Program-made: the position numbers and the translations under genes
Notes under the pieces: model-generated
What the model saw: only the letters and a program-made list of their open reading frames with translations
Database searches by the model: none
What the model was told of the DNA's origin: nothing
In this document: piece by piece, positions 1 through 64,000 of the stretch
Position numbering within the stretch: the stretch's first letter is position 1
Layout: the number at the start of each line of letters is the position of its first letter
Source of the DNA: Brevundimonas sp.
GTDB lineage: Bacteria; Pseudomonadota; Alphaproteobacteria; Caulobacterales; Caulobacteraceae
Direction: 5' to 3'
DNA length: 64,000 nucleotides
NCBI RefSeq assembly: GCF_016742135.1
Contig: NZ_JACVCG010000005.1
Span: 58,924 to 122,923 of the forward strand

Positions 1-1020
1 GCCATAGCCGTACAGGTCGCGGAACATCTCCAGCGCCTCGGGGGTGCGGCCACCCATGACGGTCTCGAACAGGGCGATGGTGCGCGTGCGGTCCGCAAGG
101 CCCAGCATGTCCCGGACAACATCGGCCTTGACCGCCTCACCCTCCCCACCCTGTACGAGGGCCTGATCCAGCAGCGACAGGCCGTCGCGCACCGAGCCCT
201 CGGCTGCGCGCGAGATCAGCGCCAGGGCATCACGCTCGATCGCCATGCCCTCCTGCTGCGCTACCCGGCCCAGATGTTCGATAAGGATTTCAGGCTCTAC
301 GCGCCTCAGATCGAACCGCTGGCAACGGCTCAGGATCGTCACGGGGACCTTGCGGATCTCGGTCGTGGCAAAGATGAATTTGGCGTGGGGCGGCGGTTCT
401 TCCAGCGTCTTCAGCAGGGCGTTGAAGGCTTGGTTCGAGAGCATGTGCACCTCGTCCAGCACATAGACCTTGTAGCGCGCCTCGACCGGAGCGTAGCGCA
501 CGCTGTCCAGGATTTCGCGGATGTCGCCCACGCCGGTATGGCTGGCGGCGTCCATCTCCATGACGTCCATGTGCTGGCCCGCCATGATCGCCGCGTCATG
601 CCGCCCCGTCGGCGTCAGCGCCAGCGAGGGCCGGTCGATGCCGGGGGCGTCATTGTTCAGCGCCCGGGCCAGCAGGCGGGCCGTGGTGGTCTTTCCGACC
701 CCCCGCACGCCGGTCAGCATGAAGGCGTGGGCGATCCGGCCGGTCTCGAACGCATGGGTCAGGGTGCGGACCATGGCCTCCTGACCGATCAGGTCCTCGA
801 AGGTCGTCGGCCGGTATTTGCGGGCCAGCACCTGATAGGCGGCCGAGGGCGCGTCCTTGAGCGGTGCCGGCTCGGGCAGGGGCGCGAGGTCGGGCCCGGG
901 TGCAGGCTCCGGCGCGGGGGGCGCACCGAACATGTCATCGGTATCGGGGTCGCGCTCGACCGACTCCGCGCCCTGCGTGTCGTCGTCTTCCCACGGCGGA
1001 ATCGGGTCCATCTCACTCAT
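1..1020 (-). CDS. dnaX: DNA polymerase III subunit gamma/tau, N-terminal part (cut by window)
   Basis: This is the clamp-loader ATPase that loads the beta clamp on DNA. I see 340 codons from ATG at 1020 running off the window's left edge, so the C-terminal tau region is missing. The first ~60 residues are an acidic, proline-rich extension not present in E. coli DnaX. The AAA+ core follows: Walker A GVRGVGKTT at residues ~104-112, Walker B-type DEVH at ~189-192, and sensor-1 SRC in ILSRCQRF near 228. The segment between Walker A and MEMDAAS, where E. coli DnaX has its four-cysteine zinc module, has no cysteine here. The SRP RNA lies just upstream on the same strand. Identification is secure; only the exact start within the N-terminal extension is open (a second Met is codon 4). 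Confidence 0.96.
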   Translation of the reverse strand, partial: MSEMDPIPPWEDDDTQGAESVERDPDTDDMFGAPPAPEPAPGPDLAPLPEPAPLKDAPSAAYQVLARKYRPTTFEDLIGQEAMVRTLTHAFETGRIAHAFMLTGVRGVGKTTTARLLARALNNDAPGIDRPSLALTPTGRHDAAIMAGQHMDVMEMDAASHTGVGDIREILDSVRYAPVEARYKVYVLDEVHMLSNQAFNALLKTLEEPPPHAKFIFATTEIRKVPVTILSRCQRFDLRRVEPEILIEHLGRVAQQEGMAIERDALALISRAAEGSVRDGLSLLDQALVQGGEGEAVKADVVRDMLGLADRTRTIALFETVMGGRTPEALEMFRDLYGYG

Positions 1021-1084
1021 GGGCCAGTCATAGCCCGTGACGCGATCCCGGGCGAGGCCGGATAACGGTTTTGCTGAGGGAGAG

Positions 1085-1180
1085 AAGGTGGAGACCGCGA
1101 CCCGAAGGGGAATTCGTTGTGGCTGCTGCCTTCCGGCCCTGACCAGGTTGGCGAAGCCTTCGCCCGCGATCTCCACCCCC
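1085..1180 (-). ncRNA. ffs: Signal recognition particle RNA (4.5S, small bacterial type)
   Basis: The minus strand reads GGTCAGGGCCGGAAGGCAGC, the conserved domain IV loop that binds Ffh and FtsY. The ends pair to close the helix: GGTGGAGATCGCG near 1180 is complementary to CGCGGTCTCCACC near 1087, with one mismatch. The size (~95 nt) fits the short Alu-less bacterial form, which guides co-translational insertion of membrane proteins. It sits 60-70 nt upstream of dnaX on the same strand, a neighbourhood seen in other Alphaproteobacteria. End positions are set by the helix and may be off by a few bases. Confidence 0.9.
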
Positions 1181-1250
1181 GATATGCGCGTTCAGCCCCG
1201 CGAGATCAAGATGCCTTACGGATCGCGGCGGCCAGCGCTATGAGAGCCTC

Positions 1251-2201
1251 ATGTCCGGTCCCGTCGTTACCGCCTTTTCCGCCTCGCCGCTCGACCGGGG
1301 CGGGGATGCCCGCAATGACCCCGCATGGATGGCCGCGCGTAGGGCCGATCCCGCCGCCCTGTCGCTGGCGATGATCGACGGACGGCCCCGCCTTGAGAGC
1401 GTCGAAGGTCAGGACCGGCTGGCCTGGGCGCCCCTGTCACGCCTGTTGCCGCTGTCGACCGTGGAGCCCGTATTTCTCGGGCTGTGGAAGGACGCGCCGG
1501 TCTTTGCCTGTTCCGTGCCCGAGGGCCGGGCGGCCGAGCTGGAGAGCCTGATGGGGCGCGGCGACCACCCGGATATGCGCGCCGCCGCCGCGAGTCTGCC
1601 GATGGGCGATCTGGCCATGGCGGGCGCCGCCAAGGGCGTGTTCGACTGGCACGGACGCAACGGCTTCTGCCCCGGCTGCGGACAGGAGACGCAGGTCGCC
1701 TCGGGTGGATGGCGGCGCACCTGCGCCCCTTGCGGGGTCGAGCACTACCCGCGCGTCGACCCGGTCTGCATCATGCTGCCGGTCTGGTCGGGCGGGGCCG
1801 AGCCGATCTGCCTGCTGGGCCGCCAGGCCGCCTGGCCCGCCGGACGCATGTCGGCCTTGGCCGGCTTCATGGAACCGGGTGAAAGCCTTGAAGAAGCCTG
1901 CGCGCGCGAGGTGAAGGAAGAGGCCGGGCTGACGGTCACCTCAGTCCGCTATCTGGCCAGCCAGCCCTGGCCCTTCCCGCATCAGCTGATGATCGGCCTG
2001 ATCGCCGAGGTGACCGATGACCGGGCTCAGCCGGACCTGACCGAGCTGGAGGCCGTCGCCTGGCTGACCCGCGCCGAGGCCCGGGCCGTGCTGGACGGAC
2101 GCCACCCCGACATTCTGGCGCCCTTTCCCTTTGCCATCGCCCACACCCTGCTCAAGGCGTGGGCGTATGACGCCGACGACACCTCCTCAGGTCAGTTGTA
2201 G
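1251..2201 (+). CDS. nudC: NAD(+)/NADH diphosphatase, NudC-type Nudix hydrolase
   Basis: This 316-residue protein hydrolyses NAD(H) to NMN(H) and AMP, and NudC proteins can also remove NAD caps from RNA. The domain order is typical: a divergent N-terminal domain (1-125), a zinc ribbon with Cys140, Cys143, Cys158 and Cys161 (CPGCG and CAPCG), then the Nudix domain with the box GFMEPGESLEEACAREVKEEAG at ~205-226. The family signature SQPWPFP, which separates NudC from other Nudix enzymes, is at ~237-243. ATG 1251 is preceded by only a weak ribosome site. The last 10 nt overlap the convergent gene at 2192. Confidence 0.95.
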   Translation: MSGPVVTAFSASPLDRGGDARNDPAWMAARRADPAALSLAMIDGRPRLESVEGQDRLAWAPLSRLLPLSTVEPVFLGLWKDAPVFACSVPEGRAAELESLMGRGDHPDMRAAAASLPMGDLAMAGAAKGVFDWHGRNGFCPGCGQETQVASGGWRRTCAPCGVEHYPRVDPVCIMLPVWSGGAEPICLLGRQAAWPAGRMSALAGFMEPGESLEEACAREVKEEAGLTVTSVRYLASQPWPFPHQLMIGLIAEVTDDRAQPDLTELEAVAWLTRAEARAVLDGRHPDILAPFPFAIAHTLLKAWAYDADDTSSGQL

Positions 2202-2617
2202 GCCGCGACACCCCAGTTGCAGGTGCCGCTGCAACCCGGCATCTGGACTTCCACCGTGTAGCGCCCGGCCGTGGCGCTATCCAGGATCACCAGCGGCGTG
2301 TCGTCGTCTTCGAAATCGCGACCGACTTCTCGACCCGAGGCGTCGCGAACGATCATGTCCACGTCGCTGCAGTTCTCGTCACAGACGCCGATGAAGACCA
2401 CACTGCCCGCGCGAACCTGAAGGGTGCCGGTGCCCGAGGCACCTTGTCGCAGGGATCCGGTAGTCTTGCTCTGAAGGGTCAGGTCGAATTCGTTCGATAC
2501 CGCATTCAAAAGAAAGTCGACCATGGCCGCGCCGGTCGGATCCTGAGCCTGGACGGAAAAGCCCGGTGCCATCACGGCAAGTGACAGGGCTGCGGCGGCA
2601 GTGAGGGACTTCAGCAT
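2192..2617 (-). CDS. Exported protein of unknown function, four cysteines
   Basis: I do not recognise this 141-residue protein. It begins with a clear signal peptide (MLKSLTAAAALSLAVMAPG, probable cleavage after VQA at ~24), so the mature product is periplasmic or secreted. The mature part has two close cysteine pairs (CDENC and CSGTC) in a beta-rich, acidic context, with repeats such as GTLQVRAG and GRYTVEVQMPG. This suggests a small beta-sandwich stabilised by disulfides, like pre-peptidase C-terminal domains that read '...G.Y.v.v...'. That comparison is an inference. The start is supported by GGAG 7-8 nt before ATG. It converges on nudC with a 10-nt overlap. Confidence 0.75.
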   Translation of the reverse strand: MLKSLTAAAALSLAVMAPGFSVQAQDPTGAAMVDFLLNAVSNEFDLTLQSKTTGSLRQGASGTGTLQVRAGSVVFIGVCDENCSDVDMIVRDASGREVGRDFEDDDTPLVILDSATAGRYTVEVQMPGCSGTCNWGVAAYN

Positions 2618-2708
2618 GGGCTCATCTCCAAGGGTTGATGCGGCACGATGCCACCGCGCCGCGTCCCCGACAAATGACGAAACCCTTTCGATAGTCCGGC
2701 CGGCATCC

Positions 2709-3434
2709 TCAGCCGACGGTCGCCCGGGCCTCGGCCAGGTCGCCGGGGTTGTCGATCGAAAGAGGGGCGTCGGCGATCACCGCTGCATGAATCCGCAGGC
2801 CCATTTCCATCGCCCGCAGCTGTTCCAGCTTCTCGCGGCGCTCCAGCGGCGACGGCGGGGCGGCACAGAAGGCCTCAAGCGCAGCTCGGCGATAGCCATA
2901 CAGGCCCACATGCCGCCAGACCGGCCCGTCGCCATACAGGGTCGATCGCGTGAAATAGAGGGCGCGGCCTTCGGTCCCCTCCGGGGCCATGGCCAGTACC
3001 GCCTTGACGACATCCGGATTGCTCCGGTCACCCGGCCCTGATTCCGGGGCTACCAGTGTCGCGATATCGCACTCCGGATGGCGGGCGAGAAGATCGATAC
3101 AGAGGCCCGAAATCCCCGGGTCGGCAAACGGCATGTCGCCCTGCAGATTAACGATCACATCATGCTGGCCCCCCGGATCCAGCGCGTGGAGCGCCGCCCG
3201 GATGCGGTCCGAGCCCGACGGCAGGTCCGGATCGGTCAGCACGGCGCGGCCGCCATCCGCCTCGACCACCTCGACAATCTCGGGGTCGCCCGCCGCCACC
3301 GCCACCGCCAGACCCGAGGCGCGGGCCTGACGGCTGGCCCGGACGATCATGGGCAGGCCACCGATGTCGGCCAGCGGCTTTCCGGGCAGGCGGGTCGCGG
3401 CCATACGGGCCGGAATCAGGATCAGGGGGTTCAT
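2709..3434 (-). CDS. kdsB: 3-deoxy-manno-octulosonate cytidylyltransferase (CMP-Kdo synthetase)
   Basis: KdsB activates Kdo with CTP to give CMP-Kdo for lipopolysaccharide inner core synthesis in the cytoplasm. The start is placed at ATG 3434 (MNPLILIPARMAATRLPGKPL) rather than the upstream ORF start, because the nucleotide-binding motif of the family, IPAR...RLPGKPL, begins there. The resulting 241 residues match the usual 240-250. Other family features are VNLQGDMPF (metal and CTP site), YFTRSTL, HVGLYGYRRAAL and LEQLRAMEMGLRI near the C-terminus. It faces the cytochrome gene at 3598 across 163 nt in which I see no feature. Confidence 0.95.
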   Translation of the reverse strand: MNPLILIPARMAATRLPGKPLADIGGLPMIVRASRQARASGLAVAVAAGDPEIVEVVEADGGRAVLTDPDLPSGSDRIRAALHALDPGGQHDVIVNLQGDMPFADPGISGLCIDLLARHPECDIATLVAPESGPGDRSNPDVVKAVLAMAPEGTEGRALYFTRSTLYGDGPVWRHVGLYGYRRAALEAFCAAPPSPLERREKLEQLRAMEMGLRIHAAVIADAPLSIDNPGDLAEARATVG

Positions 3435-3597
3435 CGGGGCTCGGTCAGCGGGGTCTTTGGTCGCAGCCGGGCGTCGAACCCAACCGGACAGTTGCGAAGG
3501 CGGCCTTACCGTGTCAGAGACGCCCACGCGAAACAATGCCCGCGCCCCTGCCACCGGCTGACGACGCGGGCCCTTCAGATACGGGACTGACGACGCG

Positions 3598-4311
3598 ATG
3601 AGCGGCAACCTCGAGTGGAACAAGATTTTCGGTGCGGGCCTGGCGACGGTCTTCACCATTCTGGTTGTCCAGCAGGCCTCGGGCTTCGTTTATCAGACGA
3701 AGACTCCTGAAAAGATGGGCTATGCCGTCGACATCCCGGAAGAGGGCGCCGGAGGCGGGGCCGAGGCCGTCCTGCCGCCCGATTGGGGCACGCTGATCCC
3801 CGTGGCCGATCTGGCCGCCGGCGAGGCCGCCTTTGCCCGCTGCCAGGCCTGTCACACGATCAATGCGGGGGGTGCCAACGGCATCGGCCCGAATCTGTAT
3901 GGAGTCATCGGTCGCGCCGTCGCCGGTCACGCCGGCTTTGCCTATTCCGACGCCATGGTCGCCCACAGGTCCGAGGACCCGACCTGGTCGCTCGACGCCA
4001 TGGACCACTTCATCACCGCCCCGGCGCGCTATGTCCCGGGCACCAAGATGTCGTTCGCCGGTCTGCGCGACACCGAGACCCGCGTGAACCTGATCGCCTG
4101 GATGATGACGCAGGGCTCCAGCGGCTATGCGGTTCCAGCTCCGGATCCCGCGCGCCAGCCGGGTGCCGCCGATGCTGCGGTCGAGGGTGAAGTGATCGTG
4201 GGCGGAGCCGACACCACCGGTGCTCCGATCGAGGGCGCGGCCGGTCAGTCGACCGTCGAGGCGACACCTGCGGCACCCCCGGCAGCGGACAGCGCGCCCA
4301 CCGGCGGCTGA
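3598..4311 (+). CDS. Membrane-anchored class I cytochrome c
   Basis: This 237-residue protein has an uncleaved N-terminal membrane helix (~8-28, GAGLATVFTILVVQQASGF) and a periplasmic c-type cytochrome domain. The heme site CQACH is at ~82-86, and the axial methionine is most likely in YVPGTKMSFAG. Overall it resembles CycM/cytochrome c552-like electron carriers that link the bc1 complex to terminal oxidases in Alphaproteobacteria. The C-terminal ~60 residues are an Ala/Pro/Gly-rich tail without a recognisable domain. Transcription diverges from kdsB. The family is clear, but the specific oxidase partner cannot be told from this window. Confidence 0.9.
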   Translation: MSGNLEWNKIFGAGLATVFTILVVQQASGFVYQTKTPEKMGYAVDIPEEGAGGGAEAVLPPDWGTLIPVADLAAGEAAFARCQACHTINAGGANGIGPNLYGVIGRAVAGHAGFAYSDAMVAHRSEDPTWSLDAMDHFITAPARYVPGTKMSFAGLRDTETRVNLIAWMMTQGSSGYAVPAPDPARQPGAADAAVEGEVIVGGADTTGAPIEGAAGQSTVEATPAAPPAADSAPTGG

Positions 4312-4321
4312 TACAGGCCCC

Positions 4322-5098
4322 TTAAATCCGTCGGAAGATCGGCGCGTCGAAGCCCTCGGCGCGCTGATTCGTATCGGCCTCAGCCAGGGACTGGCGACAC
4401 ACTTCGCCTGTCCGGCCCGAGGCATGGATCAGGGTGTCGGCATCCACAACGATGGCCGAATGACCGGTCCAGCCGGTCCCCCCCGTCGGATGGAGCCACA
4501 GAGCCAGATCGCCCCGGCGCAGGTCGCCCCGTCCCACCGCCTGTCCCAGTTCGGCCTGGCCGTCGGCATAGCGGGGCGCGGCCCGTCCTCCAGCTATCAG
4601 GCAGGCCTGAACCATGGCCGCGCAATCCATGCCCTGGTCAGAGCGTCCGCCCACCGCGTGCGGAAGGCCGATCAGGCTTTCGGCCACGGCGGCAAGGTCC
4701 GGCGGAAACTCGCCAAGCGGCATCAGGGCCACATCCCCGACGGCATCCCGGGCCGGATCGACCAGGGCGTTGAACGGCAGAACGCCGCCGCGCCCCGCAA
4801 CCCTGTGCGTCGGCACGGTGACGTCTGACCTGAGGGCGGTTTCCGCGACCCAGCCGACCACTCCGTCCCGGCGGCAGCGGCCCCAGAGGCGCCCCCCCTC
4901 ACGGACCAGCCCGTCGAAGGCCTCTCCGAACAGCAGTTGGGAGACCCGGTTGCCGTCATCGTCGTGCACATCGGCCACCGGCACCGCAGCCTGGAAGGCC
5001 TCCGTCGGGCGATAGGCGCGCGCGGGCACGATTCCTTCCAGCGCCGCTTCGGCCAGGTCGGATCGTATCAGCAGGGCGCGGGTATCGACGTCGATCAT
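4322..5098 (-). CDS. NlpC/P60 family peptidoglycan hydrolase with SH3-like domains
   Basis: This is a cysteine peptidase of the NlpC/P60 class, expected to cut gamma-D-Glu-diaminopimelate bonds in peptidoglycan fragments. The N-terminal half (~40-130) looks like bacterial SH3 domains (LLFGEAFDGLVREGG, GRCRRDGVVGWV). The C-terminal half carries the catalytic Cys in QGMDCAAMV, the His in TGWTGHSAIVVDAD, and a final His in TLIHASGRTG. No signal peptide is evident, which points to recycling of imported peptides in the cytoplasm. I chose ATG 5098 over the TTG at 5146, whose added residues are only a proline-rich leader. It follows the M17 aminopeptidase by 76 nt on the same strand, so the two may act in sequence on muropeptides. 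Confidence 0.88.
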   Translation of the reverse strand: MIDVDTRALLIRSDLAEAALEGIVPARAYRPTEAFQAAVPVADVHDDDGNRVSQLLFGEAFDGLVREGGRLWGRCRRDGVVGWVAETALRSDVTVPTHRVAGRGGVLPFNALVDPARDAVGDVALMPLGEFPPDLAAVAESLIGLPHAVGGRSDQGMDCAAMVQACLIAGGRAAPRYADGQAELGQAVGRGDLRRGDLALWLHPTGGTGWTGHSAIVVDADTLIHASGRTGEVCRQSLAEADTNQRAEGFDAPIFRRI

Positions 5099-5174
5099 CA
5101 CGGGCGGCGGCGGTGGGTCCGAATTCCCCGCCACCCTGCACGGCAAGGCCGAAGGTCGCGTTAACGGCGGTGAT

Positions 5175-6575
5175 TCAGCCGGGATAACGCGTTTTCAGCA
5201 TCTCGAACGCGGCACGCAGGGCCTGGACCTCGCCCCCCTGTGGCCAGCCGGACCGGCCGCGCGGATTCCAGGCAAAGATGTCCAGATGCGCCCAGGCCCC
5301 GGTTCGCGGCGCGAAATTCTTGAGGAACAGGGCCGCCGTCACCGATCCGGCCTGGGCCCAGGCGGCGGAGTCGTTCCGGAGGTCGGCGATGTCGCTGTCC
5401 AGGGCGTCGGCATAGGGCGCCCACAGCGGCATCCGCCACAACGGGTCGTGCACCCGGGCCGAAGCAGCCAGCAGCTCGGCGGCCAGCGCCTCGTCATCCG
5501 TATAGAGCGGCGGCAGGTCCGGCCCCAGCGCCACCCGGGCCGCGCCTGTCAGGGTGGCGAAGTCCAGGGTCAGATCGGGGTCCAGTTCGCCGGCCCGCGC
5601 CAGGGCATCGGCCAGGATCAGCCGGCCCTCGGCATCCGTATTGCCGATTTCGATGCTCAGCCCCTTGCGGCTGGACAGGATGTCGCCCGGGCGGAAGGCG
5701 TCGCCCGAGACGGCATTCTCGACCGCCGGCACCAGCACCACCAGCCGCACCGGAAGGCCCGCCCGCATCACCGATCGCGCCAGGCCCAGCGCATGGGCGG
5801 CCCCGCCCATGTCCTTCTTCATATTGCGCATACCGGCCCCGGTCTTGAGGTTCAGCCCACCGGTGTCGAACACGACGCCCTTCCCCACCAGCGCCAGCAG
5901 GGGCAGGTCCGCCCGGTCGGCATTCCAGTGCATCTCGATCATGCGGGGCGCGCGGTCCGGTACCGCCGCACGGCCCACGGCATGCACCGCCGGATAATTG
6001 GCCTCCAGCAAGGCCTCGCCGGTGATCACACTGATCGTGGCGCCCGATTCCTCGGCGATCTCGCGCGCGATGGTCTCGATCTGCAGGGGCCCCATGTCGG
6101 CCGCGGGCGTGTCGACCATCTCCCGCACCAGGTCGCAGCTGCGCGCCAGATCCAGCACGCGCCCGACATCCACACCGTCGGGCACGAGCAGCCGGGGCGC
6201 GGGCTCGGGCGCGGTATCCCCGGTCGTGTACCGGTCGAACGCATAGCTGCCGAGCGAGAAGGCCAGCGCGGCCAGCTCCGCCTGATCGTCCGCCACGCCC
6301 TCCAGCCGCCAGACCCCGCCCGGCAGGCGGTCGGCCAGGGCCCGCAGCATCATGGGCTCGAAGCTCTTGCCCACGCCGAACAGGGCCTCGGCAATGCCGC
6401 CCTCTTCGTCCGGACACAGCAGCAACCGGCCCTTCTGCCCCTTGAAGCCGTTGGCCGACGCCCAGGCCGCGGTCCGCCCGTCGAGCGCCGTGTCCGCAGG
6501 GATCAGACGGACGGGCCGGGCCGCAGACGCCTCTTCGGAATCGGCAGGGACGAGGACGGGCGGGCGACGGGACAT
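5175..6575 (-). CDS. Leucyl aminopeptidase family protein (M17 metallopeptidase)
   Basis: This 466-residue cytosolic aminopeptidase uses two metal ions. The signature NTDAEGRL lies at ~318-325. The metal and catalytic residues lie in LVGKGVVFDTGGLNLK and MKKDMGG. The N-terminal ~170 residues are the non-catalytic domain and are less conserved. The length is a little short of E. coli PepA (503). The gene is followed by an NlpC/P60 hydrolase, a pairing also found elsewhere in Alphaproteobacteria, which favours a role in cell-wall peptide recycling. It diverges from the TPR gene at 6667 across a 91-nt gap that must hold both promoters. Confidence 0.93.
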   Translation of the reverse strand: MSRRPPVLVPADSEEASAARPVRLIPADTALDGRTAAWASANGFKGQKGRLLLCPDEEGGIAEALFGVGKSFEPMMLRALADRLPGGVWRLEGVADDQAELAALAFSLGSYAFDRYTTGDTAPEPAPRLLVPDGVDVGRVLDLARSCDLVREMVDTPAADMGPLQIETIAREIAEESGATISVITGEALLEANYPAVHAVGRAAVPDRAPRMIEMHWNADRADLPLLALVGKGVVFDTGGLNLKTGAGMRNMKKDMGGAAHALGLARSVMRAGLPVRLVVLVPAVENAVSGDAFRPGDILSSRKGLSIEIGNTDAEGRLILADALARAGELDPDLTLDFATLTGAARVALGPDLPPLYTDDEALAAELLAASARVHDPLWRMPLWAPYADALDSDIADLRNDSAAWAQAGSVTAALFLKNFAPRTGAWAHLDIFAWNPRGRSGWPQGGEVQALRAAFEMLKTRYPG

Positions 6576-6666
6576 GGTCTCTCCACGGTCTCTGTGGGGT
6601 TAACGAAGGATTGACCGAAGCGGCCCACCCTGACGGTGACCGAAACTCTATCTCCGGGACTGCCCC

Positions 6667-7431
6667 ATGTCGCGTCCACTTCTGCTGATCGCCACGCTCG
6701 CCGCCCTGGCGCTGCCCTCCACCGCGCTTTCGCAGGAGCGCCAGCCGGCCTCGGCCGAAACACGCGCCACCTATGAACGGATGGACCCGCTCAGCCGCTC
6801 GCTGTTCTGGCAGCAAGAGTTCGAGATCAACCCCGCCGATCCCGTCGCGGGCGTGCGGCTGGCCCAGGCCCTGCGCGAACTGGGCCAGTTCGATCAGGCG
6901 GTTCAGGCCGCGGACAAGGTGCTGGTCGTCCAGCCCGACAACACCGAGGCCATGATCGAGCTGGGCCGCGCCCATATCGCCCGGGGTCAGGCCTTCTACG
7001 GCATCGCCGCGCTCGAGAAGGCCCGCGACCTCTCGCCGGGGGACTGGCGCCCATGGTCGCTGCTGGGCGTGGCCTATCAGCAGGTCCGGCGTGAGGCCGA
7101 TGCCCAGACGGCCTGGGCCCAGGGCTTGCGGCTGTCGCCCGACAACCCCGCCATCCTGTCGAACATGGCGATGGTGCGCCTGACGGCCGGCGACCTTCCG
7201 GGGGCCGAGACCCTGCTGCGTCGCGCCGCAGCCCAGCCCCAGGCCGGTCTTCAGGTGAAGCAGAATCTGGCCCTGGTGCTCGGCCTGTCCGGCAATCTGG
7301 GCGAGGCGGAGTCCATATTGCGCCGGGAACTGCCTCCCGAGGTCGCGGATCAGAACCTGGCCTGGATCCGCGCGCGCGCGGCCGGTCCGGTCACGGCCGG
7401 GAGCGGCCGCACCTGGCAGTCCCTGCAATAG
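6667..7431 (+). CDS. Exported tetratricopeptide-repeat protein
   Basis: A signal peptide (MSRPLLLIATLAALALPSTALS, cleavage after ~22) is followed by about five TPR units between residues ~55 and 225. Examples are PVAGVRLAQALRELGQFDQA, TEAMIELGRAHIARGQAFYG and PAILSNMAMVRLTAGDLPGA. The organisation and the C-terminal turn resemble TadD-type periplasmic TPR proteins, which act in Flp pilus assembly, but no tad genes are nearby, so I leave the role open as a periplasmic scaffold. The product is 254 residues. It is followed after 39 nt by the NifU-like gene on the same strand. Confidence 0.85.
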   Translation: MSRPLLLIATLAALALPSTALSQERQPASAETRATYERMDPLSRSLFWQQEFEINPADPVAGVRLAQALRELGQFDQAVQAADKVLVVQPDNTEAMIELGRAHIARGQAFYGIAALEKARDLSPGDWRPWSLLGVAYQQVRREADAQTAWAQGLRLSPDNPAILSNMAMVRLTAGDLPGAETLLRRAAAQPQAGLQVKQNLALVLGLSGNLGEAESILRRELPPEVADQNLAWIRARAAGPVTAGSGRTWQSLQ

Positions 7432-7470
7432 GCCCTTTTGTGGACCCCTCGTCCCGCCTATGTTTCCGGC

Positions 7471-7959
7471 ATGATCGACGATCTCTACAGCGCCCGGATT
7501 CTGGGTCTGGCGGCCAATCTGCCGCACGCCGGCCGGCTGGCATCGCCGGACGGCAGCGGTGAGCGCGTAGCCCGTCTGTGCGGATCACGGGCCGTCGTCG
7601 ATGTAAGGCTGGACGAGCAGGATCGGGTGACCGACTTCGCCCAGGACATCAAGGCCTGCGCCCTCGGCCAGGCCGCCGCCGGCGTTATCGGCGAGGCGGT
7701 GATCGGGGCCACCCCCGAGGAGATCACCCGTGCTGCGGCCGCCCTTGCCGACATGCTGACGTCCGGTGGCGAAGGTCCGGCGGGCCGGTTCGAGGGCCTG
7801 CGTGTGCTGAAGGCTGTCGCCGACTATCCCCAGCGTCACGCCTCGACCCAGGTGGCCATGGGGGCGCTGGTCGATGCCGTCGACAGGGCGCTGGCCACGG
7901 CTTCGGCCCGACGCGATATTTCCGAAGCCGAGCGAACTCGCCGCGCCGGAGCGGCCTGA
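7471..7959 (+). CDS. NifU/IscU-like iron-sulfur scaffold domain protein, degenerate site
   Basis: The fold matches the IscU N-terminal family: MIDDLYSARIL, a first Cys in RLCGSR, a second in IKACALGQAAAG, and the C-terminal PEEITRAAAALADML...YPQRHASTQVAMGAL. In E. coli IscU the cluster ligands are three Cys plus an Asp. Here the Asp after the first CG is Ser, and the third Cys aligns with Ser in RHASTQ, so only two Cys remain. It may therefore not assemble clusters in the usual way. Start ATG 7471 is preferred to the TTG at 7438 flagged by the ORF track. The product is 162 residues. It lies upstream of yidD-thrS on the same strand and may be cotranscribed. Confidence 0.8.
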   Translation: MIDDLYSARILGLAANLPHAGRLASPDGSGERVARLCGSRAVVDVRLDEQDRVTDFAQDIKACALGQAAAGVIGEAVIGATPEEITRAAAALADMLTSGGEGPAGRFEGLRVLKAVADYPQRHASTQVAMGALVDAVDRALATASARRDISEAERTRRAGAA

Positions 7960-8031
7960 TCCGCCCGGCCATCCCCGACCTTGCCCGCGGTGCTTGCCCG
8001 GGCGGGCGATGCGGGGGATAAGCGCGGCGAC

Positions 8032-8310
8032 ATGGCATCCGGCGAAACCCTCTATGAACGCGGCGTCCGCGCGGCCCATCGTGGCTACAAGCTGACCCTG
8101 TCGCCCCTGATCGGCCAGTCCTGCCGGTTCCTGCCGACCTGTTCGGACTATGCCCGCGACGCCCTGATCTCCCACGGGCCGGTGCGGGGCGGCTGGCTGA
8201 CCGTGCGACGCCTGTGCAAATGCCATCCTTTCGGAAGCTCGGGCTATGACCCGGTTCCGGCGCGGGAGCCCTCCCCTCCCGCGACCCAGACAACGAAGAC
8301 AGACAGATGA
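8032..8310 (+). CDS. yidD: Membrane protein insertion efficiency factor
   Basis: YidD is a small inner-membrane-associated protein that aids YidC-dependent insertion. The family hallmarks are present: [37 protein letters not shown] and the C-terminal [18 protein letters not shown]. The three conserved cysteines (SCRF, PTCS, CKCH region) are intact. ATG 8032 starts [11 protein letters not shown]; the upstream ORF-track start adds an unconserved leader. Its stop overlaps the thrS start codon (ATGA, 4 nt), indicating translational coupling. In many bacteria yidD sits beside yidC and rnpA; here it is with thrS. Confidence 0.94.
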
Positions 8311-10232
8311 TCGACCTGAAATTCCCCGACGGTGCCGTCCGCCAGTTTCCGTCCTCGACGACGGGCCGGCAGGTGGCGGCCTCCATCTCGCCGTCGCTCG
8401 CCAAAAAGGCCGCCCTGGTCGAGATCAACGGTGAGCAGCGCGACCTCGACCGACCGCTCGAGACCGGTGGCGACTTCCGCCTGATCATGCGCGAGGACCC
8501 GGCGGCGCTGGAAACCATCCGGCACGATGCCGCCCATGTGCTGGCCCAGGCCGTGCAGGAGCTGTTCCCCGGCACTCAGGTGACCATAGGTCCGGCCATT
8601 GACGACGGATTCTATTACGATTTTCATCGTGAAGAGCCCTTCTCGACCGACGACTTCGCCGCCATCGAAAAACGCATGGCCGAGATCGTCGACCGCGACG
8701 AGAAACTGGTCCGCGAGGTCTGGGACCGCGACGAGGCCATCATCTATTTCGACAGCATCGGCGAGCGCTTCAAGGCCGAGCTGATCCGCGACCTGCCCGA
8801 GAATGAGGTCATTACCGTCTATCGCACGGGCAAGTGGCTGGACCTGTGCCGCGGCCCCCACTTCCCCTCGACGAAGTTCGTCGGCAAGGCCTTCAAGCTG
8901 ACCAAGCTGGCCGGGGCCTACTGGCGGGGCGACCACCGCAATCCGCAGCTGCAGCGCATCTACGCGACCGCCTGGGCCACCAGGGAAGATCTGGACGCCC
9001 ATCTGAAGCGTCTGGAAGAGGCCGAAAAGCGCGATCACCGCAAGCTGGGCCGCGCCATGGAGCTCTTCCACATGCAGGAAGAGGGCCGGGGCATGGTCTT
9101 CTGGCATCCCAAGGGCTGGGTGCTGTGGCAGGTGATCGAGGCCTATATGCGCCGGAGGCTGAGCGCCGCCGGCTATGTCGAGGTCAAGACGCCCCAGGTG
9201 CTGGACCGCAAATTCTGGGAGGCTTCGGGGCACTGGGACAAATACCGGCCCAATATGTTCGTCTGCGAGACGGTCGAGGGCGAGGAGCTCAGCCTCAAAC
9301 CCATGAACTGTCCCGGCCACGTGCAGATCTTTGATCAGGGCCTCCGGTCCTACCGCGAGCTGCCGCTGCGCATGGCCGAGTTCGGGGCCTGCCACCGCTA
9401 TGAGCCGTCGGGCGCCCTGCATGGGTTGATGCGGGTACGGGGCTTCGTCCAGGACGATGCCCACATCTTCTGCCGCGAGGACCAGATCGTCGAGGAGACG
9501 GCCCGTTTCATCGACCTGGCGCGCAGCGTCCACGCCGACCTCGGCATGGAGACCGCCTATATCAGCCTGGGCACCCGGCCCGAGATTCGTGCGGGTACGG
9601 ACGAGTTCTGGGACAAGGCCGAGGCGCAGATGGCGGAGGCCGCGCGCGCGGCGGGCACCGAGCCGATCGTGACCGAGGGCGACGGCGCCTTCTATGCGCC
9701 GAAGCTGGACTTTGTCGTCAAGGATGCCATCGGCCGCGAGTGGACCTGCGGCACCATCCAGCTGGACTATGTGCTGCCGGAGCGTCTGGGCGCGGAGTAT
9801 GTCGGTGAGGATGGGGCCAAGCACCGCCCGGTCATGCTGCACCGGGCCATCCTGGGCTCGTTCGAGCGATTCATCGGCATCATGATCGAGAACTATGCCG
9901 GGGCCTTCCCCCTGTGGCTGGCACCGGTCCAGGCCGTGGTCGCGACCATCGTCTCGGACGCCGACGACTATGCGAAACAGGTGGCCGCCAGGTTCAAGGC
10001 CGCCGGCTTGCGCGTCGAGACCGACCTGCGCAACGAGAAGGTCGGATACAAGGTGCGCGAACACTCCGTCGCCAAGGTTCCGGTCATCGCCGTGGTCGGC
10101 AAGAAGGAGGCCGAGGAGGGCAAGGTCGCCCTCCGCCGCCTCGGCTCCCAGGCCCAGGAGATCGTCACGGTCGAGGAGGCGATCCGCATCCTTTCCGAAG
10201 AAGCCACCCCGCCGGACCTCAAACGGGGATAG
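8307..10232 (+). CDS. thrS: Threonyl-tRNA synthetase
   Basis: This 641-residue class II synthetase charges tRNA-Thr and has all expected modules. The TGS domain is at 1-60, and the editing domain with [11 protein letters not shown] begins at ~73. The catalytic core has [13 protein letters not shown] (zinc Cys plus motif 2 region), [17 protein letters not shown] and motif 3 [17 protein letters not shown]. The anticodon-binding domain from ~545 starts [12 protein letters not shown]. The start overlaps the yidD stop by 4 nt. No T-box leader is visible, as expected outside Gram-positive bacteria. Confidence 0.98.
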
Positions 10233-10443
10233 TCTCGTCGGGCTCGGCGTCCGGTCGGGTCGGCGGCCGCACGGTGCCGATCCGGTCCTCGCCGCACAGC
10301 ACATGGGCGGCGATGCCGCTGGCGTGCGTGCGCAGCAGGGCGGCGGCTTCGGCCAGCGCCTCGGCGTCCGTCTGGGCCATCAGCGGCTCGACATGGGGCG
10401 TGCCCATGACATCGCTTTCGATGAAGCAGAAATAGGTCTTCAC
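10219..10443 (-). CDS. Small protein of unknown function (74 aa), GTG start
   Basis: I do not recognise this protein. It begins [21 protein letters not shown] and has an alanine-rich central helix ([18 protein letters not shown]), with no signal peptide or membrane segment. The start is GTG at 10443, supported by AGGGG six bases upstream. Its 3' end overlaps the convergent thrS by 14 nt. A 17-bp palindrome (10448-10464) covers its Shine-Dalgarno sequence. The composition is protein-like, so I take it to be real. Confidence 0.6.
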
Positions 10444-10447
10444 GGTT

Positions 10448-10464
10448 TTCCCCTGTCAGGGGAA
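10448..10464 (-). promoter_or_regulatory. Palindrome overlapping the Shine-Dalgarno of the 74-aa gene
   Basis: TTCCCCTG-T-CAGGGGAA is a perfect 8+1+8 palindrome. On the minus strand its second arm contains AGGGG, the likely ribosome site for the GTG start at 10443. It could be a protein operator or an RNA hairpin that hides the ribosome site. The choice between these is not decidable from sequence alone. Confidence 0.45.
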
Positions 10465-10573
10465 GGGTCCTACCACGCCAGGTGGTACCGCTACGCCTGC
10501 CACCCGACACAGGCTCACGCGACGCAGCCTCCCACCACAGGCATCCCGCCGCCGGTCTGAGCGTTGCCGTGTC

Positions 10574-11296
10574 ATGCCACAGTCTGCCCCTCCTGTGCCC
10601 GACAACCGCTTCATCTCCAGCCTGGAGCCGGACGACGCCCGCGCGCTCCGACCCCTGCTGCGGCGGACGACGGTGACCGCCGACCACACCGTCGTGGAAC
10701 AGGGCGCACCGGTGACCAAGGTTCACTTTCCGATCGACGCCCAGTTCGCCAATCTGATCCGCTATCCGGACGGTCGGACCCTTGAGACGGCGGTCGTGGG
10801 CCATGAGGGCCTGACCGGTCTGGCACCCTTCATGGCCGATCGTCCGTGTGCGTGGGAAATCGTCTGCCGGGCTACCGGGTCTGCCTGGGTGGCCAGCGCC
10901 CCGGCCCTGCGCGCCTTGTCGCTGGAGCGCCCGCGCCTGATGCAGCGCCTGCTGCTGCTCACCGACCTCTATCAGGCCCAGGCGGCGCTGACGGCGGCCT
11001 GTATCGCGCTCCATACGGTCGAGGCGCGCATGGCGCGGTGGATTCTGACGGCCAGCGACCTGTCCCCCCATGACGCCCTGATCTTCCGTCAGGAGGAGTT
11101 GGGCCTGCTGATCGGAGCCCGGCGCACCACGGTCAGCGAGGTCGCCTCGCGCCTCAGGCGACGCAAGCGGATCGCCTATGGGCGTGGCATCATCCGCATC
11201 ACGGATCGCGAGGGGCTCGAGGCCGAGGCGTGCGACTGTTACCGGATGCTGCGACCCCGCTTCGACGAATTTCTGGGCAGCACAGACGCTCCGTGA
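10574..11296 (+). CDS. Crp/Fnr-family transcriptional regulator
   Basis: This 240-residue protein has an N-terminal cyclic-nucleotide-binding-like beta barrel (~15-130; VTKVHFPIDAQFANLIRYPDGR, ETAVVGHEGLTG) and a C-terminal winged helix. The recognition region is FRQEELGLLIGARRTTVSEVASRL (~170-195). The barrel lacks the RxxxS phosphate cassette of CRP and the Fnr cysteine cluster, so neither cAMP nor an iron-sulfur cluster is predicted as ligand. It resembles stress-related regulators of this family in Rhizobiales and Caulobacterales. The downstream DUF892 gene, 71 nt away on the same strand, is a plausible but unproven target. Confidence 0.88.
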   Translation: MPQSAPPVPDNRFISSLEPDDARALRPLLRRTTVTADHTVVEQGAPVTKVHFPIDAQFANLIRYPDGRTLETAVVGHEGLTGLAPFMADRPCAWEIVCRATGSAWVASAPALRALSLERPRLMQRLLLLTDLYQAQAALTAACIALHTVEARMARWILTASDLSPHDALIFRQEELGLLIGARRTTVSEVASRLRRRKRIAYGRGIIRITDREGLEAEACDCYRMLRPRFDEFLGSTDAP

Positions 11297-11367
11297 GTCG
11301 CCCAGCCGACACAGGAACCATGGCCTCCGGTCCCTGTTCTTCATAGTCTCACCCCAAGGAGGACATC

Positions 11368-11868
11368 ATGGCCGAGAAGACCCTGAACACCCTGTTCCAC
11401 GACACCCTGCGCGACATCTATTATGCCGAGCGCAAGATCCTGAAATCCCTGCCGAAGATGAAGCGGGCGGCCCAGTCCGAAGAGCTGAAGGCAGCCTTCG
11501 AAAAGCACGAAACCCAGACCGAGGGCCAGATCGAGCGTCTGGAGCGCGTGTTCGAGATCATCGACAAGACCCCGCGCGGCAAGACCTGCGACGCCATCAA
11601 CGGCATCCTGGCCGAGGGCGACGAGATCGCCGAGGAGTACAAGGACAATCCCGCACTGGATGCCGGCCTGCTGGCCGCCGCCCAGGCCGTCGAACACTAT
11701 GAGATCACGCGCTACGGCACGCTGAAGCGCTGGGCCCAGGTGCTGGGCCTCGATGAGGCGGTCAAGCTGCTGGACGAAACCCTGCAGGAAGAATCGCAGA
11801 CCGACGAGGACCTCACGACCATCGCCGATGCCAGCATCAATGATGCGGCGCTGAAGGACGCGGCGTAA
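11368..11868 (+). CDS. Ferritin-like DUF892 (YciE/YciF) family protein
   Basis: This 166-residue four-helix-bundle protein of the YciF type begins KTLNTLFHDTLRDIYYAERKILKSLPKM. Carboxylate and His residues on each helix are spaced as in ferritin-like di-iron proteins: EKHETQTEGQIERLERVFE, AQAVEHYEITRYGTL and LLDETLQEESQTDE. These proteins are usually stress-induced and their chemistry is not well defined. The start has AAGGAGG (11356-11362) upstream. A GC hairpin follows the stop codon. Confidence 0.92.
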   Translation: MAEKTLNTLFHDTLRDIYYAERKILKSLPKMKRAAQSEELKAAFEKHETQTEGQIERLERVFEIIDKTPRGKTCDAINGILAEGDEIAEEYKDNPALDAGLLAAAQAVEHYEITRYGTLKRWAQVLGLDEAVKLLDETLQEESQTDEDLTTIADASINDAALKDAA

Positions 11869-11893
11869 CGTCCCGCTTGAAGTAAGGATCGGG

Positions 11894-11912
11894 GCCGGTC
11901 GTCAGGACCGGC
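11894..11912 (+). terminator. Probable terminator hairpin after the DUF892 gene
   Basis: Stem GCCGGTC / GACCGGC with a 5-nt loop (GTCAG), followed by TCCGTTTCC, 25 nt after the DUF892 stop. The T tract is short, so termination may be weak or Rho-assisted. Confidence 0.5.
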
Positions 11913-11931
11913 TCCGTTTCCATCTCCGGCC

Positions 11932-12330
11932 TCAGCCGCTGACGAAGGCCACGTTGAACTTGCCGTCGGCATAGCCGCCGATGCCCCAGGTCAGCATCTG
12001 GCCGCTCTCGAAGAAGACTTCATAGGTCTCGACGCGGGCCTCGCCCTCGCCCTCGGCGCTGACAAAAGCCATGTCGCGGATCGGACCCAGCGATTGCAGG
12101 GCCGGCCCGATCGCGGCGATCTGCTCGTTGCAGGCTGCCTGCAGGTCGGCGGCCATCAGGTCCGCCGGGCATTCCCCGTCTGCGGCCGAGGTGATCAGCC
12201 GTGTCAGCGAGGCGCTGTACTGGCCCTGCGGCGCATGGGCTTCATGCCCGGCGTGGGCGTCCTGGGCATTCGCGGCGCCGGCAAGGGCCACACCGGCGAC
12301 CAGCGTCGCCATCATCAGGGAAAGTCGCAT
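11932..12330 (-). CDS. Exported protein of unknown function with His-rich mature N-terminus
   Basis: The start is taken at ATG 12330 (MRLSLMMATLVAGVALAGAANA), which gives a good signal peptide cleaved after ANA. The ORF-track start 84 nt upstream adds a non-signal leader. The mature protein starts QDAHAGHEAHAPQG, a His/Ala stretch that could bind metal. It continues with DGECPADLMAADLQAACNEQI (two Cys) and a beta-rich end ARVETYEVFFESGQMLTWGIGGYADGKFNVAF. That ending resembles small periplasmic NTF2- or DUF4440-like folds, but I cannot assign a family. The product is 132 residues. Confidence 0.7.
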   Translation of the reverse strand: MRLSLMMATLVAGVALAGAANAQDAHAGHEAHAPQGQYSASLTRLITSAADGECPADLMAADLQAACNEQIAAIGPALQSLGPIRDMAFVSAEGEGEARVETYEVFFESGQMLTWGIGGYADGKFNVAFVSG

Positions 12331-12472
12331 GGGTATCCTCCATATGGGGTGACCCCCACGATGCGGCAGCCTCACGCCCCACTCAAGTGAAAGCGCGGTA
12401 ATGCCCACCCTCAAATCGCAGACTATGAGCTCAAGCAGCGAGCCGCCGCGCGGCGAGCGGTAGCGCCTCTAC

Positions 12473-13870
12473 TTAAATATGTATCGCATGCCCCAGCGCG
12501 CGCAGGGACGCCTCGTGGAAGGCCTCGCCCAGCGTCGGGTGGACGTGGATGGTTCCGGCGACGTCTTCCAGTACCGCGCCCATTTCCATCATCTGGGCAA
12601 AGCTGTTCGACAGCTCCGACACATGCTGGCCGACGGCCTGGATGCCCAGAATCCGGTGGTCTGTCTTTGACGCGATCACGCGGACAAAGCCGCCGTCGTC
12701 GCCCGCCTCGATGGCCAGCGCCCGACCGATGGCCATGAAGGGGAAGACCGAGGTGATGACGTCATCGCGGCCCTCGACCTCCTGCGGACCCAGCCCGGCC
12801 GAGACAATCTCCGGCTCGGTAAAGCACACCGCCGCAATGGTCACAGGGTCGAAACGCTTGTCATGACCCGCAATGATTTCGGCCACGACCTCGCCCTGGG
12901 CCGAGCCCTTGTGCGCCAGCATGGGCTCGCCGGTCAGGTCGCCGACGGCCCAGACATTGCGCATCGAGGTGGCGCAGCGGTCGTCGATCTTCACGAACGG
13001 ACCGGCCATGGCCACGCCCATGTTTTCCAGACCCCAGCCCTTCGTGCGCGGGCGGCGACCGACGGTGACCAGCACCTTGTCGGCCTTGAGCGTCAGCGCC
13101 TTACCGTCCTTGTCGGTGACGTTCAGGGCGCCCTTCTCGAACGACCCGGCCTTCGCGCCCAGATGCAGTTCGACGCCGTGCTTCTCCAGCCATTTGGCGA
13201 CCGGATCGGTCAGGGCCTTGTCATAGAGCGGCAGCAGGCGGTCGGCCATTTCGACGATGGCCACCTCAGCCCCCAGCTTGCGATAGGCAATGCCCAGCTC
13301 CAGCCCGATATAGCCGCCGCCGACCACGACCAGCCTGTTCGGCACCTTGTCCAGCGCCAGCGCCTCGGTCGAGGAAATCACATCGCCGCCAAACGGCAGG
13401 AAGGGCAGTTCGACCGGCTCGGACCCGGTGGCCAGGATGACATGTTCGGCGGTGATGGCGATGTCGCCGTCATCGGTTTTGACGGTGCAGGTCTTGGCAT
13501 CCGAGAACTCGGCCCAGCCGTTGATGACCTTGACCTTCGCCTTCTTCAGCAGGGCCGCGACCCCGCCGTTCAGCTTACGGACAATGCCGTCCTTCCAGGC
13601 GACGGTGGCCGCAAGATCGATGGCCGGCTTCGACGCCGTAATGCCCAGCGTGCCACCGTCCGCCGCCCTGGCCACCGTCTCGAATTTCGAGGCCGCATGG
13701 ATGATCGCCTTGGACGGAATACAGCCGACGTTCAGGCAGGTGCCGCCGAGGCCATCGCCGCCATCCACCAGAATGGTGTCGAGACCCAGCTGGCCACAGC
13801 GGATCCCGGCCACATAGCCGCCGGTGCCGGCACCGATGATCAGGACTTTGGTTTTGAGGGTCTGGGTCAT
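12473..13870 (-). CDS. lpdA: Dihydrolipoyl dehydrogenase (E3)
   Basis: This flavoprotein reoxidises the dihydrolipoyl groups of E2 with NAD+. Its 465 residues carry the FAD site [19 protein letters not shown], the redox disulfide [13 protein letters not shown] (~43-55), the NAD site [12 protein letters not shown] (~180), the second FAD motif [17 protein letters not shown], and the C-terminal catalytic His-Glu pair in [12 protein letters not shown]. It is the last gene of the branched-chain 2-oxoacid dehydrogenase operon and overlaps the preceding exported-protein gene by 4 nt. It probably serves this complex; whether the genome has other lpd genes is not visible. Confidence 0.97.
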
Positions 13871-14334
13871 TGATCGATGTCCTGACTGGCCTGGAACAAC
13901 GGCGTGAAACGCGACTCACCGACCCACGCCCGACTGAACAGGCGAGGGATGTCTCCGGGCTGCTGAATGACCAGCAGAACGTCCCCTGCGCGGTACGGCG
14001 CGGGATAGAGACAGAGCGCATGGGCATCCGCCTCGCGGGCTGGGTCCGGCACCTCGAGAACGATCGTCGCGTCTATCACCGCCGGGCCCGTGCGGTCCTC
14101 GTACGAGGACAGACGGGTGATGCGCAGACGGGCCTGTCTGAGGGGTATGCCGTGGACCTCGGCATCGGGAAGCGGCGTCAGGGACGTCACGCGGCCGACG
14201 AAGATGTCTGTTGTGCCGTCTGCAATCCAGCCTTCCCAATCGGCAGGCGGCGGTGGACTACAGGCGAAAGCGTTGAAGCCCGCCGTCAAGGACAGGCTGA
14301 GCGCCATGGCCAGAGGGGTGATCCAACGCGCCAT
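13867..14334 (-). CDS. Exported protein inside the 2-oxoacid dehydrogenase operon
   Basis: This 155-residue protein has a signal peptide ([24 protein letters not shown]) followed at once by CSPPPPADW. The mature part contains [13 protein letters not shown] and [15 protein letters not shown] signal peptide, an early Cys with a nearby W, an '(V)G.V' strand, and a late 'GDVLLVI' strand are also features of secreted OB-fold (TIMP/NTR-like) proteins and of the protein at 39429. This similarity was judged by eye. It lies 3 nt after E2 and overlaps lpdA by 4 nt, so it is translated as part of the bkd operon. A periplasmic protein has no obvious place in a cytosolic complex. Confidence 0.72.
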
Positions 14335-14337
14335 GCC

Positions 14338-16011
14338 TCACCCCATCCACAGCGTCGCCGGGTGTTCCAGCAGGCCCTTGATACGCTGCACGAAGACGGC
14401 CGCGTCGTGGCCGTCGACGATGCGGTGATCGAAGCTGGAGGACAGGTTCATCATCTTGCGCACGACCATCTGGCCGTCCCGGACCACGACGCGCTCGGCG
14501 ATCTTGTTGGGGCCGACGATGGCGACCTCGGGGTGGTTGATGATCGGGGTGTGAACCACCCCGCCCAGCGTGCCCAGCGAGGTGATGGTGATGGTCGAGC
14601 CCGACAGTTCGTCGCGCGTCGCCTTGCCGTCCTTGGCCGCGCCCGAGACGCGGGCGATTTCCTCGGCCGTGTCATAGGGATCGCGCGCCTCGGCGTGACG
14701 GACCACCGGCACCATCAGGCCGTTCGGCGTCTGGGCGGCGATGCCCAGATGGACGGCGTTGTGCGTCGTCAGCACCCCGCCCTCGTCGTCATACCAGCTG
14801 TTGATGGTCGGCTGGTCGCGCAGGGCCACCACGATCGCGCGGGCGATGAAGGGCAGGACGTTCAGCTTGGGCTGGTCCTTGGCCCGGGTGGCGTTCAGAT
14901 GGGCGCGCAGCTCCTCGACCGCCGTCATGTCGATTTCCTCGACATAGGTGATGTGCGGGATGCGGCGCACGCTCTCGGCCATCTTCTCCGCGATCTTGCG
15001 GCGCAGGCCGATGATGCGGGTCTCGGTCGTGCCCTCGGCCCGCGCATAGGTCGAGGCCGATGATCCGGAGACGGACGATCCGTGGCTGCCCGAGGCGACA
15101 TAGGTGTCCAGATCGCCATGCTCGATGCGTCCGGCCGGGCCGGAGCCGGGCACGAACTGCAGTTCGACGCCGAGATCACGCGCCCGCTGGCGCACGGCAG
15201 GGGAGGCCAGGGGGCGTTCGTTGCGGGCGGACAGGGTGCGGGGAACTTCGCCCCCTCCCCCCCGCTTCGCGGGGTCCCCCTCCCCCGCGCGCGGGGGAGG
15301 AGCTGAGGCGGCAGGTTTGTATCCTCCCCCGTTCTCTACGGGGGAGGGGGACCGCGCTTGCGCGGTGGAGGGGGCGGAAGCAGGCACCGCCGCCGCCACA
15401 TTCCCCTTGCCCTCAACACTGAACGACACCAGCGGCCCACCGACCGCCAGCTGCTGGCCCGGTTCGCCGTGCAGGGCGACCACTGTGCCGGCGACCGGGC
15501 TGGTCAGCTCGACGGTCGCCTTGTCGGTCATGATGTCGGCGATGATCTGGTCTTCCTCAACCGCGTCGCCGACCTTGATGTGCCAGCCGGCCAGCTCGGC
15601 CTCTGCCGTGCCCTCGCCCACGTCCGGCAGTTTGAAGACATAGTTGGCGCCGCTCACCGCCGCAGCGGCGGGCGCGGCCTCGTCCTTTGGCGCTTCGGCC
15701 TTGGGCTCGGGGGCCGTCGGGGCCTTGGCCGGCGCCGGAGCAGCCACTGTCGCCGCCGCATTCCCCGCACCCTCGACCTCGAACTCCACCAGCGGCGAGC
15801 CGACCGCCAGCTGCTGGCCCGGTTCGCCGTGGGCGGCGGTCACCGTACCGGCAACGGGGCTGGTCAGCTCGACCGTCGCCTTGTCGGTCATGATGTCGGC
15901 GAGGATCTGGTCCTCCTCGACGCGGTCGCCGACCTTGACGTGCCAGCCGACCAGTTCCGCCTCGGCAGTGCCTTCGCCCACGTCGGGCAGTTTGAACACA
16001 TAGCGTCCCAT
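14338..16011 (-). CDS. Branched-chain 2-oxoacid dehydrogenase E2, dihydrolipoyl acyltransferase, two lipoyl domains
   Basis: E2 transfers the acyl group from lipoyl to CoA and forms the core of the complex. ATG 16011 starts MGRYVFKLPDVGEGTAEAEL. Two almost identical lipoyl domains (1-80 and ~120-200) each carry the lipoylation site IMTDKATVEL. An Ala/Pro linker follows, then the E1/E3-binding domain (LASPAVRQRARDLGVELQ...GPAGRIEHGDL) and the catalytic domain with SSSFDHRIVDGHDAAVF. The linker between lipoyl domain 2 and the binding domain contains two GC-rich palindromic elements read in frame as Gly/Pro/Arg-rich sequence. The E1 partners identify the substrate class as branched-chain 2-oxoacids. 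Length is 557 residues. Confidence 0.94.
   Translation of the reverse strand: MGRYVFKLPDVGEGTAEAELVGWHVKVGDRVEEDQILADIMTDKATVELTSPVAGTVTAAHGEPGQQLAVGSPLVEFEVEGAGNAAATVAAPAPAKAPTAPEPKAEAPKDEAAPAAAAVSGANYVFKLPDVGEGTAEAELAGWHIKVGDAVEEDQIIADIMTDKATVELTSPVAGTVVALHGEPGQQLAVGGPLVSFSVEGKGNVAAAVPASAPSTAQARSPSPVENGGGYKPAASAPPPRAGEGDPAKRGGGGEVPRTLSARNERPLASPAVRQRARDLGVELQFVPGSGPAGRIEHGDLDTYVASGSHGSSVSGSSASTYARAEGTTETRIIGLRRKIAEKMAESVRRIPHITYVEEIDMTAVEELRAHLNATRAKDQPKLNVLPFIARAIVVALRDQPTINSWYDDEGGVLTTHNAVHLGIAAQTPNGLMVPVVRHAEARDPYDTAEEIARVSGAAKDGKATRDELSGSTITITSLGTLGGVVHTPIINHPEVAIVGPNKIAERVVVRDGQMVVRKMMNLSSSFDHRIVDGHDAAVFVQRIKGLLEHPATLWMG
15251..15301 (-). repeat. GC-rich palindromic element, copy A, inside the E2 linker
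   Basis: On the minus strand this reads as a hairpin CCTCCCCC...GGGGGAGG, then a second short palindrome GCG..CGC, then GGAGGGGG. It is the inverted counterpart of copy B 22 nt away. It is translated in frame as PPPRAGEGDPAKRGGGGE. Elements of this form recur in Caulobacter and Brevundimonas genomes as I recall; copy number here could not be counted. Confidence 0.65.
15323..15375 (+). repeat. GC-rich palindromic element, copy B, inside the E2 linker
   Basis: CCTCCCCC-gttctctac-GGGGGAGG is followed by GGGACC, the inner palindrome CCGCGCTTGCGCGG, and TGGAGGGGG. This is the same layout as copy A in the opposite orientation. It encodes the linker residues around ARSPSPVENGGGYK in E2. Confidence 0.65.
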
Positions 16012-16013
16012 GC

Positions 16014-17135
16014 TCAGCGCCCTCCGTTCATGGTCGATTTCAGGGCCTCGGCTACCCGTTCGGGGCCGGGGAAATATTCCCACTCAAAGGCGTGCGGATA
16101 GGGGGTATCCCAGCCGCAGACCCGCGCGATCGGCGCCTCGAGGTGATAGAAGCAGCGCTCCTGAACCAGGGCCGACAGCTCTGCTCCGTACCCGGAGGTT
16201 TTGGGCGCCTCATGCACAATCACGCAGCGGCCGATCTTTTTGACCGAGGCCTCAATGGCCTCGATGTCGAGCGGCACCAGCGAGCGCAGGTCGATCACCT
16301 CGGCGTCGACACCCGCGTGCTCGGCTCCGGCCAGCGACACCCAGACCATGGTGCCCCAGGCCAGGATGGTGACGTCGGCGCCTTCCTTCATGATGCGCGC
16401 CTTGCCCAGCGGCACCGTGTATTTCCCGGTCGGCACCTGGGCCAGCTCCTGGGCCTTCCAGGGCGAAACCGGCTTTTCGTGCCAGCCGTCGAACGGGCCG
16501 TTGTAGAGGCGTTTGGGCTCGAAGAAGATGGTCGGATCGTCATCCTCGATACAGGCGGTCAGCAGGCCCTTGGCGTCATAGGGGTTGCTGGGCACCACGA
16601 CCTTGAGGCCGGCGATGTGGGTGAACAGGCTCTCGGGGCTCTGGCTGTGGGTCTGGCCGCCGAAGATGCCCCCGCCATAGGGCGAGCGCACCGTGATCGG
16701 GCTGGTGAACATGCCGGCCGAGCGATAGCGCAGCTTGGCCGCCTCCGAGACGATCTGGTCGTAGGCCGGATAGATGTAGTCGGCGAACTGGATCTCGACG
16801 ACCGGGCGCAGGCCATAGGCCCCCATGCCGATGGCGGTGGCGACGATGCCGCATTCGCTGATGGGGGCATCGAAGCTGCGCGTCAGGCCGTGCTTTTCCT
16901 GCAGCTTGTCGGTGACGCGGAAGACGCCGCCGAAATAGCCCGCGTCCTCGCCGAACGAGAGCACATTCGGGTCCTCGGCCATCTTGGCATCCAGCGCCGA
17001 ATTCAGCGCCTGGATCATGTTCATCGGCTGGATGGCCGCGCGCGCGTCGGTCGTGGGCGCGGGCGCGCCCACGGTGTCGCCGTCGGGCTCAAGGCCGTCG
17101 GTGCGGTCGGCTTCGGTGAAGGTTTGCTGGCTCAT
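16014..17135 (-). CDS. Branched-chain 2-oxoacid dehydrogenase E1 subunit beta
   Basis: E1 beta pairs with E1 alpha to decarboxylate 2-oxoacids from Val, Leu and Ile with thiamine diphosphate. ATG 17135 gives 373 residues beginning MSQQTFTEADRTDG. The ~35-residue N-terminal extension is not part of the usual fold, which starts at MNMIQALNSALDAKMAEDPNVLSFGEDAGYFGGVFRVT. Diagnostic stretches are FDAPISECGIVATAIGMGAYG, EIQFADYIYPAYDQIVSEAAKLRYRS and GYGAELSALVQER. ECG and the YIYPA segment favour branched-chain over pyruvate E1 beta. It starts 2 nt after the E1 alpha stop and ends 2 nt before E2. Confidence 0.93.
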   Translation of the reverse strand: MSQQTFTEADRTDGLEPDGDTVGAPAPTTDARAAIQPMNMIQALNSALDAKMAEDPNVLSFGEDAGYFGGVFRVTDKLQEKHGLTRSFDAPISECGIVATAIGMGAYGLRPVVEIQFADYIYPAYDQIVSEAAKLRYRSAGMFTSPITVRSPYGGGIFGGQTHSQSPESLFTHIAGLKVVVPSNPYDAKGLLTACIEDDDPTIFFEPKRLYNGPFDGWHEKPVSPWKAQELAQVPTGKYTVPLGKARIMKEGADVTILAWGTMVWVSLAGAEHAGVDAEVIDLRSLVPLDIEAIEASVKKIGRCVIVHEAPKTSGYGAELSALVQERCFYHLEAPIARVCGWDTPYPHAFEWEYFPGPERVAEALKSTMNGGR

Positions 17136-17137
17136 GA

Positions 17138-18373
17138 TCAGACCCCCACTTCGCGGCGCTGTTCGACCAGACGCCAGTCCTCGGTCGCGAACACATCCTC
17201 GAACATGGTCTTCACGCTGGGCCGCGACTGGCCGAGCGTGCCGATGGCCTCGGACTCCTTGCCCGCCGCGCGGACCTGTTCGACCGCGTCCTTCTCGGCG
17301 GCTTCCTGCTGTTCGTCCGACCATTCGCCGAGCGCGATCAGGTGCTGTTTCAGGCGGGCGATCGGATCGCCCAGCGGCCATTTCTCATGCTCGTCGCCGG
17401 GGCGATAGCGGCTGGGGTCGTCCGAGGTCGAGTGCGGCGCCCCGCGATAGGTGAACAGTTCGATCACCGTCGCACCCCTGTTGGCGCGCGCCCGCTCCTC
17501 GGCCCACTGGGTCGCGGCCCAGACCGCCAGGAAGTCATTGCCGTCGACGCGCAGCGCCGGCAGGCCATAGCCGATCGCCTTGGAGGCAAAGGTGGTCTCC
17601 AGCCCCCCGGCTATGCCCTGGAAGGAGCTGATGGCCCACTGGTTGTTGACGATGTTGAGGATCACCGGCGCGCGATAGACGGCGGCAAAGGTCAGGGCGT
17701 TGTGGAAGTCACCCTCGGCCGTCGCGCCGTCACCGATCCAGCTGATGGCGATCTTGTCGTCACCCTTGTAGGCCGAGGCCATGGCCCAGCCGACGGCCTG
17801 CGGCACCTGGGTGCCCAGATTGCCGCTGATGGTGAAGAAGCCATAGTCGCGGCTGGAGTACATGATCGGCAGCTGGCGGCCCTTGATGGGGTCCGACGCG
17901 TTCGAATAGATCTGGTTCATCATGTCGACCAGCGGATAGCCCCGCGCGATCAACAGACCCTGCTGGCGATAGGTGGGAAAGCCCATGTCCTCGCGCGGCA
18001 GGATCATGCCCTGGGCCACGGCTATGGCCTCTTCGCCCGTGCACTTCATGTAGAAGCTGGTCTTGCCCTGGCGGTGGGCGCGGTGCATCCGGTCGTCGAA
18101 CGCGCGGGTCAGGATCATGGCCTTCAGGCCGTTGCGCAGGGTCTCGGGATCCAGCTTCGGATCCCACGGACCGACAGCCCTGCCTTCATCGTCCAGCACC
18201 CGGACCAGCCGAAAGGCGATGTCGCGCATCTCGTGGGGATCGGCGAGCGCGTCCGGACGCGCCACCGCACCCGGCGCGTCCAGTTTCAGATGGCTGAAAT
18301 CGGGGGCATCCCCCGGTCGGCCCGAGGGCTCGGGCACCCGCAGCGACAGGGGCCGGGTGTTCTTTTTCGTCAT
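17138..18373 (-). CDS. Branched-chain 2-oxoacid dehydrogenase E1 subunit alpha
   Basis: This 411-residue ThDP-binding subunit has the motif WIGDGATAEGDFHNALTFAAVYRAPVILNIVNNQWAIS, i.e. GDG-X(~27)-NN. Other BCKDH-type features are FYMKCTGEEAIAVAQGMIL, MGFPTYRQQGLL and the phosphorylation-loop region TYRGAPHSTSDDPSRYRP. It is the first gene of the operon E1a-E1b-E2-(exported protein)-E3 and diverges from an Lrp/AsnC-type gene across 140 nt containing a strong inverted repeat. Activation of such operons by a BkdR-like regulator is known in Pseudomonas; the same arrangement is inferred here. Confidence 0.94.
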   Translation of the reverse strand: MTKKNTRPLSLRVPEPSGRPGDAPDFSHLKLDAPGAVARPDALADPHEMRDIAFRLVRVLDDEGRAVGPWDPKLDPETLRNGLKAMILTRAFDDRMHRAHRQGKTSFYMKCTGEEAIAVAQGMILPREDMGFPTYRQQGLLIARGYPLVDMMNQIYSNASDPIKGRQLPIMYSSRDYGFFTISGNLGTQVPQAVGWAMASAYKGDDKIAISWIGDGATAEGDFHNALTFAAVYRAPVILNIVNNQWAISSFQGIAGGLETTFASKAIGYGLPALRVDGNDFLAVWAATQWAEERARANRGATVIELFTYRGAPHSTSDDPSRYRPGDEHEKWPLGDPIARLKQHLIALGEWSDEQQEAAEKDAVEQVRAAGKESEAIGTLGQSRPSVKTMFEDVFATEDWRLVEQRREVGV

Positions 18374-18475
18374 GTTTGCCGTCCGTTGATCCGTCAGCGT
18401 TTCCTCACCCGCGATCTAGCACGGTCAACCGTCCAATGCTCGCTCAAATCCGACCTTGCATTCCCCCTAATCAAG

Positions 18476-18498
18476 GTATTTTATTGCGCCGAAAATAC
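18476..18498 (+). promoter_or_regulatory. Inverted repeat in the bkd/Lrp intergenic region (probable operator)
   Basis: GTATTTT-attgcgccg-AAAATAC is a perfect 7-bp inverted repeat with a 9-bp spacer in an AT-rich stretch that stands out from its GC-rich surroundings. It ends 15 nt before the regulator's TTG start and lies ~100 nt upstream of E1 alpha. AT-rich symmetric sites of about 15-23 bp are typical of Lrp/AsnC proteins. The regulator next door is the obvious candidate to bind it. Confidence 0.55.
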
Positions 18499-18513
18499 AT
18501 CAGGAGGAATGCA

Positions 18514-19002
18514 TTGGCAGAAGAACTGGACGCGATCGACGCCCGCATCCTCGACATCCTGCAACACGATGCTGGGCTTTCGGTTGCCGACGTGGCCGAA
18601 AAGGTGGGCCTGTCGGCCTCACCTTGCTGGCGGCGCATCAAGAGACTGGAGGATACCGGCTATATCCGCAAGCGGGTCACCCTGCTGGATGCCGAAAAGC
18701 TGGGCCTCGACTTTGAAGTCTATGCCATCGTCAAGCTGAACCTGCCGTCGACCCAGAATCTGGAAATCTTCGAGGCCGCGGTCAGCGACTGGCCCGAAGT
18801 CGTTCAGTGCGCGACCATCACGGGACGTGAGGACTATGTGCTGCGGATCGTGACCTCCGACATGCATGCCTTCGATAAATTCTTGCGTGAGAAACTGCTG
18901 GCGCTGGGCATCGTCTCGGATTGCGAAAGCCACATCGTCACGCGCGGGGTCAAGAACGTCACCGCCCTGCCGCTCGGCATCGTCAGCCCGCACGTGAGTT
19001 AG
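18514..19002 (+). CDS. Lrp/AsnC-family transcriptional regulator (BkdR-like)
   Basis: The protein starts at TTG 18514 (MAEELDAIDARILDILQ), because AGGAGG lies six bases upstream. The ORF-track start 46 codons earlier crosses the intergenic region and has no ribosome site. The 162 residues hold an N-terminal HTH (LSVADVAEKVGLSASPCWRRIKRLEDTGYI) and a C-terminal RAM ligand domain (YAIVKLN...GREDYVLRIVTSDMHAFDKFLREKL...SHIVTRGVKNVTALPL). It diverges from the branched-chain dehydrogenase operon, so it is likely to respond to branched-chain amino acids or their keto acids. Autoregulation is suggested by the operator-like repeat at its own start. Confidence 0.88.
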   Translation: MAEELDAIDARILDILQHDAGLSVADVAEKVGLSASPCWRRIKRLEDTGYIRKRVTLLDAEKLGLDFEVYAIVKLNLPSTQNLEIFEAAVSDWPEVVQCATITGREDYVLRIVTSDMHAFDKFLREKLLALGIVSDCESHIVTRGVKNVTALPLGIVSPHVS

Positions 19003-19010
19003 GCGGTGCC

Positions 19011-20342
19011 ATGGGGGGCGACTTGATACGAAGGGGGGTCGGGGGGCTGGTGTCGGCCCTTGTCCTGTTCGGGTCGTTCATGGCGATGGCCCAGGACCCC
19101 GAGGGCGACGTCGCGGCCTTTCGCCGCCTGCGCGCCGAGGGGCTGGAGGCCGCCCGCGCCGAGGATCTGGTCACGGCGTCCGCCCGACTGGCCGAAGCCG
19201 ACGAACGTATTCCCAATCATCCCGGCCTGATGATCCTGCGCGCGCGTCTGGCCATGGCCATGGATGATCCAGCGGGGGCCCTGATCCACTATGGCCGCTA
19301 CGGGGCCGCGGGGCTGGTGTTCAACGTCGAGGCCGACACCGCCTTTGCCGATCTCGGCGCCCGGCCCGACCATGCCGCCGGGGCCGCTGTCATCGCCGGT
19401 CTGATCGACGAAAACCGCCAGCCCGTCGGCGAGGGCGCGCTGGTCCCCCTGTTCGACCTGCACGGTCCGGTGCTCGCCGAAAGCCTCGTGCGGGATGCTG
19501 CAGGCCACCGCTGGCTGGTCTCCCAGATCGCGGGCCGGACGATTGTCTCGGTCGCCGATGACGGCACCGTCAGCCCCTGGCTGCAGCCCCACCCGGCCGT
19601 CTCCGGCGTCGTCGGTCTGGCGCTGGACGAGGCGCGCGGCATCCTGTGGGCCACGACTGCCCCCCTCCCCCCTGCCGTCCACGGACGGTCGCACAAGGCG
19701 CCCGCCACCGCCCTGTTGCAGATCGATCTGGCCACCGGGCGTGTGGTGCAGGTCCATGAGGTGCCGTCGGACGGTCGCGATCATGGCTTGGGAGACCTGA
19801 CCGTCGGCCCGGCGGGAGAGGTCTATGTCGCGGACGGCACGGGCGGCGACCTCTACCGGCTCGACGCTCCCGACGGTCGGCTCCAGCCGTTCGTCACCGG
19901 CGTGTTCGGTTCACCCCAGGGCATGGTGGTGCTGGGGGATCATCTGTTCCTGGCGGACTACAGTTCGGGTGTGTGGCGCGTGCCCCTGTCCGGCGGGACG
20001 CCCGTCCGTCTCGCTGCCCCGCCCGAGGCCTCACTGATCGGCATCGACGGCCTCGCGACCGACGGCCGTCGCCTGTTCGCCATCCAGAACGGCGTGGCCC
20101 CCCAACGGGTCCTGGCGCTGGCGCTGACCCCGGACCACGGCGGGATTGCCCGCCTCGAGGTTCTGGCCGCCAATCTGCCGGCTCTCGAGGAGCCGACCAC
20201 GGGTATCGTGATCGACGGACAGCTTGTCTTCATCTCCCGTTCGCAGTGGAATGGGTTTGATCAGGACGGCGCACCGCGCCAGACGGACCTGCCGCCTGCC
20301 CAGATTTCCCGACTGCCCCTGACCCCGGAGCACGACCGATGA
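19011..20342 (+). CDS. Exported SMP-30/gluconolactonase-like beta-propeller protein
   Basis: Start ATG 19011 gives MGGDLIRRGVGGLVSALVLFGSFMAMAQ, a signal peptide cleaved near AMA-QD. Residues ~30-110 are a TPR-like helical domain (VTASARLAEADERIPNHPGLMILRARLAM). Residues ~150-440 form a beta-propeller with repeats such as GVVGLALDEARGILWATTA, HGLGDLTVGPAGEVYVADGTGGDLYRLDAPDGRL and GSPQGMVVLGDHLFLADYSSGVWRVPLSGG. This resembles SMP-30/NHL-type proteins; a lactonase activity cannot be asserted. The stop overlaps the pirin start (ATGA), so the two are coupled. 443 residues. Confidence 0.82.
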   Translation: MGGDLIRRGVGGLVSALVLFGSFMAMAQDPEGDVAAFRRLRAEGLEAARAEDLVTASARLAEADERIPNHPGLMILRARLAMAMDDPAGALIHYGRYGAAGLVFNVEADTAFADLGARPDHAAGAAVIAGLIDENRQPVGEGALVPLFDLHGPVLAESLVRDAAGHRWLVSQIAGRTIVSVADDGTVSPWLQPHPAVSGVVGLALDEARGILWATTAPLPPAVHGRSHKAPATALLQIDLATGRVVQVHEVPSDGRDHGLGDLTVGPAGEVYVADGTGGDLYRLDAPDGRLQPFVTGVFGSPQGMVVLGDHLFLADYSSGVWRVPLSGGTPVRLAAPPEASLIGIDGLATDGRRLFAIQNGVAPQRVLALALTPDHGGIARLEVLAANLPALEEPTTGIVIDGQLVFISRSQWNGFDQDGAPRQTDLPPAQISRLPLTPEHDR

Positions 20343-21274
20343 TCGAAATGGTGATTGAGGCCCGCAAGAAGGACCTCGGCGGGTTTGAGGTCGGGCGCGT
20401 CCTGCCCTTCCATGCGCGGCGCATGGTGGGCCCCTTCATCTTTCTGGACCACATGGGCCCGGCCGAGTTCGCGCCGGGGGCCGAGGGCGTCAATGTGCGC
20501 CCCCACCCCCATATCGGCCTGTCGACCCTGACCTATCTGTTCGAGGGCGAGATCCATCACCGGGACAATCTGGGCTACAGCCAGCCCATTCGCCCGGGCG
20601 AGGTCAACTGGATGACGGCCGGCAAGGGCATCGTCCATTCCGAGCGCACCGACCCGCTGAAGCGTTCGACCGGCGGTCCCATGCACGGCATGCAGGCCTG
20701 GATCGCCCTGCCTGACGAGCTGGAAGAGACCGACCCCGCCTTCCATCACCACGGCGAGGACGACCAGCCGACCTACGACAACGCCGGCCTCTATGCCAGG
20801 CTGGTCGCGGGCGAGGCCTATGGCGCAAAGGCCGCCGTGCCGGTGTCCTCGCCGCTGTTCTATGTGCATTGGGAGCTGGCCGAGGGCGTGCGCACGGCCC
20901 CGCCCCCCGGCAAGGGCGCGGGCGGCATGAGCGAGCGGGCCCTCTATATCGTGCGGGGCGAGATCGAGGTCGGCGACCGCACCTTTGGCGAAGGCCAGCT
21001 GGTGGTGCTGGACCCCACGGCCGAGCCGACCATCAAGGCCCTCCGCCCCTCGACCGTCATGGTGCTGGGCGGCGAACCGGTCGGACAGCGCCTGATCTGG
21101 TGGAATTTCGTGGCCTCAAGCCAGGCGCGGCTGGACCAGGCCAAGGCCGACTGGAAGGCGGGTCGCATGAAACTGCCCAAGGACGACGACCACGAGTTCA
21201 TCCCCCTGCCCGACACGCCGTCCATCTCCGAGACGGACTCGGGCGTCAGGCCGGCACCGACGCACCCGGTCTGA
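20339..21274 (+). CDS. Pirin family protein
   Basis: This bicupin of 311 residues has the pirin metal-binding motif VRPHPHIGLSTLTYLFEG and the matching HSERT segment (GKGIVHSERT) in the N-terminal cupin. In addition it has LHGMQAWIALP-like sequence (MHGMQAWIALPDELEETDPAFHHH). The C-terminal cupin (SERALYIVRGEIEVGDRTFGEGQLVVLDP) lacks metal ligands, as is usual. Pirins have been linked to quercetin dioxygenase activity and redox sensing; the substrate here is unknown. The gene overlaps the propeller gene by 4 nt and its 3' end overlaps the convergent gene at 21246 by 29 nt. Confidence 0.93.
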   Translation: MIEMVIEARKKDLGGFEVGRVLPFHARRMVGPFIFLDHMGPAEFAPGAEGVNVRPHPHIGLSTLTYLFEGEIHHRDNLGYSQPIRPGEVNWMTAGKGIVHSERTDPLKRSTGGPMHGMQAWIALPDELEETDPAFHHHGEDDQPTYDNAGLYARLVAGEAYGAKAAVPVSSPLFYVHWELAEGVRTAPPPGKGAGGMSERALYIVRGEIEVGDRTFGEGQLVVLDPTAEPTIKALRPSTVMVLGGEPVGQRLIWWNFVASSQARLDQAKADWKAGRMKLPKDDDHEFIPLPDTPSISETDSGVRPAPTHPV

Positions 21275-22520
21275 CAGGGTCCGGTTCCGGCGCGGGGGAA
21301 CCGGCGACCTGCGGGCTGGCGATGTGGGTGACCCCGGCCTGCCTCAGGCCATCCTCGTCGGGGCCTGTCGGCGCATTGACCAGCAGCACATTCCGGGTCG
21401 TCTTCCGGGCGGTCCGGATCAGGCGTCCCAGCAGGGTCCGCGCCCGCTCGCCGTCGACCACCACACCGTTGAAGGGGTGCTCGGACAGCGCCTTCACCGC
21501 CCCCGCGACATCCTCTATCCCGATCATCAGCCCCCGGAAGAAAGGCGCCATCATTGCCGCCGTCTCGCCCGTGCGGCCGGTCGGCACGCCGGCATCGACG
21601 TCCTGGAGTTCCAGGATCACGACCTGTCGCATCAGATCGGCGACGGAAGCCCACTGGGATATGAGGGCGAGGCGGGACCGTCCCACCGCCAGGGTCGAGA
21701 AGGACAGGGGGGCGATCACGGCGAACATGCCGCCCTCGCGCCGGTATTCCTCCAGAAGGGGGGTCAGGACGTCGATCGTGGCGCGGTCGATGGCCTCGAG
21801 CTGGGCCGGGGACAGAGGAGACGCGGCCGCCACGTCCCGCGCGATGCGAAAGGCGCCGACGGCCCCGGTGTCCAGCCGCCATACGGGCACGACCTCGAAC
21901 CGGACCTCCAGAGGTTCATCCGTCGCGGTCAGGATCGACGCGCTGTGCCGCCGTCCGGCCAGCGGGGGCGACCAGTCGTCCGGACTGCGCGACGGCACGG
22001 GTGCGTCCCGGGCCGGGGTCAGGGGTCGGGGCGCGAAGGGGTCGATGCGTACGCACTGGAGGGCCCCGCCGTCCAGCGATGCCACCCGCTTCAGCACCAT
22101 GTCATCGTCGGCATTCCGCCCGAGAAAGAAGGACAGCAGGCCGCGCAGGATATCGGCGCACAGCACCTGGCCCTCATAGGAATCCCGCGAGGCGACGGCC
22201 GCGATGAAGGTCACCTCATCGACCCGCATGAAGACGTCGGGCGGCGGCAGGCGTCGTTCCAGCGTCCGCTCGGCCGCGTCCCAGATGTAATCCCGCCGGG
22301 CGTCCCAGCGCTCGCCCAGCGACTGTCGTACCGGTTCCAGAGACAGGGCGAAGACACGCCCCTGCGTCGCCAGACCCGCCTCGATCACACGGTCCAGTTG
22401 GTCCCGACGTGAGGACCCCAGGTGGGTCAGGGGCACGGTACTGGGCACGGCGGCTTTGCACACCTCCAGAAATGGGCCTCCAGTCTCGCAGCGCCGTCTT
22501 GCCCATCGCTTTACGATCAC
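21246..22520 (-). CDS. Putative degenerate GGDEF/EAL-like protein
   Basis: I cannot name this 424-residue protein with certainty. The segment at ~50-165 follows the shape of a GGDEF domain without its active site: VFALSLEPVRQSLGERWDARRDYIWDAAERTL, DVFMRVDEVTFIAAVASRD, then ADILRGLLSFFLG. The part from ~205 to 405 follows an EAL domain: VRFEVVPVWRLDTGAVGAFRI, AIDRATIDVLTPLLEEYRREGGMFAVIAPLSF, QVVILELQDVD, HPFNGVVVDG and AGVTHIASPQ. Neither GGDEF nor EAL residues are present, so it would be a non-catalytic c-di-GMP-type effector at most. No signal peptide or membrane helix. It overlaps pirin's 3' end by 29 nt and diverges from the gene at 22617. Confidence 0.5.
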   Translation of the reverse strand: MIVKRWARRRCETGGPFLEVCKAAVPSTVPLTHLGSSRRDQLDRVIEAGLATQGRVFALSLEPVRQSLGERWDARRDYIWDAAERTLERRLPPPDVFMRVDEVTFIAAVASRDSYEGQVLCADILRGLLSFFLGRNADDDMVLKRVASLDGGALQCVRIDPFAPRPLTPARDAPVPSRSPDDWSPPLAGRRHSASILTATDEPLEVRFEVVPVWRLDTGAVGAFRIARDVAAASPLSPAQLEAIDRATIDVLTPLLEEYRREGGMFAVIAPLSFSTLAVGRSRLALISQWASVADLMRQVVILELQDVDAGVPTGRTGETAAMMAPFFRGLMIGIEDVAGAVKALSEHPFNGVVVDGERARTLLGRLIRTARKTTRNVLLVNAPTGPDEDGLRQAGVTHIASPQVAGSPAPEPDPVRPGASVPA

Positions 22521-22616
22521 CCTGAATATTCAGGGTTACCAGACCTTTGGGCGGCGCTTCTCCGGGAATATCGGGGGCGATCTTGAACCCCGCGCCGGGA
22601 TGACGATCTGAAGGGC

Positions 22617-23597
22617 ATGTCAGCCCTCTCCGTTCTAGATCTGTCGCCCGTCGTCGAAGGCGGGGACGCTGCCCGCGCCCTTGCCGAATCCGCCCTTCTG
22701 GCCCGGACGGCCGAGCGGCTGGGCTATCGCCGCTTCTGGCTGGCGGAGCATCACAACATGCCCGGCATCGCCTCGGCGGCCACGGCGGTGGCCATCGGAC
22801 ATGTCGCGAGCCAGACGAAGAGCATCCGTGTGGGTGCCGGCGGCATCATGCTGCCCAACCATGCACCGCTGATGGTGGCCGAGGCCTTCGGCACGCTGGA
22901 GGCCCTTTATCCGGGCCGGATCGATCTGGGCCTCGGACGTGCTCCGGGGACGGACGGTCCGACCGCGCGGGCGCTCCGCCACTATTTCGACGGGGCCGAC
23001 CGGTTTCCGCAGGATGTGCTGGAGCTGCAATCCTACCTGGCCCCGGCGGTCGAGGGCCAGCGCGTGGCGGCCTGGCCGGGTCAGGGCTCGAACGTGCCGC
23101 TGTGGTTGCTGGGCTCCAGCCTGTTCAGCGCCGAGCTGGCGGCGCAGCTGGGCCTGCCGTTCGCCTTTGCCAGCCATTTCGCCCCGGAACTGCTGCTGCC
23201 CGCCCTGCGAACCTATCGTGAGGGATTCCGCCCGTCGGCGGCTCTGGCCCGCCCCCATGCCATGGCTGTCATCAATGTCTTTGCCGCCGACACGACGGCC
23301 GAGGCCCGGCGACTGGCGACCTCCATGCAGATGGCCTTCGCCAATGTGGTGCGCGGCACGCCCGGGCGTCTCAAGCCTCCGGTCGACGACGTCACGACTG
23401 TTTTGACCGAACAGGAGCGCGCTGCGGTGGACAGCCGCCTGACCTATGCCGCCATCGGCGACGGGGAGACGGTGCGCAAATCCCTGTCGGACTTCCGGGC
23501 CCTGACGAATGTGGATGAAATCATGGTCACCGGCATGATCCACGATCTGGACGCCAGGCTGCGCAGCCTGGAGATCACGGCCGAGGCCGCAGCCTAG
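22617..23597 (+). CDS. Luciferase-like (LLM) flavin-dependent oxidoreductase
   Basis: This 326-residue TIM-barrel enzyme is of the bacterial luciferase-like monooxygenase family, single-domain group close to E. coli YhbW. Typical segments are [13 protein letters not shown] at the N-terminus, [75 protein letters not shown], and the C-terminal [31 protein letters not shown]. It should use reduced FMN (or F420 in other lineages) and oxygen on an unknown substrate. Its 3' end overlaps the convergent hydrolase gene by 4 nt. Confidence 0.92.
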
Positions 23598-24553
23598 AGC
23601 GCGCCGAGGAAGTCCAGAAGCAGGCGGTTCACGGCCTCGGGTCGCTCCTGCTGGATCCAGTGGCCGGCGCCTTCGATCTCGTGCTGGCCGCGCAGGTCGG
23701 TCAGCCAGTCCTTGAGACCCGCTTCGGCCGGGCCGGCATAGTGCCTGACGGGATCGTTCTGGCCGACGATGAACAGGGACGGCACGGTGATGCGGCGGTC
23801 CTGCAGCCAGGCCGTCAGCGACCAGTTCAGGTCGAGCGCCCGGTACCAGTTGAGGGGCCCTTCGAATCCCCCGGCCGCAAAGGCCGCGACATATTCGGCG
23901 AAATGCGCCTCGGACATCCACGGTGGCAGGACGGCGTGGTCCGCGATGCTCTCGATCATGCCCACGCCGGGCTGCAAGAACCCGGTGTGACGATCTTCGG
24001 CCCGGGTCGCGCCGTCATAGGCCCAGAACATCTTGCGAAGCGCGGTTTCCGGATCGGCGTCCAGCGGCGCATGGGCGTCCGCGTCCTGGAATCGGACGAT
24101 ATAGAGGTTGCCCAGACCCGCCCTCTTCGTGATCGCCTTCATCGCCGGGATCGGCGGACCGCCTGGCCGCCTCGGCTGGAACGGCACACTCAGACCCGCC
24201 ACCGCCCGAAACACATCAGGCCGCATCAGGGCGCAGTGCCAGGCCACCGGTGCGCCCCAGTCGTGCCCGACCACGACGCAGGTCTGACGGCCGAGCGCCC
24301 GCACCAGATCGACCATGTCGCCGACCAGGTGCAGGATCGTATACTGGTCCACCCCCTCGGGCCTGTCCGTGCCGCCATAGCCGCGCATGTCGGGGGCCAC
24401 CGCATGCCAGCCCGCTTCCGCCAGCGCCTCAACCTGCGCGCGCCAGCTGATGCCCAGCTCGGGAAAGCCGTGGATCAGCAACACCAGCGGCCCCTCGCCG
24501 GCCTCCAGCACGGACTGGGTCAGGCCGTCGGTGGCGATCCGGCGGCTCCGCAC
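23594..24553 (-). CDS. Alpha/beta hydrolase, epoxide-hydrolase-like
   Basis: This 319-residue enzyme has the epoxide hydrolase arrangement. The oxyanion-hole motif is [16 protein letters not shown], the nucleophile elbow [16 protein letters not shown] has Asp as the nucleophile, and the late acid/base are in [12 protein letters not shown] and [24 protein letters not shown] cap domain between them supplies WYRALDLNW with a likely substrate-activating Tyr. HGFPE and GHDWGA favour epoxide hydrolase over haloalkane dehalogenase. The start lies 4 nt before the ftsH stop, so it could be read from the same transcript, though the functions are unrelated. Substrate unknown. Confidence 0.88.
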
Positions 24554-24557
24554 GGCC

Positions 24558-26504
24558 CTAGTGGACCGTCGGCTGTTCGGGGCGGGTCTCGGGCACCGAC
24601 GCCTCGGTGACGGGCGTCACTGGCACCGAGACCGAGGGCCCGGGCGAGGGGTCATTCGCGCCGTCCCGATCCGGACGCTTGCCCTCGTTCAGAAGAGCCA
24701 GGATTTCGTCGCCCGACAGGGTTTCGTATTCCAGCAAGGCCTGGGACAGGAGTTCGTGGTCCCTGGCCTTGGCCTTCAGGATTTTGCGGGCGGCATTCCA
24801 GCCTTCCGTGACGATCCGCTTGACCTCCTCATCGATGATACGGGCCGTCTCTTCCGAGACATTCTGGCTGCGCGCCACCGAATGTCCGAGGAACACCTCT
24901 TCCTGGTTCTCGCCGTAGGCCACCGTCCCCAGCTTGTCCGAGAAGCCCCAGCGCGTGACCATGGCGCGGGCCAGCTTGGTCGCCTGCTCGATGTCGGACG
25001 ACGCACCCGAGGTGATGTTCTCCTTGCCGAAGATCAGTTCCTCGGCGACCCGCCCACCGGCCATGATGGCGATGCGGTCGATCATCTGTTGATGCTTCAT
25101 CGAATAGCGGTCGCCTTCCGGCAGCTGCATCACCATGCCCAGAGCCCGGCCGCGCGGCACGATGGTGGCCTTGTGCACCGGATCGGCCATCTTGACGTTG
25201 ATGGCGACGATGGCGTGACCGGCCTCATGATAGGCGGTCAGGCGCTTTTCCTCCTCGTTCATGGCCATGGATTTGCGCTCGGCGCCCATCATGACCTTAT
25301 CCTTGGCGTCCTCGAAATCGCGATGGGTGACCATCTTGCGGTCCTTGCGGGCCGCCAGCAGGGCCGCCTCATTGACCAGATTGGCCAGGTCCGCGCCCGA
25401 AAAGCCGGGCGTGCCGCGCGCCAGCGTTTTGACGTTGACGTCAGCGGCCAGCGGCACATCCTTCATATGGACGCGCAGGATCTTCTCACGACCCGACACG
25501 TCGGGGTTCGGAACCACGACCTGCCGGTCGAAGCGGCCCGGACGCAGCAGGGCCGGGTCCAGCACGTCGGGACGGTTGGTCGCCGCGATCAGGATGATGC
25601 CTTCGTTCGATTCAAAGCCGTCCATCTCGACCAGCAGCTGGTTCAGCGTCTGCTCGCGCTCGTCATTGCCGCCGCCGAGCCCTGCGCCCCGGTGACGACC
25701 GACGGCATCGATCTCGTCGATGAAGATAATGCAGGGCGCGTTCTTCTTGGCCTGTTCGAACATGTCGCGGACGCGGCTGGCACCGACGCCGACGAACATT
25801 TCGACAAAGTCCGAGCCGGAAATGGAGAAGAAGGGCACGCCCGCCTCGCCCGCGACCGCGCGCGCCAGCAGGGTCTTGCCGGTGCCCGGAGGGCCGACCA
25901 GCAGCGCCCCCTTCGGGATCTTGCCGCCGAGGCGCTGGAACTTGCCCGGGTCCTTCAGGAAGTCGACAACCTCCTGCAGCTCGTCCTTGGCCTCGTCGAC
26001 ACCGGCCACATCCTCGAACGTCTTGCGGCCCTTGTGCTCGGTCAGCAGCTTGGCCTTGGACTTGCCAAAGCCCATGGCCCCACGCGCCCCGCCCTGCATC
26101 TGACGGGTGATCAGCAGGAACAGACCCACCAACACGAAGATCGGCAGCAGGCCCAGCAGTATGCTCATCCACAGCGGCTGGCGCATGGGCTTGACCCGCA
26201 CATCCGCGCCGGTGGCCTGAATCTGGGCCACCAGTTCGGCGTTGGGCATGGGCGTGACGGTGGTGAATTTGCTGTCGTCACGGTATTCGCCGGTCAGGGT
26301 CTCGCCGTGAACCTCGACGCCCTTGATGCGATTTTCCTCGATCGCCGTCAGCAGCTGCGAATAGGTGATCTCCTCGGGGCGAGCATTGCTGCCGGTCGCG
26401 CCTTCCTTGCCGGCCAGGGCACCCCCGCCCTGACTCATGGCGGCATAGATGGCCAGCATCCCCAGGATGAGCATACCGGCGACGGCGAATCTGCGAAGGT
26501 TCAT
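24558..26504 (-). CDS. ftsH: ATP-dependent zinc metalloprotease FtsH
   Basis: FtsH is the membrane AAA+ protease that removes misfolded membrane proteins and regulatory substrates such as LpxC or sigma-32 in other bacteria. The 648 residues contain two N-terminal membrane helices (~7-25 and ~107-127) around a periplasmic domain. The AAA module has Walker A GPPGTGKT (~200), FIDEIDAVG and the second region of homology [21 protein letters not shown]. The protease site is HEAGHAIV (~425) with a downstream Asp in [14 protein letters not shown]. The C-terminal ~45 residues are Pro/Val-rich. It follows tilS by 67 nt, a common alphaproteobacterial order. Confidence 0.98.
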
Positions 26505-26571
26505 GTGGTCCTCAGTCTATGGCGCGACCCCGTCTGGAGCCGCCGGCCCGGTCGCCCGGAACCGTGTATCG

Positions 26572-27819
26572 TCACAAAATAGGGGCTCGTCCATCCGTGC
26601 GCCATTCCCTGCGACACTTCAAATCGGCCTCATGCTCAACCCGGCCCAGGCTCAGCGCCAGCCGACCGGCGGCCAGAGCCTCAACCCGAGCCCTCGACTG
26701 TGCAAGAACCGGTCCCGTTTCACCGTCCCGAATGAGCACAGGCAGGCCGGGCCGCGACGCCGCCGGCAGGCCGGCCACGATCGCACGATCCTCGCGCCCC
26801 AGTCGCGCCGCCCGCCCCGCCAGGGACGCCACCCGCCAGCCGGGCGCATCCACTGTCACGGCAAACCGCCCGTCCCAGACAGCCTCGACACCGGGGGCAG
26901 GATGCAAGACCGGCTCGACCCTGCGGCGATAGTCGCCGGCTTCCCGCACAAGGGTCAGGCCCTCGGCCCCGGCGATGAGCCGCGCCCCGACAAGGCCCGC
27001 CGTGAAATTCTCACCCGCCGCAACTCGCTCGGTCAGCCGCACCAGCCGATCCCCGCGCGGGAGACGGACGCCACCGCCGGCCACAACCAGCCCGAAGGCC
27101 AACGCTCTCGCATCCGTATTGCGGGGCGCGCGGATGACGCCCCATTTGTCCGCCGCAATGCCGGCTGCCCTCGGCGGCCTGTCCTGTCGCGGGATGTCGG
27201 CGTCGTCCCCGTCGACGACAGCCTGTCGCGCCCGGCTGCGGCCATAGCGCAGGTCGGTGTTGGCGGGGTCTTCGATCCAGTCGATCCCGTGCGCCTTCAA
27301 CCCGTGCCGCAGATCGGCCCGGCGTTCGCCCAGCAGGGGCCGCAGCAGCATCAGGCCCCGCCCCTCCGGCCAGGCCGGCGACGGGCTCCAGTCTCGCAGC
27401 GTTCCGAGCGTGGAGCCTTCCGCCTGCATCCACCGCCCCTCGGCGACATCATCGGCCGTATGACCGGTCAGGATCACCCGCGCCCCGACCGTCCGGGCCA
27501 TGTCCGCCAGCCGCGCATGACGGGCCGCGCGGGCGGCGGCGGGCAGACCTGTTGCGGGGTAAGGGCCTTCCCAGCGCGCGCTGTGAAACGCCGCGCCAAG
27601 TCGCCCGGCCATGTCCCGCACCCGGTCGTGCCACAGGCGACTGTCGGGGTTCAGCCCGTGATCGACATGCAGAACGGCCAGTGACCGCCCGTTCTCGGCC
27701 GCCCACTCATGCGCCAGATGCAGCAGGGCGACCGAGTCGCCCCCTCCCGAGACGGCCACCGCAACCGGAGCCGGATCATCGCGGACAAGACGGGCCGTCA
27801 GCGCCGCCTTCACGCGCAC
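26572..27819 (-). CDS. tilS: tRNA(Ile)-lysidine synthase
   Basis: TilS converts C34 of tRNA-Ile(CAU) to lysidine so that it reads AUA. The PP-loop VAVSGGGDSVALLHLAHEWA (~22-41) and HVDHGLNPDS mark the N-terminal ATP-pyrophosphatase domain. Further conserved parts are ARAARHARLADMARTVGARVILTGHTADDVAE and LLRPLL...IDWIEDPANTDLRYGRSRARQAV. The remaining ~200 residues are the weakly conserved C-terminal domain. The start is GTG 27819, 23 nt after the cpoB stop; an in-frame GTG two codons later is possible. Product 415 residues. Confidence 0.93.
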   Translation of the reverse strand: MRVKAALTARLVRDDPAPVAVAVSGGGDSVALLHLAHEWAAENGRSLAVLHVDHGLNPDSRLWHDRVRDMAGRLGAAFHSARWEGPYPATGLPAAARAARHARLADMARTVGARVILTGHTADDVAEGRWMQAEGSTLGTLRDWSPSPAWPEGRGLMLLRPLLGERRADLRHGLKAHGIDWIEDPANTDLRYGRSRARQAVVDGDDADIPRQDRPPRAAGIAADKWGVIRAPRNTDARALAFGLVVAGGGVRLPRGDRLVRLTERVAAGENFTAGLVGARLIAGAEGLTLVREAGDYRRRVEPVLHPAPGVEAVWDGRFAVTVDAPGWRVASLAGRAARLGREDRAIVAGLPAASRPGLPVLIRDGETGPVLAQSRARVEALAAGRLALSLGRVEHEADLKCRREWRTDGRAPIL

Positions 27820-27842
27820 CGACAGCGCGGTCCGGGACTCGT

Positions 27843-28721
27843 TCAGCGGCAGCCGGCCGACGTCCGGACCGAAGCCGCACGCGTCTTAAGCGCCGCCGGG
27901 GCCGTCTCGGCATAGCGGCGATTGAAGTCCGTCAGGGCAGCGCAGGCCTGGGTGTTGCGATCGGTCGCCACCAGCGCCTGGGCCAGATCCACGGTCGCCT
28001 TGGCGGCCCAGGGCTCGGTCGGCCAGCCGCGCAGCGCCTGGGCATAGAGGGGAACCGCCGCGGCGGCGTCATCGGCCAGATAGAGGTCCGCCAGACGCAC
28101 GGCGGCCAGACGCGCTTCCGGCGCCTCCGGCCACGTCACCAGCAGGACTTCATAGGCCCGCACGCCCCGGCGGCTGTCCTGGGTGACCAGACGGTCGGCG
28201 GCGCGCAGGTCCCCGGCGGCCGTGCCGCTCGGCGAATTGGGCGTGATCGGGGCGTTCAGTTCGGCTTCCAGGCGGGCGGCCGTCTCCAGCTCAGCGATGC
28301 GCGCCTCGGCATCCGTCAGCTGCCGGCGCAGCTGGGTGTTCTCGCGCTCGGTCTCGTCCAGGGCAAAGGTCAGCCGCTCGATGTCGCCGTTCATGCGCTG
28401 CAGGGTGCGCTCCACATCGGCCAGGCGCGTATCGACGCTGCCCATCTGCCCCTGCAGGGTTACCACCTCCGGATCGGGCTCCATGATGAAGGGCTGCCCC
28501 GAGGAATTGCGCTGGAACAGGGCCCGCTCGATCCGGCGAACATTGCGCTCCAGCGTGCTCAGGCGGCGCGCGTCCCAGATGATCGGCTCACCCTCGTTCG
28601 ACTGGGCGACGGTCGGGCTGGCCAGCATCGTCGCGCCGACGAAGGCCAGCACGGCAAGGCCTGCCGCCGATTTCCCCGGGGCCGGCCGAAGGCGCTTCAG
28701 ACGAGAGAAAAACTTGGACAT
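27843..28721 (-). CDS. cpoB: Tol-Pal cell-division coordinator CpoB (YbgF)
   Basis: This periplasmic TPR protein coordinates peptidoglycan synthesis with outer-membrane constriction through TolA. ATG 28721 gives MSKFFSRLKRLRP and a signal peptide (SAAGLAVLAFVGATMLASPTVAQ). A coiled coil runs from ~75 to 155 (GSVDTRLADVERTLQRMNGDIERL...ENTQLRRQLTDAEARIAELE). C-terminal TPRs follow (RRGVRAYEVLLVTWPEAPEARLAAVRLADLYL, AAVPLYAQALRGWPTEPWAAKATVDLAQAL). The length (292) and position after pal fit the family. A strong hairpin separates pal from cpoB, so cpoB may have a lower level or its own promoter. Confidence 0.92.
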   Translation of the reverse strand: MSKFFSRLKRLRPAPGKSAAGLAVLAFVGATMLASPTVAQSNEGEPIIWDARRLSTLERNVRRIERALFQRNSSGQPFIMEPDPEVVTLQGQMGSVDTRLADVERTLQRMNGDIERLTFALDETERENTQLRRQLTDAEARIAELETAARLEAELNAPITPNSPSGTAAGDLRAADRLVTQDSRRGVRAYEVLLVTWPEAPEARLAAVRLADLYLADDAAAAVPLYAQALRGWPTEPWAAKATVDLAQALVATDRNTQACAALTDFNRRYAETAPAALKTRAASVRTSAGCR

Positions 28722-28806
28722 GACGGATCTCGTTCCACGGATTTGCGGCCTCGACAAGGCACGCGATCCTGACACAGCCTGACATCTGCAGGCGAATATT
28801 CCCAAT

Positions 28807-28838
28807 GAAAGGGGGCGTGCCCACCGGACACGCCCCCT
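28807..28838 (-). terminator. Terminator hairpin between pal and cpoB
   Basis: On the minus strand AGGGGGCGTG and CACGCCCCCT pair perfectly (10 bp) around a 9-nt loop and are followed by TTTCATT. It lies 30 nt after the pal stop and ~90 nt before the cpoB start. The stem is very strong, but the T tract is modest, so partial read-through to cpoB is plausible. Confidence 0.7.
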
Positions 28839-28867
28839 CCCCTTACCCTGCCGTCAATCCGCCCGCA

Positions 28868-29419
28868 TCAGCGGACGGCGCCGGAGACGATGGCCGTGTG
28901 GGCATTGCGGTTGCGGGCCCAGGCTTCCTCGTTCGAGCCCTGGGCGATCGGACGCTCCTTGCCGAAGCTGATCGTCGTGATCCGCGAGGCCGGCACACCC
29001 TGCTGGATCAGATAGGTACGCACGGCCTCGGCGCGACGGGCGCCCAGGGCCAGGTTGTATTCGGCGGTGCCGCGTTCGTCGGCATTGCCTTCGATGCGGA
29101 CGGTCACGCCCGAATACTGACGCAGCCAGGCGGCCTGCTGGTTCAGGCGCGGATAGGCTTCGGGGCGGATGGTGTAGCTGTCGAGGTCGAAATAGACGCG
29201 GTCGCCCACGTTATTGGCGAAATCCTCGACCGAACCGGGACGCGCGGCGCCCATGTCGCCCCCCGTGACCGGACGGTCCGGATAGGTGGTGTTGGTGCCG
29301 CCCTGCTGGGTGCCACCCGGGTCGGTGACCGGGCCTGTCGGGGCGGGGCGGGCGCAGGCGGCCATGGCGGTCATGGCCACGCCCACCAGGGCCAAGCGAA
29401 GAATACGGGACTTGATCAT
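28868..29419 (-). CDS. pal: Peptidoglycan-associated lipoprotein Pal
   Basis: Pal anchors the outer membrane to peptidoglycan and interacts with TolB. ATG 29419 (MIKSRILRLALVGVAMTAMAACARP) gives a lipoprotein signal with lipobox MAAC and acylated Cys at ~22; the ORF track's longer start is unsupported. The OmpA-like domain occupies ~75-180: VGDRVYFDLDSYTIRPEA, VRIEGNADERGTAEYNLALGARRAEAVRTYL and ITTISFGKERPIAQGSNEEAWARNRNAHTAI. The DERG Asp and the Arg of ARNR are the expected diaminopimelate contacts. 183 residues; 145 nt downstream of tolB. Confidence 0.97.
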   Translation of the reverse strand: MIKSRILRLALVGVAMTAMAACARPAPTGPVTDPGGTQQGGTNTTYPDRPVTGGDMGAARPGSVEDFANNVGDRVYFDLDSYTIRPEAYPRLNQQAAWLRQYSGVTVRIEGNADERGTAEYNLALGARRAEAVRTYLIQQGVPASRITTISFGKERPIAQGSNEEAWARNRNAHTAIVSGAVR

Positions 29420-29564
29420 GGGACTCTCCTCAATTGCTCCGTCGGGATGACGGCCAAGCGTGACGGTTTTCAGCGCTAGCCGAACGGATAACGGCGTCAT
29501 AGCGGCGATAACGCACTGTTGATCCGATAGGTTCGCGAATTCGCGCAGCAGGCGTATTTCGGGC

Positions 29565-30953
29565 CTAGCTCGGGCAGCTGTCCGGGGCCTGGCCATAGCC
29601 CAGATTGGCCGGCGGCGCGTCGAGCAGGGGCGACCAAGCCGGGCTGGAGCCACGACCGTCGTAGCCCGCCTGGGCGATCACCCGTCCCGACAGATCCACG
29701 GTCCACAGCCGGGTATCGCCCCCGCGCGTCTGGCGCGCGAACATGATGTAACGGCCGTTCGGCGCCCACGACGGGCCTTCCTCGAAATAGCTGGACGACA
29801 GGATGCGTTCACCCGTGCCGTCCGTGTTCATGACGCCGATGTGGAACTGGCCGCCCTGCTGCTTGGTGAAGGCGATCAGATCGCCGCGCGGACTCCACGA
29901 CGGAGCGGTATAGGAGCCGCCGCCGCGCGAGATCGGGCGCTGGCCCGACCCGTCCGCGTTCATTACATACAGGCGCGCCGACCCCGACCGGTCCGAAGTG
30001 AAAACCAGCCGCCGGTTGTCGGGCGAGAAGCTGGGCGAGGTGTCGATGCCCGGATCGGTGGTCAGGCGGCGCAGCTCGCGAGAGCGCAGGTCCATCGTAT
30101 AGACGTCGGTATTGCCGCCGCGAATGATCGAAAATGCGATCTTTGACCCGTCATTGGAATAGCGCGGCGCCAGCACCTGACCGTCGAACTGGCCCAGCGA
30201 CTCCGTCCGGCCGGTCGACAGATTCTTCAGATAGATGCGGCTGTAGTCCTGGCCCAGCGCCACATAGGTGACCTCATCGGGGTTCGAGGTCGAAAAGCGG
30301 GGCGACATGATCACCTCGTCGCCCTGGGTCAGGAAGACGGGGTTGTAGCCGTCCTGATCGACGATCGCGAGGCGGCTGAGGCGGTTCAACTGGGTCCCGC
30401 TCTCGGCCACATAGATGACGCGGGTGTCGAAGAAGCCGCTTTCGCCGGTCATGCGTTGATAGACGACGTCGGAAATCTTGTGGGCGATGCGGCGCCACTG
30501 CTCGGGCGTGGCCGTGAACTGATAGCTGACCAGCTGACATTGCCGATAGGTGTCATACAGGCGAAAGCCCACGTCATTGCGGCCATCCGGGCGCGGCGTC
30601 ACCGCGCCATACAGCACCACTTCGGCCCCGATCGAGGTCCACTGGGGAAAGGTCGGCTGGTTGGCCAGTGTCAGGCCGGTCTCGATGAAGCTGGCCGGGT
30701 TCAGCGGGTCGAAGAAGCCCGAGCGGCGCAGGTTGCCGCGAATGACCCCGGAAATGTCGCTCCCGTACTGACCGGAAAAGCCGACCACGGCGATCGGCAG
30801 GGGGCGCAGCACGCCCTCGCTGACGATCACTTCCTGAAGCGGAGCGGGTTCCTGGGCCAGCGCGGCCTGGGGCGCGCCCAGCGAGAGCGCCAGTCCAAGG
30901 GCGAAGGTCGCCCCGATTCCCGTTGCCGATTGCATCCGCCGCTTCAAATCCAT
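29565..30953 (-). CDS. tolB: Tol-Pal system periplasmic protein TolB
   Basis: TolB is the periplasmic beta-propeller that switches between Pal and TolA. I place the start at ATG 30953 (MDLKRRMQSATGIG), which has GGAGGA five bases upstream, rather than at 30980. A signal peptide ends at ALA-QEP. The N-terminal domain (~30-165; LPIAVVGFSGQYGSDISGVIRGNLRRSGFF) precedes six propeller blades with the usual DGxN...SFSPDNRRLVFTSDRSGSARLYVMNADGSGQRPI repeats. 462 residues. The 179-nt gap to tolA is the largest in the tol cluster and may hold a tolB-pal promoter. Confidence 0.97.
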   Translation of the reverse strand: MDLKRRMQSATGIGATFALGLALSLGAPQAALAQEPAPLQEVIVSEGVLRPLPIAVVGFSGQYGSDISGVIRGNLRRSGFFDPLNPASFIETGLTLANQPTFPQWTSIGAEVVLYGAVTPRPDGRNDVGFRLYDTYRQCQLVSYQFTATPEQWRRIAHKISDVVYQRMTGESGFFDTRVIYVAESGTQLNRLSRLAIVDQDGYNPVFLTQGDEVIMSPRFSTSNPDEVTYVALGQDYSRIYLKNLSTGRTESLGQFDGQVLAPRYSNDGSKIAFSIIRGGNTDVYTMDLRSRELRRLTTDPGIDTSPSFSPDNRRLVFTSDRSGSARLYVMNADGSGQRPISRGGGSYTAPSWSPRGDLIAFTKQQGGQFHIGVMNTDGTGERILSSSYFEEGPSWAPNGRYIMFARQTRGGDTRLWTVDLSGRVIAQAGYDGRGSSPAWSPLLDAPPANLGYGQAPDSCPS

Positions 30954-31132
30954 GCGTTCCTCCGAACTCAAGACCTGCATGGCGCGACCCTGGCGCCACA
31001 GTATCCGTTATCGCCACCATGTGCGCGATTGAGGCGACTTTCAGGCCGGAAATCCACCGCGCACGTGATTGTCATCTTTGATCATGACATGCTGACGAAG
31101 CCTGAACGTCGCGGGATCAACGGCCCGCCGGT

Positions 31133-31915
31133 TCACCGGTTGCGACAGGCCTGTTCCAGCGGGAAGGTGATGATGAAGCTCTGCTCCTCATACCCTGCCG
31201 GCATCCGGTAACGCGGGGGGATGGTGATCGCCCTCAGAATACTGTCCGAGGCCGCACGCCAGGTCGCGTCACCGCGCGTATTGCGCAGACGCGGCGAGCC
31301 GACCAGCCGTCCATCCTCGGACATGCGCACCTCGACGCTCAGGGTCACTTCCTCAATGCCCGGCAGGTGACACGGCGGGTTCCAGTGCGGCGTGATCTGG
31401 CCCGCGATGGACTGCAGATCCGCCCGGCCCAGGGCGCGCGGCGCCTGTCCCGTGCCGCGGTCGCCGGTCGAGGCGCGGCCTGTCGTCGTACCGGTTCGCG
31501 GCCGCTCGGACAGGTCGTCCAGATTCAGGCCCGGATCCTCACGCGGGGGCGTCGGGCGCTGGGGCGGAGACGGCTGCTGGCGGGGCGGGGTGCGGGGCTG
31601 TTCCGGCTCGGGCCGGGGCGTGGTCTTGGGTGCCGGCTCCGGCCGCGGCAGGGGCGGGGTGGGCGTCGGCTCGGGCTCCGGTATGACTTCGGCGGGCGGC
31701 TCGGGCGCGCTGGAGCCGTCCTCCTCGATCAGCTCATCGGCCGGATTGTCGGGCGCGGCCGCCAGCACGGTCACATCCGAGACGATCGACACCGGCACCG
31801 CGCCCATCATCTCGCGCGGCTCACGCCCTTCCTTCGGCCAGGCGATCAGGGCCAGGCCGATCACCCCTGCGTGCAGCAGGACCGATCCGAGGAAGGAGGG
31901 GCCACCGTTCGCCAT
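31133..31915 (-). CDS. tolA: TolA, TonB-like energy-transducing protein
   Basis: TolA links the TolQR motor in the inner membrane to TolB and Pal. The 260 residues have one N-terminal membrane helix (FLGSVLLHAGVIGLALIAW, ~8-26) with the SxxLHxxxx-type motif that contacts TolQ. A Pro/Glu/Arg-rich linker (~70-140; PEPEPTPTPPLPRPEP and similar) follows, then a TonB-like C-terminal domain (~165-260; IAGQITPHWNPPCHLPGIEEVTLSVEVRMSEDGRLV). The linker is proline-rich rather than the long alanine-lysine helix of E. coli TolA (421 residues), so the periplasmic stalk is shorter and of a different type. It starts 3 nt after tolR. Confidence 0.93.
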   Translation of the reverse strand: MANGGPSFLGSVLLHAGVIGLALIAWPKEGREPREMMGAVPVSIVSDVTVLAAAPDNPADELIEEDGSSAPEPPAEVIPEPEPTPTPPLPRPEPAPKTTPRPEPEQPRTPPRQQPSPPQRPTPPREDPGLNLDDLSERPRTGTTTGRASTGDRGTGQAPRALGRADLQSIAGQITPHWNPPCHLPGIEEVTLSVEVRMSEDGRLVGSPRLRNTRGDATWRAASDSILRAITIPPRYRMPAGYEEQSFIITFPLEQACRNR

Positions 31916-31918
31916 GGC

Positions 31919-32398
31919 TCAGAGGTCACCCTCAAACGGCTCGGCCTCTGCCGTATTGCCGGCCGTATCGGTGATCAGGTTCAGTTTGACGAAGCCGTTG
32001 GTCGACAGACGCGCCATCACCCGCGCAACCGCCTGATAGGGCACCTGGGCATCGGCCCGCAGAAACAGGGGCCGGTCCCGCGCATCGGCTCCGCCGTCAT
32101 CCAGAACCGCCTGGATCAGACTGTCGAACGCCACCTCGCGCTCGCCGACAAAGATTGTGCCCGCCGAGTTGATCGACACGGTCACCGGCTCCTGCGTCGA
32201 CTCCATGGCGCTGGCCTCGGTCTTCGGCAGGTCGACGGGAACCGCTACCGTCAGCAGCGGCGCCGAGATCATGAAGATGATCAGCAGCACCAGCATCACA
32301 TCGACCAGCGGCGTGACATTGATCTCGCTCAGCGGGCGTTTGCGGGCGCGTCTGCGGCCCCGGACGTGGCCGCCTCCGCCGGGTCCTCCCATGGCCAT
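31919..32398 (-). CDS. tolR: TolR, ExbD-family motor component
   Basis: This 159-residue inner-membrane protein has a single helix (PLVDVMLVLLIIFMISAPLLTVAVPV, ~28-53). The conserved proton-pathway Asp (VTPLVDVMLVLL) lies near its start, matching TolR Asp23 in E. coli. The periplasmic domain ends with VMARLSTNGFVKLNLITDT. A Gly/Arg-rich N-terminus (MAMGGPGGGGHVRGRRRARKR) precedes the helix. It is 3 nt after tolQ and 3 nt before tolA, within a tight tolQRA unit. Confidence 0.96.
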   Translation of the reverse strand: MAMGGPGGGGHVRGRRRARKRPLSEINVTPLVDVMLVLLIIFMISAPLLTVAVPVDLPKTEASAMESTQEPVTVSINSAGTIFVGEREVAFDSLIQAVLDDGGADARDRPLFLRADAQVPYQAVARVMARLSTNGFVKLNLITDTAGNTAEAEPFEGDL

Positions 32399-32401
32399 GG
32401 C

Positions 32402-33133
<732 letters not shown>

Positions 33134-33219
33134 GGATCGATCCTGGGAACAGCGTCACGCCCTTTGCAGCGTCAAGGCGTGACCATTTGATGGCGGATTA
33201 GCGGGCTCCGCGCCCGCCG

Positions 33220-33681
33220 TCATCCCCCTGCAACCGGCAAGGGCGAAAGCCAGGGCGTGACGGCGGCGATCAGGGCCGGCGTGGGCCGGGTGGGCCGACC
33301 GTCCGGGCGGATGCAGACCGCCTCGACCCCGGCCCGGCACAGCACCTCACCGGCCCGCTCGATTCGCTGGTCGATCTGCATGCGCGGCCCCTTCATGGCG
33401 TCATAGGTGGTGATCACCTGAAGCGCGTCATCGATCCGCGCGGGCCGCAGGAACTCCAGCGACATCTTCGACAAGACAAAGGCCAGCGGCCGGTCCCCGT
33501 CCAGTAGCTCGGCATGCCCGATCCCGGCGGCCCTCAGAAAGTCTGACCGCCCGCGTTCGAAGAACCGGACATAGCTGCCGTGGTAGACCAGCCCGGTAAA
33601 ATCCGTGTCCTCATAATAGACCCGCACCGGAAGAATGTGCGCGCGCCCGTCAAAACGGCCCGCGGTCGGATGGTCGCTCAT
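33220..33681 (-). CDS. ybgC: Tol-Pal-associated acyl-CoA thioesterase YbgC
   Basis: This is a hot-dog fold thioesterase, 153 residues. The catalytic signature is [29 protein letters not shown], with Asp in the DTD motif and a His on the helix-proximal loop. The second half [24 protein letters not shown] is typical of YbgC. The family hydrolyses short-chain acyl-CoAs and is regularly the first gene of the tol-pal cluster. It overlaps ruvB by 4 nt, so the ruv and tol clusters are physically joined. Confidence 0.95.
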
Positions 33682-34715
33682 TTCGCGCCTCCGAACAGGC
33701 CGCCCTGCTCCGGCGGTCGGGGCGGTTCGGCCAGACCCAGATGGCTGTAGGCCTTCGCACAGGCCATGCGGCCGCGCGGCGTGCGCTGGATGAAGCCCTG
33801 CTGCAGCAGATAGGGCTCGATCACATCCTCGACCGCATCGCGCGCCTCGGCGATGGCGGCGGCCAGGGTGTCCATGCCGACCGGCCCGCCGCCATAGTTT
33901 TCGATCAGGGCCTTCAGGAAGCGCCGGTCGAGGCTGTCCAGCCCGGCCTCGTCCACCTCCAGCCGCGACAGGGCCCGGGCCGCCACCAGCCGGTTAATGG
34001 CCGGCGCACCCTCGGCATCGGCAAAGTCCCGCACGCGGCGCAGCAGACGCCCGGCCACACGCGGTGTGCCCCGCGACCGGGTGGCGATCTCGCGCGCACC
34101 GTCCTCGGCCATGGCGGCGCCCATCTTGCGCGCAGCGCCCAGAATGACCTTCACCAGTTCATCCGGACTGTAGAATTCCAGTCGGAGCGGAATGCCGAAC
34201 CGGTCGCGCAGCGGCGTGGCCAGCAGGCCCGCCCGCGTCGTCGCCCCCACCAGGGTGAAGGGCGCCAGATCGATCCGCACCGAGCGCGCCGACGGGCCTT
34301 CGCCGATGATCAGGTCCAGTACATGGTCCTCCATGGCCGGATACAGGATTTCCTCGACCGCCGGGTTCAGCCGGTGGATCTCGTCGATGAACAGGACGTC
34401 GCGCGGTTCCAGATTGGTCAGGATGGCCGCCAGATCCCCGGCCTTGGCGAGGATCGGCCCGGATGTGGCGCGAAAGCCGACGCCCAGCTCCCGCGCCACG
34501 ATCTGCGCCAGCGTCGTCTTGCCCAGGCCCGGTGGTCCGAACAGCAGCACATGGTCCAACGACTCGCCCCGCCCCCGCGCCGCGTCGATAAAGACCTTCA
34601 AATTGCCCTTGGCCTGCGGCTGCCCGACGAACTCGTCCAGCGTCTGCGGTCGCAGCGCGCGGTCATAGGACTCGCCGGGGGTGGCATCCGCAGAAATGAT
34701 GCGCGCGTCGGTCAT
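33678..34715 (-). CDS. ruvB: Holliday junction branch migration ATPase RuvB
   Basis: RuvB is the AAA+ motor that, with RuvA, drives branch migration. The 345 residues start with [33 protein letters not shown]. Walker [10 protein letters not shown] is at ~63, Walker B FIDEIHRL, sensor 1 GATTRAGLL and the C-terminal winged helix [18 protein letters not shown]. All are as in other RuvB proteins. Its start codon overlaps the stop of the unknown exported gene by 4 nt, and its stop overlaps ybgC. Confidence 0.98.
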
Positions 34716-35257
34716 CGAATGGGCACCACGGTCGGAGGGGGCGATCTCGTCCGTTCAGGACGGTTTCCTGCAAGGTGGAGGAACCCGGCAACCCCGTCGA
34801 AGTCCGCCGCGTCCGCCGACGCCTGTCCGTCGAACGCACAAACCTGGCCGACCATTCCCCACTGGGGACCTCCCTGCATGATCGCATCCGAACGGAGGTC
34901 TGCTTCGTGCAGCAGTGCACCGTCGGCGCCATAGAACCTGCGGCTGACGTAACCGTATCGATCGCGCTCGCAGTCCACCTTGAACACCGTAGAGACCGCA
35001 ACCGCGGAGGGATAGGCGCGCGCAGCTGCCGAATCATCGATCAGGATTTCAGTTTCGAGCCAGTCTCCATCGAACCGCCTGGACTGCAGCAGTTCTGCTG
35101 CTGGAACCGAAGTCCCTTCGAGCATACGCCCGATGCCCACAGCTTGGGCAGAGGACACAGGCGCAGGATCCTGGGCGCAGGACGCCGATGGAACGGTCAG
35201 GATGGCGATCATCAACATCGCTGATTTCATCTGGATCTTCGGCCCCACAGCACTCAT
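34712..35257 (-). CDS. Exported protein of unknown function between ruvA and ruvB
   Basis: I do not recognise this 181-residue protein. The ATG at 35257 overlaps the ruvA stop (ATGA); a better signal peptide starts at Met10 ([18 protein letters not shown]), which might be a lipoprotein signal with a weak lipobox SASC. The mature part has [55 protein letters not shown]. That pattern resembles small periplasmic proteins of the surface-adhesin E type (strand-rich, 'v..D c.......r.r.yd..G.ll'). The resemblance is an inference. 4-nt overlaps on both sides make it part of the ruv translation chain, though it would work outside the cytoplasm. Confidence 0.72.
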
Positions 35258-35871
35258 CGCCCCAGCTCCTGCAGCGCCGCGCGGATGACGGCGGACAGGT
35301 CAGCGTCCTCACCCAGTCGGATCAAGGCCTGATCCACAGCGCGGCGGGCATTGACCTCGACCACGCCCAGTCCCAGCAGGGCCGCCACGGCCTCACCCGT
35401 CAGGGAGGGCGCCGTCGGCGTCGCGGCAACGGGTCCGGCGCCCGCACCGATCGCCAGACCGCCGCCGCCCAGAGGCTTGCCCTTCAGCTCGGTCACGATC
35501 CGCAGGGCCAGTTTCGGCCCCACGCCATTGGCGCGCGCCACGGCGGCCTTGTCCTCGCGCGCGACCGCCGCCGCCAGATCACCGGGCGGCAACACGTCCA
35601 GCACCGACAGGGCCGCCTTGGGCCCCACACCCTGAATGCCCGTCAGGGTGCGGAAGGCCTCCCGCTCATCCCGGGCCAGAAAGCCGTACAGGCGCGGGCC
35701 GTTCTCGGCGGACCAACTGCTCTCGATGTGCAGGGTCACCTCATCGCCCGGCGCCGGCATTCGCCCCAGCGTCCGCGCCCCGCACGCCACGACATAGCCC
35801 ACGCCCATACAGTCGATCAGGCAATGGTCCGCCTCGACCTCGGCCAGCACCCCGCGCAGTCTGCCGATCAT
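35254..35871 (-). CDS. ruvA: Holliday junction DNA helicase subunit RuvA
   Basis: RuvA binds four-way junctions and recruits RuvB. ATG 35871 ([28 protein letters not shown]) gives 205 residues. The OB domain is at 1-65 and two helix-hairpin-helix motifs are at ~70-140 ([20 protein letters not shown] and [22 protein letters not shown]). The C-terminal RuvB-binding domain is at ~155-200 ([21 protein letters not shown]). The start overlaps the ruvC stop by 4 nt and the stop overlaps the next gene by 4 nt. Confidence 0.97.
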
Positions 35872-36374
35872 GCCGCCCCCGCCAGCAGGGCCCGCTTGCG
35901 CAGCTGGGCGTGGGTGATGGCGACGGCCAGGGCATCGGCGGCATCGGCCGTCACATCGCCCGCCGCCGGCAACAGGCGTTTGACCATGAAGGCGATCTGG
36001 CTCTTGTCGGCGTGGCCCGCCCCGACCACCGCCTTCTTGATCAGGTTCGGCGCATATTCGGCGACGCTCAGCCCACACCGCGCCGGGGCCAGCATGACCG
36101 CCGCCCGGGCATGGCCCAGCTTCAGCGTCGAGGCGGGGTTCATATTGACGAACACCTCCTCGATGGCCGCCTCGTCACAGGCATGGGCGGCACAGATGTC
36201 GCCAACCGCCTCCAGCAGGAACAGCAGCCGCTCGCTGAACGGCGCCCGTTCGGGCGGGCTGACGACCCCGTGCGCGACCCAGCGCAGCCGCGACCCCTCG
36301 GCCACCACCACACCCCATCCGGTGCGTCTCAGGCCCGGGTCCAGCCCCAGTATGCGAGTCGGTTCGTTCGCCAT
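35868..36374 (-). CDS. ruvC: Crossover junction endodeoxyribonuclease RuvC
   Basis: RuvC resolves Holliday junctions by paired nicks. The 168 residues contain the four acidic catalytic residues of the RNase H fold: Asp in [14 protein letters not shown], Glu in [23 protein letters not shown], and a C-terminal pair in [20 protein letters not shown]. It is the first gene of the ruvC-ruvA-X-ruvB series. Promoter elements upstream of 36374 (43 nt to mgtC) are not obvious. Confidence 0.97.
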
Positions 36375-36416
36375 CCGTTCTATGTGCCCGAAAGAGGGTT
36401 AGCGGGCAATGAACTG

Positions 36417-37109
36417 TCAGTCGTCCCGGGGGGCGAGGTCAAAGCCCGCCACCCCCTTCACCGACCGGATGCGCTCGGCCAGGGCCGCCAGCTCGCGCGA
36501 GCGCACTGTCAGCCGCCAGCTCTGGCGCGACAGTCGCCCGTCCTCGATCAGTTCCAGCCGCAGCCGTCTCGGCTCCGGATCGGCCTGTGACAGGGCCGCC
36601 TCGACCGCCCCCGCGGTGCCTGCCGATTTCGCATCCCAGCTCACCGCCACATCGACGACGGTCCGGTCCGGCACCCGTCGGCTGACCAGTTTGAGCGCGG
36701 TCAGCACCGCCAGCGTCGCCAGCGCTCCGGTCCACCCCAGCCAGAACAGGCCCGCCCCGAACAGGATGCCCAGCGCCGACACCGTCCACAGCGAGGCCGC
36801 CGTGGTCAGCCCGTGGATCGAGAACCCCGCCCGGAAGATCACCCCGGCGCACAGAAAGCCGATCCCGGTCAGGATGCCGTGCGCCATGCGCGTGGGGTCG
36901 GCGATCACCGCCTGCCCCGGCAGGACCGAGAAATCCCATGCCCCCTGAGAGGTCGAGGCCAGCATCAGCAGGGTCGACGACAGGCACACCAGAATATGGG
37001 TCCGGAACCCCGCCGCCCGGCCCCGCCATTCGCGCTCCAGCCCGATCAGCGCACCCGCGATCAGCGCACTCACCAGCGGCAGGCCATAGGTGGACAGCAG
37101 ATCGGTCAT
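36417..37109 (-). CDS. MgtC/SapB family membrane protein
   Basis: This 230-residue inner-membrane protein has the MgtC family signature at the N-terminus: LVSALIAGALIGLEREWRGRAAGFRTHILVCLSSTLLMLAS. At least four helices (~5-25, 37-55, 65-90, 100-140) precede a cytoplasmic ~80-residue C-terminal domain (SQADPEPRRLRLELIEDG...LAALAERIRSVKGVAGFDL) that looks ACT-like. MgtC proteins are tied to growth at low Mg2+ and modulation of the F1F0 ATPase in other bacteria; the specific role here is not known. It is followed on the same strand by ruvC. Confidence 0.9.
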   Translation of the reverse strand: MTDLLSTYGLPLVSALIAGALIGLEREWRGRAAGFRTHILVCLSSTLLMLASTSQGAWDFSVLPGQAVIADPTRMAHGILTGIGFLCAGVIFRAGFSIHGLTTAASLWTVSALGILFGAGLFWLGWTGALATLAVLTALKLVSRRVPDRTVVDVAVSWDAKSAGTAGAVEAALSQADPEPRRLRLELIEDGRLSRQSWRLTVRSRELAALAERIRSVKGVAGFDLAPRDD

Positions 37110-37124
37110 GCGCAGGGCCTCGCG

Positions 37125-37643
37125 TCAGCTGTGCGTCTCAATATAGGCCTCGACGTCCTTGTTGACCGGTTTGACGCCGGTGATGTGCCGCGCCTGAAAG
37201 GCCGCGTATTTCACACCCAGGTCATGGCGCTCGGCAAGGGACGCATTCCGGCGAAAGTCAGTCAGGCCCTGACGTTCCTCTTCGCCCATGTGCTTCGAAT
37301 TGACGACATTGGCCCGTCCCACCGCCTCGATCCAGGCCCGGCTGCCGACCGCGTGGCGTTCCACGGCCTTGACCGCATCGCGCAGCTTGTTGTGGTCGGT
37401 GATGGCGTCCTCGGTCTCGCCCTCGACCGTGCCGTCGTCGGCGTCATTGGCGCCTTCGCCCTTTTTCAGGAGGTCGGGATAGAAGAAGCGCTCCTCGGCC
37501 TCCGCATGGGCATCCAGAAAGGCGGCCAGCCGCCCCCAGATCGCCGACAGGGCCCCGGTGTCCGCCGGGTCGATCTGTTCGATCAGCCCGAACAGGCGCC
37601 GCTGTTCAGCGTGGTCATCCAGAATCAGCTGGCAGATATCCAT
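37125..37643 (-). CDS. Hemerythrin-like (HHE) domain protein
   Basis: This 172-residue cytosolic protein has hemerythrin cation-binding helices: ICQLILDDHAEQRRLFGLIEQID, FLDAHAEAEERFFYPDLL, DHNKLRDAVKAVERH and NSKHMGEEERQGL. The His and Glu spacing (DH, HAEAEERFFY, DHNK, HMGEEE) fits a di-iron site. It could bind oxygen or NO or handle iron, as proposed for bacterial HHE proteins. The C-terminal ~45 residues (KYAAFQARHITGVKPVNKDVEAYIETHS) are outside the domain. No transport or regulatory neighbour clarifies the role. Confidence 0.85.
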   Translation of the reverse strand: MDICQLILDDHAEQRRLFGLIEQIDPADTGALSAIWGRLAAFLDAHAEAEERFFYPDLLKKGEGANDADDGTVEGETEDAITDHNKLRDAVKAVERHAVGSRAWIEAVGRANVVNSKHMGEEERQGLTDFRRNASLAERHDLGVKYAAFQARHITGVKPVNKDVEAYIETHS

Positions 37644-37749
37644 GGGGGCCCCGGGGCAAAGCGTTGCGGTTCGCCCTGACCAACCCTCGAAGGCCTCGAC
37701 ACGTTCCGCTGCCGAGGGAAAACAGACGCATTCGCGTGCCGGTTTCCCG

Positions 37750-38046
37750 TCAGTCTCTCTCGCCCGAATCGTCTAACGGCCCCCGCGCCATATGCCGGAC
37801 GTGCAGGATCTCGACGGTGCCGTCCGCCAGCGAATAGATGACGCGCAAGGATGTTCGACTGACAGGCAGTTCCCGCGTCCCCTTCGTCTCGCCGACCCGG
37901 CCTTTATTGGGAAACTCAACCAATCCCGCGACGGCTTCGAGAACGCGGTCCTCGACCTCAATGGCGGCTTTGACACTGTCGCGGGCGATGAAGTCGACGT
38001 GGTCGCGAAGATCAGACTCCGCTCGCCTCGTCCAGATCAACCTCAT
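37750..38046 (-). CDS. RelE/ParE-family toxin
   Basis: This 98-residue protein has the ParE/RelE fold pattern: MRLIWTRRAESDLRDHVDFIARDSVKAAIEVEDRVLEAVAGLVEFPNKGRVGETKGTREL, then the strand segment SLRVIYSLADGTVEILHVRHMAR. The initial 'iwT..A..DL' and terminal 'V.IL.V.H..R' are the usual ParE-type ends. Whether it poisons gyrase (ParE) or cleaves mRNA (RelE) cannot be read from sequence. It overlaps the upstream antitoxin gene by 4 nt, the usual order. Confidence 0.9.
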   Translation of the reverse strand: MRLIWTRRAESDLRDHVDFIARDSVKAAIEVEDRVLEAVAGLVEFPNKGRVGETKGTRELPVSRTSLRVIYSLADGTVEILHVRHMARGPLDDSGERD

Positions 38047-38294
38047 TCAGCGGCGCGCCAGTCACTCCGGCGGGCTTTCAGGCGGGCGACAACGTGTTCG
38101 TGGCTGTGAACGCGACCCGCCGCGATGTCCGCCCGTGCCTCAGCCACTGCGGCCTCTATCTCGCGCCGCTCCGTCACGAACGCCTCGACGATCTGCGACA
38201 AGACCGTGCCCACGGAGACACCCCGCGACTCAGCCCATGCGTCGAGGTCCGCCTTGACGGCTTCATCCACGGGAACGGTCACATGAACGGTCAT
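38043..38294 (-). CDS. Ribbon-helix-helix antitoxin
   Basis: This is an 83-residue partner of the toxin. The N-terminus MTVHVTVPVDEAVKADLDAWAESRGVSVGTVLSQIVEAFVTE is a ribbon-helix-helix DNA-binding domain. The C-terminal part (EARADIAAGRVHSHEHVVARLKARRSDW) is the toxin-binding tail, with the ParD-like 'A..di..Gr....e.v...l' pattern. It is expected to repress its own operon as a complex with the toxin. It is first in the operon, with yebC upstream on the same strand. Confidence 0.88.
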   Translation of the reverse strand: MTVHVTVPVDEAVKADLDAWAESRGVSVGTVLSQIVEAFVTERREIEAAVAEARADIAAGRVHSHEHVVARLKARRSDWRAAE

Positions 38295-38332
38295 GCGGCA
38301 AACCTATGCCAAAAACCGGTGCTGTGCCAGCA

Positions 38333-39106
38333 TCACCCCGCGAACTTCGCCGCATCCTCGTCCGAGATATCCTCGTTGGAATAGACGCTCGAGACGTCGT
38401 CTTCGGCATCCAGCGCGTCCAGCAGCTTCATCAGCGTGCCGACCGCCTCGCCGGTGACCGGCACCAGCGACTGGGGCTTCCAGACGATGGCCGTCGACTT
38501 CGGATCGCCGAGGATCTTCGACATGGCCTCGGCCACCTCGTTCAGGTCCTCAAAGGCGGTCCAGATGGTGTGGCCCGGAGCCTCCTCATAGATGTCGGGC
38601 TTTTCCAGATCGCTCTCGACGTCCTGGGCGCCGGCCTCGATGGCGGCCTCCATGACCGCATCCTCGCTGCCCGCCTCGGCCGGATAGGTGATCTTGCCGA
38701 CCCGATCCCACATGAAGGCGACGGAATTCATTTCGCCCAGCGCCCCGCCGTTCTTCTTGAAGGCCGTGCCGATGTTCGAGGCGGCGCGGTTGCGGTTGTC
38801 GGTCAGGGCCTCGACGATGATGCCGACGCCGCCCGGGCCACGGCCCTCATAGCGGACCTCTTCCATCGTATCGACGTCGCCGGACGAGGCCTTGTTGATG
38901 GCCCTCTGGATCACATCCTTAGGCAGGCTTTCGGCCTTGGCATTGTTGACCGCCAGGCGCAGGCGCGGGTTCATGGCCGGGTCCGGCAAGCCCGACTTGG
39001 CCGCCACCGTAATGTCGCGCGACAGCTTGGAGAACAGCTTGGACCGCTGCGCATCGGCGCGGCCCTTGCGGTGCATGATGTTCTTGAATTTGGAGTGGCC
39101 GGCCAT
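38333..39106 (-). CDS. yebC: YebC/PmpR family protein
   Basis: This 257-residue protein starts with the family hallmark [32 protein letters not shown]. It continues with [51 protein letters not shown] and a C-terminal RRM-like part ([22 protein letters not shown]). YebC proteins were long annotated as transcription regulators and are now linked to relief of ribosome stalling. It often lies beside ruvC in proteobacteria; here about 2 kb with MgtC, HHE and toxin-antitoxin genes separates them. Confidence 0.96.
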
Positions 39107-39428
39107 GGTCGTCGTCTCGGCAGTCTCAAGGGAAATGTGAGGCGCGCCGCATAGCCCGGCGCGGCACGCTTGTCACCCATGGCCGCGCGACGGGCCAGGG
39201 TGTGTACCCATAAACCGCCGATGCCAAGGGTCCGCTTGCTAGCGGCAAGTCAATGTCCGCTCCCGACCCATAGCTGCCCTAAGCTCAGGCCTTGCATCTT
39301 TGGGCCTCGTATCGGACTTTGTTGGGGTTAGAGAAGCTCGCCCCTAACGGGCGCACCGGTTGGCATGGCTGTGTTCGTCTCTTGGCCTCCGGATGTCCGC
39401 TTCCAGCTTGCGAGCCGGAGACGATCCA
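39107..39428. other. Non-coding interval upstream of the repeat island
   Basis: These 322 bases hold no credible gene. They contain the yebC promoter region, one degenerate copy of the GTCCGCT palindromic repeat (39230-39280) and a weaker trace near 39394 (TGTCCGCTTCCAGCTTGCGAG). The minus-strand ORF that spans part of it is judged a shadow. Confidence 0.6.
39230..39280 (+). repeat. GTCCGCT/AGCGGAC palindromic repeat, copy 1 (degenerate)
   Basis: GTCCGCTTGCTAGCGG is followed by TGTCCGCTCCCGACCCATAGC: two adjacent units, both with damaged arms. First of a series of related elements up to 41401. Confidence 0.6.
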
Positions 39429-39902
39429 ATGACCCGGACCCTCACCACGAAAGCGATCATGTTTGGCGCGGTTGCGGCGGCGATTTTCATGACTGCCGAC
39501 CCTGCGCAGGCCTGCCGTCGACCGGCAAACTGGACTCCGCCGAGCGAGGCAGAACGGGAAGCCAGCTACCGGGAAATGATCCTGAGTGAAGCATCCACGG
39601 TCCAGATTGCCGAAGTGGTCGAGATTGACGCTGAGACCTATTGGCCGCCCCGCATCACCTTCCGCGCGGTCGAAGGGCTGAGTGGAAATGTGATCGAACA
39701 AGTGAGCACAGGAGAACTGGTGATCTCGTCTCGCTGTGACGGGATGCCAAATCAGGGTTGGTATGGCCCGCAAAACAGCGTCGGTGACACCGTGGTCCTT
39801 GTCTTGGGCAATCGTTTCGGTGAGTTCGGGATCGTCCATGCTGAACTGGTTGAAACCCCTAGAGCGATAGCACTCATATCCTTGGCGCGCGCCTTTCCCT
39901 GA
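39429..39902 (+). CDS. Exported protein of unknown function in the repeat island
   Basis: Start ATG 39429 has GGAG eight bases upstream and gives MTRTLTTKAIMFGAVAAAIFMTADPAQA, a signal peptide cleaved before CRRPANW. The mature 130 residues include VQIAEVVEIDAETYWPPRITFRAVEGLSG and a late SVGDTVVLVLG. The early Cys-P-W element, an 'IAEVVEI' strand and the 'GDTVVLVLG' strand recall the protein at 13867 and small secreted OB-fold (TIMP/NTR-like) proteins; this was judged by eye. The only plus-strand gene of the island; its stop is followed after 15 nt by repeat copy 3. Lower GC than the flanking genes. Confidence 0.68.
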   Translation: MTRTLTTKAIMFGAVAAAIFMTADPAQACRRPANWTPPSEAEREASYREMILSEASTVQIAEVVEIDAETYWPPRITFRAVEGLSGNVIEQVSTGELVISSRCDGMPNQGWYGPQNSVGDTVVLVLGNRFGEFGIVHAELVETPRAIALISLARAFP

Positions 39903-39917
39903 TGGTCAGATCGGCAC

Positions 39918-39966
39918 GTCCGCTTTCCACCCCCAAGCGACCGTCGGCTTCCGACCCATAGCGGAC
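39918..39966 (+). repeat. GTCCGCT/AGCGGAC palindromic repeat, copy 3 (49 bp)
   Basis: GTCCGCTTTCCACCCCCAAG...GGCTTCCGACCCATAGCGGAC, a double unit of 49 bp. It lies exactly between two convergent gene ends (39902 and 39967). Confidence 0.75.
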
Positions 39967-40365
39967 CTAGGTTTCGTTCCGAGCCGAGCTTTTAATCTGC
40001 TCAACACGTTCGAGTTCCAGTGCTTGGTCGCGCGTTCGCCATTCGGTCTTTTCGAACCAGTGGCCGCTTGGCCATATCACTCCTAGGGCAACGGCCTGTG
40101 CTTTTAGGGCGTCTAAGTCAGAGACCCTCCGGTAGGCCCAAAGCCTCCAGCGGGTCACCTGAACAGACCAGACTAGCCACGGCCATACGAGTGCCAAGAG
40201 GAATAGGAGCAGTGACCATGGACCTAGTCGGTCCAGAACCCCTGGGTTAGCCAAGATAACCCAGGCCAAGATTGCGAAGCCCAAGCCGTAAGCCGCAAGC
40301 ACCGACCCGTTGACCCACATGACACCCGTCCAAGCGGCCCGGCGCACGCTAATTCTTTCCTGCAT
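39967..40365 (-). CDS. Small membrane protein of unknown function
   Basis: This 132-residue protein has two membrane helices at ~15-38 (VMWVNGSVLAAYGLGFAILAWVIL) and ~47-70 (PWSLLLFLLALVWPWLVWSVQV). A cytosolic tail follows (YRRVSDLDALKAQAVALGVIWPSGHWFEKTEWRTRDQALELERVEQI). I recognise no family. Codon use and composition are protein-like, with a GC content clearly below the core genes. Its stop abuts repeat copy 3 and its upstream side faces repeat copy 4. Confidence 0.65.
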   Translation of the reverse strand: MQERISVRRAAWTGVMWVNGSVLAAYGLGFAILAWVILANPGVLDRLGPWSLLLFLLALVWPWLVWSVQVTRWRLWAYRRVSDLDALKAQAVALGVIWPSGHWFEKTEWRTRDQALELERVEQIKSSARNET

Positions 40366-40405
40366 AGCTCGTTGACCTCCCGGACGCGGACCTTAGCGGC
40401 AACAC

Positions 40406-40454
40406 GTCCGCTATCCACCTTTATGCGACTGGCTGCTTTCCACCCAAAGCGGAC
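40406..40454 (+). repeat. GTCCGCT/AGCGGAC palindromic repeat, copy 4 (49 bp)
   Basis: GTCCGCTATCCACCTTTATG...GGCTGCTTTCCACCCAAAGCGGAC, again exactly 49 bp from the first GTCCGCT to the last AGCGGAC. It lies between the genes ending at 40460 and starting at 40365. Confidence 0.75.
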
Positions 40455-40459
40455 CGAAA

Positions 40460-40879
40460 TCATCCCCGGTCAAGCAGGTTGCAAACCCATACATCGGTCT
40501 CGTGAACTTGGTCCTCAGGCCGCCGATACCATGCGTTGAAGCATGCGCGGTCGTCGCGCTTGAGCGCGGGGAATGCTCTTCCAAGGTCAAAGTCTGCCGT
40601 CCGCATCTCGGCGGGTTGGACAACAAAACACGAAGGCGGCGGAGCACTCGGGAGGCCATCTTTGAGAGGCAGTGAAACTCCCGAGCGTTGAATATCGAAC
40701 AACCTCGCACCGTTGTTGAGCGCAAAGCAGATGGGGTGTGATCCAGTGTTGAGAAAGCGCACCTGCAATACTGACGATGACGTCTCGGGCTGACTAATCG
40801 TGATCTCGAATGGAGGATCGCTGATATGCTGCGAGAGCCCTGCGTCGGACGAGATCGCCGCCAAAAAGATGCCAATCAT
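40460..40879 (-). CDS. Protein of unknown function in the repeat island
   Basis: This 139-residue protein begins MIGIFLAAISSDAGLSQHISDPPFEITISQ, with a short hydrophobic N-terminus that may be a weak signal. The rest looks like a beta-sandwich: SSVLQVRFLNTGSHPICFALNNGARLFDIQRSG, then CFVVQPAEMRTADFDLGRAFPAL and a Cys-containing end (ACFNAWYRRPEDQVHETDVWVCNLLDRG). GGGAG lies upstream of ATG 40879. I recognise no family. A sampled 60-nt line is about 55% GC, well below the neighbours. Its 3' end is 5 nt from repeat copy 4. Confidence 0.6.
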   Translation of the reverse strand: MIGIFLAAISSDAGLSQHISDPPFEITISQPETSSSVLQVRFLNTGSHPICFALNNGARLFDIQRSGVSLPLKDGLPSAPPPSCFVVQPAEMRTADFDLGRAFPALKRDDRACFNAWYRRPEDQVHETDVWVCNLLDRG

Positions 40880-40906
40880 CTGATTGTTCTCCCACGGCTG
40901 AGCGTG

Positions 40907-41341
40907 TCACGGCAAGTGTCCGCTTTCCACCTCCAGGCCACGGTCGGCTCTCGACCCTGAGCTGACCCCGGCATTCGGCGGATCGATGGCCCTAGGTGGG
41001 GTAAATGATGCGGTCAAAAGGTCGATGTCACCGTAGCCGTCGAAATAGCTGTAGGCCTCGATCACTCCTGCGTAGCCGTCTTTGACATAGAGCATGAACT
41101 CCAAGGGGTAGGCGTCCGGCCCTACTTCAGAGCGAAGCCATCCTCCCGGGCTGACGGTGACGACTGCGGGTTGCAACGACTTGTCCACAGTGAACTCCGT
41201 GTAGAAACCGACCCCAGTGAACTCGCGGGCCGAAACCTCAGCGGTTCTCAACTGCTCAATGAGAGCACGGCTTTCATCCGGGCTGATCTGCTCTGCCAGA
41301 GCGACAGCAGCGGCCATCTCAAGCGCAGATAGCTGTTTCAT
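40907..41341 (-). CDS. Protein of unknown function whose C-terminus is encoded by the repeat
   Basis: This 144-residue protein begins MKQLSALEMAAAVALAEQISPDESRALIEQLRTAEVSAREFTGVGFYTEF. Its core looks like a small mixed alpha/beta domain (VTVSPGGWLRSEVGPDAYPLEFMLYVKDGYAGVIEAYSYFDGYGDIDLL). The PLEFMLYVKDGY.G.IE.YSY motif is recognisable in many uncharacterised small bacterial proteins, as I recall, but I have no name for it. The last ~17 residues (SRADRGLEVESGHLP region) are read from repeat copy 5, so the native C-terminus was probably extended by the repeat. Confidence 0.62.
   Translation of the reverse strand: MKQLSALEMAAAVALAEQISPDESRALIEQLRTAEVSAREFTGVGFYTEFTVDKSLQPAVVTVSPGGWLRSEVGPDAYPLEFMLYVKDGYAGVIEAYSYFDGYGDIDLLTASFTPPRAIDPPNAGVSSGSRADRGLEVESGHLP
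40918..40967 (+). repeat. GTCCGCT/AGCGGAC palindromic repeat, copy 5
   Basis: GTCCGCTTTCCACCTCCAGG...GGCTCTCGACCCTGAGCTGACC, a double unit of about 49 bp with a damaged right arm. It overlaps the 3' end of the minus-strand gene at 40907. Confidence 0.7.
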
Positions 41342-41377
41342 TATGCTAGCCTAGCTCCCATGCGGCTGTCAGCCAAC

Positions 41378-41401
41378 GTCCGCTTTCCACCCCTAGCGGA
41401 C
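41378..41401 (+). repeat. GTCCGCT/AGCGGAC palindromic repeat, copy 6 (single 24-bp unit)
   Basis: GTCCGCTTTCCACCCCTAGCGGAC is a perfect single unit of 24 bp with 7-bp inverted arms. It lies between the thioesterase stop (41455) and the start of the 40907 gene (41341). Confidence 0.75.
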
Positions 41402-41454
41402 ATTCCGCGAGCCGCTTTTCGGAGGGCACCGCGATCCACCAATGCGAACCCGCC

Positions 41455-41892
41455 CTAGGCGCGAAGGCTCTCAAGGAACCCGCGCATCTTGTCGTCCACC
41501 GGCACCGGACGTTTGGTTTCACGGTCGACATAGACGTGGACGAAGTGGCCGACGGCGGCGGCCTCCTCCTCCTTGTTGCGGAACAGACCGATCTCATAGC
41601 GCACCGAACTGGTCCCGACATGGGCGACGCGAACCCCCGCCTGGATCTCGTCCGGAAAGGCGGTCGGGGCGAAGTAGCGACAGCCCGTCTCGGCCACCAG
41701 ACCGATCACCGACCCCTCATGGATGTCCAGCAGGCCGTTGACCACCAGCAGCCGGTTCACCGCCGTGTCGAACCACGAATAATAGACGACATTGTTGACG
41801 TGGCCGTAGACGTCATTGTCCATCCACCGCGTGGAAATGGCCTGGAACCGCTTGTAGTCCTCGCGCCGCGTCCGTTCGATCGTGCCTGTCAC
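41455..41892 (-). CDS. Hot-dog fold acyl-CoA thioesterase (4HBT family)
   Basis: This 145-residue protein has the 4-hydroxybenzoyl-CoA thioesterase-like active-site helix region [28 protein letters not shown], with Asp in [11 protein letters not shown] as in the family. It continues with [37 protein letters not shown] and [16 protein letters not shown]. It is a different branch from YbgC at 33220. Substrate unknown; likely a housekeeping acyl-CoA thioesterase. It borders the repeat island on the right. Confidence 0.9.
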
Positions 41893-42044
41893 CTGTAACC
41901 TCCCGCTTTTTTTTCAAGTCGTAGGCGATAACGCGGGATTGCTCCAGCCTTGCGTGGGCAGTGCGGCTCCGACCGTTTCTGACGGACGGGCGTGCCAGTA
42001 TCGGCGGGATGGAAGCCGTCACAGGAGGTGTTGCAGTTGGAGAA

Positions 42045-42072
42045 AGTGGAGTCTGATTTCGGAGACTCCACT
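42045..42072 (+). promoter_or_regulatory. Perfect 10-bp hairpin in the leader of the alcohol dehydrogenase gene
   Basis: AGTGGAGTCT-gatttcgg-AGACTCCACT is a perfect inverted repeat located 60 nt before the chosen start (42132). There is no T tract, so it is not a standard terminator. An AGGAGG at 42023-42028 precedes a possible 20-codon reading frame (TTG 42037 to TGA 42099) that runs through the hairpin. Confidence 0.45.
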
Positions 42073-42131
42073 CCATGCCGGTCGCCGACCCGGGCTTGAC
42101 GGACGCCGCGTCAACGGGTCCGCATGCGGGC

Positions 42132-43256
42132 ATGGAAACCCGCGCCGCCATTCTCCGCGCCATGGGGGCCGCCCGCCCCTATGCCGACAGCCGCCCACTC
42201 TCGATCGAGACCGTGACGCTCGACCCGCCCGGACCGGGCGAGGTGCAGGTCCGCATCCGTGCCGCGGGGCTCTGTCACTCCGACCTCAGCGTCATCAACG
42301 GCGACCGGCCCCGCCCCCTGCCGATGGCGTTGGGCCATGAGGCGGCCGGCGAGGTCGAGGTCCTGGGCGAGGGCGTCGATGACCTGTCGGTCGGCGATCA
42401 TGTGGTCATGGTCTTCATGCCCTCGTGCGGCCACTGCTCGCCCTGTGCCGAGGGCCGCCCCGCTCTGTGCGAGCCGGGCGCCGCCGCCAACGGCCGGGGC
42501 GAACTGCTGACGGGCGGCCAAAGGCTGCATGTCGGGGGCGAGGTCCTGCACCACCATCTGGGCTGTTCCGCCTTTGCCGAGCGGGCCGTGGTCTCGCGCC
42601 GGTCGCTGATCCGCATCGACCCGGCCCTGCCCTTCGATCAGGCGGCCCTGTTCGGCTGTGCCGTGCTGACCGGCGTAGGGGCGGTGGTGAACACGGCAGG
42701 CGTCCGGCCCGGCCAGTCGGTGGCCGTGGTCGGGCTGGGCGGCGTGGGTCTGGCCTCGGTGCTGGGGGCGCTGGCCTGCGGCGCCTCGCCCGTGGTGGCC
42801 GTCGATCTCAGCGAGGACAAGCTGGCGTTGGCCCGCACCCTCGGCCCGGTGCACACCGTCAATGCTGGCGATGCCGACGCGGTGGAGCAGGTTCGCGCCC
42901 TGACCGGCGGCGGAGCCGAGGTTGTGGTCGAGATGGCCGGCTCGGCCCGCGCGCTTGAGGCCTCCTGGAAGATGACCCGCCGCGGCGGCACGACGGTCAC
43001 TGCGGGCCTGCCCCCGCCCGATGCCACACTCCCGGTCAATATCGTCGGACTGGTGGCCGAGGAACGCACCCTGAAGGGCAGCTACATCGGCACCTGCGTG
43101 CCCTCGCGCGACCTGCCCCGCTATGTCGCCCTGTTCCGTGAGGGCCGCCTGCCGGTCGACCGGCTGATGAGCGGCAGCCTGCCGCTGGACCGCATCAACG
43201 AGGGCTTCGACCGCCTGGCCGAAGGCTCCGTCGCCCGGCTGGTGGTGACCCTCTGA
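42132..43256 (+). CDS. Zinc-dependent alcohol dehydrogenase (class III-like MDR)
   Basis: The start is set at ATG 42132 (METRAAILRAMGAARPYADSRPL), where homology to the family begins; ATG 42075 would add 19 unconserved residues. The product is 374 residues. The catalytic zinc ligands are in RAAGLCHSDLSVINGDRP and MALGHEAAGEV. The structural zinc lobe is PSCGHCSPCAEGRPALCEPG (four Cys), and the Rossmann site is SVAVVGLGGVGLASVLGAL. The long-chain form with a ~20-residue insert after the zinc lobe resembles class III and mycothiol- or aryl-alcohol-type enzymes. Natural substrate unknown. A hairpin and possible leader peptide precede it. Confidence 0.9.
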   Translation: METRAAILRAMGAARPYADSRPLSIETVTLDPPGPGEVQVRIRAAGLCHSDLSVINGDRPRPLPMALGHEAAGEVEVLGEGVDDLSVGDHVVMVFMPSCGHCSPCAEGRPALCEPGAAANGRGELLTGGQRLHVGGEVLHHHLGCSAFAERAVVSRRSLIRIDPALPFDQAALFGCAVLTGVGAVVNTAGVRPGQSVAVVGLGGVGLASVLGALACGASPVVAVDLSEDKLALARTLGPVHTVNAGDADAVEQVRALTGGGAEVVVEMAGSARALEASWKMTRRGGTTVTAGLPPPDATLPVNIVGLVAEERTLKGSYIGTCVPSRDLPRYVALFREGRLPVDRLMSGSLPLDRINEGFDRLAEGSVARLVVTL

Positions 43257-43259
43257 CGC

Positions 43260-44435
43260 CTACTCCCAGGTCGCCGGGTTGGGCGAATAGGCGTCCATGG
43301 CCTCCAGCAGGGTCCCGACCAGATGGCGCTCCTCTTCCGACAAGGCCGGATGCCAGATGTCGAAGATCAGGATGACCCGGTCCGAGGCGCTGTCGTTCAT
43401 CGCCTCATGCTCGATGGTGTCGTCAAACACCCAGGCCTCGCCCCGTTTCCAGTGCCGGGTCTCATTGCCGACCCGGAACCGGCAACCGTCCGGCACGATC
43501 AGCGGCACATGGCAGACCAGCCGCGTGTTCACATAGCCATGGTGCGGCGGGATACGTGCCCCCGCCTTCAGCTGTGAGAACATCACCTGCGGCGACCGTC
43601 CCCTGATCCGGCAGAGCGGGGCATCCTTCAGCGCCGCCATGGTCTGCGGGCAGCGCGTTGCATAGGCGGTCTCCTGCCCGTCCCGCCACAGGAAGCAGGC
43701 GCTCCAGTCCATGCTGTCGATCAGCAGGTCGCCAGGCGGTTTGGGCATGTTCGGCATGGTCTGGGCATAAGGCGCAAACGACTCATTCTCCTGCCCCAGC
43801 ACGCCGTTGAGTTCGCCCAGCATGGCCTCGGTCGCCGCCTCGACCCTGTCCATCCAGGGGAAGTCCTCGCGCCGATAGAACTGGGATGCGGGCAGCTCAG
43901 GGTAATAAAAGGCCTTGGGCTGGGGCATGTAGAGGGCCTTGCGACCCAGGGCGAGATCCAGCGCGTGCCGAAACCGAGGATGCGATCGTTCCTCGCTAAA
44001 TCCCGCGCCGCGTAACTCAGCCTGCAGGGTCTGCAGCATGTCTCCGGTCAGGCGCTGTCGCAGCGCTCGCGCCCTTTCCAGCCCCTCTCTGAGGTCGGCA
44101 TCCAGTGATGGCGCCGCGCCCTCCAGCAGCCGCATCAGGCCTCCGTAATAGGCATTGGCGTCGCGAAACTCGCCACGCCGACTCAGGATATCTCCCTTGA
44201 CACAGAGCGCCCTGGCCTCGCGCACATCCAGCGACAGGGCGCGGTCGGCCGCGACCTCCGCGCCAGATTCGTCCCCGGTCTTCAGCAGAGCCTGAGCTTC
44301 AAGGCCATATAGGGCCGGTCCCTCTCCACCCCGATCCATCAGGGCACGGACAGCATCAAGAGCCTCTTTCGAACGGCCCTCTGTCAGCGCGGCACGCGCG
44401 CTGGCGAGGGTGGCGGTCATATCATCTTGGGTCAT
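43260..44435 (-). CDS. TPR plus aspartyl/asparaginyl beta-hydroxylase-like protein
   Basis: ATG 44435 (MTQDDMTATLASARAALTEG) gives 391 residues; the ORF-track start 41 codons upstream would enter the leader shared with the hpf gene. The N-terminal ~120 residues are TPR-like (SKEALDAVRALMDRGGEGPALYGLEAQALLKTGDESGAE). The C-terminal domain is an AspH-type 2-oxoglutarate/Fe(II) oxygenase: GARIPPHHGYVNTRLVCHVPLIVPDGCRFRVG, then HWKRGEAWVFDDTIEHEAMND. The HHGYVN and EHEA histidines are the likely iron ligands and the NTRLVCH region the oxoglutarate site. Substrate unknown. Confidence 0.88.
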   Translation of the reverse strand: MTQDDMTATLASARAALTEGRSKEALDAVRALMDRGGEGPALYGLEAQALLKTGDESGAEVAADRALSLDVREARALCVKGDILSRRGEFRDANAYYGGLMRLLEGAAPSLDADLREGLERARALRQRLTGDMLQTLQAELRGAGFSEERSHPRFRHALDLALGRKALYMPQPKAFYYPELPASQFYRREDFPWMDRVEAATEAMLGELNGVLGQENESFAPYAQTMPNMPKPPGDLLIDSMDWSACFLWRDGQETAYATRCPQTMAALKDAPLCRIRGRSPQVMFSQLKAGARIPPHHGYVNTRLVCHVPLIVPDGCRFRVGNETRHWKRGEAWVFDDTIEHEAMNDSASDRVILIFDIWHPALSEEERHLVGTLLEAMDAYSPNPATWE

Positions 44436-44493
44436 GCCCCCGTGTCTAAAGCGCCCGGCGCCCCGTTCCAAGGCTGCGGCCAACCGCTTGCGC

Positions 44494-44808
44494 TCAATGC
44501 GTGGCCAGCTTCCCGAACGTTGTCTCAAGGCTGTTGACCATCTTCTTGAGCGCCCCACTCATGGCTTCCTCAAGCGTATTGCCGTGATCGGTGACGGTCA
44601 CGGGCGCCAGACCGGTGGGCCGGGCCTCGAGCACGCAACGCTTGTCGCCGGCGGTGTTGCGTGCCCCGTTCTCGTCGCCGAGGTGCATCTCGATCCGGGT
44701 CAGGCGCGATTCAAAGCGCGACAGGCGCTGGCGCACCTGGTCCTCGGCATGGCTGAGCAGGGCGGCGCGTCCGTCGACGTCGTTCGTGGTGTTGATCTGA
44801 ATCTGCAT
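44494..44808 (-). CDS. Short HPF/RaiA-type ribosome-associated protein
   Basis: The 104 residues match the N-terminal ribosome hibernation domain (MQIQINTTNDVDGRAALLSHAEDQVRQRLSRFESRLTRIEMHLGDENG, then KRCVLEARPTGLAPVTVTDHGNTLEEAMSGALKKMVNSLETTFGKL). It lacks the C-terminal dimerisation domain of long HPF. The family blocks ribosomal decoding sites during stasis. The residues KRCVLEARP and the helix AMSGALKKM fit, but the basic ribosome-binding surface is less strong than in E. coli HPF, so it may be a divergent paralogue. It sits just upstream of the AspH-like gene on the same strand. Confidence 0.85.
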   Translation of the reverse strand: MQIQINTTNDVDGRAALLSHAEDQVRQRLSRFESRLTRIEMHLGDENGARNTAGDKRCVLEARPTGLAPVTVTDHGNTLEEAMSGALKKMVNSLETTFGKLATH

Positions 44809-44850
44809 GGAATTCCCTGAATAATGGATGGGTCTGTAGGGCTGCGCGGC

Positions 44851-45048
44851 TCAGCGTACCTTGCGCGAGCGTTCAAGCACAGGCCGGTGGCCCTCGGCGT
44901 CCAGCGCGCCCATGGGGGTTCCACTGCCCTCACCCGGGTGCATCCCTTCGCCGGCGGTCCGGCCCGGATCGGGATGGGCGGGCGGTGCGGCTTCGGCCTT
45001 CAGCTTCATGGCCTTTTCGGCCTCGGCCTTCTGGGCGGCATCGGTCAT
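44851..45048 (-). CDS. Small hydrophilic protein of unknown function (65 aa)
   Basis: MTDAAQKAEAEKAMKLKAEAAPPAHPDPGRTAGEGMHPGEGSGTPMGALDAEGHRPVLERSRKVR shows low complexity, rich in Ala/Glu/Pro/Gly and likely disordered. AGGAGA (with ACC before ATG) precedes the start, a good ribosome site. It is upstream of the hpf gene on the same strand. Small disordered proteins like this are often stress-related in Alphaproteobacteria, but that is only a guess. It is supported by the ribosome site rather than by a known family. Confidence 0.5.
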   Translation of the reverse strand: MTDAAQKAEAEKAMKLKAEAAPPAHPDPGRTAGEGMHPGEGSGTPMGALDAEGHRPVLERSRKVR

Positions 45049-45103
45049 GGCGGGTCTCCTTGGTTAGCCTTCAGAAGGCACAACCCCCCAGCGGCCAGAC
45101 CGT

Positions 45104-45961
45104 TCACCAGACCATGCGGAGATGCAGCAGCGCCTCGACCTTTTCCCGCGTCGGCAGCGACGGCTGGGCCCCCGGCACGGTGGCCGCCAGGGCCCCGGCC
45201 GCACAGGCGAACCGCAGCGCCGCGTCCACCGCCTGACCTTCAAGAAGCGCCACGGTGATCGCCCCGACGAAGGCATCCCCCGCACCCGTGGCGTCGATCG
45301 CCTCCACCACAGGCGCGCCGACTTCGGCCACCACCGCGCCCCTCCGGTAGAGGCTGGCCCCCTCCGCGCCCCGGGTGATCACCACCTGCCCTCCACCCGA
45401 GTGAAGGGCGTCGCCATAGAAGGCCGCCTCGGTCTCATTGACCACGATCAGGTCACAGCGACGCAGCAGGGCCTCGGACACCGGCCGCGCCGGGGCCAGA
45501 TTGGCGCAGACGAACCCCGTGGCCCGCCCGACCGCCGCCTCGACCGTCTCGACCGGCAGTTCCAGCTGCACGATCAGCGGGTCCTCGATCCGGGCCGGCA
45601 GATGCTCGGGGCGCACCTGATCATTGGCGCCCGAGGCCACCACGATCTGGTTCTCGCCACTGGGGTCCACCGCGATCAGCGCCACCCCGGTCGGCGTCCC
45701 TTCTGCGCTGCCGACGCCCTTCAGGTCGACCCTCGCCTCTTCCAGCAGGACCAAGGCCTCATCCGACAAGGGGCCTTCGCCTACCGCCCCGATCAGGGCG
45801 ACTTCGGCGCCCAGACGCCGCGCGGCCAGCGCCTGATTGGCCCCCTTGCCGCCGGGATGCCGCGCCAGCACAGCCCCCGTCACCGTCTCGCCCGCGCGCG
45901 GCAGGGACGGCGCCGTCGCCACCATGTCGACATTGATCGACCCGACCACGACGATCCTCAT
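45104..45961 (-). CDS. rbsK: Ribokinase (PfkB family)
   Basis: This 285-residue sugar kinase phosphorylates ribose at the 5-hydroxyl. Signature parts are MRIVVVGSINVDMVATAPSLPRAGETVTG and HPGGKGANQALAARRLGAEVALIGAVGEG at the N-terminus. The C-terminal PfkB motif DATGAGDAFVGAITVALLEGQ (~235) holds the catalytic Asp. VVNETEAAFYG is the usual motif before the ATP site. It overlaps the upstream nucleoside hydrolase by 4 nt, so hydrolase-released ribose would be captured directly. Confidence 0.93.
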   Translation of the reverse strand: MRIVVVGSINVDMVATAPSLPRAGETVTGAVLARHPGGKGANQALAARRLGAEVALIGAVGEGPLSDEALVLLEEARVDLKGVGSAEGTPTGVALIAVDPSGENQIVVASGANDQVRPEHLPARIEDPLIVQLELPVETVEAAVGRATGFVCANLAPARPVSEALLRRCDLIVVNETEAAFYGDALHSGGGQVVITRGAEGASLYRRGAVVAEVGAPVVEAIDATGAGDAFVGAITVALLEGQAVDAALRFACAAGALAATVPGAQPSLPTREKVEALLHLRMVW

Positions 45962-46890
45962 CGCACCGCCTCCGCCAGCAAGGCGAACACCCCGTCCGCA
46001 TCCACCCTGTCCGCCCAGCGGTGCCGCAGCGGCCCGGCCACGCCGTCACGGAACTCGACCGCCGTATGGCCCCGGGTCAGGTCACTCATCGTCTCGACCG
46101 CGATATGGCAGGGCCTGAGGGTGAACAGCTCCGGCCGGATCATCCAGGCCACGGGGCACAGGTCATGGATCGGCGGCGCCTCCCAGCCGACGGTCTCGCG
46201 CTCGACCCGTTGCGAGAACCGCATCATGGAGGCGGCTGCCCGGGCTGGCTCAGTGCCCAGCGCCTCAAGCGCCACGATCCGACCCTCGGTCGCCCGCACC
46301 TGATGGGTGACATCCAGCCCGAACAGGACGACGTCGCAGGCGCTGGCCAGCACCTCGGCCGCCGCTTCCGGATCGGCCCAGATGTTGAACTCGGCCGAGG
46401 CCGTGATGTTGCCGCCCTCGGACCGCGCGCCGCCCATGACCGCGACCGGTCCCAGCCGTTCTGCCAGTCCGGGCTCGGCCCGGAGCGCCTGGGCCAGATT
46501 GGTCAGCGGACCCAGCACCGCCAGCGACACGGTCTTCTCCGGCCGGGCCATGACGGTCTCGATGATGGCCTCGACCGCTCCGTCCGGCGCACAGCCGACT
46601 GCGGGCTCGAACGGCGCCATGTCGCCCAGCCCCTCGGCCCCGTGAAACTCGCCGGCCCCCATGGGGTCGCGCCGCAGGGGTCGTTCGGCACCCGTGAACA
46701 CCGGCACATCCTCGCGACCGGCGATCTGGCGCAGGATGCGGGCATTCCGCGCGGTCTTTGCGACAGGCACATTGCCGCCAACCGTGGTGATGGCCAGCAG
46801 GTCGAGCGTGGGCGTTCCGAACGCGGTCAGCAGCGCCACGGCATCGTCCACGCCGGGATCGCAATCGATGATCAGGGGGGTCGGGGTCAT
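45958..46890 (-). CDS. Inosine-uridine-type nucleoside hydrolase
   Basis: This 310-residue N-ribohydrolase splits nucleosides into base and ribose. ATG 46890 (MTPTPLIIDCDPGVDDAVALLTAFG) carries the family's DxDxGxDD calcium-binding motif at the very N-terminus. Further conserved parts are LLAITTVGGNVPVAKTARNAR, VFTGAERPL, FHGAEGLGD, GPLTNLAQAL, VMGGARSEGGNITASAEFNIWADPEAAAEVL, and a C-terminal HDLCPVAWMI. Substrate preference (purine or pyrimidine) cannot be read. The start lies 4 nt after the racemase stop. It forms an operon with rbsK. Confidence 0.93.
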   Translation of the reverse strand: MTPTPLIIDCDPGVDDAVALLTAFGTPTLDLLAITTVGGNVPVAKTARNARILRQIAGREDVPVFTGAERPLRRDPMGAGEFHGAEGLGDMAPFEPAVGCAPDGAVEAIIETVMARPEKTVSLAVLGPLTNLAQALRAEPGLAERLGPVAVMGGARSEGGNITASAEFNIWADPEAAAEVLASACDVVLFGLDVTHQVRATEGRIVALEALGTEPARAAASMMRFSQRVERETVGWEAPPIHDLCPVAWMIRPELFTLRPCHIAVETMSDLTRGHTAVEFRDGVAGPLRHRWADRVDADGVFALLAEAVR

Positions 46891-46894
46891 TCGT

Positions 46895-47590
46895 CTACCC
46901 CTGCCGCGCGTCGCCCGCGGTTGCAATCTCTTCCCGGCAGATCCGGACACAGGCCGCCGCCAGCACCTCGGCCGAGTCCACCAGCGGCACCGCCACGTCA
47001 TCGGCCCCGATCAGCAGGGGAACCTCGGTGCAGCCGCCGATCACGATCTCCGCGCCGGCCTCGACCAGACCGGCGGCCAGATCCCGCATCAGGGCTTGCG
47101 GAGCCGGGCCGACATCGCCCGCCTTGACCTGAAACACCGCCTTCAGAAAAGCCCGCTGCCGGCGAGCGTCCAGCCGCAAGGGCTCCACGCCCAGGGCCTG
47201 CAGCGCCGCCGCATACAGGGCATCGCCACCCGGGGTGGCCAGCACGCCGATCCGCCTTGCTCCGCCGCGCGCCGCCTCGGCGGCCGTTTCGGCCACCATG
47301 TCGATGAAGGGCAGGCCGCTGGCCCGGATGGCTCCGGCGTGAGCATGGGCGGTGTTGCACGGCATGGCCAGGACGTCCGCTCCCATGTCGCGCAGGCGGA
47401 CGGCCATCTCGCCCAGCACCCGTTTCGCGTCCGGCTCATGGCGGTGGCGGTTGGGCACCTGCGGGTTCATGTCCATCAGCACGCGGATGTGATCCTCGTC
47501 GCAGGTTGCGGGCGTCAGGGCCTGCAGCCGCGCCAGGAAGGCGAGCGTCGCCGCCGGTCCCATCCCGCCCAGAACGCCCAGCACCTTCAT
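46895..47590 (-). CDS. Aspartate/glutamate racemase family protein
   Basis: ATG 47590 ([22 protein letters not shown]) gives 231 residues; the ORF-track start nine codons earlier lacks conservation. The two catalytic cysteines are in [13 protein letters not shown] and [13 protein letters not shown], as in PLP-independent aspartate racemases. [10 protein letters not shown] is the substrate-side segment of this family. It sits upstream of nucleoside hydrolase and ribokinase on the same strand. A link to nucleoside use is not obvious, so the amino acid could serve a separate role. Confidence 0.9.
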
Positions 47591-47663
47591 CCGCCGCTCC
47601 CGCCCGTCGCTTGCCAAATCGCGCCAGCCTCCCCCTTATGCCTTGGGAAGGAGGGAGATGACC

Positions 47664-48038
47664 ATGACGAACAAGGACGCGACCCCCGGCCACCGGGTCT
47701 ATCGGATGAGCTTCGCCAGCGTCTATCCGCATTACGTCGCCAAGGCGGAAAAGAAGGGACGCAGCAAGGCCGAGGTCGACCAGATCATCCGCTGGCTGAC
47801 CGGCTATGACCAGGCGGGTCTGGAGGCTGAGATCGCGGCGAAGACCGACTTCGAGACCTTCGTCGCCCTGGCCCCCGCCCTGAACCCGGCCCGCGAGAGC
47901 ATCACCGGCGTGATCTGCGGCATCCGCGTGGAAGAGGTCGCCGAGCCCCTGATGCGCGAGATCCGCTACCTCGACAAACTCATCGACGAACTGGCCCGGG
48001 GCAAGGCGATGGAAAAGATCCTGCGGGGATCGGTCTAG
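47664..48038 (+). CDS. DUF2200 domain protein
   Basis: This 124-residue cytosolic protein has the family core [48 protein letters not shown] and the C-terminal [54 protein letters not shown] (47649-47654) stands nine bases before ATG 47664, which favours this start over ATG 47658. DUF2200 has no known function. It is convergent with the D-cysteine desulfhydrase gene, 6 nt away. Confidence 0.9.
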
Positions 48039-48044
48039 CCGCGC

Positions 48045-49052
48045 CTACAGCCCCGCGCCCACCACGCTCTCGTAGCCGAACAGGCCCTGGGCCCCGCCGG
48101 TGTGCAGAAAGACCACGGTGTCGCCGGTCTCGAACACGCCCTTGCGGCACAGATCAATCAGCCCCTTCATCGCCTTGCCCGAATAGACCGGGTCCAGCAG
48201 CAGACCTTCGGTCCGGGCCGCCAGCTTGAGCGCGTCGATCACCCCCTGATCGACCAGACCATAGCCCTCGCCGACGTAATCGCAGTTGGCGTGGATGCAT
48301 TCGCGGTGGACGATGCCGTCGCGGTCGAACTGCCGGGCGGTGGCGCAGGCCAGGTTGAAGACCATTTCTTCCTGACGGTCCCGTGGGGCGCGCACGCCGA
48401 TACCGAACAGGCGGACCTCCCAGTGCAGGTTCATGAGGGCGAGGCCCGCCGCCAGACCCGCCTGGGTCCCGGCACTGCCGGTGGCAGTGACGATGGCATC
48501 GAGCTTGAGATCCAGCTCATCGGCCTGGACGACGATCTCGCGGGCGCAGTCGACATAGCCGAGCGCGCCGATCGGATTGGAGCCCCCACCCGGGATCACA
48601 TAGGGGCGACCGCCGGCGGCCCTGGCCCGCTGGGCCTCGATCTCCAGCTCGGCCGGCATGAGGGTGCCGCCCGGCACGAAACGCACCTCGGCGCCCAGCA
48701 GACGGTCCAGCAGCACATTGCCGTTGGCCAGATAGTCGTGGGCCTTCGAGCCGGTGCGCTCTTCAAGGATGATGCGACATCCCATGCCGTGGGCAGCAGC
48801 GGCGGCGGCCGTCTGGCGCACATGGTTCGACTGGACCGCGCCCTGGGTCACCAGGGTGTCGGCCCCCTGCGCCATGGCGTCGCCCAGCAGGAACTCCAGC
48901 TTGCGGGTCTTGTTGCCGCCGCCCGCCAGCCCGGTGCAGTCATCCCGCTTGATCCACAGGTCGATACCCAGTTCCTCTGACAGGCGTGGCAGAGGCTCCA
49001 GTGGCGTCGGCAGATGCGCCAGGCGCACACGGGGAAAGCGGGCCAGATGCAT
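48045..49052 (-). CDS. D-cysteine desulfhydrase / ACC deaminase family (PLP-dependent)
   Basis: This 335-residue fold-type II PLP enzyme has the PLP lysine in [19 protein letters not shown] and the substrate-side [20 protein letters not shown]. The phosphate-binding loop is [11 protein letters not shown], and the C-terminal part reads [13 protein letters not shown] and [14 protein letters not shown]. The family includes D-cysteine desulfhydrase and 1-aminocyclopropane-1-carboxylate deaminase. The sequence looks nearer the desulfhydrase (DcyD) type, but I cannot separate the two activities with certainty. It starts 27 nt after the algH stop on the same strand. Confidence 0.88.
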
Positions 49053-49079
49053 GCAGGAAACTCCGCAGAGGGTCAGGGC

Positions 49080-49649
49080 TCAGGCGCGACCACCCGTGCC
49101 GGACAGACGGGCGGCATCGACGCCCAGACCGGCCAGGGCGCGCGTCCATTTGGTCTCGTGGTCGTCGTCGAACACCATTTCGGTATCGGCCTCGGCGGTC
49201 AGCCAGATGTTTTCCGTCAGCTCGGCCTCCAACTGACCCTCGTCCCAGCCGGCGTAGCCCAGCATCAGGCGCGAGCGACGCGGGCCCGAGACCGGGTCCG
49301 ACATGGCCAGCAGCACATCGCGCGTCCCGGTCAGGGCCAGGCCGTCGCCGAATGCCAGACTGGTGCCGTCCGAAATCCAGTCATCCGTATGAAGCACGAA
49401 GCCGCGCTCCCGCTCGACCGGCCCGCCGGCCAGCACGGGGGCTTCATAGCCTTCGGCCGGGGGCGGCAGGTCCAGCTTTTCCAGAACGGTCGACAGGTCG
49501 ACGCCGACCAGGGGCTGGTCGATGCGCACGCCCATGGCGTGATCCGGACCGTGGGCGCAGACCAGGATCACCGCTTGACGAAAGCGCTCGTCATCAATGC
49601 CGGGCATGGCGATCAGCAGGCGACCGGCGAGGGAGGAGAAGCCGTCCAT
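49080..49649 (-). CDS. YqgE/AlgH family protein
   Basis: ATG 49649 gives MDGFSSLAGRLLIAMPGIDDERFRQAVILVCAHGPDHAMGVRIDQPL, the normal N-terminus of the family; the long ORF-track start reads back through the divergent peroxiredoxin gene. Other family marks are LAGGPVERERGFVLHTDDW, LTGTRDVLLAM and RLMLGYAGWDEGQLEAELTENIWL. It has 189 residues, a usual length. The biochemical role of YqgE/AlgH remains uncertain despite the alginate-regulator name. It diverges from the peroxiredoxin gene at 49794. Confidence 0.95.
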   Translation of the reverse strand: MDGFSSLAGRLLIAMPGIDDERFRQAVILVCAHGPDHAMGVRIDQPLVGVDLSTVLEKLDLPPPAEGYEAPVLAGGPVERERGFVLHTDDWISDGTSLAFGDGLALTGTRDVLLAMSDPVSGPRRSRLMLGYAGWDEGQLEAELTENIWLTAEADTEMVFDDDHETKWTRALAGLGVDAARLSGTGGRA

Positions 49650-49793
49650 CCCCTGATCATCGGACCTGTCCCCGCCGGACGCAAGGACACAGTTTCGTGC
49701 ACCCCTACCCGATGAACCCTTGGCCCGGACCGGTCGCGTGTCTATCTGGTCGGGAACGGCCCGACCGGCCCAACCCCCAGCGGAGACTTTCCC

Positions 49794-50276
49794 ATGACGA
49801 TCAACATCGGTGACCGCCTGCCTGAAGCCACCCTGATGAAGGCCACCTCCGAGGGGCCGAAGCCGGTCAATGTTTCGGAAATCTTCAACGGCAAGACCGT
49901 GGCCCTGTTCGCCGTGCCGGGGGCCTTCACCCCGACCTGTTCGGCGCGTCACCTGCCGGGCTTCGCCGAGAACCTCGAGACGCTGAAATCGAAGGGCGTG
50001 GACACCGTCGCCTGCGTTTCGGTCAACGACGCCTTCGTCATGGGGGCCTGGGCCCAGTCGCAGGAAGGGGCCGACAGGATCCTCATGCTGGCCGACGGCA
50101 ATGGCGAGTTCACCCGTGCAGTGGGTCTGACCCTGGACGCCAAGGGCTTTGGCATGGGCGAGCGCTCGCAGCGCTACTCCATGCTGGTCAGGGACGGCGT
50201 GGTCGAGCAGCTCAACATCGAGCAGGGCGGCGAGTTCAAGGTGTCGTCCGCCGAACACCTGCTGGGCCAGCTTTAG
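49794..50276 (+). CDS. Peroxiredoxin, Prx5 type
   Basis: This 160-residue thiol peroxidase reduces hydrogen peroxide and alkyl hydroperoxides. The peroxidatic Cys is in PGAFTPTCSARHLPGF (~48-49), the PxxxTxxC motif. The Prx5-type features are SEIFNGKTVALFAVPGAFTPTCS, VSVNDAFVMGAWAQ and a C-terminal end DGVVEQLNIEQGGEFKVSSAEHLL. Only one Cys is near the active site and VDTVACVS holds a second; the resolving partner is probably glutathione or glutaredoxin. It overlaps the convergent kinase gene by 4 nt. Confidence 0.95.
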   Translation: MTINIGDRLPEATLMKATSEGPKPVNVSEIFNGKTVALFAVPGAFTPTCSARHLPGFAENLETLKSKGVDTVACVSVNDAFVMGAWAQSQEGADRILMLADGNGEFTRAVGLTLDAKGFGMGERSQRYSMLVRDGVVEQLNIEQGGEFKVSSAEHLLGQL

Positions 50277-52243
50277 GCCACCGCCTCCAGCCGGTCCGGG
50301 GCCGGGCTCTGGCCCGAGCCCTGGATCGTCTCGCCGTTCATGACGTGATTGACCGCGCCCAGCAGGGTCGCCGGCGTGATCGGCTTGGGCACGAAATAGG
50401 TCATGCCGGCATCGGCACAGGCGGTGATATCGTCAGGGCTGGTATCGGCGGTCACGGCGATGACCGGCACCCGGGCGTTGGCATTGTCCGAGGCGCGCAG
50501 ACGGCGTGTGGTCTCGCGGCCGTCCAGCTCGGGCATGCGAACGTCCATGAAGATCAAATCGAACGTCTGGGCATCGCAGGCCTTCAGCGCCGCCATGCCG
50601 TCGGCCGCCGTCGTGACCTCGCAACCCAGCGGCTGCAGGATCAACTGTATGGCGCGACGGTTGATGTCATGGTCGTCAACCACCAGCACCCGCATGGGGG
50701 CGTCGTCGTCGGCCCCTTCGTCCACGGAGTCGACCGGCTCAGGGTCCGGCACGGGCGCGGGCTCGGGAGCCACTTCAGATAGGGGTGACGGCCCGGCCGG
50801 AGCGTCCTCGCGGGACGTTTCGGCCACCGGAGCCGACGCGGGCAAGCCCCCGAGGGCGCGGGCCACCACCTCGCGACCGGCACGGTCCAGCGTCGGCAGG
50901 TCCTGACTGTCCGAAAGGGCGCGTGGGAAGCTGATGGCGACGGTGAAGCTGGAGCCGGTGCCCGGATGACTGCGCGCGGTCAGGCGCCCGCCCATCAATT
51001 CCGTCAGGTGGCGACTGATCGCCAGCCCCAGTCCCGTGCCGCCATGGCGCGCGCTGACCCCCTCGGCGGTCTGGTCAAAGGGCTGGAACAGACGGGTGAT
51101 CTGGGCCGACGTCATGCCCGGCCCGGTGTCCCTGACCTCGATCAGCATGGCGTGGCCGGACGGTTCTTCGTCCCACACGGTGAGCTTCAGGGTAATGCTG
51201 CCGCTGTCCGTGAACTTCACCGCATTCGAGATCAGATTGTTCAGCACCTGGCGCAGGCGCATGGCGTCGCCGCGTACCCGCGCCGGGACGTGGGCCGAGC
51301 CCTCGATCCGCAGCTTCAGCCCCTTCGACGCGATTGGCCCCTGCCACAGCCGCGCCGTCTGAGCGATCAGGGACCGCAGGTTGAAGTCATTGACCTCTAC
51401 GGTCATGCCTCCCGCCTCGATCTTGGCGTGGTCCAGCAGGTCATCCAGCAGGGACTTCATCATGAGCCCCGCATCGGTGATCAGCTGGGCCTGGTTGCGG
51501 GCCGTCCAGTCGCCGGCGCCTTCCTGCAGAACTCCGGCCCCGGCCAGGATGGCGCTGATCGGTGTGCGAAGATCATGCCCGACCGCCGCCAGAAAGGCCT
51601 GGCGGCTTTCCATGACGCGCTCCGCCTCGACCCTACGGCGTTCGGCGTCGAGCCGGGCGGCCGCCTCGGCCTTTCGCGACGTTTCCATGCGAAGCCAGGT
51701 GCTCAGGCAGTAGGCCATGAAGACCGTGATGGCGATGGCGACCGCCGTGGCGAAGGCCGCCGAGGCACCGAATATCACCATGAAGACCGGGGTCGCCGCC
51801 AGATACAGGAACTGCGGCGTAATGCTGAGCGCCAGGACCGTCCGCGACCGGGGCGCGTTGACCACGGCATAGATGGCCCCCGAAGACAGCAGGATGGCGG
51901 CACAGACCCCGCCCATCGGCCCGCCGACCAGCCACAGGGGCACCGACAGGCTGCCGAAATAGGCCGCGTTCAGCACCAGCATGGCGGATGCGGCAGAGAA
52001 CCGCAGGGGGCCGAACGATTCCGTGCGCCCCCCGTTAACCGGCCCGAAGACCCACAGGTCCAGCACCTGGACAAGAAAATAGCCCGCCACCCACAGGGCC
52101 GAAAAATCCCAGCCCAGAATCGGACTGAAGACCAGGGCGCTGGCCGCGCCCATGCCCAGCCGTTGCAGCAACGCCTTGCGACGCTGCCGGACCGCTTCGA
52201 CCCAGCCTGACGACAAGTCGGCCGTTGTCATGGACATGCGCAT
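50273..52243 (-). CDS. Hybrid sensor histidine kinase with C-terminal receiver
   Basis: This 656-residue protein has six or so N-terminal membrane helices (~33-180) without a sensory loop of note. A coiled region (190-215) leads to the HisKA domain with phosphorylated His223 in AVGHDLRTPISAI. The ATPase domain (N box NNLISNAVKF ~335, G boxes DTGPGM ~372 and GGTGLGL ~401) follows. A Pro-rich linker (~465-510) leads to the receiver domain with phospho-acceptor Asp567 in LIFMDVRMPELDG and Lys in FVPKPI. Starts at Met3 and Met5 codons are also possible. The signal and the downstream partner are unknown. It follows pyrD by 60 nt. Confidence 0.93.
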   Translation of the reverse strand: MRMSMTTADLSSGWVEAVRQRRKALLQRLGMGAASALVFSPILGWDFSALWVAGYFLVQVLDLWVFGPVNGGRTESFGPLRFSAASAMLVLNAAYFGSLSVPLWLVGGPMGGVCAAILLSSGAIYAVVNAPRSRTVLALSITPQFLYLAATPVFMVIFGASAAFATAVAIAITVFMAYCLSTWLRMETSRKAEAAARLDAERRRVEAERVMESRQAFLAAVGHDLRTPISAILAGAGVLQEGAGDWTARNQAQLITDAGLMMKSLLDDLLDHAKIEAGGMTVEVNDFNLRSLIAQTARLWQGPIASKGLKLRIEGSAHVPARVRGDAMRLRQVLNNLISNAVKFTDSGSITLKLTVWDEEPSGHAMLIEVRDTGPGMTSAQITRLFQPFDQTAEGVSARHGGTGLGLAISRHLTELMGGRLTARSHPGTGSSFTVAISFPRALSDSQDLPTLDRAGREVVARALGGLPASAPVAETSREDAPAGPSPLSEVAPEPAPVPDPEPVDSVDEGADDDAPMRVLVVDDHDINRRAIQLILQPLGCEVTTAADGMAALKACDAQTFDLIFMDVRMPELDGRETTRRLRASDNANARVPVIAVTADTSPDDITACADAGMTYFVPKPITPATLLGAVNHVMNGETIQGSGQSPAPDRLEAVA

Positions 52244-52302
52244 CCCCGTGAGCGGGCTTCAAGCCCTTTCCGCCATAGTGACGGGGCAGCCCTAACGCTC
52301 CG

Positions 52303-53334
52303 TCAACGCGCGGTGCCGACAGCCTCCCGGACTGTGGAAAATCCGTCGGCGCGCAGGCGGGCGGCCAGATCCTGCTTGATCCGGCGTACCAGTCCGGGCC
52401 CTTCAAAGATCAGGGCGGAATACAGCTGGATTGCGCTGGCCCCGGCCCGGATGCGGGCATAGGCCTCTGCACCATCGGAAATCCCGCCGACAGCGATCAG
52501 GGGAAGGCGCCCGGCCGAGGCCTCGACCGCCGCCGCCAGCGCCATGGCAGCGCGGGCCTGAAGCGGTGCGCCCGACAGGCCCCCGGCCTCCCCGGCATGG
52601 GCGGACTTCAGGGAGGGGGGACGGTCCAGGGTGGTGTTCGACACGATCAGTCCATCCAGCCCATGCGCCAGGCTGGCCTCCACGATCCGGCCGATGTCCT
52701 CGCCCGGGAGATCCGGCGCGATCTTCAGAAAGACGGGCCGATTGGTCGGCCGCGCCGCCCGGATCCGCGCCAGCAGGGGCTCCAGCGCCTCGACCGTCTG
52801 GAGGCCGCGCAGGCCGGGTGTATTGGGAGAGGATACGTTGACCGTCAGATAGTCGGCCAGTCCCCCCAGCCGTCTCAGCCCCGTCTCATAGTCGGCGATC
52901 CGGTCTGCGGCATCCTTGTTGGCACCCAGATTGGCCCCGACCACGATCCCGGGCGGACGTCGCTCCAGCCGCGCGGCAAAAGCCTCCAGTCCATCGTTGT
53001 TGAACCCCATCCGGTTGATGATGGCCCGGTCCTCTTCCAGCCGGAACAGGCGCGGGCGGGGGTTGCCGGCCTGCGGGCGGGGCGTCACCGAGCCGCATTC
53101 GACAAAACCGAACCCCAGCCCGGCCAGACCCCGGATGGCGACCGCGTTCTTGTCCAGTCCGGCTGCGAGGCCGACGGGGTTGGGCAGGTTCAGGCCCGCC
53201 ACCTCGGTCTTCAGCACGGGATCGTCCGGTGCCACTGCCAGCGGCAGATGGCTGAGCCCCGCGATCGCCAGCTCGTGCGCGCGTTCGGCATCCAGCCGCC
53301 TCAGCAGGGCGGTGCCGATGTCCAGCAGGCTCAT
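52303..53334 (-). CDS. pyrD: Dihydroorotate dehydrogenase (quinone), class 2
   Basis: This membrane-associated FMN enzyme oxidises dihydroorotate to orotate with ubiquinone in pyrimidine synthesis. Its 343 residues start with the class-2 N-terminal helices (MSLLDIGTALLRRLDAERAHELAIAGL). The core follows: NPVGLAAGLDKNAVAIRGLAGLGFGFVECGSVTPRPQAGNPRPRLFRL, then NVSSPNTPGLRGLQ with the catalytic Ser. The C-terminal phosphate site is LIAVGGISDGAEAYARIRAGASAIQLYSALIFEGP. It overlaps the DUF952 gene by 4 nt and precedes the hybrid kinase. Confidence 0.97.
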   Translation of the reverse strand: MSLLDIGTALLRRLDAERAHELAIAGLSHLPLAVAPDDPVLKTEVAGLNLPNPVGLAAGLDKNAVAIRGLAGLGFGFVECGSVTPRPQAGNPRPRLFRLEEDRAIINRMGFNNDGLEAFAARLERRPPGIVVGANLGANKDAADRIADYETGLRRLGGLADYLTVNVSSPNTPGLRGLQTVEALEPLLARIRAARPTNRPVFLKIAPDLPGEDIGRIVEASLAHGLDGLIVSNTTLDRPPSLKSAHAGEAGGLSGAPLQARAAMALAAAVEASAGRLPLIAVGGISDGAEAYARIRAGASAIQLYSALIFEGPGLVRRIKQDLAARLRADGFSTVREAVGTAR

Positions 53335-53693
53335 GCCCTGTCCTCCAGGACCAGTCGACCGTCCGCATCCACGCGACAGGGCTCAATCGCCTGCACAGCG
53401 GACAATGGCAGCGGCGCATACAGATGCGGAAACAGGGCTCCGCCGCGAGAAGGCTCCCAGCGCAGGCCCTCGTCTGGCAGGGCGGCCAGCGCCGCCACCC
53501 GGATCGTCACCTTCAGCAGGTCACGCATGCCGCTGAAATGCCGACGCGCGGTTTCGTCCAGCTGGTCGGCGGTCGACATGTGAATATAGCCGTCGCGGAG
53601 GTCGACAGCCGATCCGGGATAGGCTCCGTCCGCCGTTGCGATCCGCCAGTCCCCGGCATCCACCAGTTTGAAGATCACCTCGGGACCGGTCAC
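53331..53693 (-). CDS. DUF952 family protein
   Basis: This 120-residue cytosolic protein has the DUF952 core: VIFKLVDAGDWRIATADGAYPGSAVDLRDGYIHMSTADQLDETARRHFSGMRDLLKVTI and LRWEPSRGGALFPHLYAPLPLSAV. The family is small (~110 residues) and of unknown biochemistry. It commonly lies just upstream of pyrD in Alphaproteobacteria, as here with a 4-nt overlap, and downstream of sixA, also by a 4-nt overlap. Confidence 0.92.
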   Translation of the reverse strand: MTGPEVIFKLVDAGDWRIATADGAYPGSAVDLRDGYIHMSTADQLDETARRHFSGMRDLLKVTIRVAALAALPDEGLRWEPSRGGALFPHLYAPLPLSAVQAIEPCRVDADGRLVLEDRA

Positions 53694-54196
53694 GCCTCCG
53701 CCCCGGCATCGTCGGGCCGGATCAGGCCCTCCAGGGCATATCGCCCGGCGGCATCGACCGAAAAGATCGCAGCCATGCCGGTCGGAAAACCACTGCTGAG
53801 GCGCTCCAGAACCGAGGGTGCCGCTGCCCCCTCGATCAGCAGTTCGACCGCCAGCTGGTGGATACCGGGATTGTGTCCGATCAGGATCAGACAGCCGGCC
53901 GCGTCCATCTCGGCCTCGATGCGGGCCCGCAGGAGATCGGGGTCGGCTTCGTAGAGGTCGTCCATGATGGCCACCTCGACATCCCCCATGCTGTCATGGA
54001 CGATATCCCAGGTCTGGCGGGTCCGCGCGGCCCCGGACACCAGCGCCCGGTCCGGCCTGAGCCTGCGGAGCGCCAGCGCCTTGCCGACGCGCACGGCATC
54101 CTCGCGACCGCGGGCCGCCAGGGGTCGGTCCTTGTCCCGCCCGGAGGGAGAGCCGCGTTCGGCCTTGGCATGGCGCATCAGGATCAGTCGGTGCAT
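53690..54196 (-). CDS. SixA-type phosphohistidine phosphatase
   Basis: This 168-residue member of the histidine phosphatase superfamily has the RHG-like motif LILMRHAKAERGSPSGRDKDRPLAARGREDAVRVG with catalytic His in RHAK. The second His is in ILIGHNPGIHQLAVELL. The short form without a cap domain resembles SixA, which dephosphorylates phosphohistidine in HPt or NPr proteins in E. coli. A hybrid kinase is encoded in the same transcription unit, so a role in quenching a phosphorelay is possible but unproven. It starts 9 nt after the methyltransferase stop. Confidence 0.9.
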   Translation of the reverse strand: MHRLILMRHAKAERGSPSGRDKDRPLAARGREDAVRVGKALALRRLRPDRALVSGAARTRQTWDIVHDSMGDVEVAIMDDLYEADPDLLRARIEAEMDAAGCLILIGHNPGIHQLAVELLIEGAAAPSVLERLSSGFPTGMAAIFSVDAAGRYALEGLIRPDDAGAEA

Positions 54197-54205
54197 GGCG
54201 ACGAT

Positions 54206-54967
54206 CTAGGCGTGTTCGCACGGCTGGACCAGAGCCCGGCTTGCGCCGCGGCCCGCCGGCGTGGGCTGAAGGACCGCGCCCCGCAGCGGGACCCGCTCGG
54301 CGACCCCGACCGGCTGCACCCGGGCATAGGCATGCCGTGTGGCTTCCAGCAGGATCAGACCGGCCGCTCCCGGCACCACCCGGCGGCCGATCTGTTCGAA
54401 GCCGTCCGCCATGCCGTACAGCACCGGCCAGGGGGGCACATAAAGGGTCTGCGACCAGGCGGCGGGCTCCAGCCCTCCCTCGCGCACCAGACGCTCCAGC
54501 TGACGCCGCGTAAAGGGGCGACCGTGACCAAAGGGGGTGCTCTCGGCCCGGGCCCAGAGGCCGCCACGCGCCGCGGCGACAAGGATGATCCGGCCCGCAG
54601 GCGTCAGCACCCGGATCGCCTCGGCCATCAGGGCGCGGACGTCATCGGCTTCCTCAAGGGCGTGAACCACCAGCACGCGATCAAAACTGCCGGCGGCAAA
54701 GGGCAGGGCCCGGTCATCGACCAGCACCGAGCGGTTGCGGCCCCCCCGTGGCCAGGCCTCGACCCCCTGTCCCGAAGGCATGGCGGCGATCAGGCGGCGC
54801 GCGCCGACGAAGGCCCCTAGCCATGGGGTGGCGTAACCCAGCCCCAGAACATCCAGCCCCTCAGCCTCACCCCAGGCGGTCTCCAGCCGCTCGGCCAGCA
54901 GCCGCCGGACCAGCCGTCCCGACGGCTCGCCATAGAACAGTCTCAGATCCTCGATGGCCATCCGCAT
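54206..54967 (-). CDS. Class I SAM-dependent methyltransferase
   Basis: This 253-residue protein has the class I methyltransferase layout. A degenerate motif I is VLGLGYATPWLGAF, motif II-like VLVDDRALPFAAGSFDRVLVVHALEEADDVRALMAEAIRVLTPAGRIILVA, and post-motif RRQLERLVREGGLEPAAW. It is typically found next to gloB in Alphaproteobacteria, as here, with divergent starts 47 nt apart. Substrate unknown. First gene of the minus-strand series methyltransferase-sixA-DUF952-pyrD-hybrid kinase. It may start at Met3. Confidence 0.87.
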   Translation of the reverse strand: MRMAIEDLRLFYGEPSGRLVRRLLAERLETAWGEAEGLDVLGLGYATPWLGAFVGARRLIAAMPSGQGVEAWPRGGRNRSVLVDDRALPFAAGSFDRVLVVHALEEADDVRALMAEAIRVLTPAGRIILVAAARGGLWARAESTPFGHGRPFTRRQLERLVREGGLEPAAWSQTLYVPPWPVLYGMADGFEQIGRRVVPGAAGLILLEATRHAYARVQPVGVAERVPLRGAVLQPTPAGRGASRALVQPCEHA

Positions 54968-55014
54968 GCGCGGAGGATAGCCCCGGACTGCCCGTCCCTG
55001 CTAGGGTCCGGGCC

Positions 55015-55743
55015 ATGTCTCTGGATGTGCACCTGTTCCCCTGCCTGTCGGACAACTACGGCCTGCTGGTCCGCGACCGGGCCACCGGCACCGTCGCCGC
55101 CATCGACACCCCCGATGCCGACCGGATCCTTGAGGAGCTTGAGGGTCTGGGATGGGGCCGTCTGGACCTGATCCTCAACACCCACTGGCACCCGGACCAC
55201 ACGGGCGGCAATGCCGCGCTGAAGGCCGCCACGGGCTGCGTCATTCACGGGCCCGAGGAGGTCCGTCGCGCCGCCCCCCTCGACCATGTGATCGTGGATG
55301 GAGACACGGTGTCCGTGGGTCAGACCCGGCTTCGGGTCACCGCCGCCCCCGGCCATACGCTCGGCCATGTGGTGCTGCATGATGTCGAGGGGCACACGGC
55401 CTTTGTTGGCGATGTGCTGTTCACGCTCGGCTGCGGGCGACTGTTCGAAGGCACGCCCGACCAGATGTGGGCCAGCCTCTCGGCGCTGATGGCGTGGCCG
55501 GATAAGACGGTCCTCTGGTGCGCCCATGAATACACCGCGTCGAATGCCCGGTTTGCCCTGAGCGTCGATGACCGCTCCGAGCTGCGCGACCATGTCGCGG
55601 GCCTCATGCGCCGGATCGAGGCAGGCCAGCCGACCGTTCCCACCACCCTGGGTGCCGAGCGGCGGTTCAACCCGTTCCTGACCGCCGGAGACGCCGCGAC
55701 CTTTGCCGAGCGACGCGCGGCCAAGGACGGCTTTCGCGGCTGA
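55015..55743 (+). CDS. gloB: Hydroxyacylglutathione hydrolase (glyoxalase II)
   Basis: GloB cleaves S-lactoylglutathione to lactate and glutathione in methylglyoxal detoxification. ATG 55015 (MSLDVHLFPCLSDNYGLLV) is chosen because the family starts there; the ORF-track start runs into the divergent gene. The 242 residues carry the metallo-beta-lactamase motif THWHPDHTGGN, a second His in APGHTLGHVV, Asp in FVGDVLFTLGCGRLFEG and the C-terminal GAERRFNPFL that binds glutathione. The enzyme is complete and fits with gshA at the right end of the window. Confidence 0.97.
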   Translation: MSLDVHLFPCLSDNYGLLVRDRATGTVAAIDTPDADRILEELEGLGWGRLDLILNTHWHPDHTGGNAALKAATGCVIHGPEEVRRAAPLDHVIVDGDTVSVGQTRLRVTAAPGHTLGHVVLHDVEGHTAFVGDVLFTLGCGRLFEGTPDQMWASLSALMAWPDKTVLWCAHEYTASNARFALSVDDRSELRDHVAGLMRRIEAGQPTVPTTLGAERRFNPFLTAGDAATFAERRAAKDGFRG

Positions 55744-55744
55744 T

Positions 55745-56536
55745 CTATTGCGTTTCCGAAATGACCCGCACGATCCGCGCCGAGGACGGGCGACCGGCGA
55801 AACCGGCATCGGCATCGATCACGATCCGCAGCGTGCCCCGTGAAAAACTGACCTGACGCGGCCCGACGTCCGTGATGATGATCCGGCGGACCCGGGCCAC
55901 ATCCCGCCGCAGATTGGGCGAGCGGGCCATGCGGACAATGGCGTCCACCGCCGTCGACAGGGCATCGGTGGCCACCGCCTCCGAGCCCGGCTGGATATCC
56001 ATGTCCACCACGACTAGTTCACCGACCGCGCGCGTGGCCCGGTCGCTCTGGCGCAGGATGAAGTCCATCAGCTGAAAGGCGGTCAGGGTGGGGGCCAGCA
56101 GTTCCGGCGCAGGACCGGCCAGAGAGACCGGCGCGCCCTGCGGGGCGGCGGTCGTGTAGAGGGTCATACCCCCATTGGGGGTCACCCGGAGAACCTGATC
56201 CCCGGCATCGTTGCGAAAAATCACATCCCCGCGCGGAGCCGGCGACGGACGCAGCACCCAGACCTCGGTCGAGCGGTCGAACCGCATCAGCGTCCCGTTG
56301 CCAGACCGATCAAGAATAAAGCCCTGGCCGGTCTCGGACACATAGCGACCACTGTCGGGCAGGCTGGTGGCGGGGCCCCTGTCCCTCTGGGACCGGGAGT
56401 CCTCGCTCTGGAAGTTGGCGCTGACCTGGGCATGGCCGGGCAGGGCCAGGCACAGCCAGCCGAAGACCATCACCCCCACCGTTACGGCAAGGGGTGCCGG
56501 GCGCCGTGTCGCTCCGACCTGTCTCCCGCTGTTCAT
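55745..56536 (-). CDS. Exported DUF4908-type protein
   Basis: This 263-residue protein has an N-terminal signal (PLAVTVGVMVFGWLCLALPGHAQ, cleavage after GHA). Two parts follow: a beta-rich segment (~60-130; GRYVSETGQGFILDRSGNGTLMRFDRSTEVWVLRPSPAPRGDVIFRNDAGDQVLRVTPNGGMTLY) and a C-terminal segment (LTAFQLMDFILRQSDRATRAVGELVVVDMDIQ...AVDAIVRMARSPNLRRDVARVRRIIITD). I recall this two-part layout as DUF4908 in Caulobacter relatives; the name is from memory. A TonB-like C-terminal strand at the end (RGTLRIVIDADAGFAGRPSSARI) suggests a periplasmic role. It converges on gloB, 1 nt apart. Confidence 0.75.
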   Translation of the reverse strand: MNSGRQVGATRRPAPLAVTVGVMVFGWLCLALPGHAQVSANFQSEDSRSQRDRGPATSLPDSGRYVSETGQGFILDRSGNGTLMRFDRSTEVWVLRPSPAPRGDVIFRNDAGDQVLRVTPNGGMTLYTTAAPQGAPVSLAGPAPELLAPTLTAFQLMDFILRQSDRATRAVGELVVVDMDIQPGSEAVATDALSTAVDAIVRMARSPNLRRDVARVRRIIITDVGPRQVSFSRGTLRIVIDADAGFAGRPSSARIVRVISETQ

Positions 56537-56584
56537 GGATTGAGGGATGACTCCCCACCCCGGCAGATTTTAGGCAAGGCCGGC

Positions 56585-57310
56585 TCAGCCAACCAGATAC
56601 TGACCGCCGTTCAGCGACAGGGTGCAGCCTGTGACATATCCGGCACGTTCCCCGGCCAGCCAGGACACCATGTCGGCGATCTCCTCGCCCTTGCCCAGCC
56701 GTCCGACCGGGATCTGGGCGATGATGGCGTCCAGCACCTTCTGGTCCATGGCCCCGACCATTTCTGTGTCGATATAGCCCGGAGCGATACAGTTTACGGT
56801 GACGCCCTTCCTCGCATTCTCGAGCGCCAGAGCCTTGGTGAAGCCGATCATGCCGGCCTTGGCGGCGGAATAGTTGGTCTGGCCGATCTGACCCTTCTGG
56901 CCGTTGATCGAGCTGATGTTGACGATCCGGCCAAAGCCCCGGTCGCGCATGCCGCCGATCACCTGGCGGGTCATGTTGAACACGGAATCCATGTTCACCC
57001 GGATCACATCGGACCACTGGTCCGCGGTCATCTTGTGGAAGAAGCCGTCGCGGGTGATGCCGGCATTGTTGACCAGCACCTCGATCGGTCCCAGTTCGGC
57101 CTCGACCTCCTGAACGGCGCGGGCGCAGTCGTCGAACGAGCCGACGTTGCCCTTGACCACCATGACGCCCAGCTCGCGAGCCGTGGCCTCGGCCGCCTCG
57201 GTATTGCCGGAATAGCCCGCGGCGACGGCCATGCCGTCTTCCTTCAGGCGTTGAACGATTGCCTTGCCGATGCCCCGGGTTCCCCCGGTGACCAGTGCCA
57301 CCCGTGCCAT
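56585..57310 (-). CDS. phbB: Acetoacetyl-CoA reductase (short-chain dehydrogenase)
   Basis: PhbB reduces acetoacetyl-CoA to (R)-3-hydroxybutyryl-CoA with NADPH for polyhydroxybutyrate. The 241 residues have the Rossmann motif LVTGGTRGIGKAIVQ, NNAGITRDGFFHKMT (PhbB-type), the catalytic Ser in IVNISSINGQKGQIGQTNYSAAKAGMIGFTKALA with YxxxK, and PGYIDTEM followed by LNGGQYLVG at the end. The KMT and INGQKGQ segments favour PhbB over FabG. No phbA or phaC is in the window. Confidence 0.92.
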   Translation of the reverse strand: MARVALVTGGTRGIGKAIVQRLKEDGMAVAAGYSGNTEAAEATARELGVMVVKGNVGSFDDCARAVQEVEAELGPIEVLVNNAGITRDGFFHKMTADQWSDVIRVNMDSVFNMTRQVIGGMRDRGFGRIVNISSINGQKGQIGQTNYSAAKAGMIGFTKALALENARKGVTVNCIAPGYIDTEMVGAMDQKVLDAIIAQIPVGRLGKGEEIADMVSWLAGERAGYVTGCTLSLNGGQYLVG

Positions 57311-57409
57311 ATGCAGTCCTTCGCGTTTCCGGTGCGGGGAGCGTCTGCGTGCGCCCCTCCGTCCCCCAAGCCTTAACGAAACACGGGGTTCCCGGCTAGG
57401 GCAGCTTCT

Positions 57410-58471
57410 TCACAGCTGTGCCATATCCAGCACGAAGCGATAGCGCACGTCGGACTTCTGCATCCGCGCATAGGCCTCGTTGATCTGTGACGGAGCGATC
57501 ACCTCGATGTCACAGGCGATGTCGTGTTCGGCGCAGAAGTCGAGCATTTCCTGCGTCTCGCGGATGCCGCCGATCAGCGAGCCGGCCACGGAGCGACGGC
57601 GCCACAGAAGGGGCATGGCATACACCGGCAGGCCCTCGGTCGTCAGGCCCAGCATGACCATGGTGCCGTCTCGGGCCAGCAGGTTCAGATGCCCGGCGAT
57701 CTCATGCGTAGCCGAGACGGTATTGATGATCAGGTCGAACTTTTCGGTCGAGGCCGCCATCGCCGCCTTGTCCGAGTTGATCAGGAAATGCTTCGCCCCC
57801 ATGCGTTCGGCATCGGCCTTCTTGCGGTCCGACGTCGACAGGACGGTGACCTCTGCCCCCATGGCCGCGGCCAGCTTGACCGCCATATGGCCGAGGCCGC
57901 CCAGGCCGACGACCGCCACCTTTGAGCCCGGGCCGACCTTCCAGTGGCGCAATGGCGACCAGGTGGTGATCCCGGCGCACAGCAAGGGGGCTGCGGCATC
58001 CAGCGGAAGGGCGTCCGGAATGCGCAACACATAGTTCTGGTCGACGGTGATCCGGTCGGAATAGCCGCCCTGGGTGATCTTTTGCCCGACCTCTGCCCCC
58101 TTCGGATCGGGCGAACCATACGTCTGCGTCATGCCCGGGACGCAGTACTGTTCCAGCCCTTCCTGGCAGGAGGCGCAGGTCCGGCAGCTGTCGACCATGC
58201 AGCCAACACCGACCCGGTCGCCTTCCCTGAAGCGCGTGACGTTCGCTCCGACCGCCGTCACCACGCCGGCGATCTCATGCCCGGGCACGATCGGATAGCG
58301 GGTTCCGCCGCCCAGTTCATTCCGGGCCACATGCAGGTCGGAGTGGCAGACACCGCAGTATCTGATCTCGATCGCCACATCGTCCGGACCCGGATCGCGC
58401 CGGTCAAAGGCCCAGGGCTCGAGCGGCTTGTCGGCGGCGACGGCGGCAAACGCGCGGGTGGCGATGGGCAT
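57410..58471 (-). CDS. NADP(H)-dependent zinc alcohol/aldehyde dehydrogenase (YahK/cinnamyl type)
   Basis: This 353-residue medium-chain dehydrogenase has the catalytic zinc in YCGVCHSDLHVARNELGG and VPGHEIAGVV, and the structural zinc in SCRTCASCQEGLEQYC. The coenzyme site is VAVVGLGGLGHMAVKLAAAMG followed by a Ser-Arg-Lys-rich loop (STSDRKK) typical of NADPH preference. The segment QTYGSPDPKGAEVGQKITQGGYSDRITV resembles E. coli YahK, a broad aldehyde reductase. No operon partner; it lies between phbB and the GFA gene on the same strand. Confidence 0.93.
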   Translation of the reverse strand: MPIATRAFAAVAADKPLEPWAFDRRDPGPDDVAIEIRYCGVCHSDLHVARNELGGGTRYPIVPGHEIAGVVTAVGANVTRFREGDRVGVGCMVDSCRTCASCQEGLEQYCVPGMTQTYGSPDPKGAEVGQKITQGGYSDRITVDQNYVLRIPDALPLDAAAPLLCAGITTWSPLRHWKVGPGSKVAVVGLGGLGHMAVKLAAAMGAEVTVLSTSDRKKADAERMGAKHFLINSDKAAMAASTEKFDLIINTVSATHEIAGHLNLLARDGTMVMLGLTTEGLPVYAMPLLWRRRSVAGSLIGGIRETQEMLDFCAEHDIACDIEVIAPSQINEAYARMQKSDVRYRFVLDMAQL

Positions 58472-58532
58472 GGGGCGTATCCTTCAGAGGGCTATCCGCT
58501 ACAGGTGTCCATGGCGGACAATCGGCGCAACC

Positions 58533-58907
58533 CTACCATTCGTTTCGCCCGTCGACATGCCGGATCGGCACGGCGGCCAGGTCCAGCCCCTCGAACAGCC
58601 GGGCATTGAGGACCACCCGGGCAGGCCGCACCTCGCCGTCATCCGTCGTCCAGGCCGGCACCTCGGCATGGACCGCGCAGCCACAGGTCGCGCAGTGGTA
58701 AAAGGTCATCATCCGGTCGCCCCACTCATAGGGCGTCAAGAGCGCGGGCGTGAGAGTGAGTTGAACCGCCGCAGGCGCGTAATATGCGGCCAAGGTTCCC
58801 CGCTTGGTGCAGGTGGTGCAGGTGCAGTGAGTGACGGTTTCGGGTGCTGCCGCCGCGAACCGCTGGGCCCCGCAGTGACAGCTGCCCCGCAGGAGCTCAC
58901 CGGTCAT
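58533..58907 (-). CDS. GFA (glutathione-dependent formaldehyde-activating) family protein
   Basis: ATG 58907 (MTGELLRGSCHCGAQRFAAAAP) gives 124 residues; the ORF-track start 72 codons upstream lies inside the DUF72 gene. The zinc ligands are in GSCHCG, THCTCTTCTKRG and YHCATCGCAVHAE, the normal GFA set. GFA proteins bind zinc and were named for Paracoccus Gfa; most members have no proven activity. The start overlaps the DUF72 stop by 4 nt, so the two genes are coupled. Confidence 0.92.
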   Translation of the reverse strand: MTGELLRGSCHCGAQRFAAAAPETVTHCTCTTCTKRGTLAAYYAPAAVQLTLTPALLTPYEWGDRMMTFYHCATCGCAVHAEVPAWTTDDGEVRPARVVLNARLFEGLDLAAVPIRHVDGRNEW

Positions 58908-59653
58908 TCCACGCGCTCGATCAGGGCCATGGCGGCCGCCGGATTCCGGACCTTGGCCCCGGCGATCATATAAGCGAACACATCGCCCCGCTTCGCCCAG
59001 CCCCGCAGGCGGTCTGCGGCGGCGTCGAGTTCGGCGGGCGACATGCCGGTCGGCTCGTCCTCGCGGCTCGACATCAGCCGGGCATAGGAAAAGTCTGCGG
59101 TCGGTTGATCGATGCGCGGCCATTCCGGCGCCTCATCATCCTCGGCATAGACGATGGCACAGCCGTATTTCGCCGCCAGATCATAGAATTCCTGGGCGTC
59201 GAAGCTGGGGTGCCGAACCTCCAGCGCATGACGCAGGCGAAGGCCGTCCTTCTCCTTCGGCAAGAGCTTCAGAAAGCCCTCGAAATCGACCGGATCGAAC
59301 TTCTTGGTCGCCATGAACTGCCAGTTGATCGGCCCCAGCCTGTCGCCCAGCGCCGTCAGGCCCTGATCCAGAAACCGGTCAAAGCTCTCCTGGCCCTCGG
59401 ACAGCACCTTGCGATTGGTGCAATAGCGGCTGGCCTTGACGGCAAAGACGAAACCGTCGGGCGTCTCGTCGCGCCACTTCATCCAGCTGTCGGGCTTGAA
59501 GGTCGAATAATAGGTGCCGTTGATCTCGATCGAGGTCAGCTTTCCGGCCGCGTATTCCAGCTCGCGCTTCTGGACCAGGCCTTCGGGATAGAAGACGCCC
59601 CGCCAGGGCTCATAGGTCCAGCCGCCGATGCCGATGTGGATGGGATTAGTCAT
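58904..59653 (-). CDS. DUF72 (YecE-like) family protein
   Basis: This 249-residue TIM-barrel-like protein starts MTNPIHIGIGGWTYEPWRGVFYPEGLVQKRELEYAAGKLTSIEINGTYYSTFKPDSW, the normal DUF72 N-terminus. Further matches are FAVKASRYCTNRKVLSEG, GPINWQFMATKKF, LRHALEVRHPSF and YARLMSS near the C-terminus. The function of the family is not known. Its ATG overlaps the stop codon of the upstream accessory gene (TAATG), so it is coupled to the small-gene locus upstream and to GFA downstream. Confidence 0.93.
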   Translation of the reverse strand: MTNPIHIGIGGWTYEPWRGVFYPEGLVQKRELEYAAGKLTSIEINGTYYSTFKPDSWMKWRDETPDGFVFAVKASRYCTNRKVLSEGQESFDRFLDQGLTALGDRLGPINWQFMATKKFDPVDFEGFLKLLPKEKDGLRLRHALEVRHPSFDAQEFYDLAAKYGCAIVYAEDDEAPEWPRIDQPTADFSYARLMSSREDEPTGMSPAELDAAADRLRGWAKRGDVFAYMIAGAKVRNPAAAMALIERVE

Positions 59654-60066
59654 TAACCTTCTGCCACCAAATCAAGCCACTTCGCTATTTTTTCCGCCTC
59701 AGACCTAGTAATGTCGTCGGGCACAACAAAACGGAAAGGCTTGTCGCGCTTAAGCACGAAAACCTGGACCCCGACTTCCAAATTTTCACTTTCTGGCAAT
59801 GGGTTAGGGCTCTCGGGCGATGGCGTCGGGCTTACCACACCCGGTGTAGGGGGCGGTACGGGTCGATTTAAGGCCTTTACAATACGCGAGGGTCGGCTCC
59901 GGCGGCCAGGCACGAATGTGCCATGACCAGCCGCTGCAAGGTCCTGCAGTGACGACACCACCTCATGGCGCGCCAGTTTGAGCCTCTTCTCTATGAGCTC
60001 CACCGGGACTTCATTTTCCCTCGTGGACCAAATGAAATCAGCGATTGCTTGAGTTGCATTATCCAT
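59653..60066 (-). CDS. Putative winged-helix protein of the accessory patch
   Basis: ATG 60066 (MDNATQAIADFIWSTRENEVPVELIEKRLKLARHEVVSSLQDLAAAGHGTFVPGRRSRPSRIVK) is chosen over the ORF-track start, which overlaps the upstream 50-codon gene. The N-terminal ~65 residues look like a winged helix-turn-helix, ending in a wing motif GRRxxPSR. A Pro/Ser-rich linker (~72-98) follows, then a short C-terminal domain: VQVFVLKRDKPFRFVVPDDITRSEAEKIAKWLDLVAEG. The product is 137 residues. The gene is visibly lower in GC than its surroundings. Its stop (TAATG) overlaps the DUF72 start. I do not recognise the family; DNA binding is an inference. Confidence 0.62.
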   Translation of the reverse strand: MDNATQAIADFIWSTRENEVPVELIEKRLKLARHEVVSSLQDLAAAGHGTFVPGRRSRPSRIVKALNRPVPPPTPGVVSPTPSPESPNPLPESENLEVGVQVFVLKRDKPFRFVVPDDITRSEAEKIAKWLDLVAEG

Positions 60067-60073
60067 AGGTTTC

Positions 60074-60226
60074 TTAGCCCTCAAGGCGGCTGGGATGCCC
60101 GCGACGCCCGATCTTGAAATCAGCGATTCCCTTGAACGCGATAGCTTGGAACATAGCAATGACGGCGGCGCGGGTGAACCCAGTATCCTTGACGGCTTCG
60201 TCGACGGTGTAAACTGTCTTGATCAT
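60074..60226 (-). CDS. 50-codon gene sharing the GRRxxPSR motif (not in the ORF track)
   Basis: ATG 60226 is preceded by AGGAGATAAGAG, a strong ribosome site. The protein reads MIKTVYTVDEAVKDTGFTRA through FKIGRRGHPSRLEG and ends with TAA at 60074, seven bases before the next gene. VDEAVKDTGFTRAAVIAMFQAI looks like a helix-turn-helix segment, and GRRGHPSR repeats the wing motif of the 137-codon neighbour (GRRSRPSR). It could be a mini regulator or a shortened relative of its neighbour. A plausible promoter precedes it. It is too short for the ORF track, hence not listed there. Confidence 0.62.
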   Translation of the reverse strand: MIKTVYTVDEAVKDTGFTRAAVIAMFQAIAFKGIADFKIGRRGHPSRLEG

Positions 60227-60268
60227 CTCTTATCTCCTGATTTTGGCGTAAGCGCCTCGAGCAGGACC

Positions 60269-60311
60269 CTTGTAGCAACCTTGTTTTGAGCCGTCAACAA
60301 CCTTGTACAAG
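60269..60311 (-). promoter_or_regulatory. Promoter with three helically phased ACAAGG repeats and a CTTGTACAAG palindrome
   Basis: On the minus strand there is TTGACG (60297-60292), a 17-bp spacer and TACAAG (60274-60269), a reasonable sigma-70-type promoter ~43 nt before the 50-codon gene. ACAAGG occurs three times, at plus-strand CCTTGT positions 60268, 60279 and 60301, i.e. 11 and 22 bp apart, one and two helical turns. The first repeat lies within the perfect palindrome CTTGTACAAG (60302-60311). The arrangement suggests a cooperative operator. Confidence 0.55.
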
Positions 60312-60316
60312 ACAGT

Positions 60317-60832
60317 TCAAGGTTTATTATTGGGACTGCCGCAACCATCTTCCTCGACCGGCAGGAGCCGCAACGGCGAGACGGCCCCGCCGCCCGCTTC
60401 GAGTCCGTTGGGAAAGCCGCTGGACAAAATCAGGACTGAGCTGGCATCTTCGCTGACTACCGCCCACAGACATTCGCCGCCGGCGGCATGGCAACCGGTC
60501 TCAGGGTCATTGATTCCACAGGTGATGACGGCTCATTCCGGGTTTTCTATCGACTTCGAACCGCTCGACGGCGACCGGCGTAAAGCGACCGTGGGTCGTC
60601 ACGAGACGCCCTTCAACATTGGATTCGAAGCTGGCCTCGCTGGCCCCACGGCCTCCAGCGGTCCGTCGAAGGCCTGAAGCGTCACGAGATCGCGCATGTG
60701 AGGTTCGGCGGCAGGATCGGACAGGACCACGCAACGTGGGGCGCCCCCGTTGCATGGCCGTAGTTAATGCCCCGCACAATGGTCGCAAGCGATGCCGAGA
60801 ACGGCGGGCTCGGGGATGTTCATGGTCGCCAT
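60317..60832 (-). pseudogene. Decayed gene with three in-frame stops and probable compensating indels
   Basis: The minus strand from ATG 60832 (AAGGAG seven bases upstream) reads MATMNIPEPAVLGIACDHCAGH, then TAA at codon 23, and continues in the same frame with CVVLSDPAAEPHMRDLVTLQAFDGPLEA. Further stops are at codons 78 and 100. From codon 101 the same frame reads on as VITCGINDPETGCHAAGGECLWAVVSEDASSVLIL to a final TGA at codon 172 (60317). Between ~codons 60 and 99 another frame (SFESNVEGRLVTTHGRFTPVAVERFEV) looks more protein-like, implying two compensating indels. The original family is not recognised; it was rich in Cys. A random reading of non-coding DNA is the alternative. Confidence 0.45.
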
Positions 60833-60898
60833 TGTGCGTCTCCTTCAAGGGAGGCGTCCGTGCCTCGGCAAACCTAGTCGAGACATGGCGCTGCGGGC

Positions 60899-61240
60899 CT
60901 ACTGGGCCGGCGGCTGATCCGTTTCCGGCACAGCCGCCGGGGATCCGCCCGGCGACGCGTTCGGCACGGGCTGCAGCTCGGCGGGCATGGGCTGTTCGTC
61001 CGCCATGTCCGAAGCGGAATCCAGAGCAGGCTGGCTGGCCATGACCATGATGGCGTAGATGATCAGGATCAGGGTGATGGAGACCACCAGCACAATCAGG
61101 ATCCTGAGGCCGCTGCGGCCCTGCTTGGTGCGGCCTGCGTCGACGACGGGCCCATCGGCTTCACGGGCGTCGGCCTCGGCGGGCTCCTGACCAGGCAGGA
61201 CATCCGTGGGCTCTTCGGGGGGGCGATTTTCGATGGTCAT
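60899..61240 (-). CDS. Small single-pass membrane protein of unknown function
   Basis: ATG 61240 (MTIENRPPEEPTDVLPGQEPAEA) gives 113 residues. An acidic cytosolic N-terminus (1-48) precedes one membrane helix (~53-74, LRILIVLVVSITLILIIYAIMVMA), and an Ala/Pro-rich outside tail follows (SQPALDSASDMADEQPMPAELQPVPNASPGG...). The tail-anchored-like topology and low complexity give no family. It is upstream of gshA's 3' end on the same strand, 57 nt away. Confidence 0.6.
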   Translation of the reverse strand: MTIENRPPEEPTDVLPGQEPAEADAREADGPVVDAGRTKQGRSGLRILIVLVVSITLILIIYAIMVMASQPALDSASDMADEQPMPAELQPVPNASPGGSPAAVPETDQPPAQ

Positions 61241-61297
61241 GCCAAGGAAACCCGCAAGCGCCACCGTTGTTCCGCAAGGCGACTCCGCGCCACTGCC

Positions 61298-62659
61298 TCA
61301 GTAGGCATAGTCCGAGTAAAGCCTGCGCACATCGCCGGCCCAGGGCCCGTGATACAGGTCCAGCAGGCGCTCGGCCGGGGTGACGCCGCTGTCGGCCGTG
61401 TCCTCGAGTTCCGACAGATAGCCGCGCTCATCGACCATGCCGCCCGAGAAGCGCGCCCGGTTCTTCAGCCCCTGCCGGGCGATGGCCACCAGATCGACGG
61501 CCACGTCCCTCAGGACCCGCCCGTTCACCTCGGCCCGCAAGCCCAGGCGGGTGACGTCGCGCCGCAGACGCTCGTGATCCTCGATCTGCCAGTCCTTGCA
61601 GAGGTCCCAGGCCGCCGCCAGCGACGGGGCGTCATACAGAATCCCCGCCCAAAGCGCGGGCAGGGCGCAGATGCGGCTCCAGGGACCGCCGTCGGCCCCG
61701 CGCATCTCCAGATACTGTTTCAGACGCACCTCGGGGAACAGGGTGGTCAGATGATCGGCCCAGTCCTTCGTCGTCGCACGATCGCCCGGCAGGGCGTCCA
61801 GTCTGCCGTCGATGAAGGCCCGGAACGACTGGCCCGACAGATCGACATAGCGGTCGCCCCGCTTGGCGAAATACATCGGCACGTCCAGCGCATAGTCGAC
61901 ATAGGCCTCGAAGCCGAAGCCGTCTGCGAAGACGAAATCCAGCATGCCGGTGCGGTCAGGGTCGGTATCGGTCCAGACATTGGCGCGGGCGGTCAGGAAC
62001 CCGTTCGGCCGACCTTCCGTGAACGGAGAATTGGCGAACAGGGCCGTTGCCACCGGCTGCAGCGCCAGCGAGGTCCGGAACTTCATCACCATGTCGGCTT
62101 CGGAGTCGAAGTCCAGGTTGGCCTGGATGGTGCAGGTGCGCAGCATCATGTCGAGGCCCAGCGCGCCCCGCTTCGGCATATAGGCCCGCATGATGTCGTA
62201 GCGGCCCTTGGGCATGACCGGCACATCCTCGCGCGGCCACAAGGGATCAAAACCCGAGCCGAGGAATCCCAGCCCCAGCTCGTCGGCCACCATCTTGACC
62301 TCGACCAGATGCTGGCCGGTCTCGGAACAGATGTCGTGAATATCCTTCAGCGGCGCGCCCGACAGCTCGAACTGCCCGCCCGGCTCCAGACTGATGGAGG
62401 CGGTATAGCCCTCGGCATTCTTGCGCTCGAGGGCGATGACATGGCCGGCCTCCTCGACCGGGCTCCAGCCGAACCGCTGCAGCCCCTCCAGCATGGCGCG
62501 GATGCCGGATGGTCCGTCATAGGCCGGTCGACGCAGCGTCGCCTTGTCGAAGCCGAATTTTTCGTGCTCGGCCCCGATCCTCCAATGGTCTTTCGGCTTG
62601 ATCCCCTTCGACAGCGCCCCGATCAGGGCCTCGCGGGTCAGCGGTGCAGCATCAGCCAT
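61298..62659 (-). CDS. gshA: Glutamate-cysteine ligase, plant/alphaproteobacterial type
   Basis: GshA makes gamma-glutamylcysteine, the first step of glutathione. ATG 62659 (MADAAPLTREALIGALSKGIKPKDHWRIGAEHEKFGFD) gives 453 residues; the ORF-track start adds 18. The plant-type GCS2 motifs are IGAEHEKFGF, LEPGGQFELSGAPLKDIHDICSE, RYDIMRAYMPKRGALGLDMMLRTCTIQANLDF and KQYLEMRGADGGPWSRICALPALWAG. This form is usual in Alphaproteobacteria and plants and unlike E. coli GshA. It sits with rsmE upstream on the same strand, a common pair in this group. Confidence 0.96.
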   Translation of the reverse strand: MADAAPLTREALIGALSKGIKPKDHWRIGAEHEKFGFDKATLRRPAYDGPSGIRAMLEGLQRFGWSPVEEAGHVIALERKNAEGYTASISLEPGGQFELSGAPLKDIHDICSETGQHLVEVKMVADELGLGFLGSGFDPLWPREDVPVMPKGRYDIMRAYMPKRGALGLDMMLRTCTIQANLDFDSEADMVMKFRTSLALQPVATALFANSPFTEGRPNGFLTARANVWTDTDPDRTGMLDFVFADGFGFEAYVDYALDVPMYFAKRGDRYVDLSGQSFRAFIDGRLDALPGDRATTKDWADHLTTLFPEVRLKQYLEMRGADGGPWSRICALPALWAGILYDAPSLAAAWDLCKDWQIEDHERLRRDVTRLGLRAEVNGRVLRDVAVDLVAIARQGLKNRARFSGGMVDERGYLSELEDTADSGVTPAERLLDLYHGPWAGDVRRLYSDYAY

Positions 62660-62719
62660 GAAAGGGGTCCCTCGTTCGTCTGGCGAAATGGGCGGTCCCG
62701 GGGCCGGGCACAAGTGGCC

Positions 62720-63439
62720 TCAGCGTGGCCAGTCGCCCAGGGTCGCCTGCCACAGGGTCAGGGCCACGACGGCCGCCGTGTCGGCCCGCAGCACCCGGGA
62801 TCCCAGCGAGACCGCCGTCGTGAACGGCAGGGCCCGCAAGCGGTCCCGCTCCTCGGGAGAGAACCCGCCCTCCGGCCCGATCAATATGCCCCAGGCCTTG
62901 CCACCCGCAGCGGGCAAGGCCGTCAGCGCCGGCGGGCCGCCCGTCTCGTCGCAGAACATCAGGCGGCGGTCCGGGTCCCACCCGTCCAGAATGGCGTCGA
63001 GGGGCTCGGACGCGACAATCTCCGGCACATCCATACGTCCGGTCTGCTCGGCGGACTCGACCGCGATGGTCTCCAGCCGGTCCAGCCGGATGGTCTGCGG
63101 CTGGGTGCGGGCCGTGCGCACCAGCCGTATACGGCGCGCGCCCAGTTCCGTGGCCTTTTCGACCGCGAACTCCAGCGGGCTCTTCTTCACCACAGCCAGG
63201 ATCAGCTCGACATCGGGCGGCAGGATCTGGTCGCGGACCCGTTCCTCCGCCTTCAGCAGGCAACCCCGCTTCAGCACCTCGGTCACGGAACAGCGCCACT
63301 CACCGTCGCGACCGTTGAAGACCAGAAGAGCATCGCCCGCCTTCAGCCGCATCACCTGGGTCAGATAGCGCGACTGCTCCAGCGTCGGCGCAAGCGCGGC
63401 GCCGGGCGACAGGGGTTGGGGAATATGGAGGCGGATCAT
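62720..63439 (-). CDS. rsmE: 16S rRNA (uracil(1498)-N3)-methyltransferase
   Basis: RsmE methylates U1498 of 16S rRNA near the decoding site. ATG 63439 (MIRLHIPQPLSPGAALAPTLEQSRYLTQVMRL) gives 239 residues. An N-terminal PUA-like domain (1-70) precedes a SPOUT knot domain: VVKKSPLEFAVEKATELGARRIRLV, AVESAEQTGRMDVPEI, ILIGPEGGFSPEERD and SLGSRVLRADTAAVVAL. The GPEGGFS and LGSRVLRADTA motifs are the SAM-binding knot. It lies upstream of gshA and diverges from ppk2. Confidence 0.96.
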   Translation of the reverse strand: MIRLHIPQPLSPGAALAPTLEQSRYLTQVMRLKAGDALLVFNGRDGEWRCSVTEVLKRGCLLKAEERVRDQILPPDVELILAVVKKSPLEFAVEKATELGARRIRLVRTARTQPQTIRLDRLETIAVESAEQTGRMDVPEIVASEPLDAILDGWDPDRRLMFCDETGGPPALTALPAAGGKAWGILIGPEGGFSPEERDRLRALPFTTAVSLGSRVLRADTAAVVALTLWQATLGDWPR

Positions 63440-63496
63440 GAGACGTCGGTCGGAGGCTGCGGCTTTCGCTTGCATCTATCGACCGCCTTGGGCCCC

Positions 63497-64000
63497 ATGT
63501 CAGCCATGGGAAAGAAAAATGAGGCCTATGAGGCCGAGCTGCGCACCCTCCAGATCGCCCTGGTCGAAAGCCAGGCCCGGCTGATCGCCGAGGGCCGCAA
63601 GGTGCTGATCCTGTTCGAGGGGCGGGACACGGCGGGCAAGGATGGCGCCATCAAGCGGGTCACCGAGCACATGGCCCCGCGCCATACCCGGGTCGTCTCC
63701 CTGCCCAAGCCGAGCGACCGCGAACAGACCCAGTGGTATTTCCAGCGCTACGTCGCCCACCTGCCGGCGGCGGGCGAGATCGTGATCTTCAACCGGTCCT
63801 GGTACAACCGGGCGGGGGTCGAGGTGGTGATGGGCTTTTCCACGGCCGGGGAACAGGCCGACTTCATCCGCGATGTCCCGGCCTTCGAGGCCATGCTGAC
63901 CGAAGCCAATATCGTCCCGATCAAGATCTGGCTGGACATTACCAAGGGCGAACAGGCGCGCAGGCTTGAGGCCCGGGTCGAGGACCCCCTGAAACATTTC
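63497..64000 (+). CDS. ppk2: Polyphosphate kinase 2 (cut by window)
   Basis: This 168-codon fragment runs off the right edge. It begins MSAMGKKNEAYEAELRTLQIALVESQARLIAEGRKVLILFEGRDTAGKDGAIKR, with Walker A EGRDTAGKDG (~41-50). The lid segment is SLPKPSDREQTQWYFQRYVAHLPAAGEIVIFNRSWYNRAGVE, where NRSWYNR is Walker B. PPK2 uses polyphosphate to phosphorylate nucleotides, usually ADP or GDP. The EGRDTAGKDG and SWYNRAGVE motifs are PPK2-specific. Met1 and Met4 are both possible starts. The missing C-terminal part prevents a class call (I, II or III). Confidence 0.93.
   Translation, partial: MSAMGKKNEAYEAELRTLQIALVESQARLIAEGRKVLILFEGRDTAGKDGAIKRVTEHMAPRHTRVVSLPKPSDREQTQWYFQRYVAHLPAAGEIVIFNRSWYNRAGVEVVMGFSTAGEQADFIRDVPAFEAMLTEANIVPIKIWLDITKGEQARRLEARVEDPLKHF

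Follow-up and report, generated by a model that had tools for sequence, protein, structure and literature searches.

AbiE-type operons are bicistronic and autoregulated, with one gene encoding a winged helix-turn-helix (wHTH) autorepressor and the partner gene a toxin. The locus described here, in a 64,000-nucleotide stretch of Brevundimonas DNA (the window), shares with them a two-gene operon with a wHTH, and presumably autorepression. It differs in that both of its genes encode wHTH relatives; PADLOC gave no match for either protein, and no toxin or defence gene was found in the operon, whose third cistron is a genus-wide DUF72 gene. RctA of rhizobial plasmids is another candidate comparison. 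MarR/ArsR-type regulators resemble the long protein of the locus in the predicted fold of residues 1-64 (structure comparison, best E about 0.01), but the window proteins have no Pfam or NCBIfam match and lack the MarR dimerisation helices. In Escherichia coli, three dimers of NanR (GntR family) bind (GGTATA)3 direct repeats cooperatively (PMC8012715). NanR serves as a working analogy only, by description: a winged-helix repressor with three protein units on three direct repeats. NanR is one large effector-binding protein, whereas the window has a pair of very small genes, YAAGG words spaced 11-22 bp apart and no known effector domain.

An earlier note on this DNA had described three ACAAGG repeats, a palindrome, two small open reading frames (ORFs) 7 nt apart and a TAATG junction with the DUF72 gene, all in a low-GC patch, and each of these is present where it was placed. 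The 50-codon ORF (60226->60074) and the 137-codon ORF (60066->59653) are separated by 7 nt, and at 59653 the final A of the long ORF's TAA stop is also the first base of the DUF72 ATG. The GC content is 53-59% over 59.65-60.4 kb and 61-70% around it. The genes and the surrounding features are as follows.

58904-59653, minus strand: DUF72 gene, present in 123 of the 131 genomes of the genus; its start overlaps the stop of the long gene
59653-60066, minus strand: long wHTH protein P0001, 137 aa; predicted wHTH (1-64), proline-rich linker, C-terminal domain (about 97-137)
60074-60226, minus strand: short wHTH protein P0002, 50 aa; HTH and wing only; found by a profile excluding it (E=3.7e-8)
59642-60357, no strand: insertion, approximate limits; 716 nt here, against 50 nt at this place in congener G083
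60358-60850, minus strand: decayed lipoprotein-type gene; a gene of this type adjoins DUF72 in several congeners

We consider it moderately likely that the locus is a horizontally acquired, self-contained regulatory cassette, whose wHTH pair binds phased YAAGG words cooperatively and shuts its own promoter. The cassette would comprise one promoter followed by two genes of an unannotated wHTH family, first a short member and then a long one. These proteins would read YAAGG words, CAAGG in this case, spaced by one or two helical turns, with the protomers side by side on one DNA face and binding cooperatively over the -35 and -10 elements. The bound proteins would occlude the promoter and turn off their own transcription, a local autorepression. 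The C-terminal domain of the long protein probably mediates self-association or partner contact, and the short protein probably binds beside or together with the long one. An autoregulated wHTH is an ordinary kind of system, but the family is unannotated. The earlier statement that no described system has this layout holds within the libraries and the limited literature searched, but not for the kind of system, which is common.

Insertion of the gene pair

At the sequence level, the promoter and the pair are shown to form an insertion of about 0.67 kb between DUF72 and the decayed lipoprotein gene. The pair is absent from 130 congeners, searched with the long protein and with DNA. In several congeners, the lipoprotein-type gene ends roughly 40-110 bp before DUF72. 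The four closest relatives lack the decayed gene as well, or have other DNA there. A cassette of about 1.2 kb, first inferred from these closest relatives, was cut to about 0.67 kb once the decayed gene was recognised. The closest relative, G084 (L020), carries a different insert of about 1 kb at the same place upstream of DUF72, and the spot is therefore variable. Conservation of the locus in relatives, which the earlier note had made a point of, thus fails within the genus, where no congener carries it, but the repeats are kept in distant family members.

The low GC content, the insertion in a single genome and the variable site, together with the plasmid location of relatives (one has integrases and a DndB gene nearby), may also indicate a remnant of a larger mobile element, concerned with immunity or transfer control, that no longer regulates anything useful to the host. 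We regard this as possible, if somewhat doubtful, since no damage is apparent in the two frames, the promoter or the operator. As to origin, it is compatible with the regulatory cassette proposed above.

A sparse family of small wHTH proteins

Direct searches with P0001 and P0002 gave no usable match in Pfam, PHROGs, NCBIfam, the PDB, plasmids, viral contigs or genome contigs, and a direct search of phages with P0001 gave nothing usable. Nearly all weak matches of P0001 in the genus and the order were dropped as proline-rich or low-complexity alignments. The profile searches that had been proposed led stepwise to an unannotated winged-HTH family that holds both proteins. Two finds came from weak matches of P0002: a tandem pair in G238, which belongs to a different family within the order, and protein P0005. 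The long member of the G238 pair led to hypothetical plasmid proteins of Rhizobium (E 4e-24), Roseomonas (1e-18) and Polymorphobacter (1e-8), and only marginally to a Variovorax plasmid protein (E 0.09). A family profile built from seven relatives, with both window proteins left out, recovered P0001 at E 1.4e-10 and P0002 at E 3.7e-8, and had no other match in the 64 kb. By these profile matches, P0001 and P0002 are shown to belong to a sparse, unannotated wHTH family with a GRRGxxSR wing motif.

The family ranges over Alphaproteobacteria and Variovorax plasmids. Members were found in 15 of 299 genomes of the order (one, in G139, being weak at 3.4e-4) and in 3 of 190 genomes of the class, the window's own genome included in both counts, and none was found in the phages and viral contigs searched. 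More members occur in G397, G313 and genus g92. Many genus g19 genomes (L096-L104) have a short solo member in which GGGG replaces the GRRG wing. The g92 members start at the same helix as P0001 and are closest to it in architecture. An N-terminal helix with LY...D was not treated as defining the family because P0001, P0002 and the g92 members lack it. The family now has a definition, relatives and a candidate DNA word; it is absent from Pfam, NCBIfam and PADLOC and at best touched by PHROGs.

The suggested helix-turn-helix character with a wing was borne out, in that the profile without the window proteins matches both, and an AF2 model gave a wHTH for P0001 only. P0001 and P0002 have the GRRxxPSR wing in common (GRRGHPSR in P0002). 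The AF2 model of P0001, which was aligned only with P0002, contained H3-14, E19-21, H22-29, H33-45, E49-52 and E61-64. The block pLDDT was 83-91 over residues 1-60, and the linker and C-terminus were of low confidence. Foldseek with this model returned MarR, ArsR and other generic wHTH folds (best E about 0.01), and residues 1-64 of P0001 are predicted to be a winged helix. Of the structure predictions suggested for each protein, that of P0002 gave less: its single-sequence model (no alignment) showed no wing. An identical 14-nt word, TGAAATCAGCGATT, lies at 60033-60046 and 60115-60128; it codes for IADF in each of the two small genes, at places that do not correspond.

The C-terminal domain of the long members has the pattern F-x-L-R...LPxDxTxxExxRLAxfhxxLP. 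A profile of this domain alone, built from other members, found P0001 at E=0.0012 among 4687 ORFs (best non-member 0.078), and it also found a Cro/C1-type HTH protein on a Polymorphobacter plasmid (3.8e-17). The domain is therefore a mobile module. Two loci, L073:5053-5445 (-) and L108:5313-6026 (+), show such fusions: the C-terminal domain of P0001 joined to a Cro/C1-type HTH, and a similar-looking end joined to an integrase-N-like domain in G621. The PHROG of unknown function phrog_2602 weakly matched the Rhizobium member in its C-terminal part (E 0.0018) and finds the G621 protein, whose integrase-N-like N-terminal domain differs; P0001 and P0002 gave no match to it.

The earlier note had raised the possibility that the 50-codon gene is a mini regulator or a truncated decoy of the neighbouring gene. 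The decoy reading was not upheld: the two are not closest relatives, and a recent truncated copy of P0001 was dropped as an origin of P0002 because each is nearer to other family members in pairwise scores and in the tree. The best pairwise scores were those of P0002 with P0005 (46%) and of P0001 with the Roseomonas protein (39%). The window pair was joined in 1% of bootstrap trees, in a tree that is poorly resolved with long branches. The tandem of G238 consists of a 92-aa short protein and then a 164-aa long protein, 3 nt apart and in the same order as in the window. The tandem recurs, but short-then-long pairs are known in two genomes only, the window's and G238.

P0001 might instead be the sole regulator, the 50-codon gene being a decaying relic minus its N-terminal helices that is expressed only as a leader. 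P0002 does lack the N-terminal helices that other short members keep, the missing wing in its model would fit, and a decayed gene lies next door. We nevertheless consider a relic rather unlikely, as P0002 keeps a strong Shine-Dalgarno, the GRRGHPSR wing and an open frame, and the G238 tandem has a full-length short protein of 92 aa. The 50-residue member would rank among the smallest wHTH-type regulators. We speculate further, with little expectation, that it is general in this family for a short and a long paralog to combine into a two-subunit repressor, in which a 50-residue protein without helix 1 would fill or tune alternate YAAGG sites on one DNA face.

Putative operator and promoter

Three ACAAGG hexamers precede the 50-codon gene on the minus strand, with start spacings of 22 and 11 bp. 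The features of this region are listed below.

60318-60322, plus strand: inverted YAAGG half-site (CAAGG on the plus strand), at the upstream edge of the operator
60302-60311, no strand: perfect palindrome CTTGTACAAG, alone not significant (9% of shuffles)
60301-60306, minus strand: ACAAGG site 1, just upstream of the -35; overlaps the palindrome CTTGTACAAG
60292-60297, minus strand: putative -35-like TTGACG
60279-60284, minus strand: ACAAGG site 2, in the promoter spacer
60269-60274, minus strand: putative -10-like TACAAG, with a 17-nt spacer to the -35; shares positions with site 3
60268-60273, minus strand: ACAAGG site 3, over the -10-like element
60234-60238, minus strand: Shine-Dalgarno AGGAG of the 50-aa gene, present in the sequence

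The promoter-like TTGACG-17-TACAAG (60297-60269), with a score of 9/12, lies inside the ACAAGG array. A strict sigma70 scan of the upstream region listed no promoter; it omits this one because its -10 does not end in T. To gauge chance, the 130-nt upstream region was subjected to dinucleotide shuffling. A 6-mer of any kind occurred three times within 45 bp in 0.16% of shuffles, and with helical phasing in 0.01% (1/10,000), and a 10-bp palindrome arose in 9%. A lone ACAAGG carries no meaning, given a total of 39 in the 64-kb window against 16 expected. Without mismatch, the 11-bp tandem ACAAGGN5ACAAGG occurs just once in the 2.6 Mb genome, which fits local autoregulation; forms with one mismatch occur no more often than a control pattern.

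A phased triple of direct YAAGG words with one- or two-turn spacing was found in 3 of 13 upstream regions. The words lie at -79, -57 and -46 in the window (spacings 22, 11; shuffle P 1e-4), at -98, -87 and -75 before the G238 pair (11, 12; P 8.5e-4), and at -73, -52 and -30 before the Rhizobium plasmid gene (21, 22; P 5e-5). Among all 5-mer patterns allowing no more than one two-fold degenerate position and containing >=2 G/C, YAAGG was the only pattern to reach 3 of the 13 upstreams; of 300 shuffled upstream sets, none reached 3 and one reached 2. YAAGG and the phasing tolerance were chosen after viewing the upstreams, so that the true significance is weaker than these figures. Patterns taken from the window alone recurred in 2 of the 5 nearest relatives and never in 2000 shuffles. 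Three of the six closest members have no triple: there are one or two sites in Roseomonas and in Polymorphobacter (in the latter, CCTTATAACCCCATAAGG over a -10-like element) and none in Variovorax. The upstream regions checked in G313, G397 and g92 have no YAAGG array. The pair and the spacing, for which a search in other genomes had been suggested, were thus recovered as a tandem in G238 and as phased words in G238 and Rhizobium, which with the window makes 3 of the 13 upstreams.

The cooperative phased operator that had been put forward is plausible because the same phased YAAGG triple precedes two distant relatives. A phased, presumably self-controlling operator is well supported, and its effect would be repression. 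Activation, with the YAAGG array recruiting RNA polymerase, seems improbable to us. The G238 sites all lie upstream of the -35 (-98 to -75, with the -35 at -61), and the window and Rhizobium each have one site immediately upstream of the -35, as activation would have it. However, the remaining sites of the window occupy the spacer and overlap the -10, and those of Rhizobium occupy the spacer and a position past the -10. Under cooperative autorepression, the number and spacing of YAAGG words may set cooperative binding, a candidate operator code that is testable.

The DUF72 gene

DUF72 is very improbable as the real regulatory target of the pair: stop and start overlap in TAATG, but DUF72 stands without the pair in congeners, and no DUF72 gene was recognised at five family loci (ORF listing) or at four plasmid loci (annotation). 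The coupling to DUF72 claimed earlier exists in the sequence but looks incidental functionally. Family members elsewhere adjoin cobT-, hrcA/grpE- or phosphoesterase-like genes (by eye) or plasmid genes, and together with the congeners this makes DUF72 most likely a bystander. It would be the third cistron by accident of insertion, and may now follow the cassette promoter by read-through.

DUF72 itself looks like an integration site. In G009 (L132-L133) and G052 (L135), 23-25 kb of DNA interrupts the gene at around residue 115, and one of the junctions carries a large gene that looks like a serine recombinase (read by eye). G053 has a 1.2 kb split, and similar breaks occur in G022, G075 and G003.
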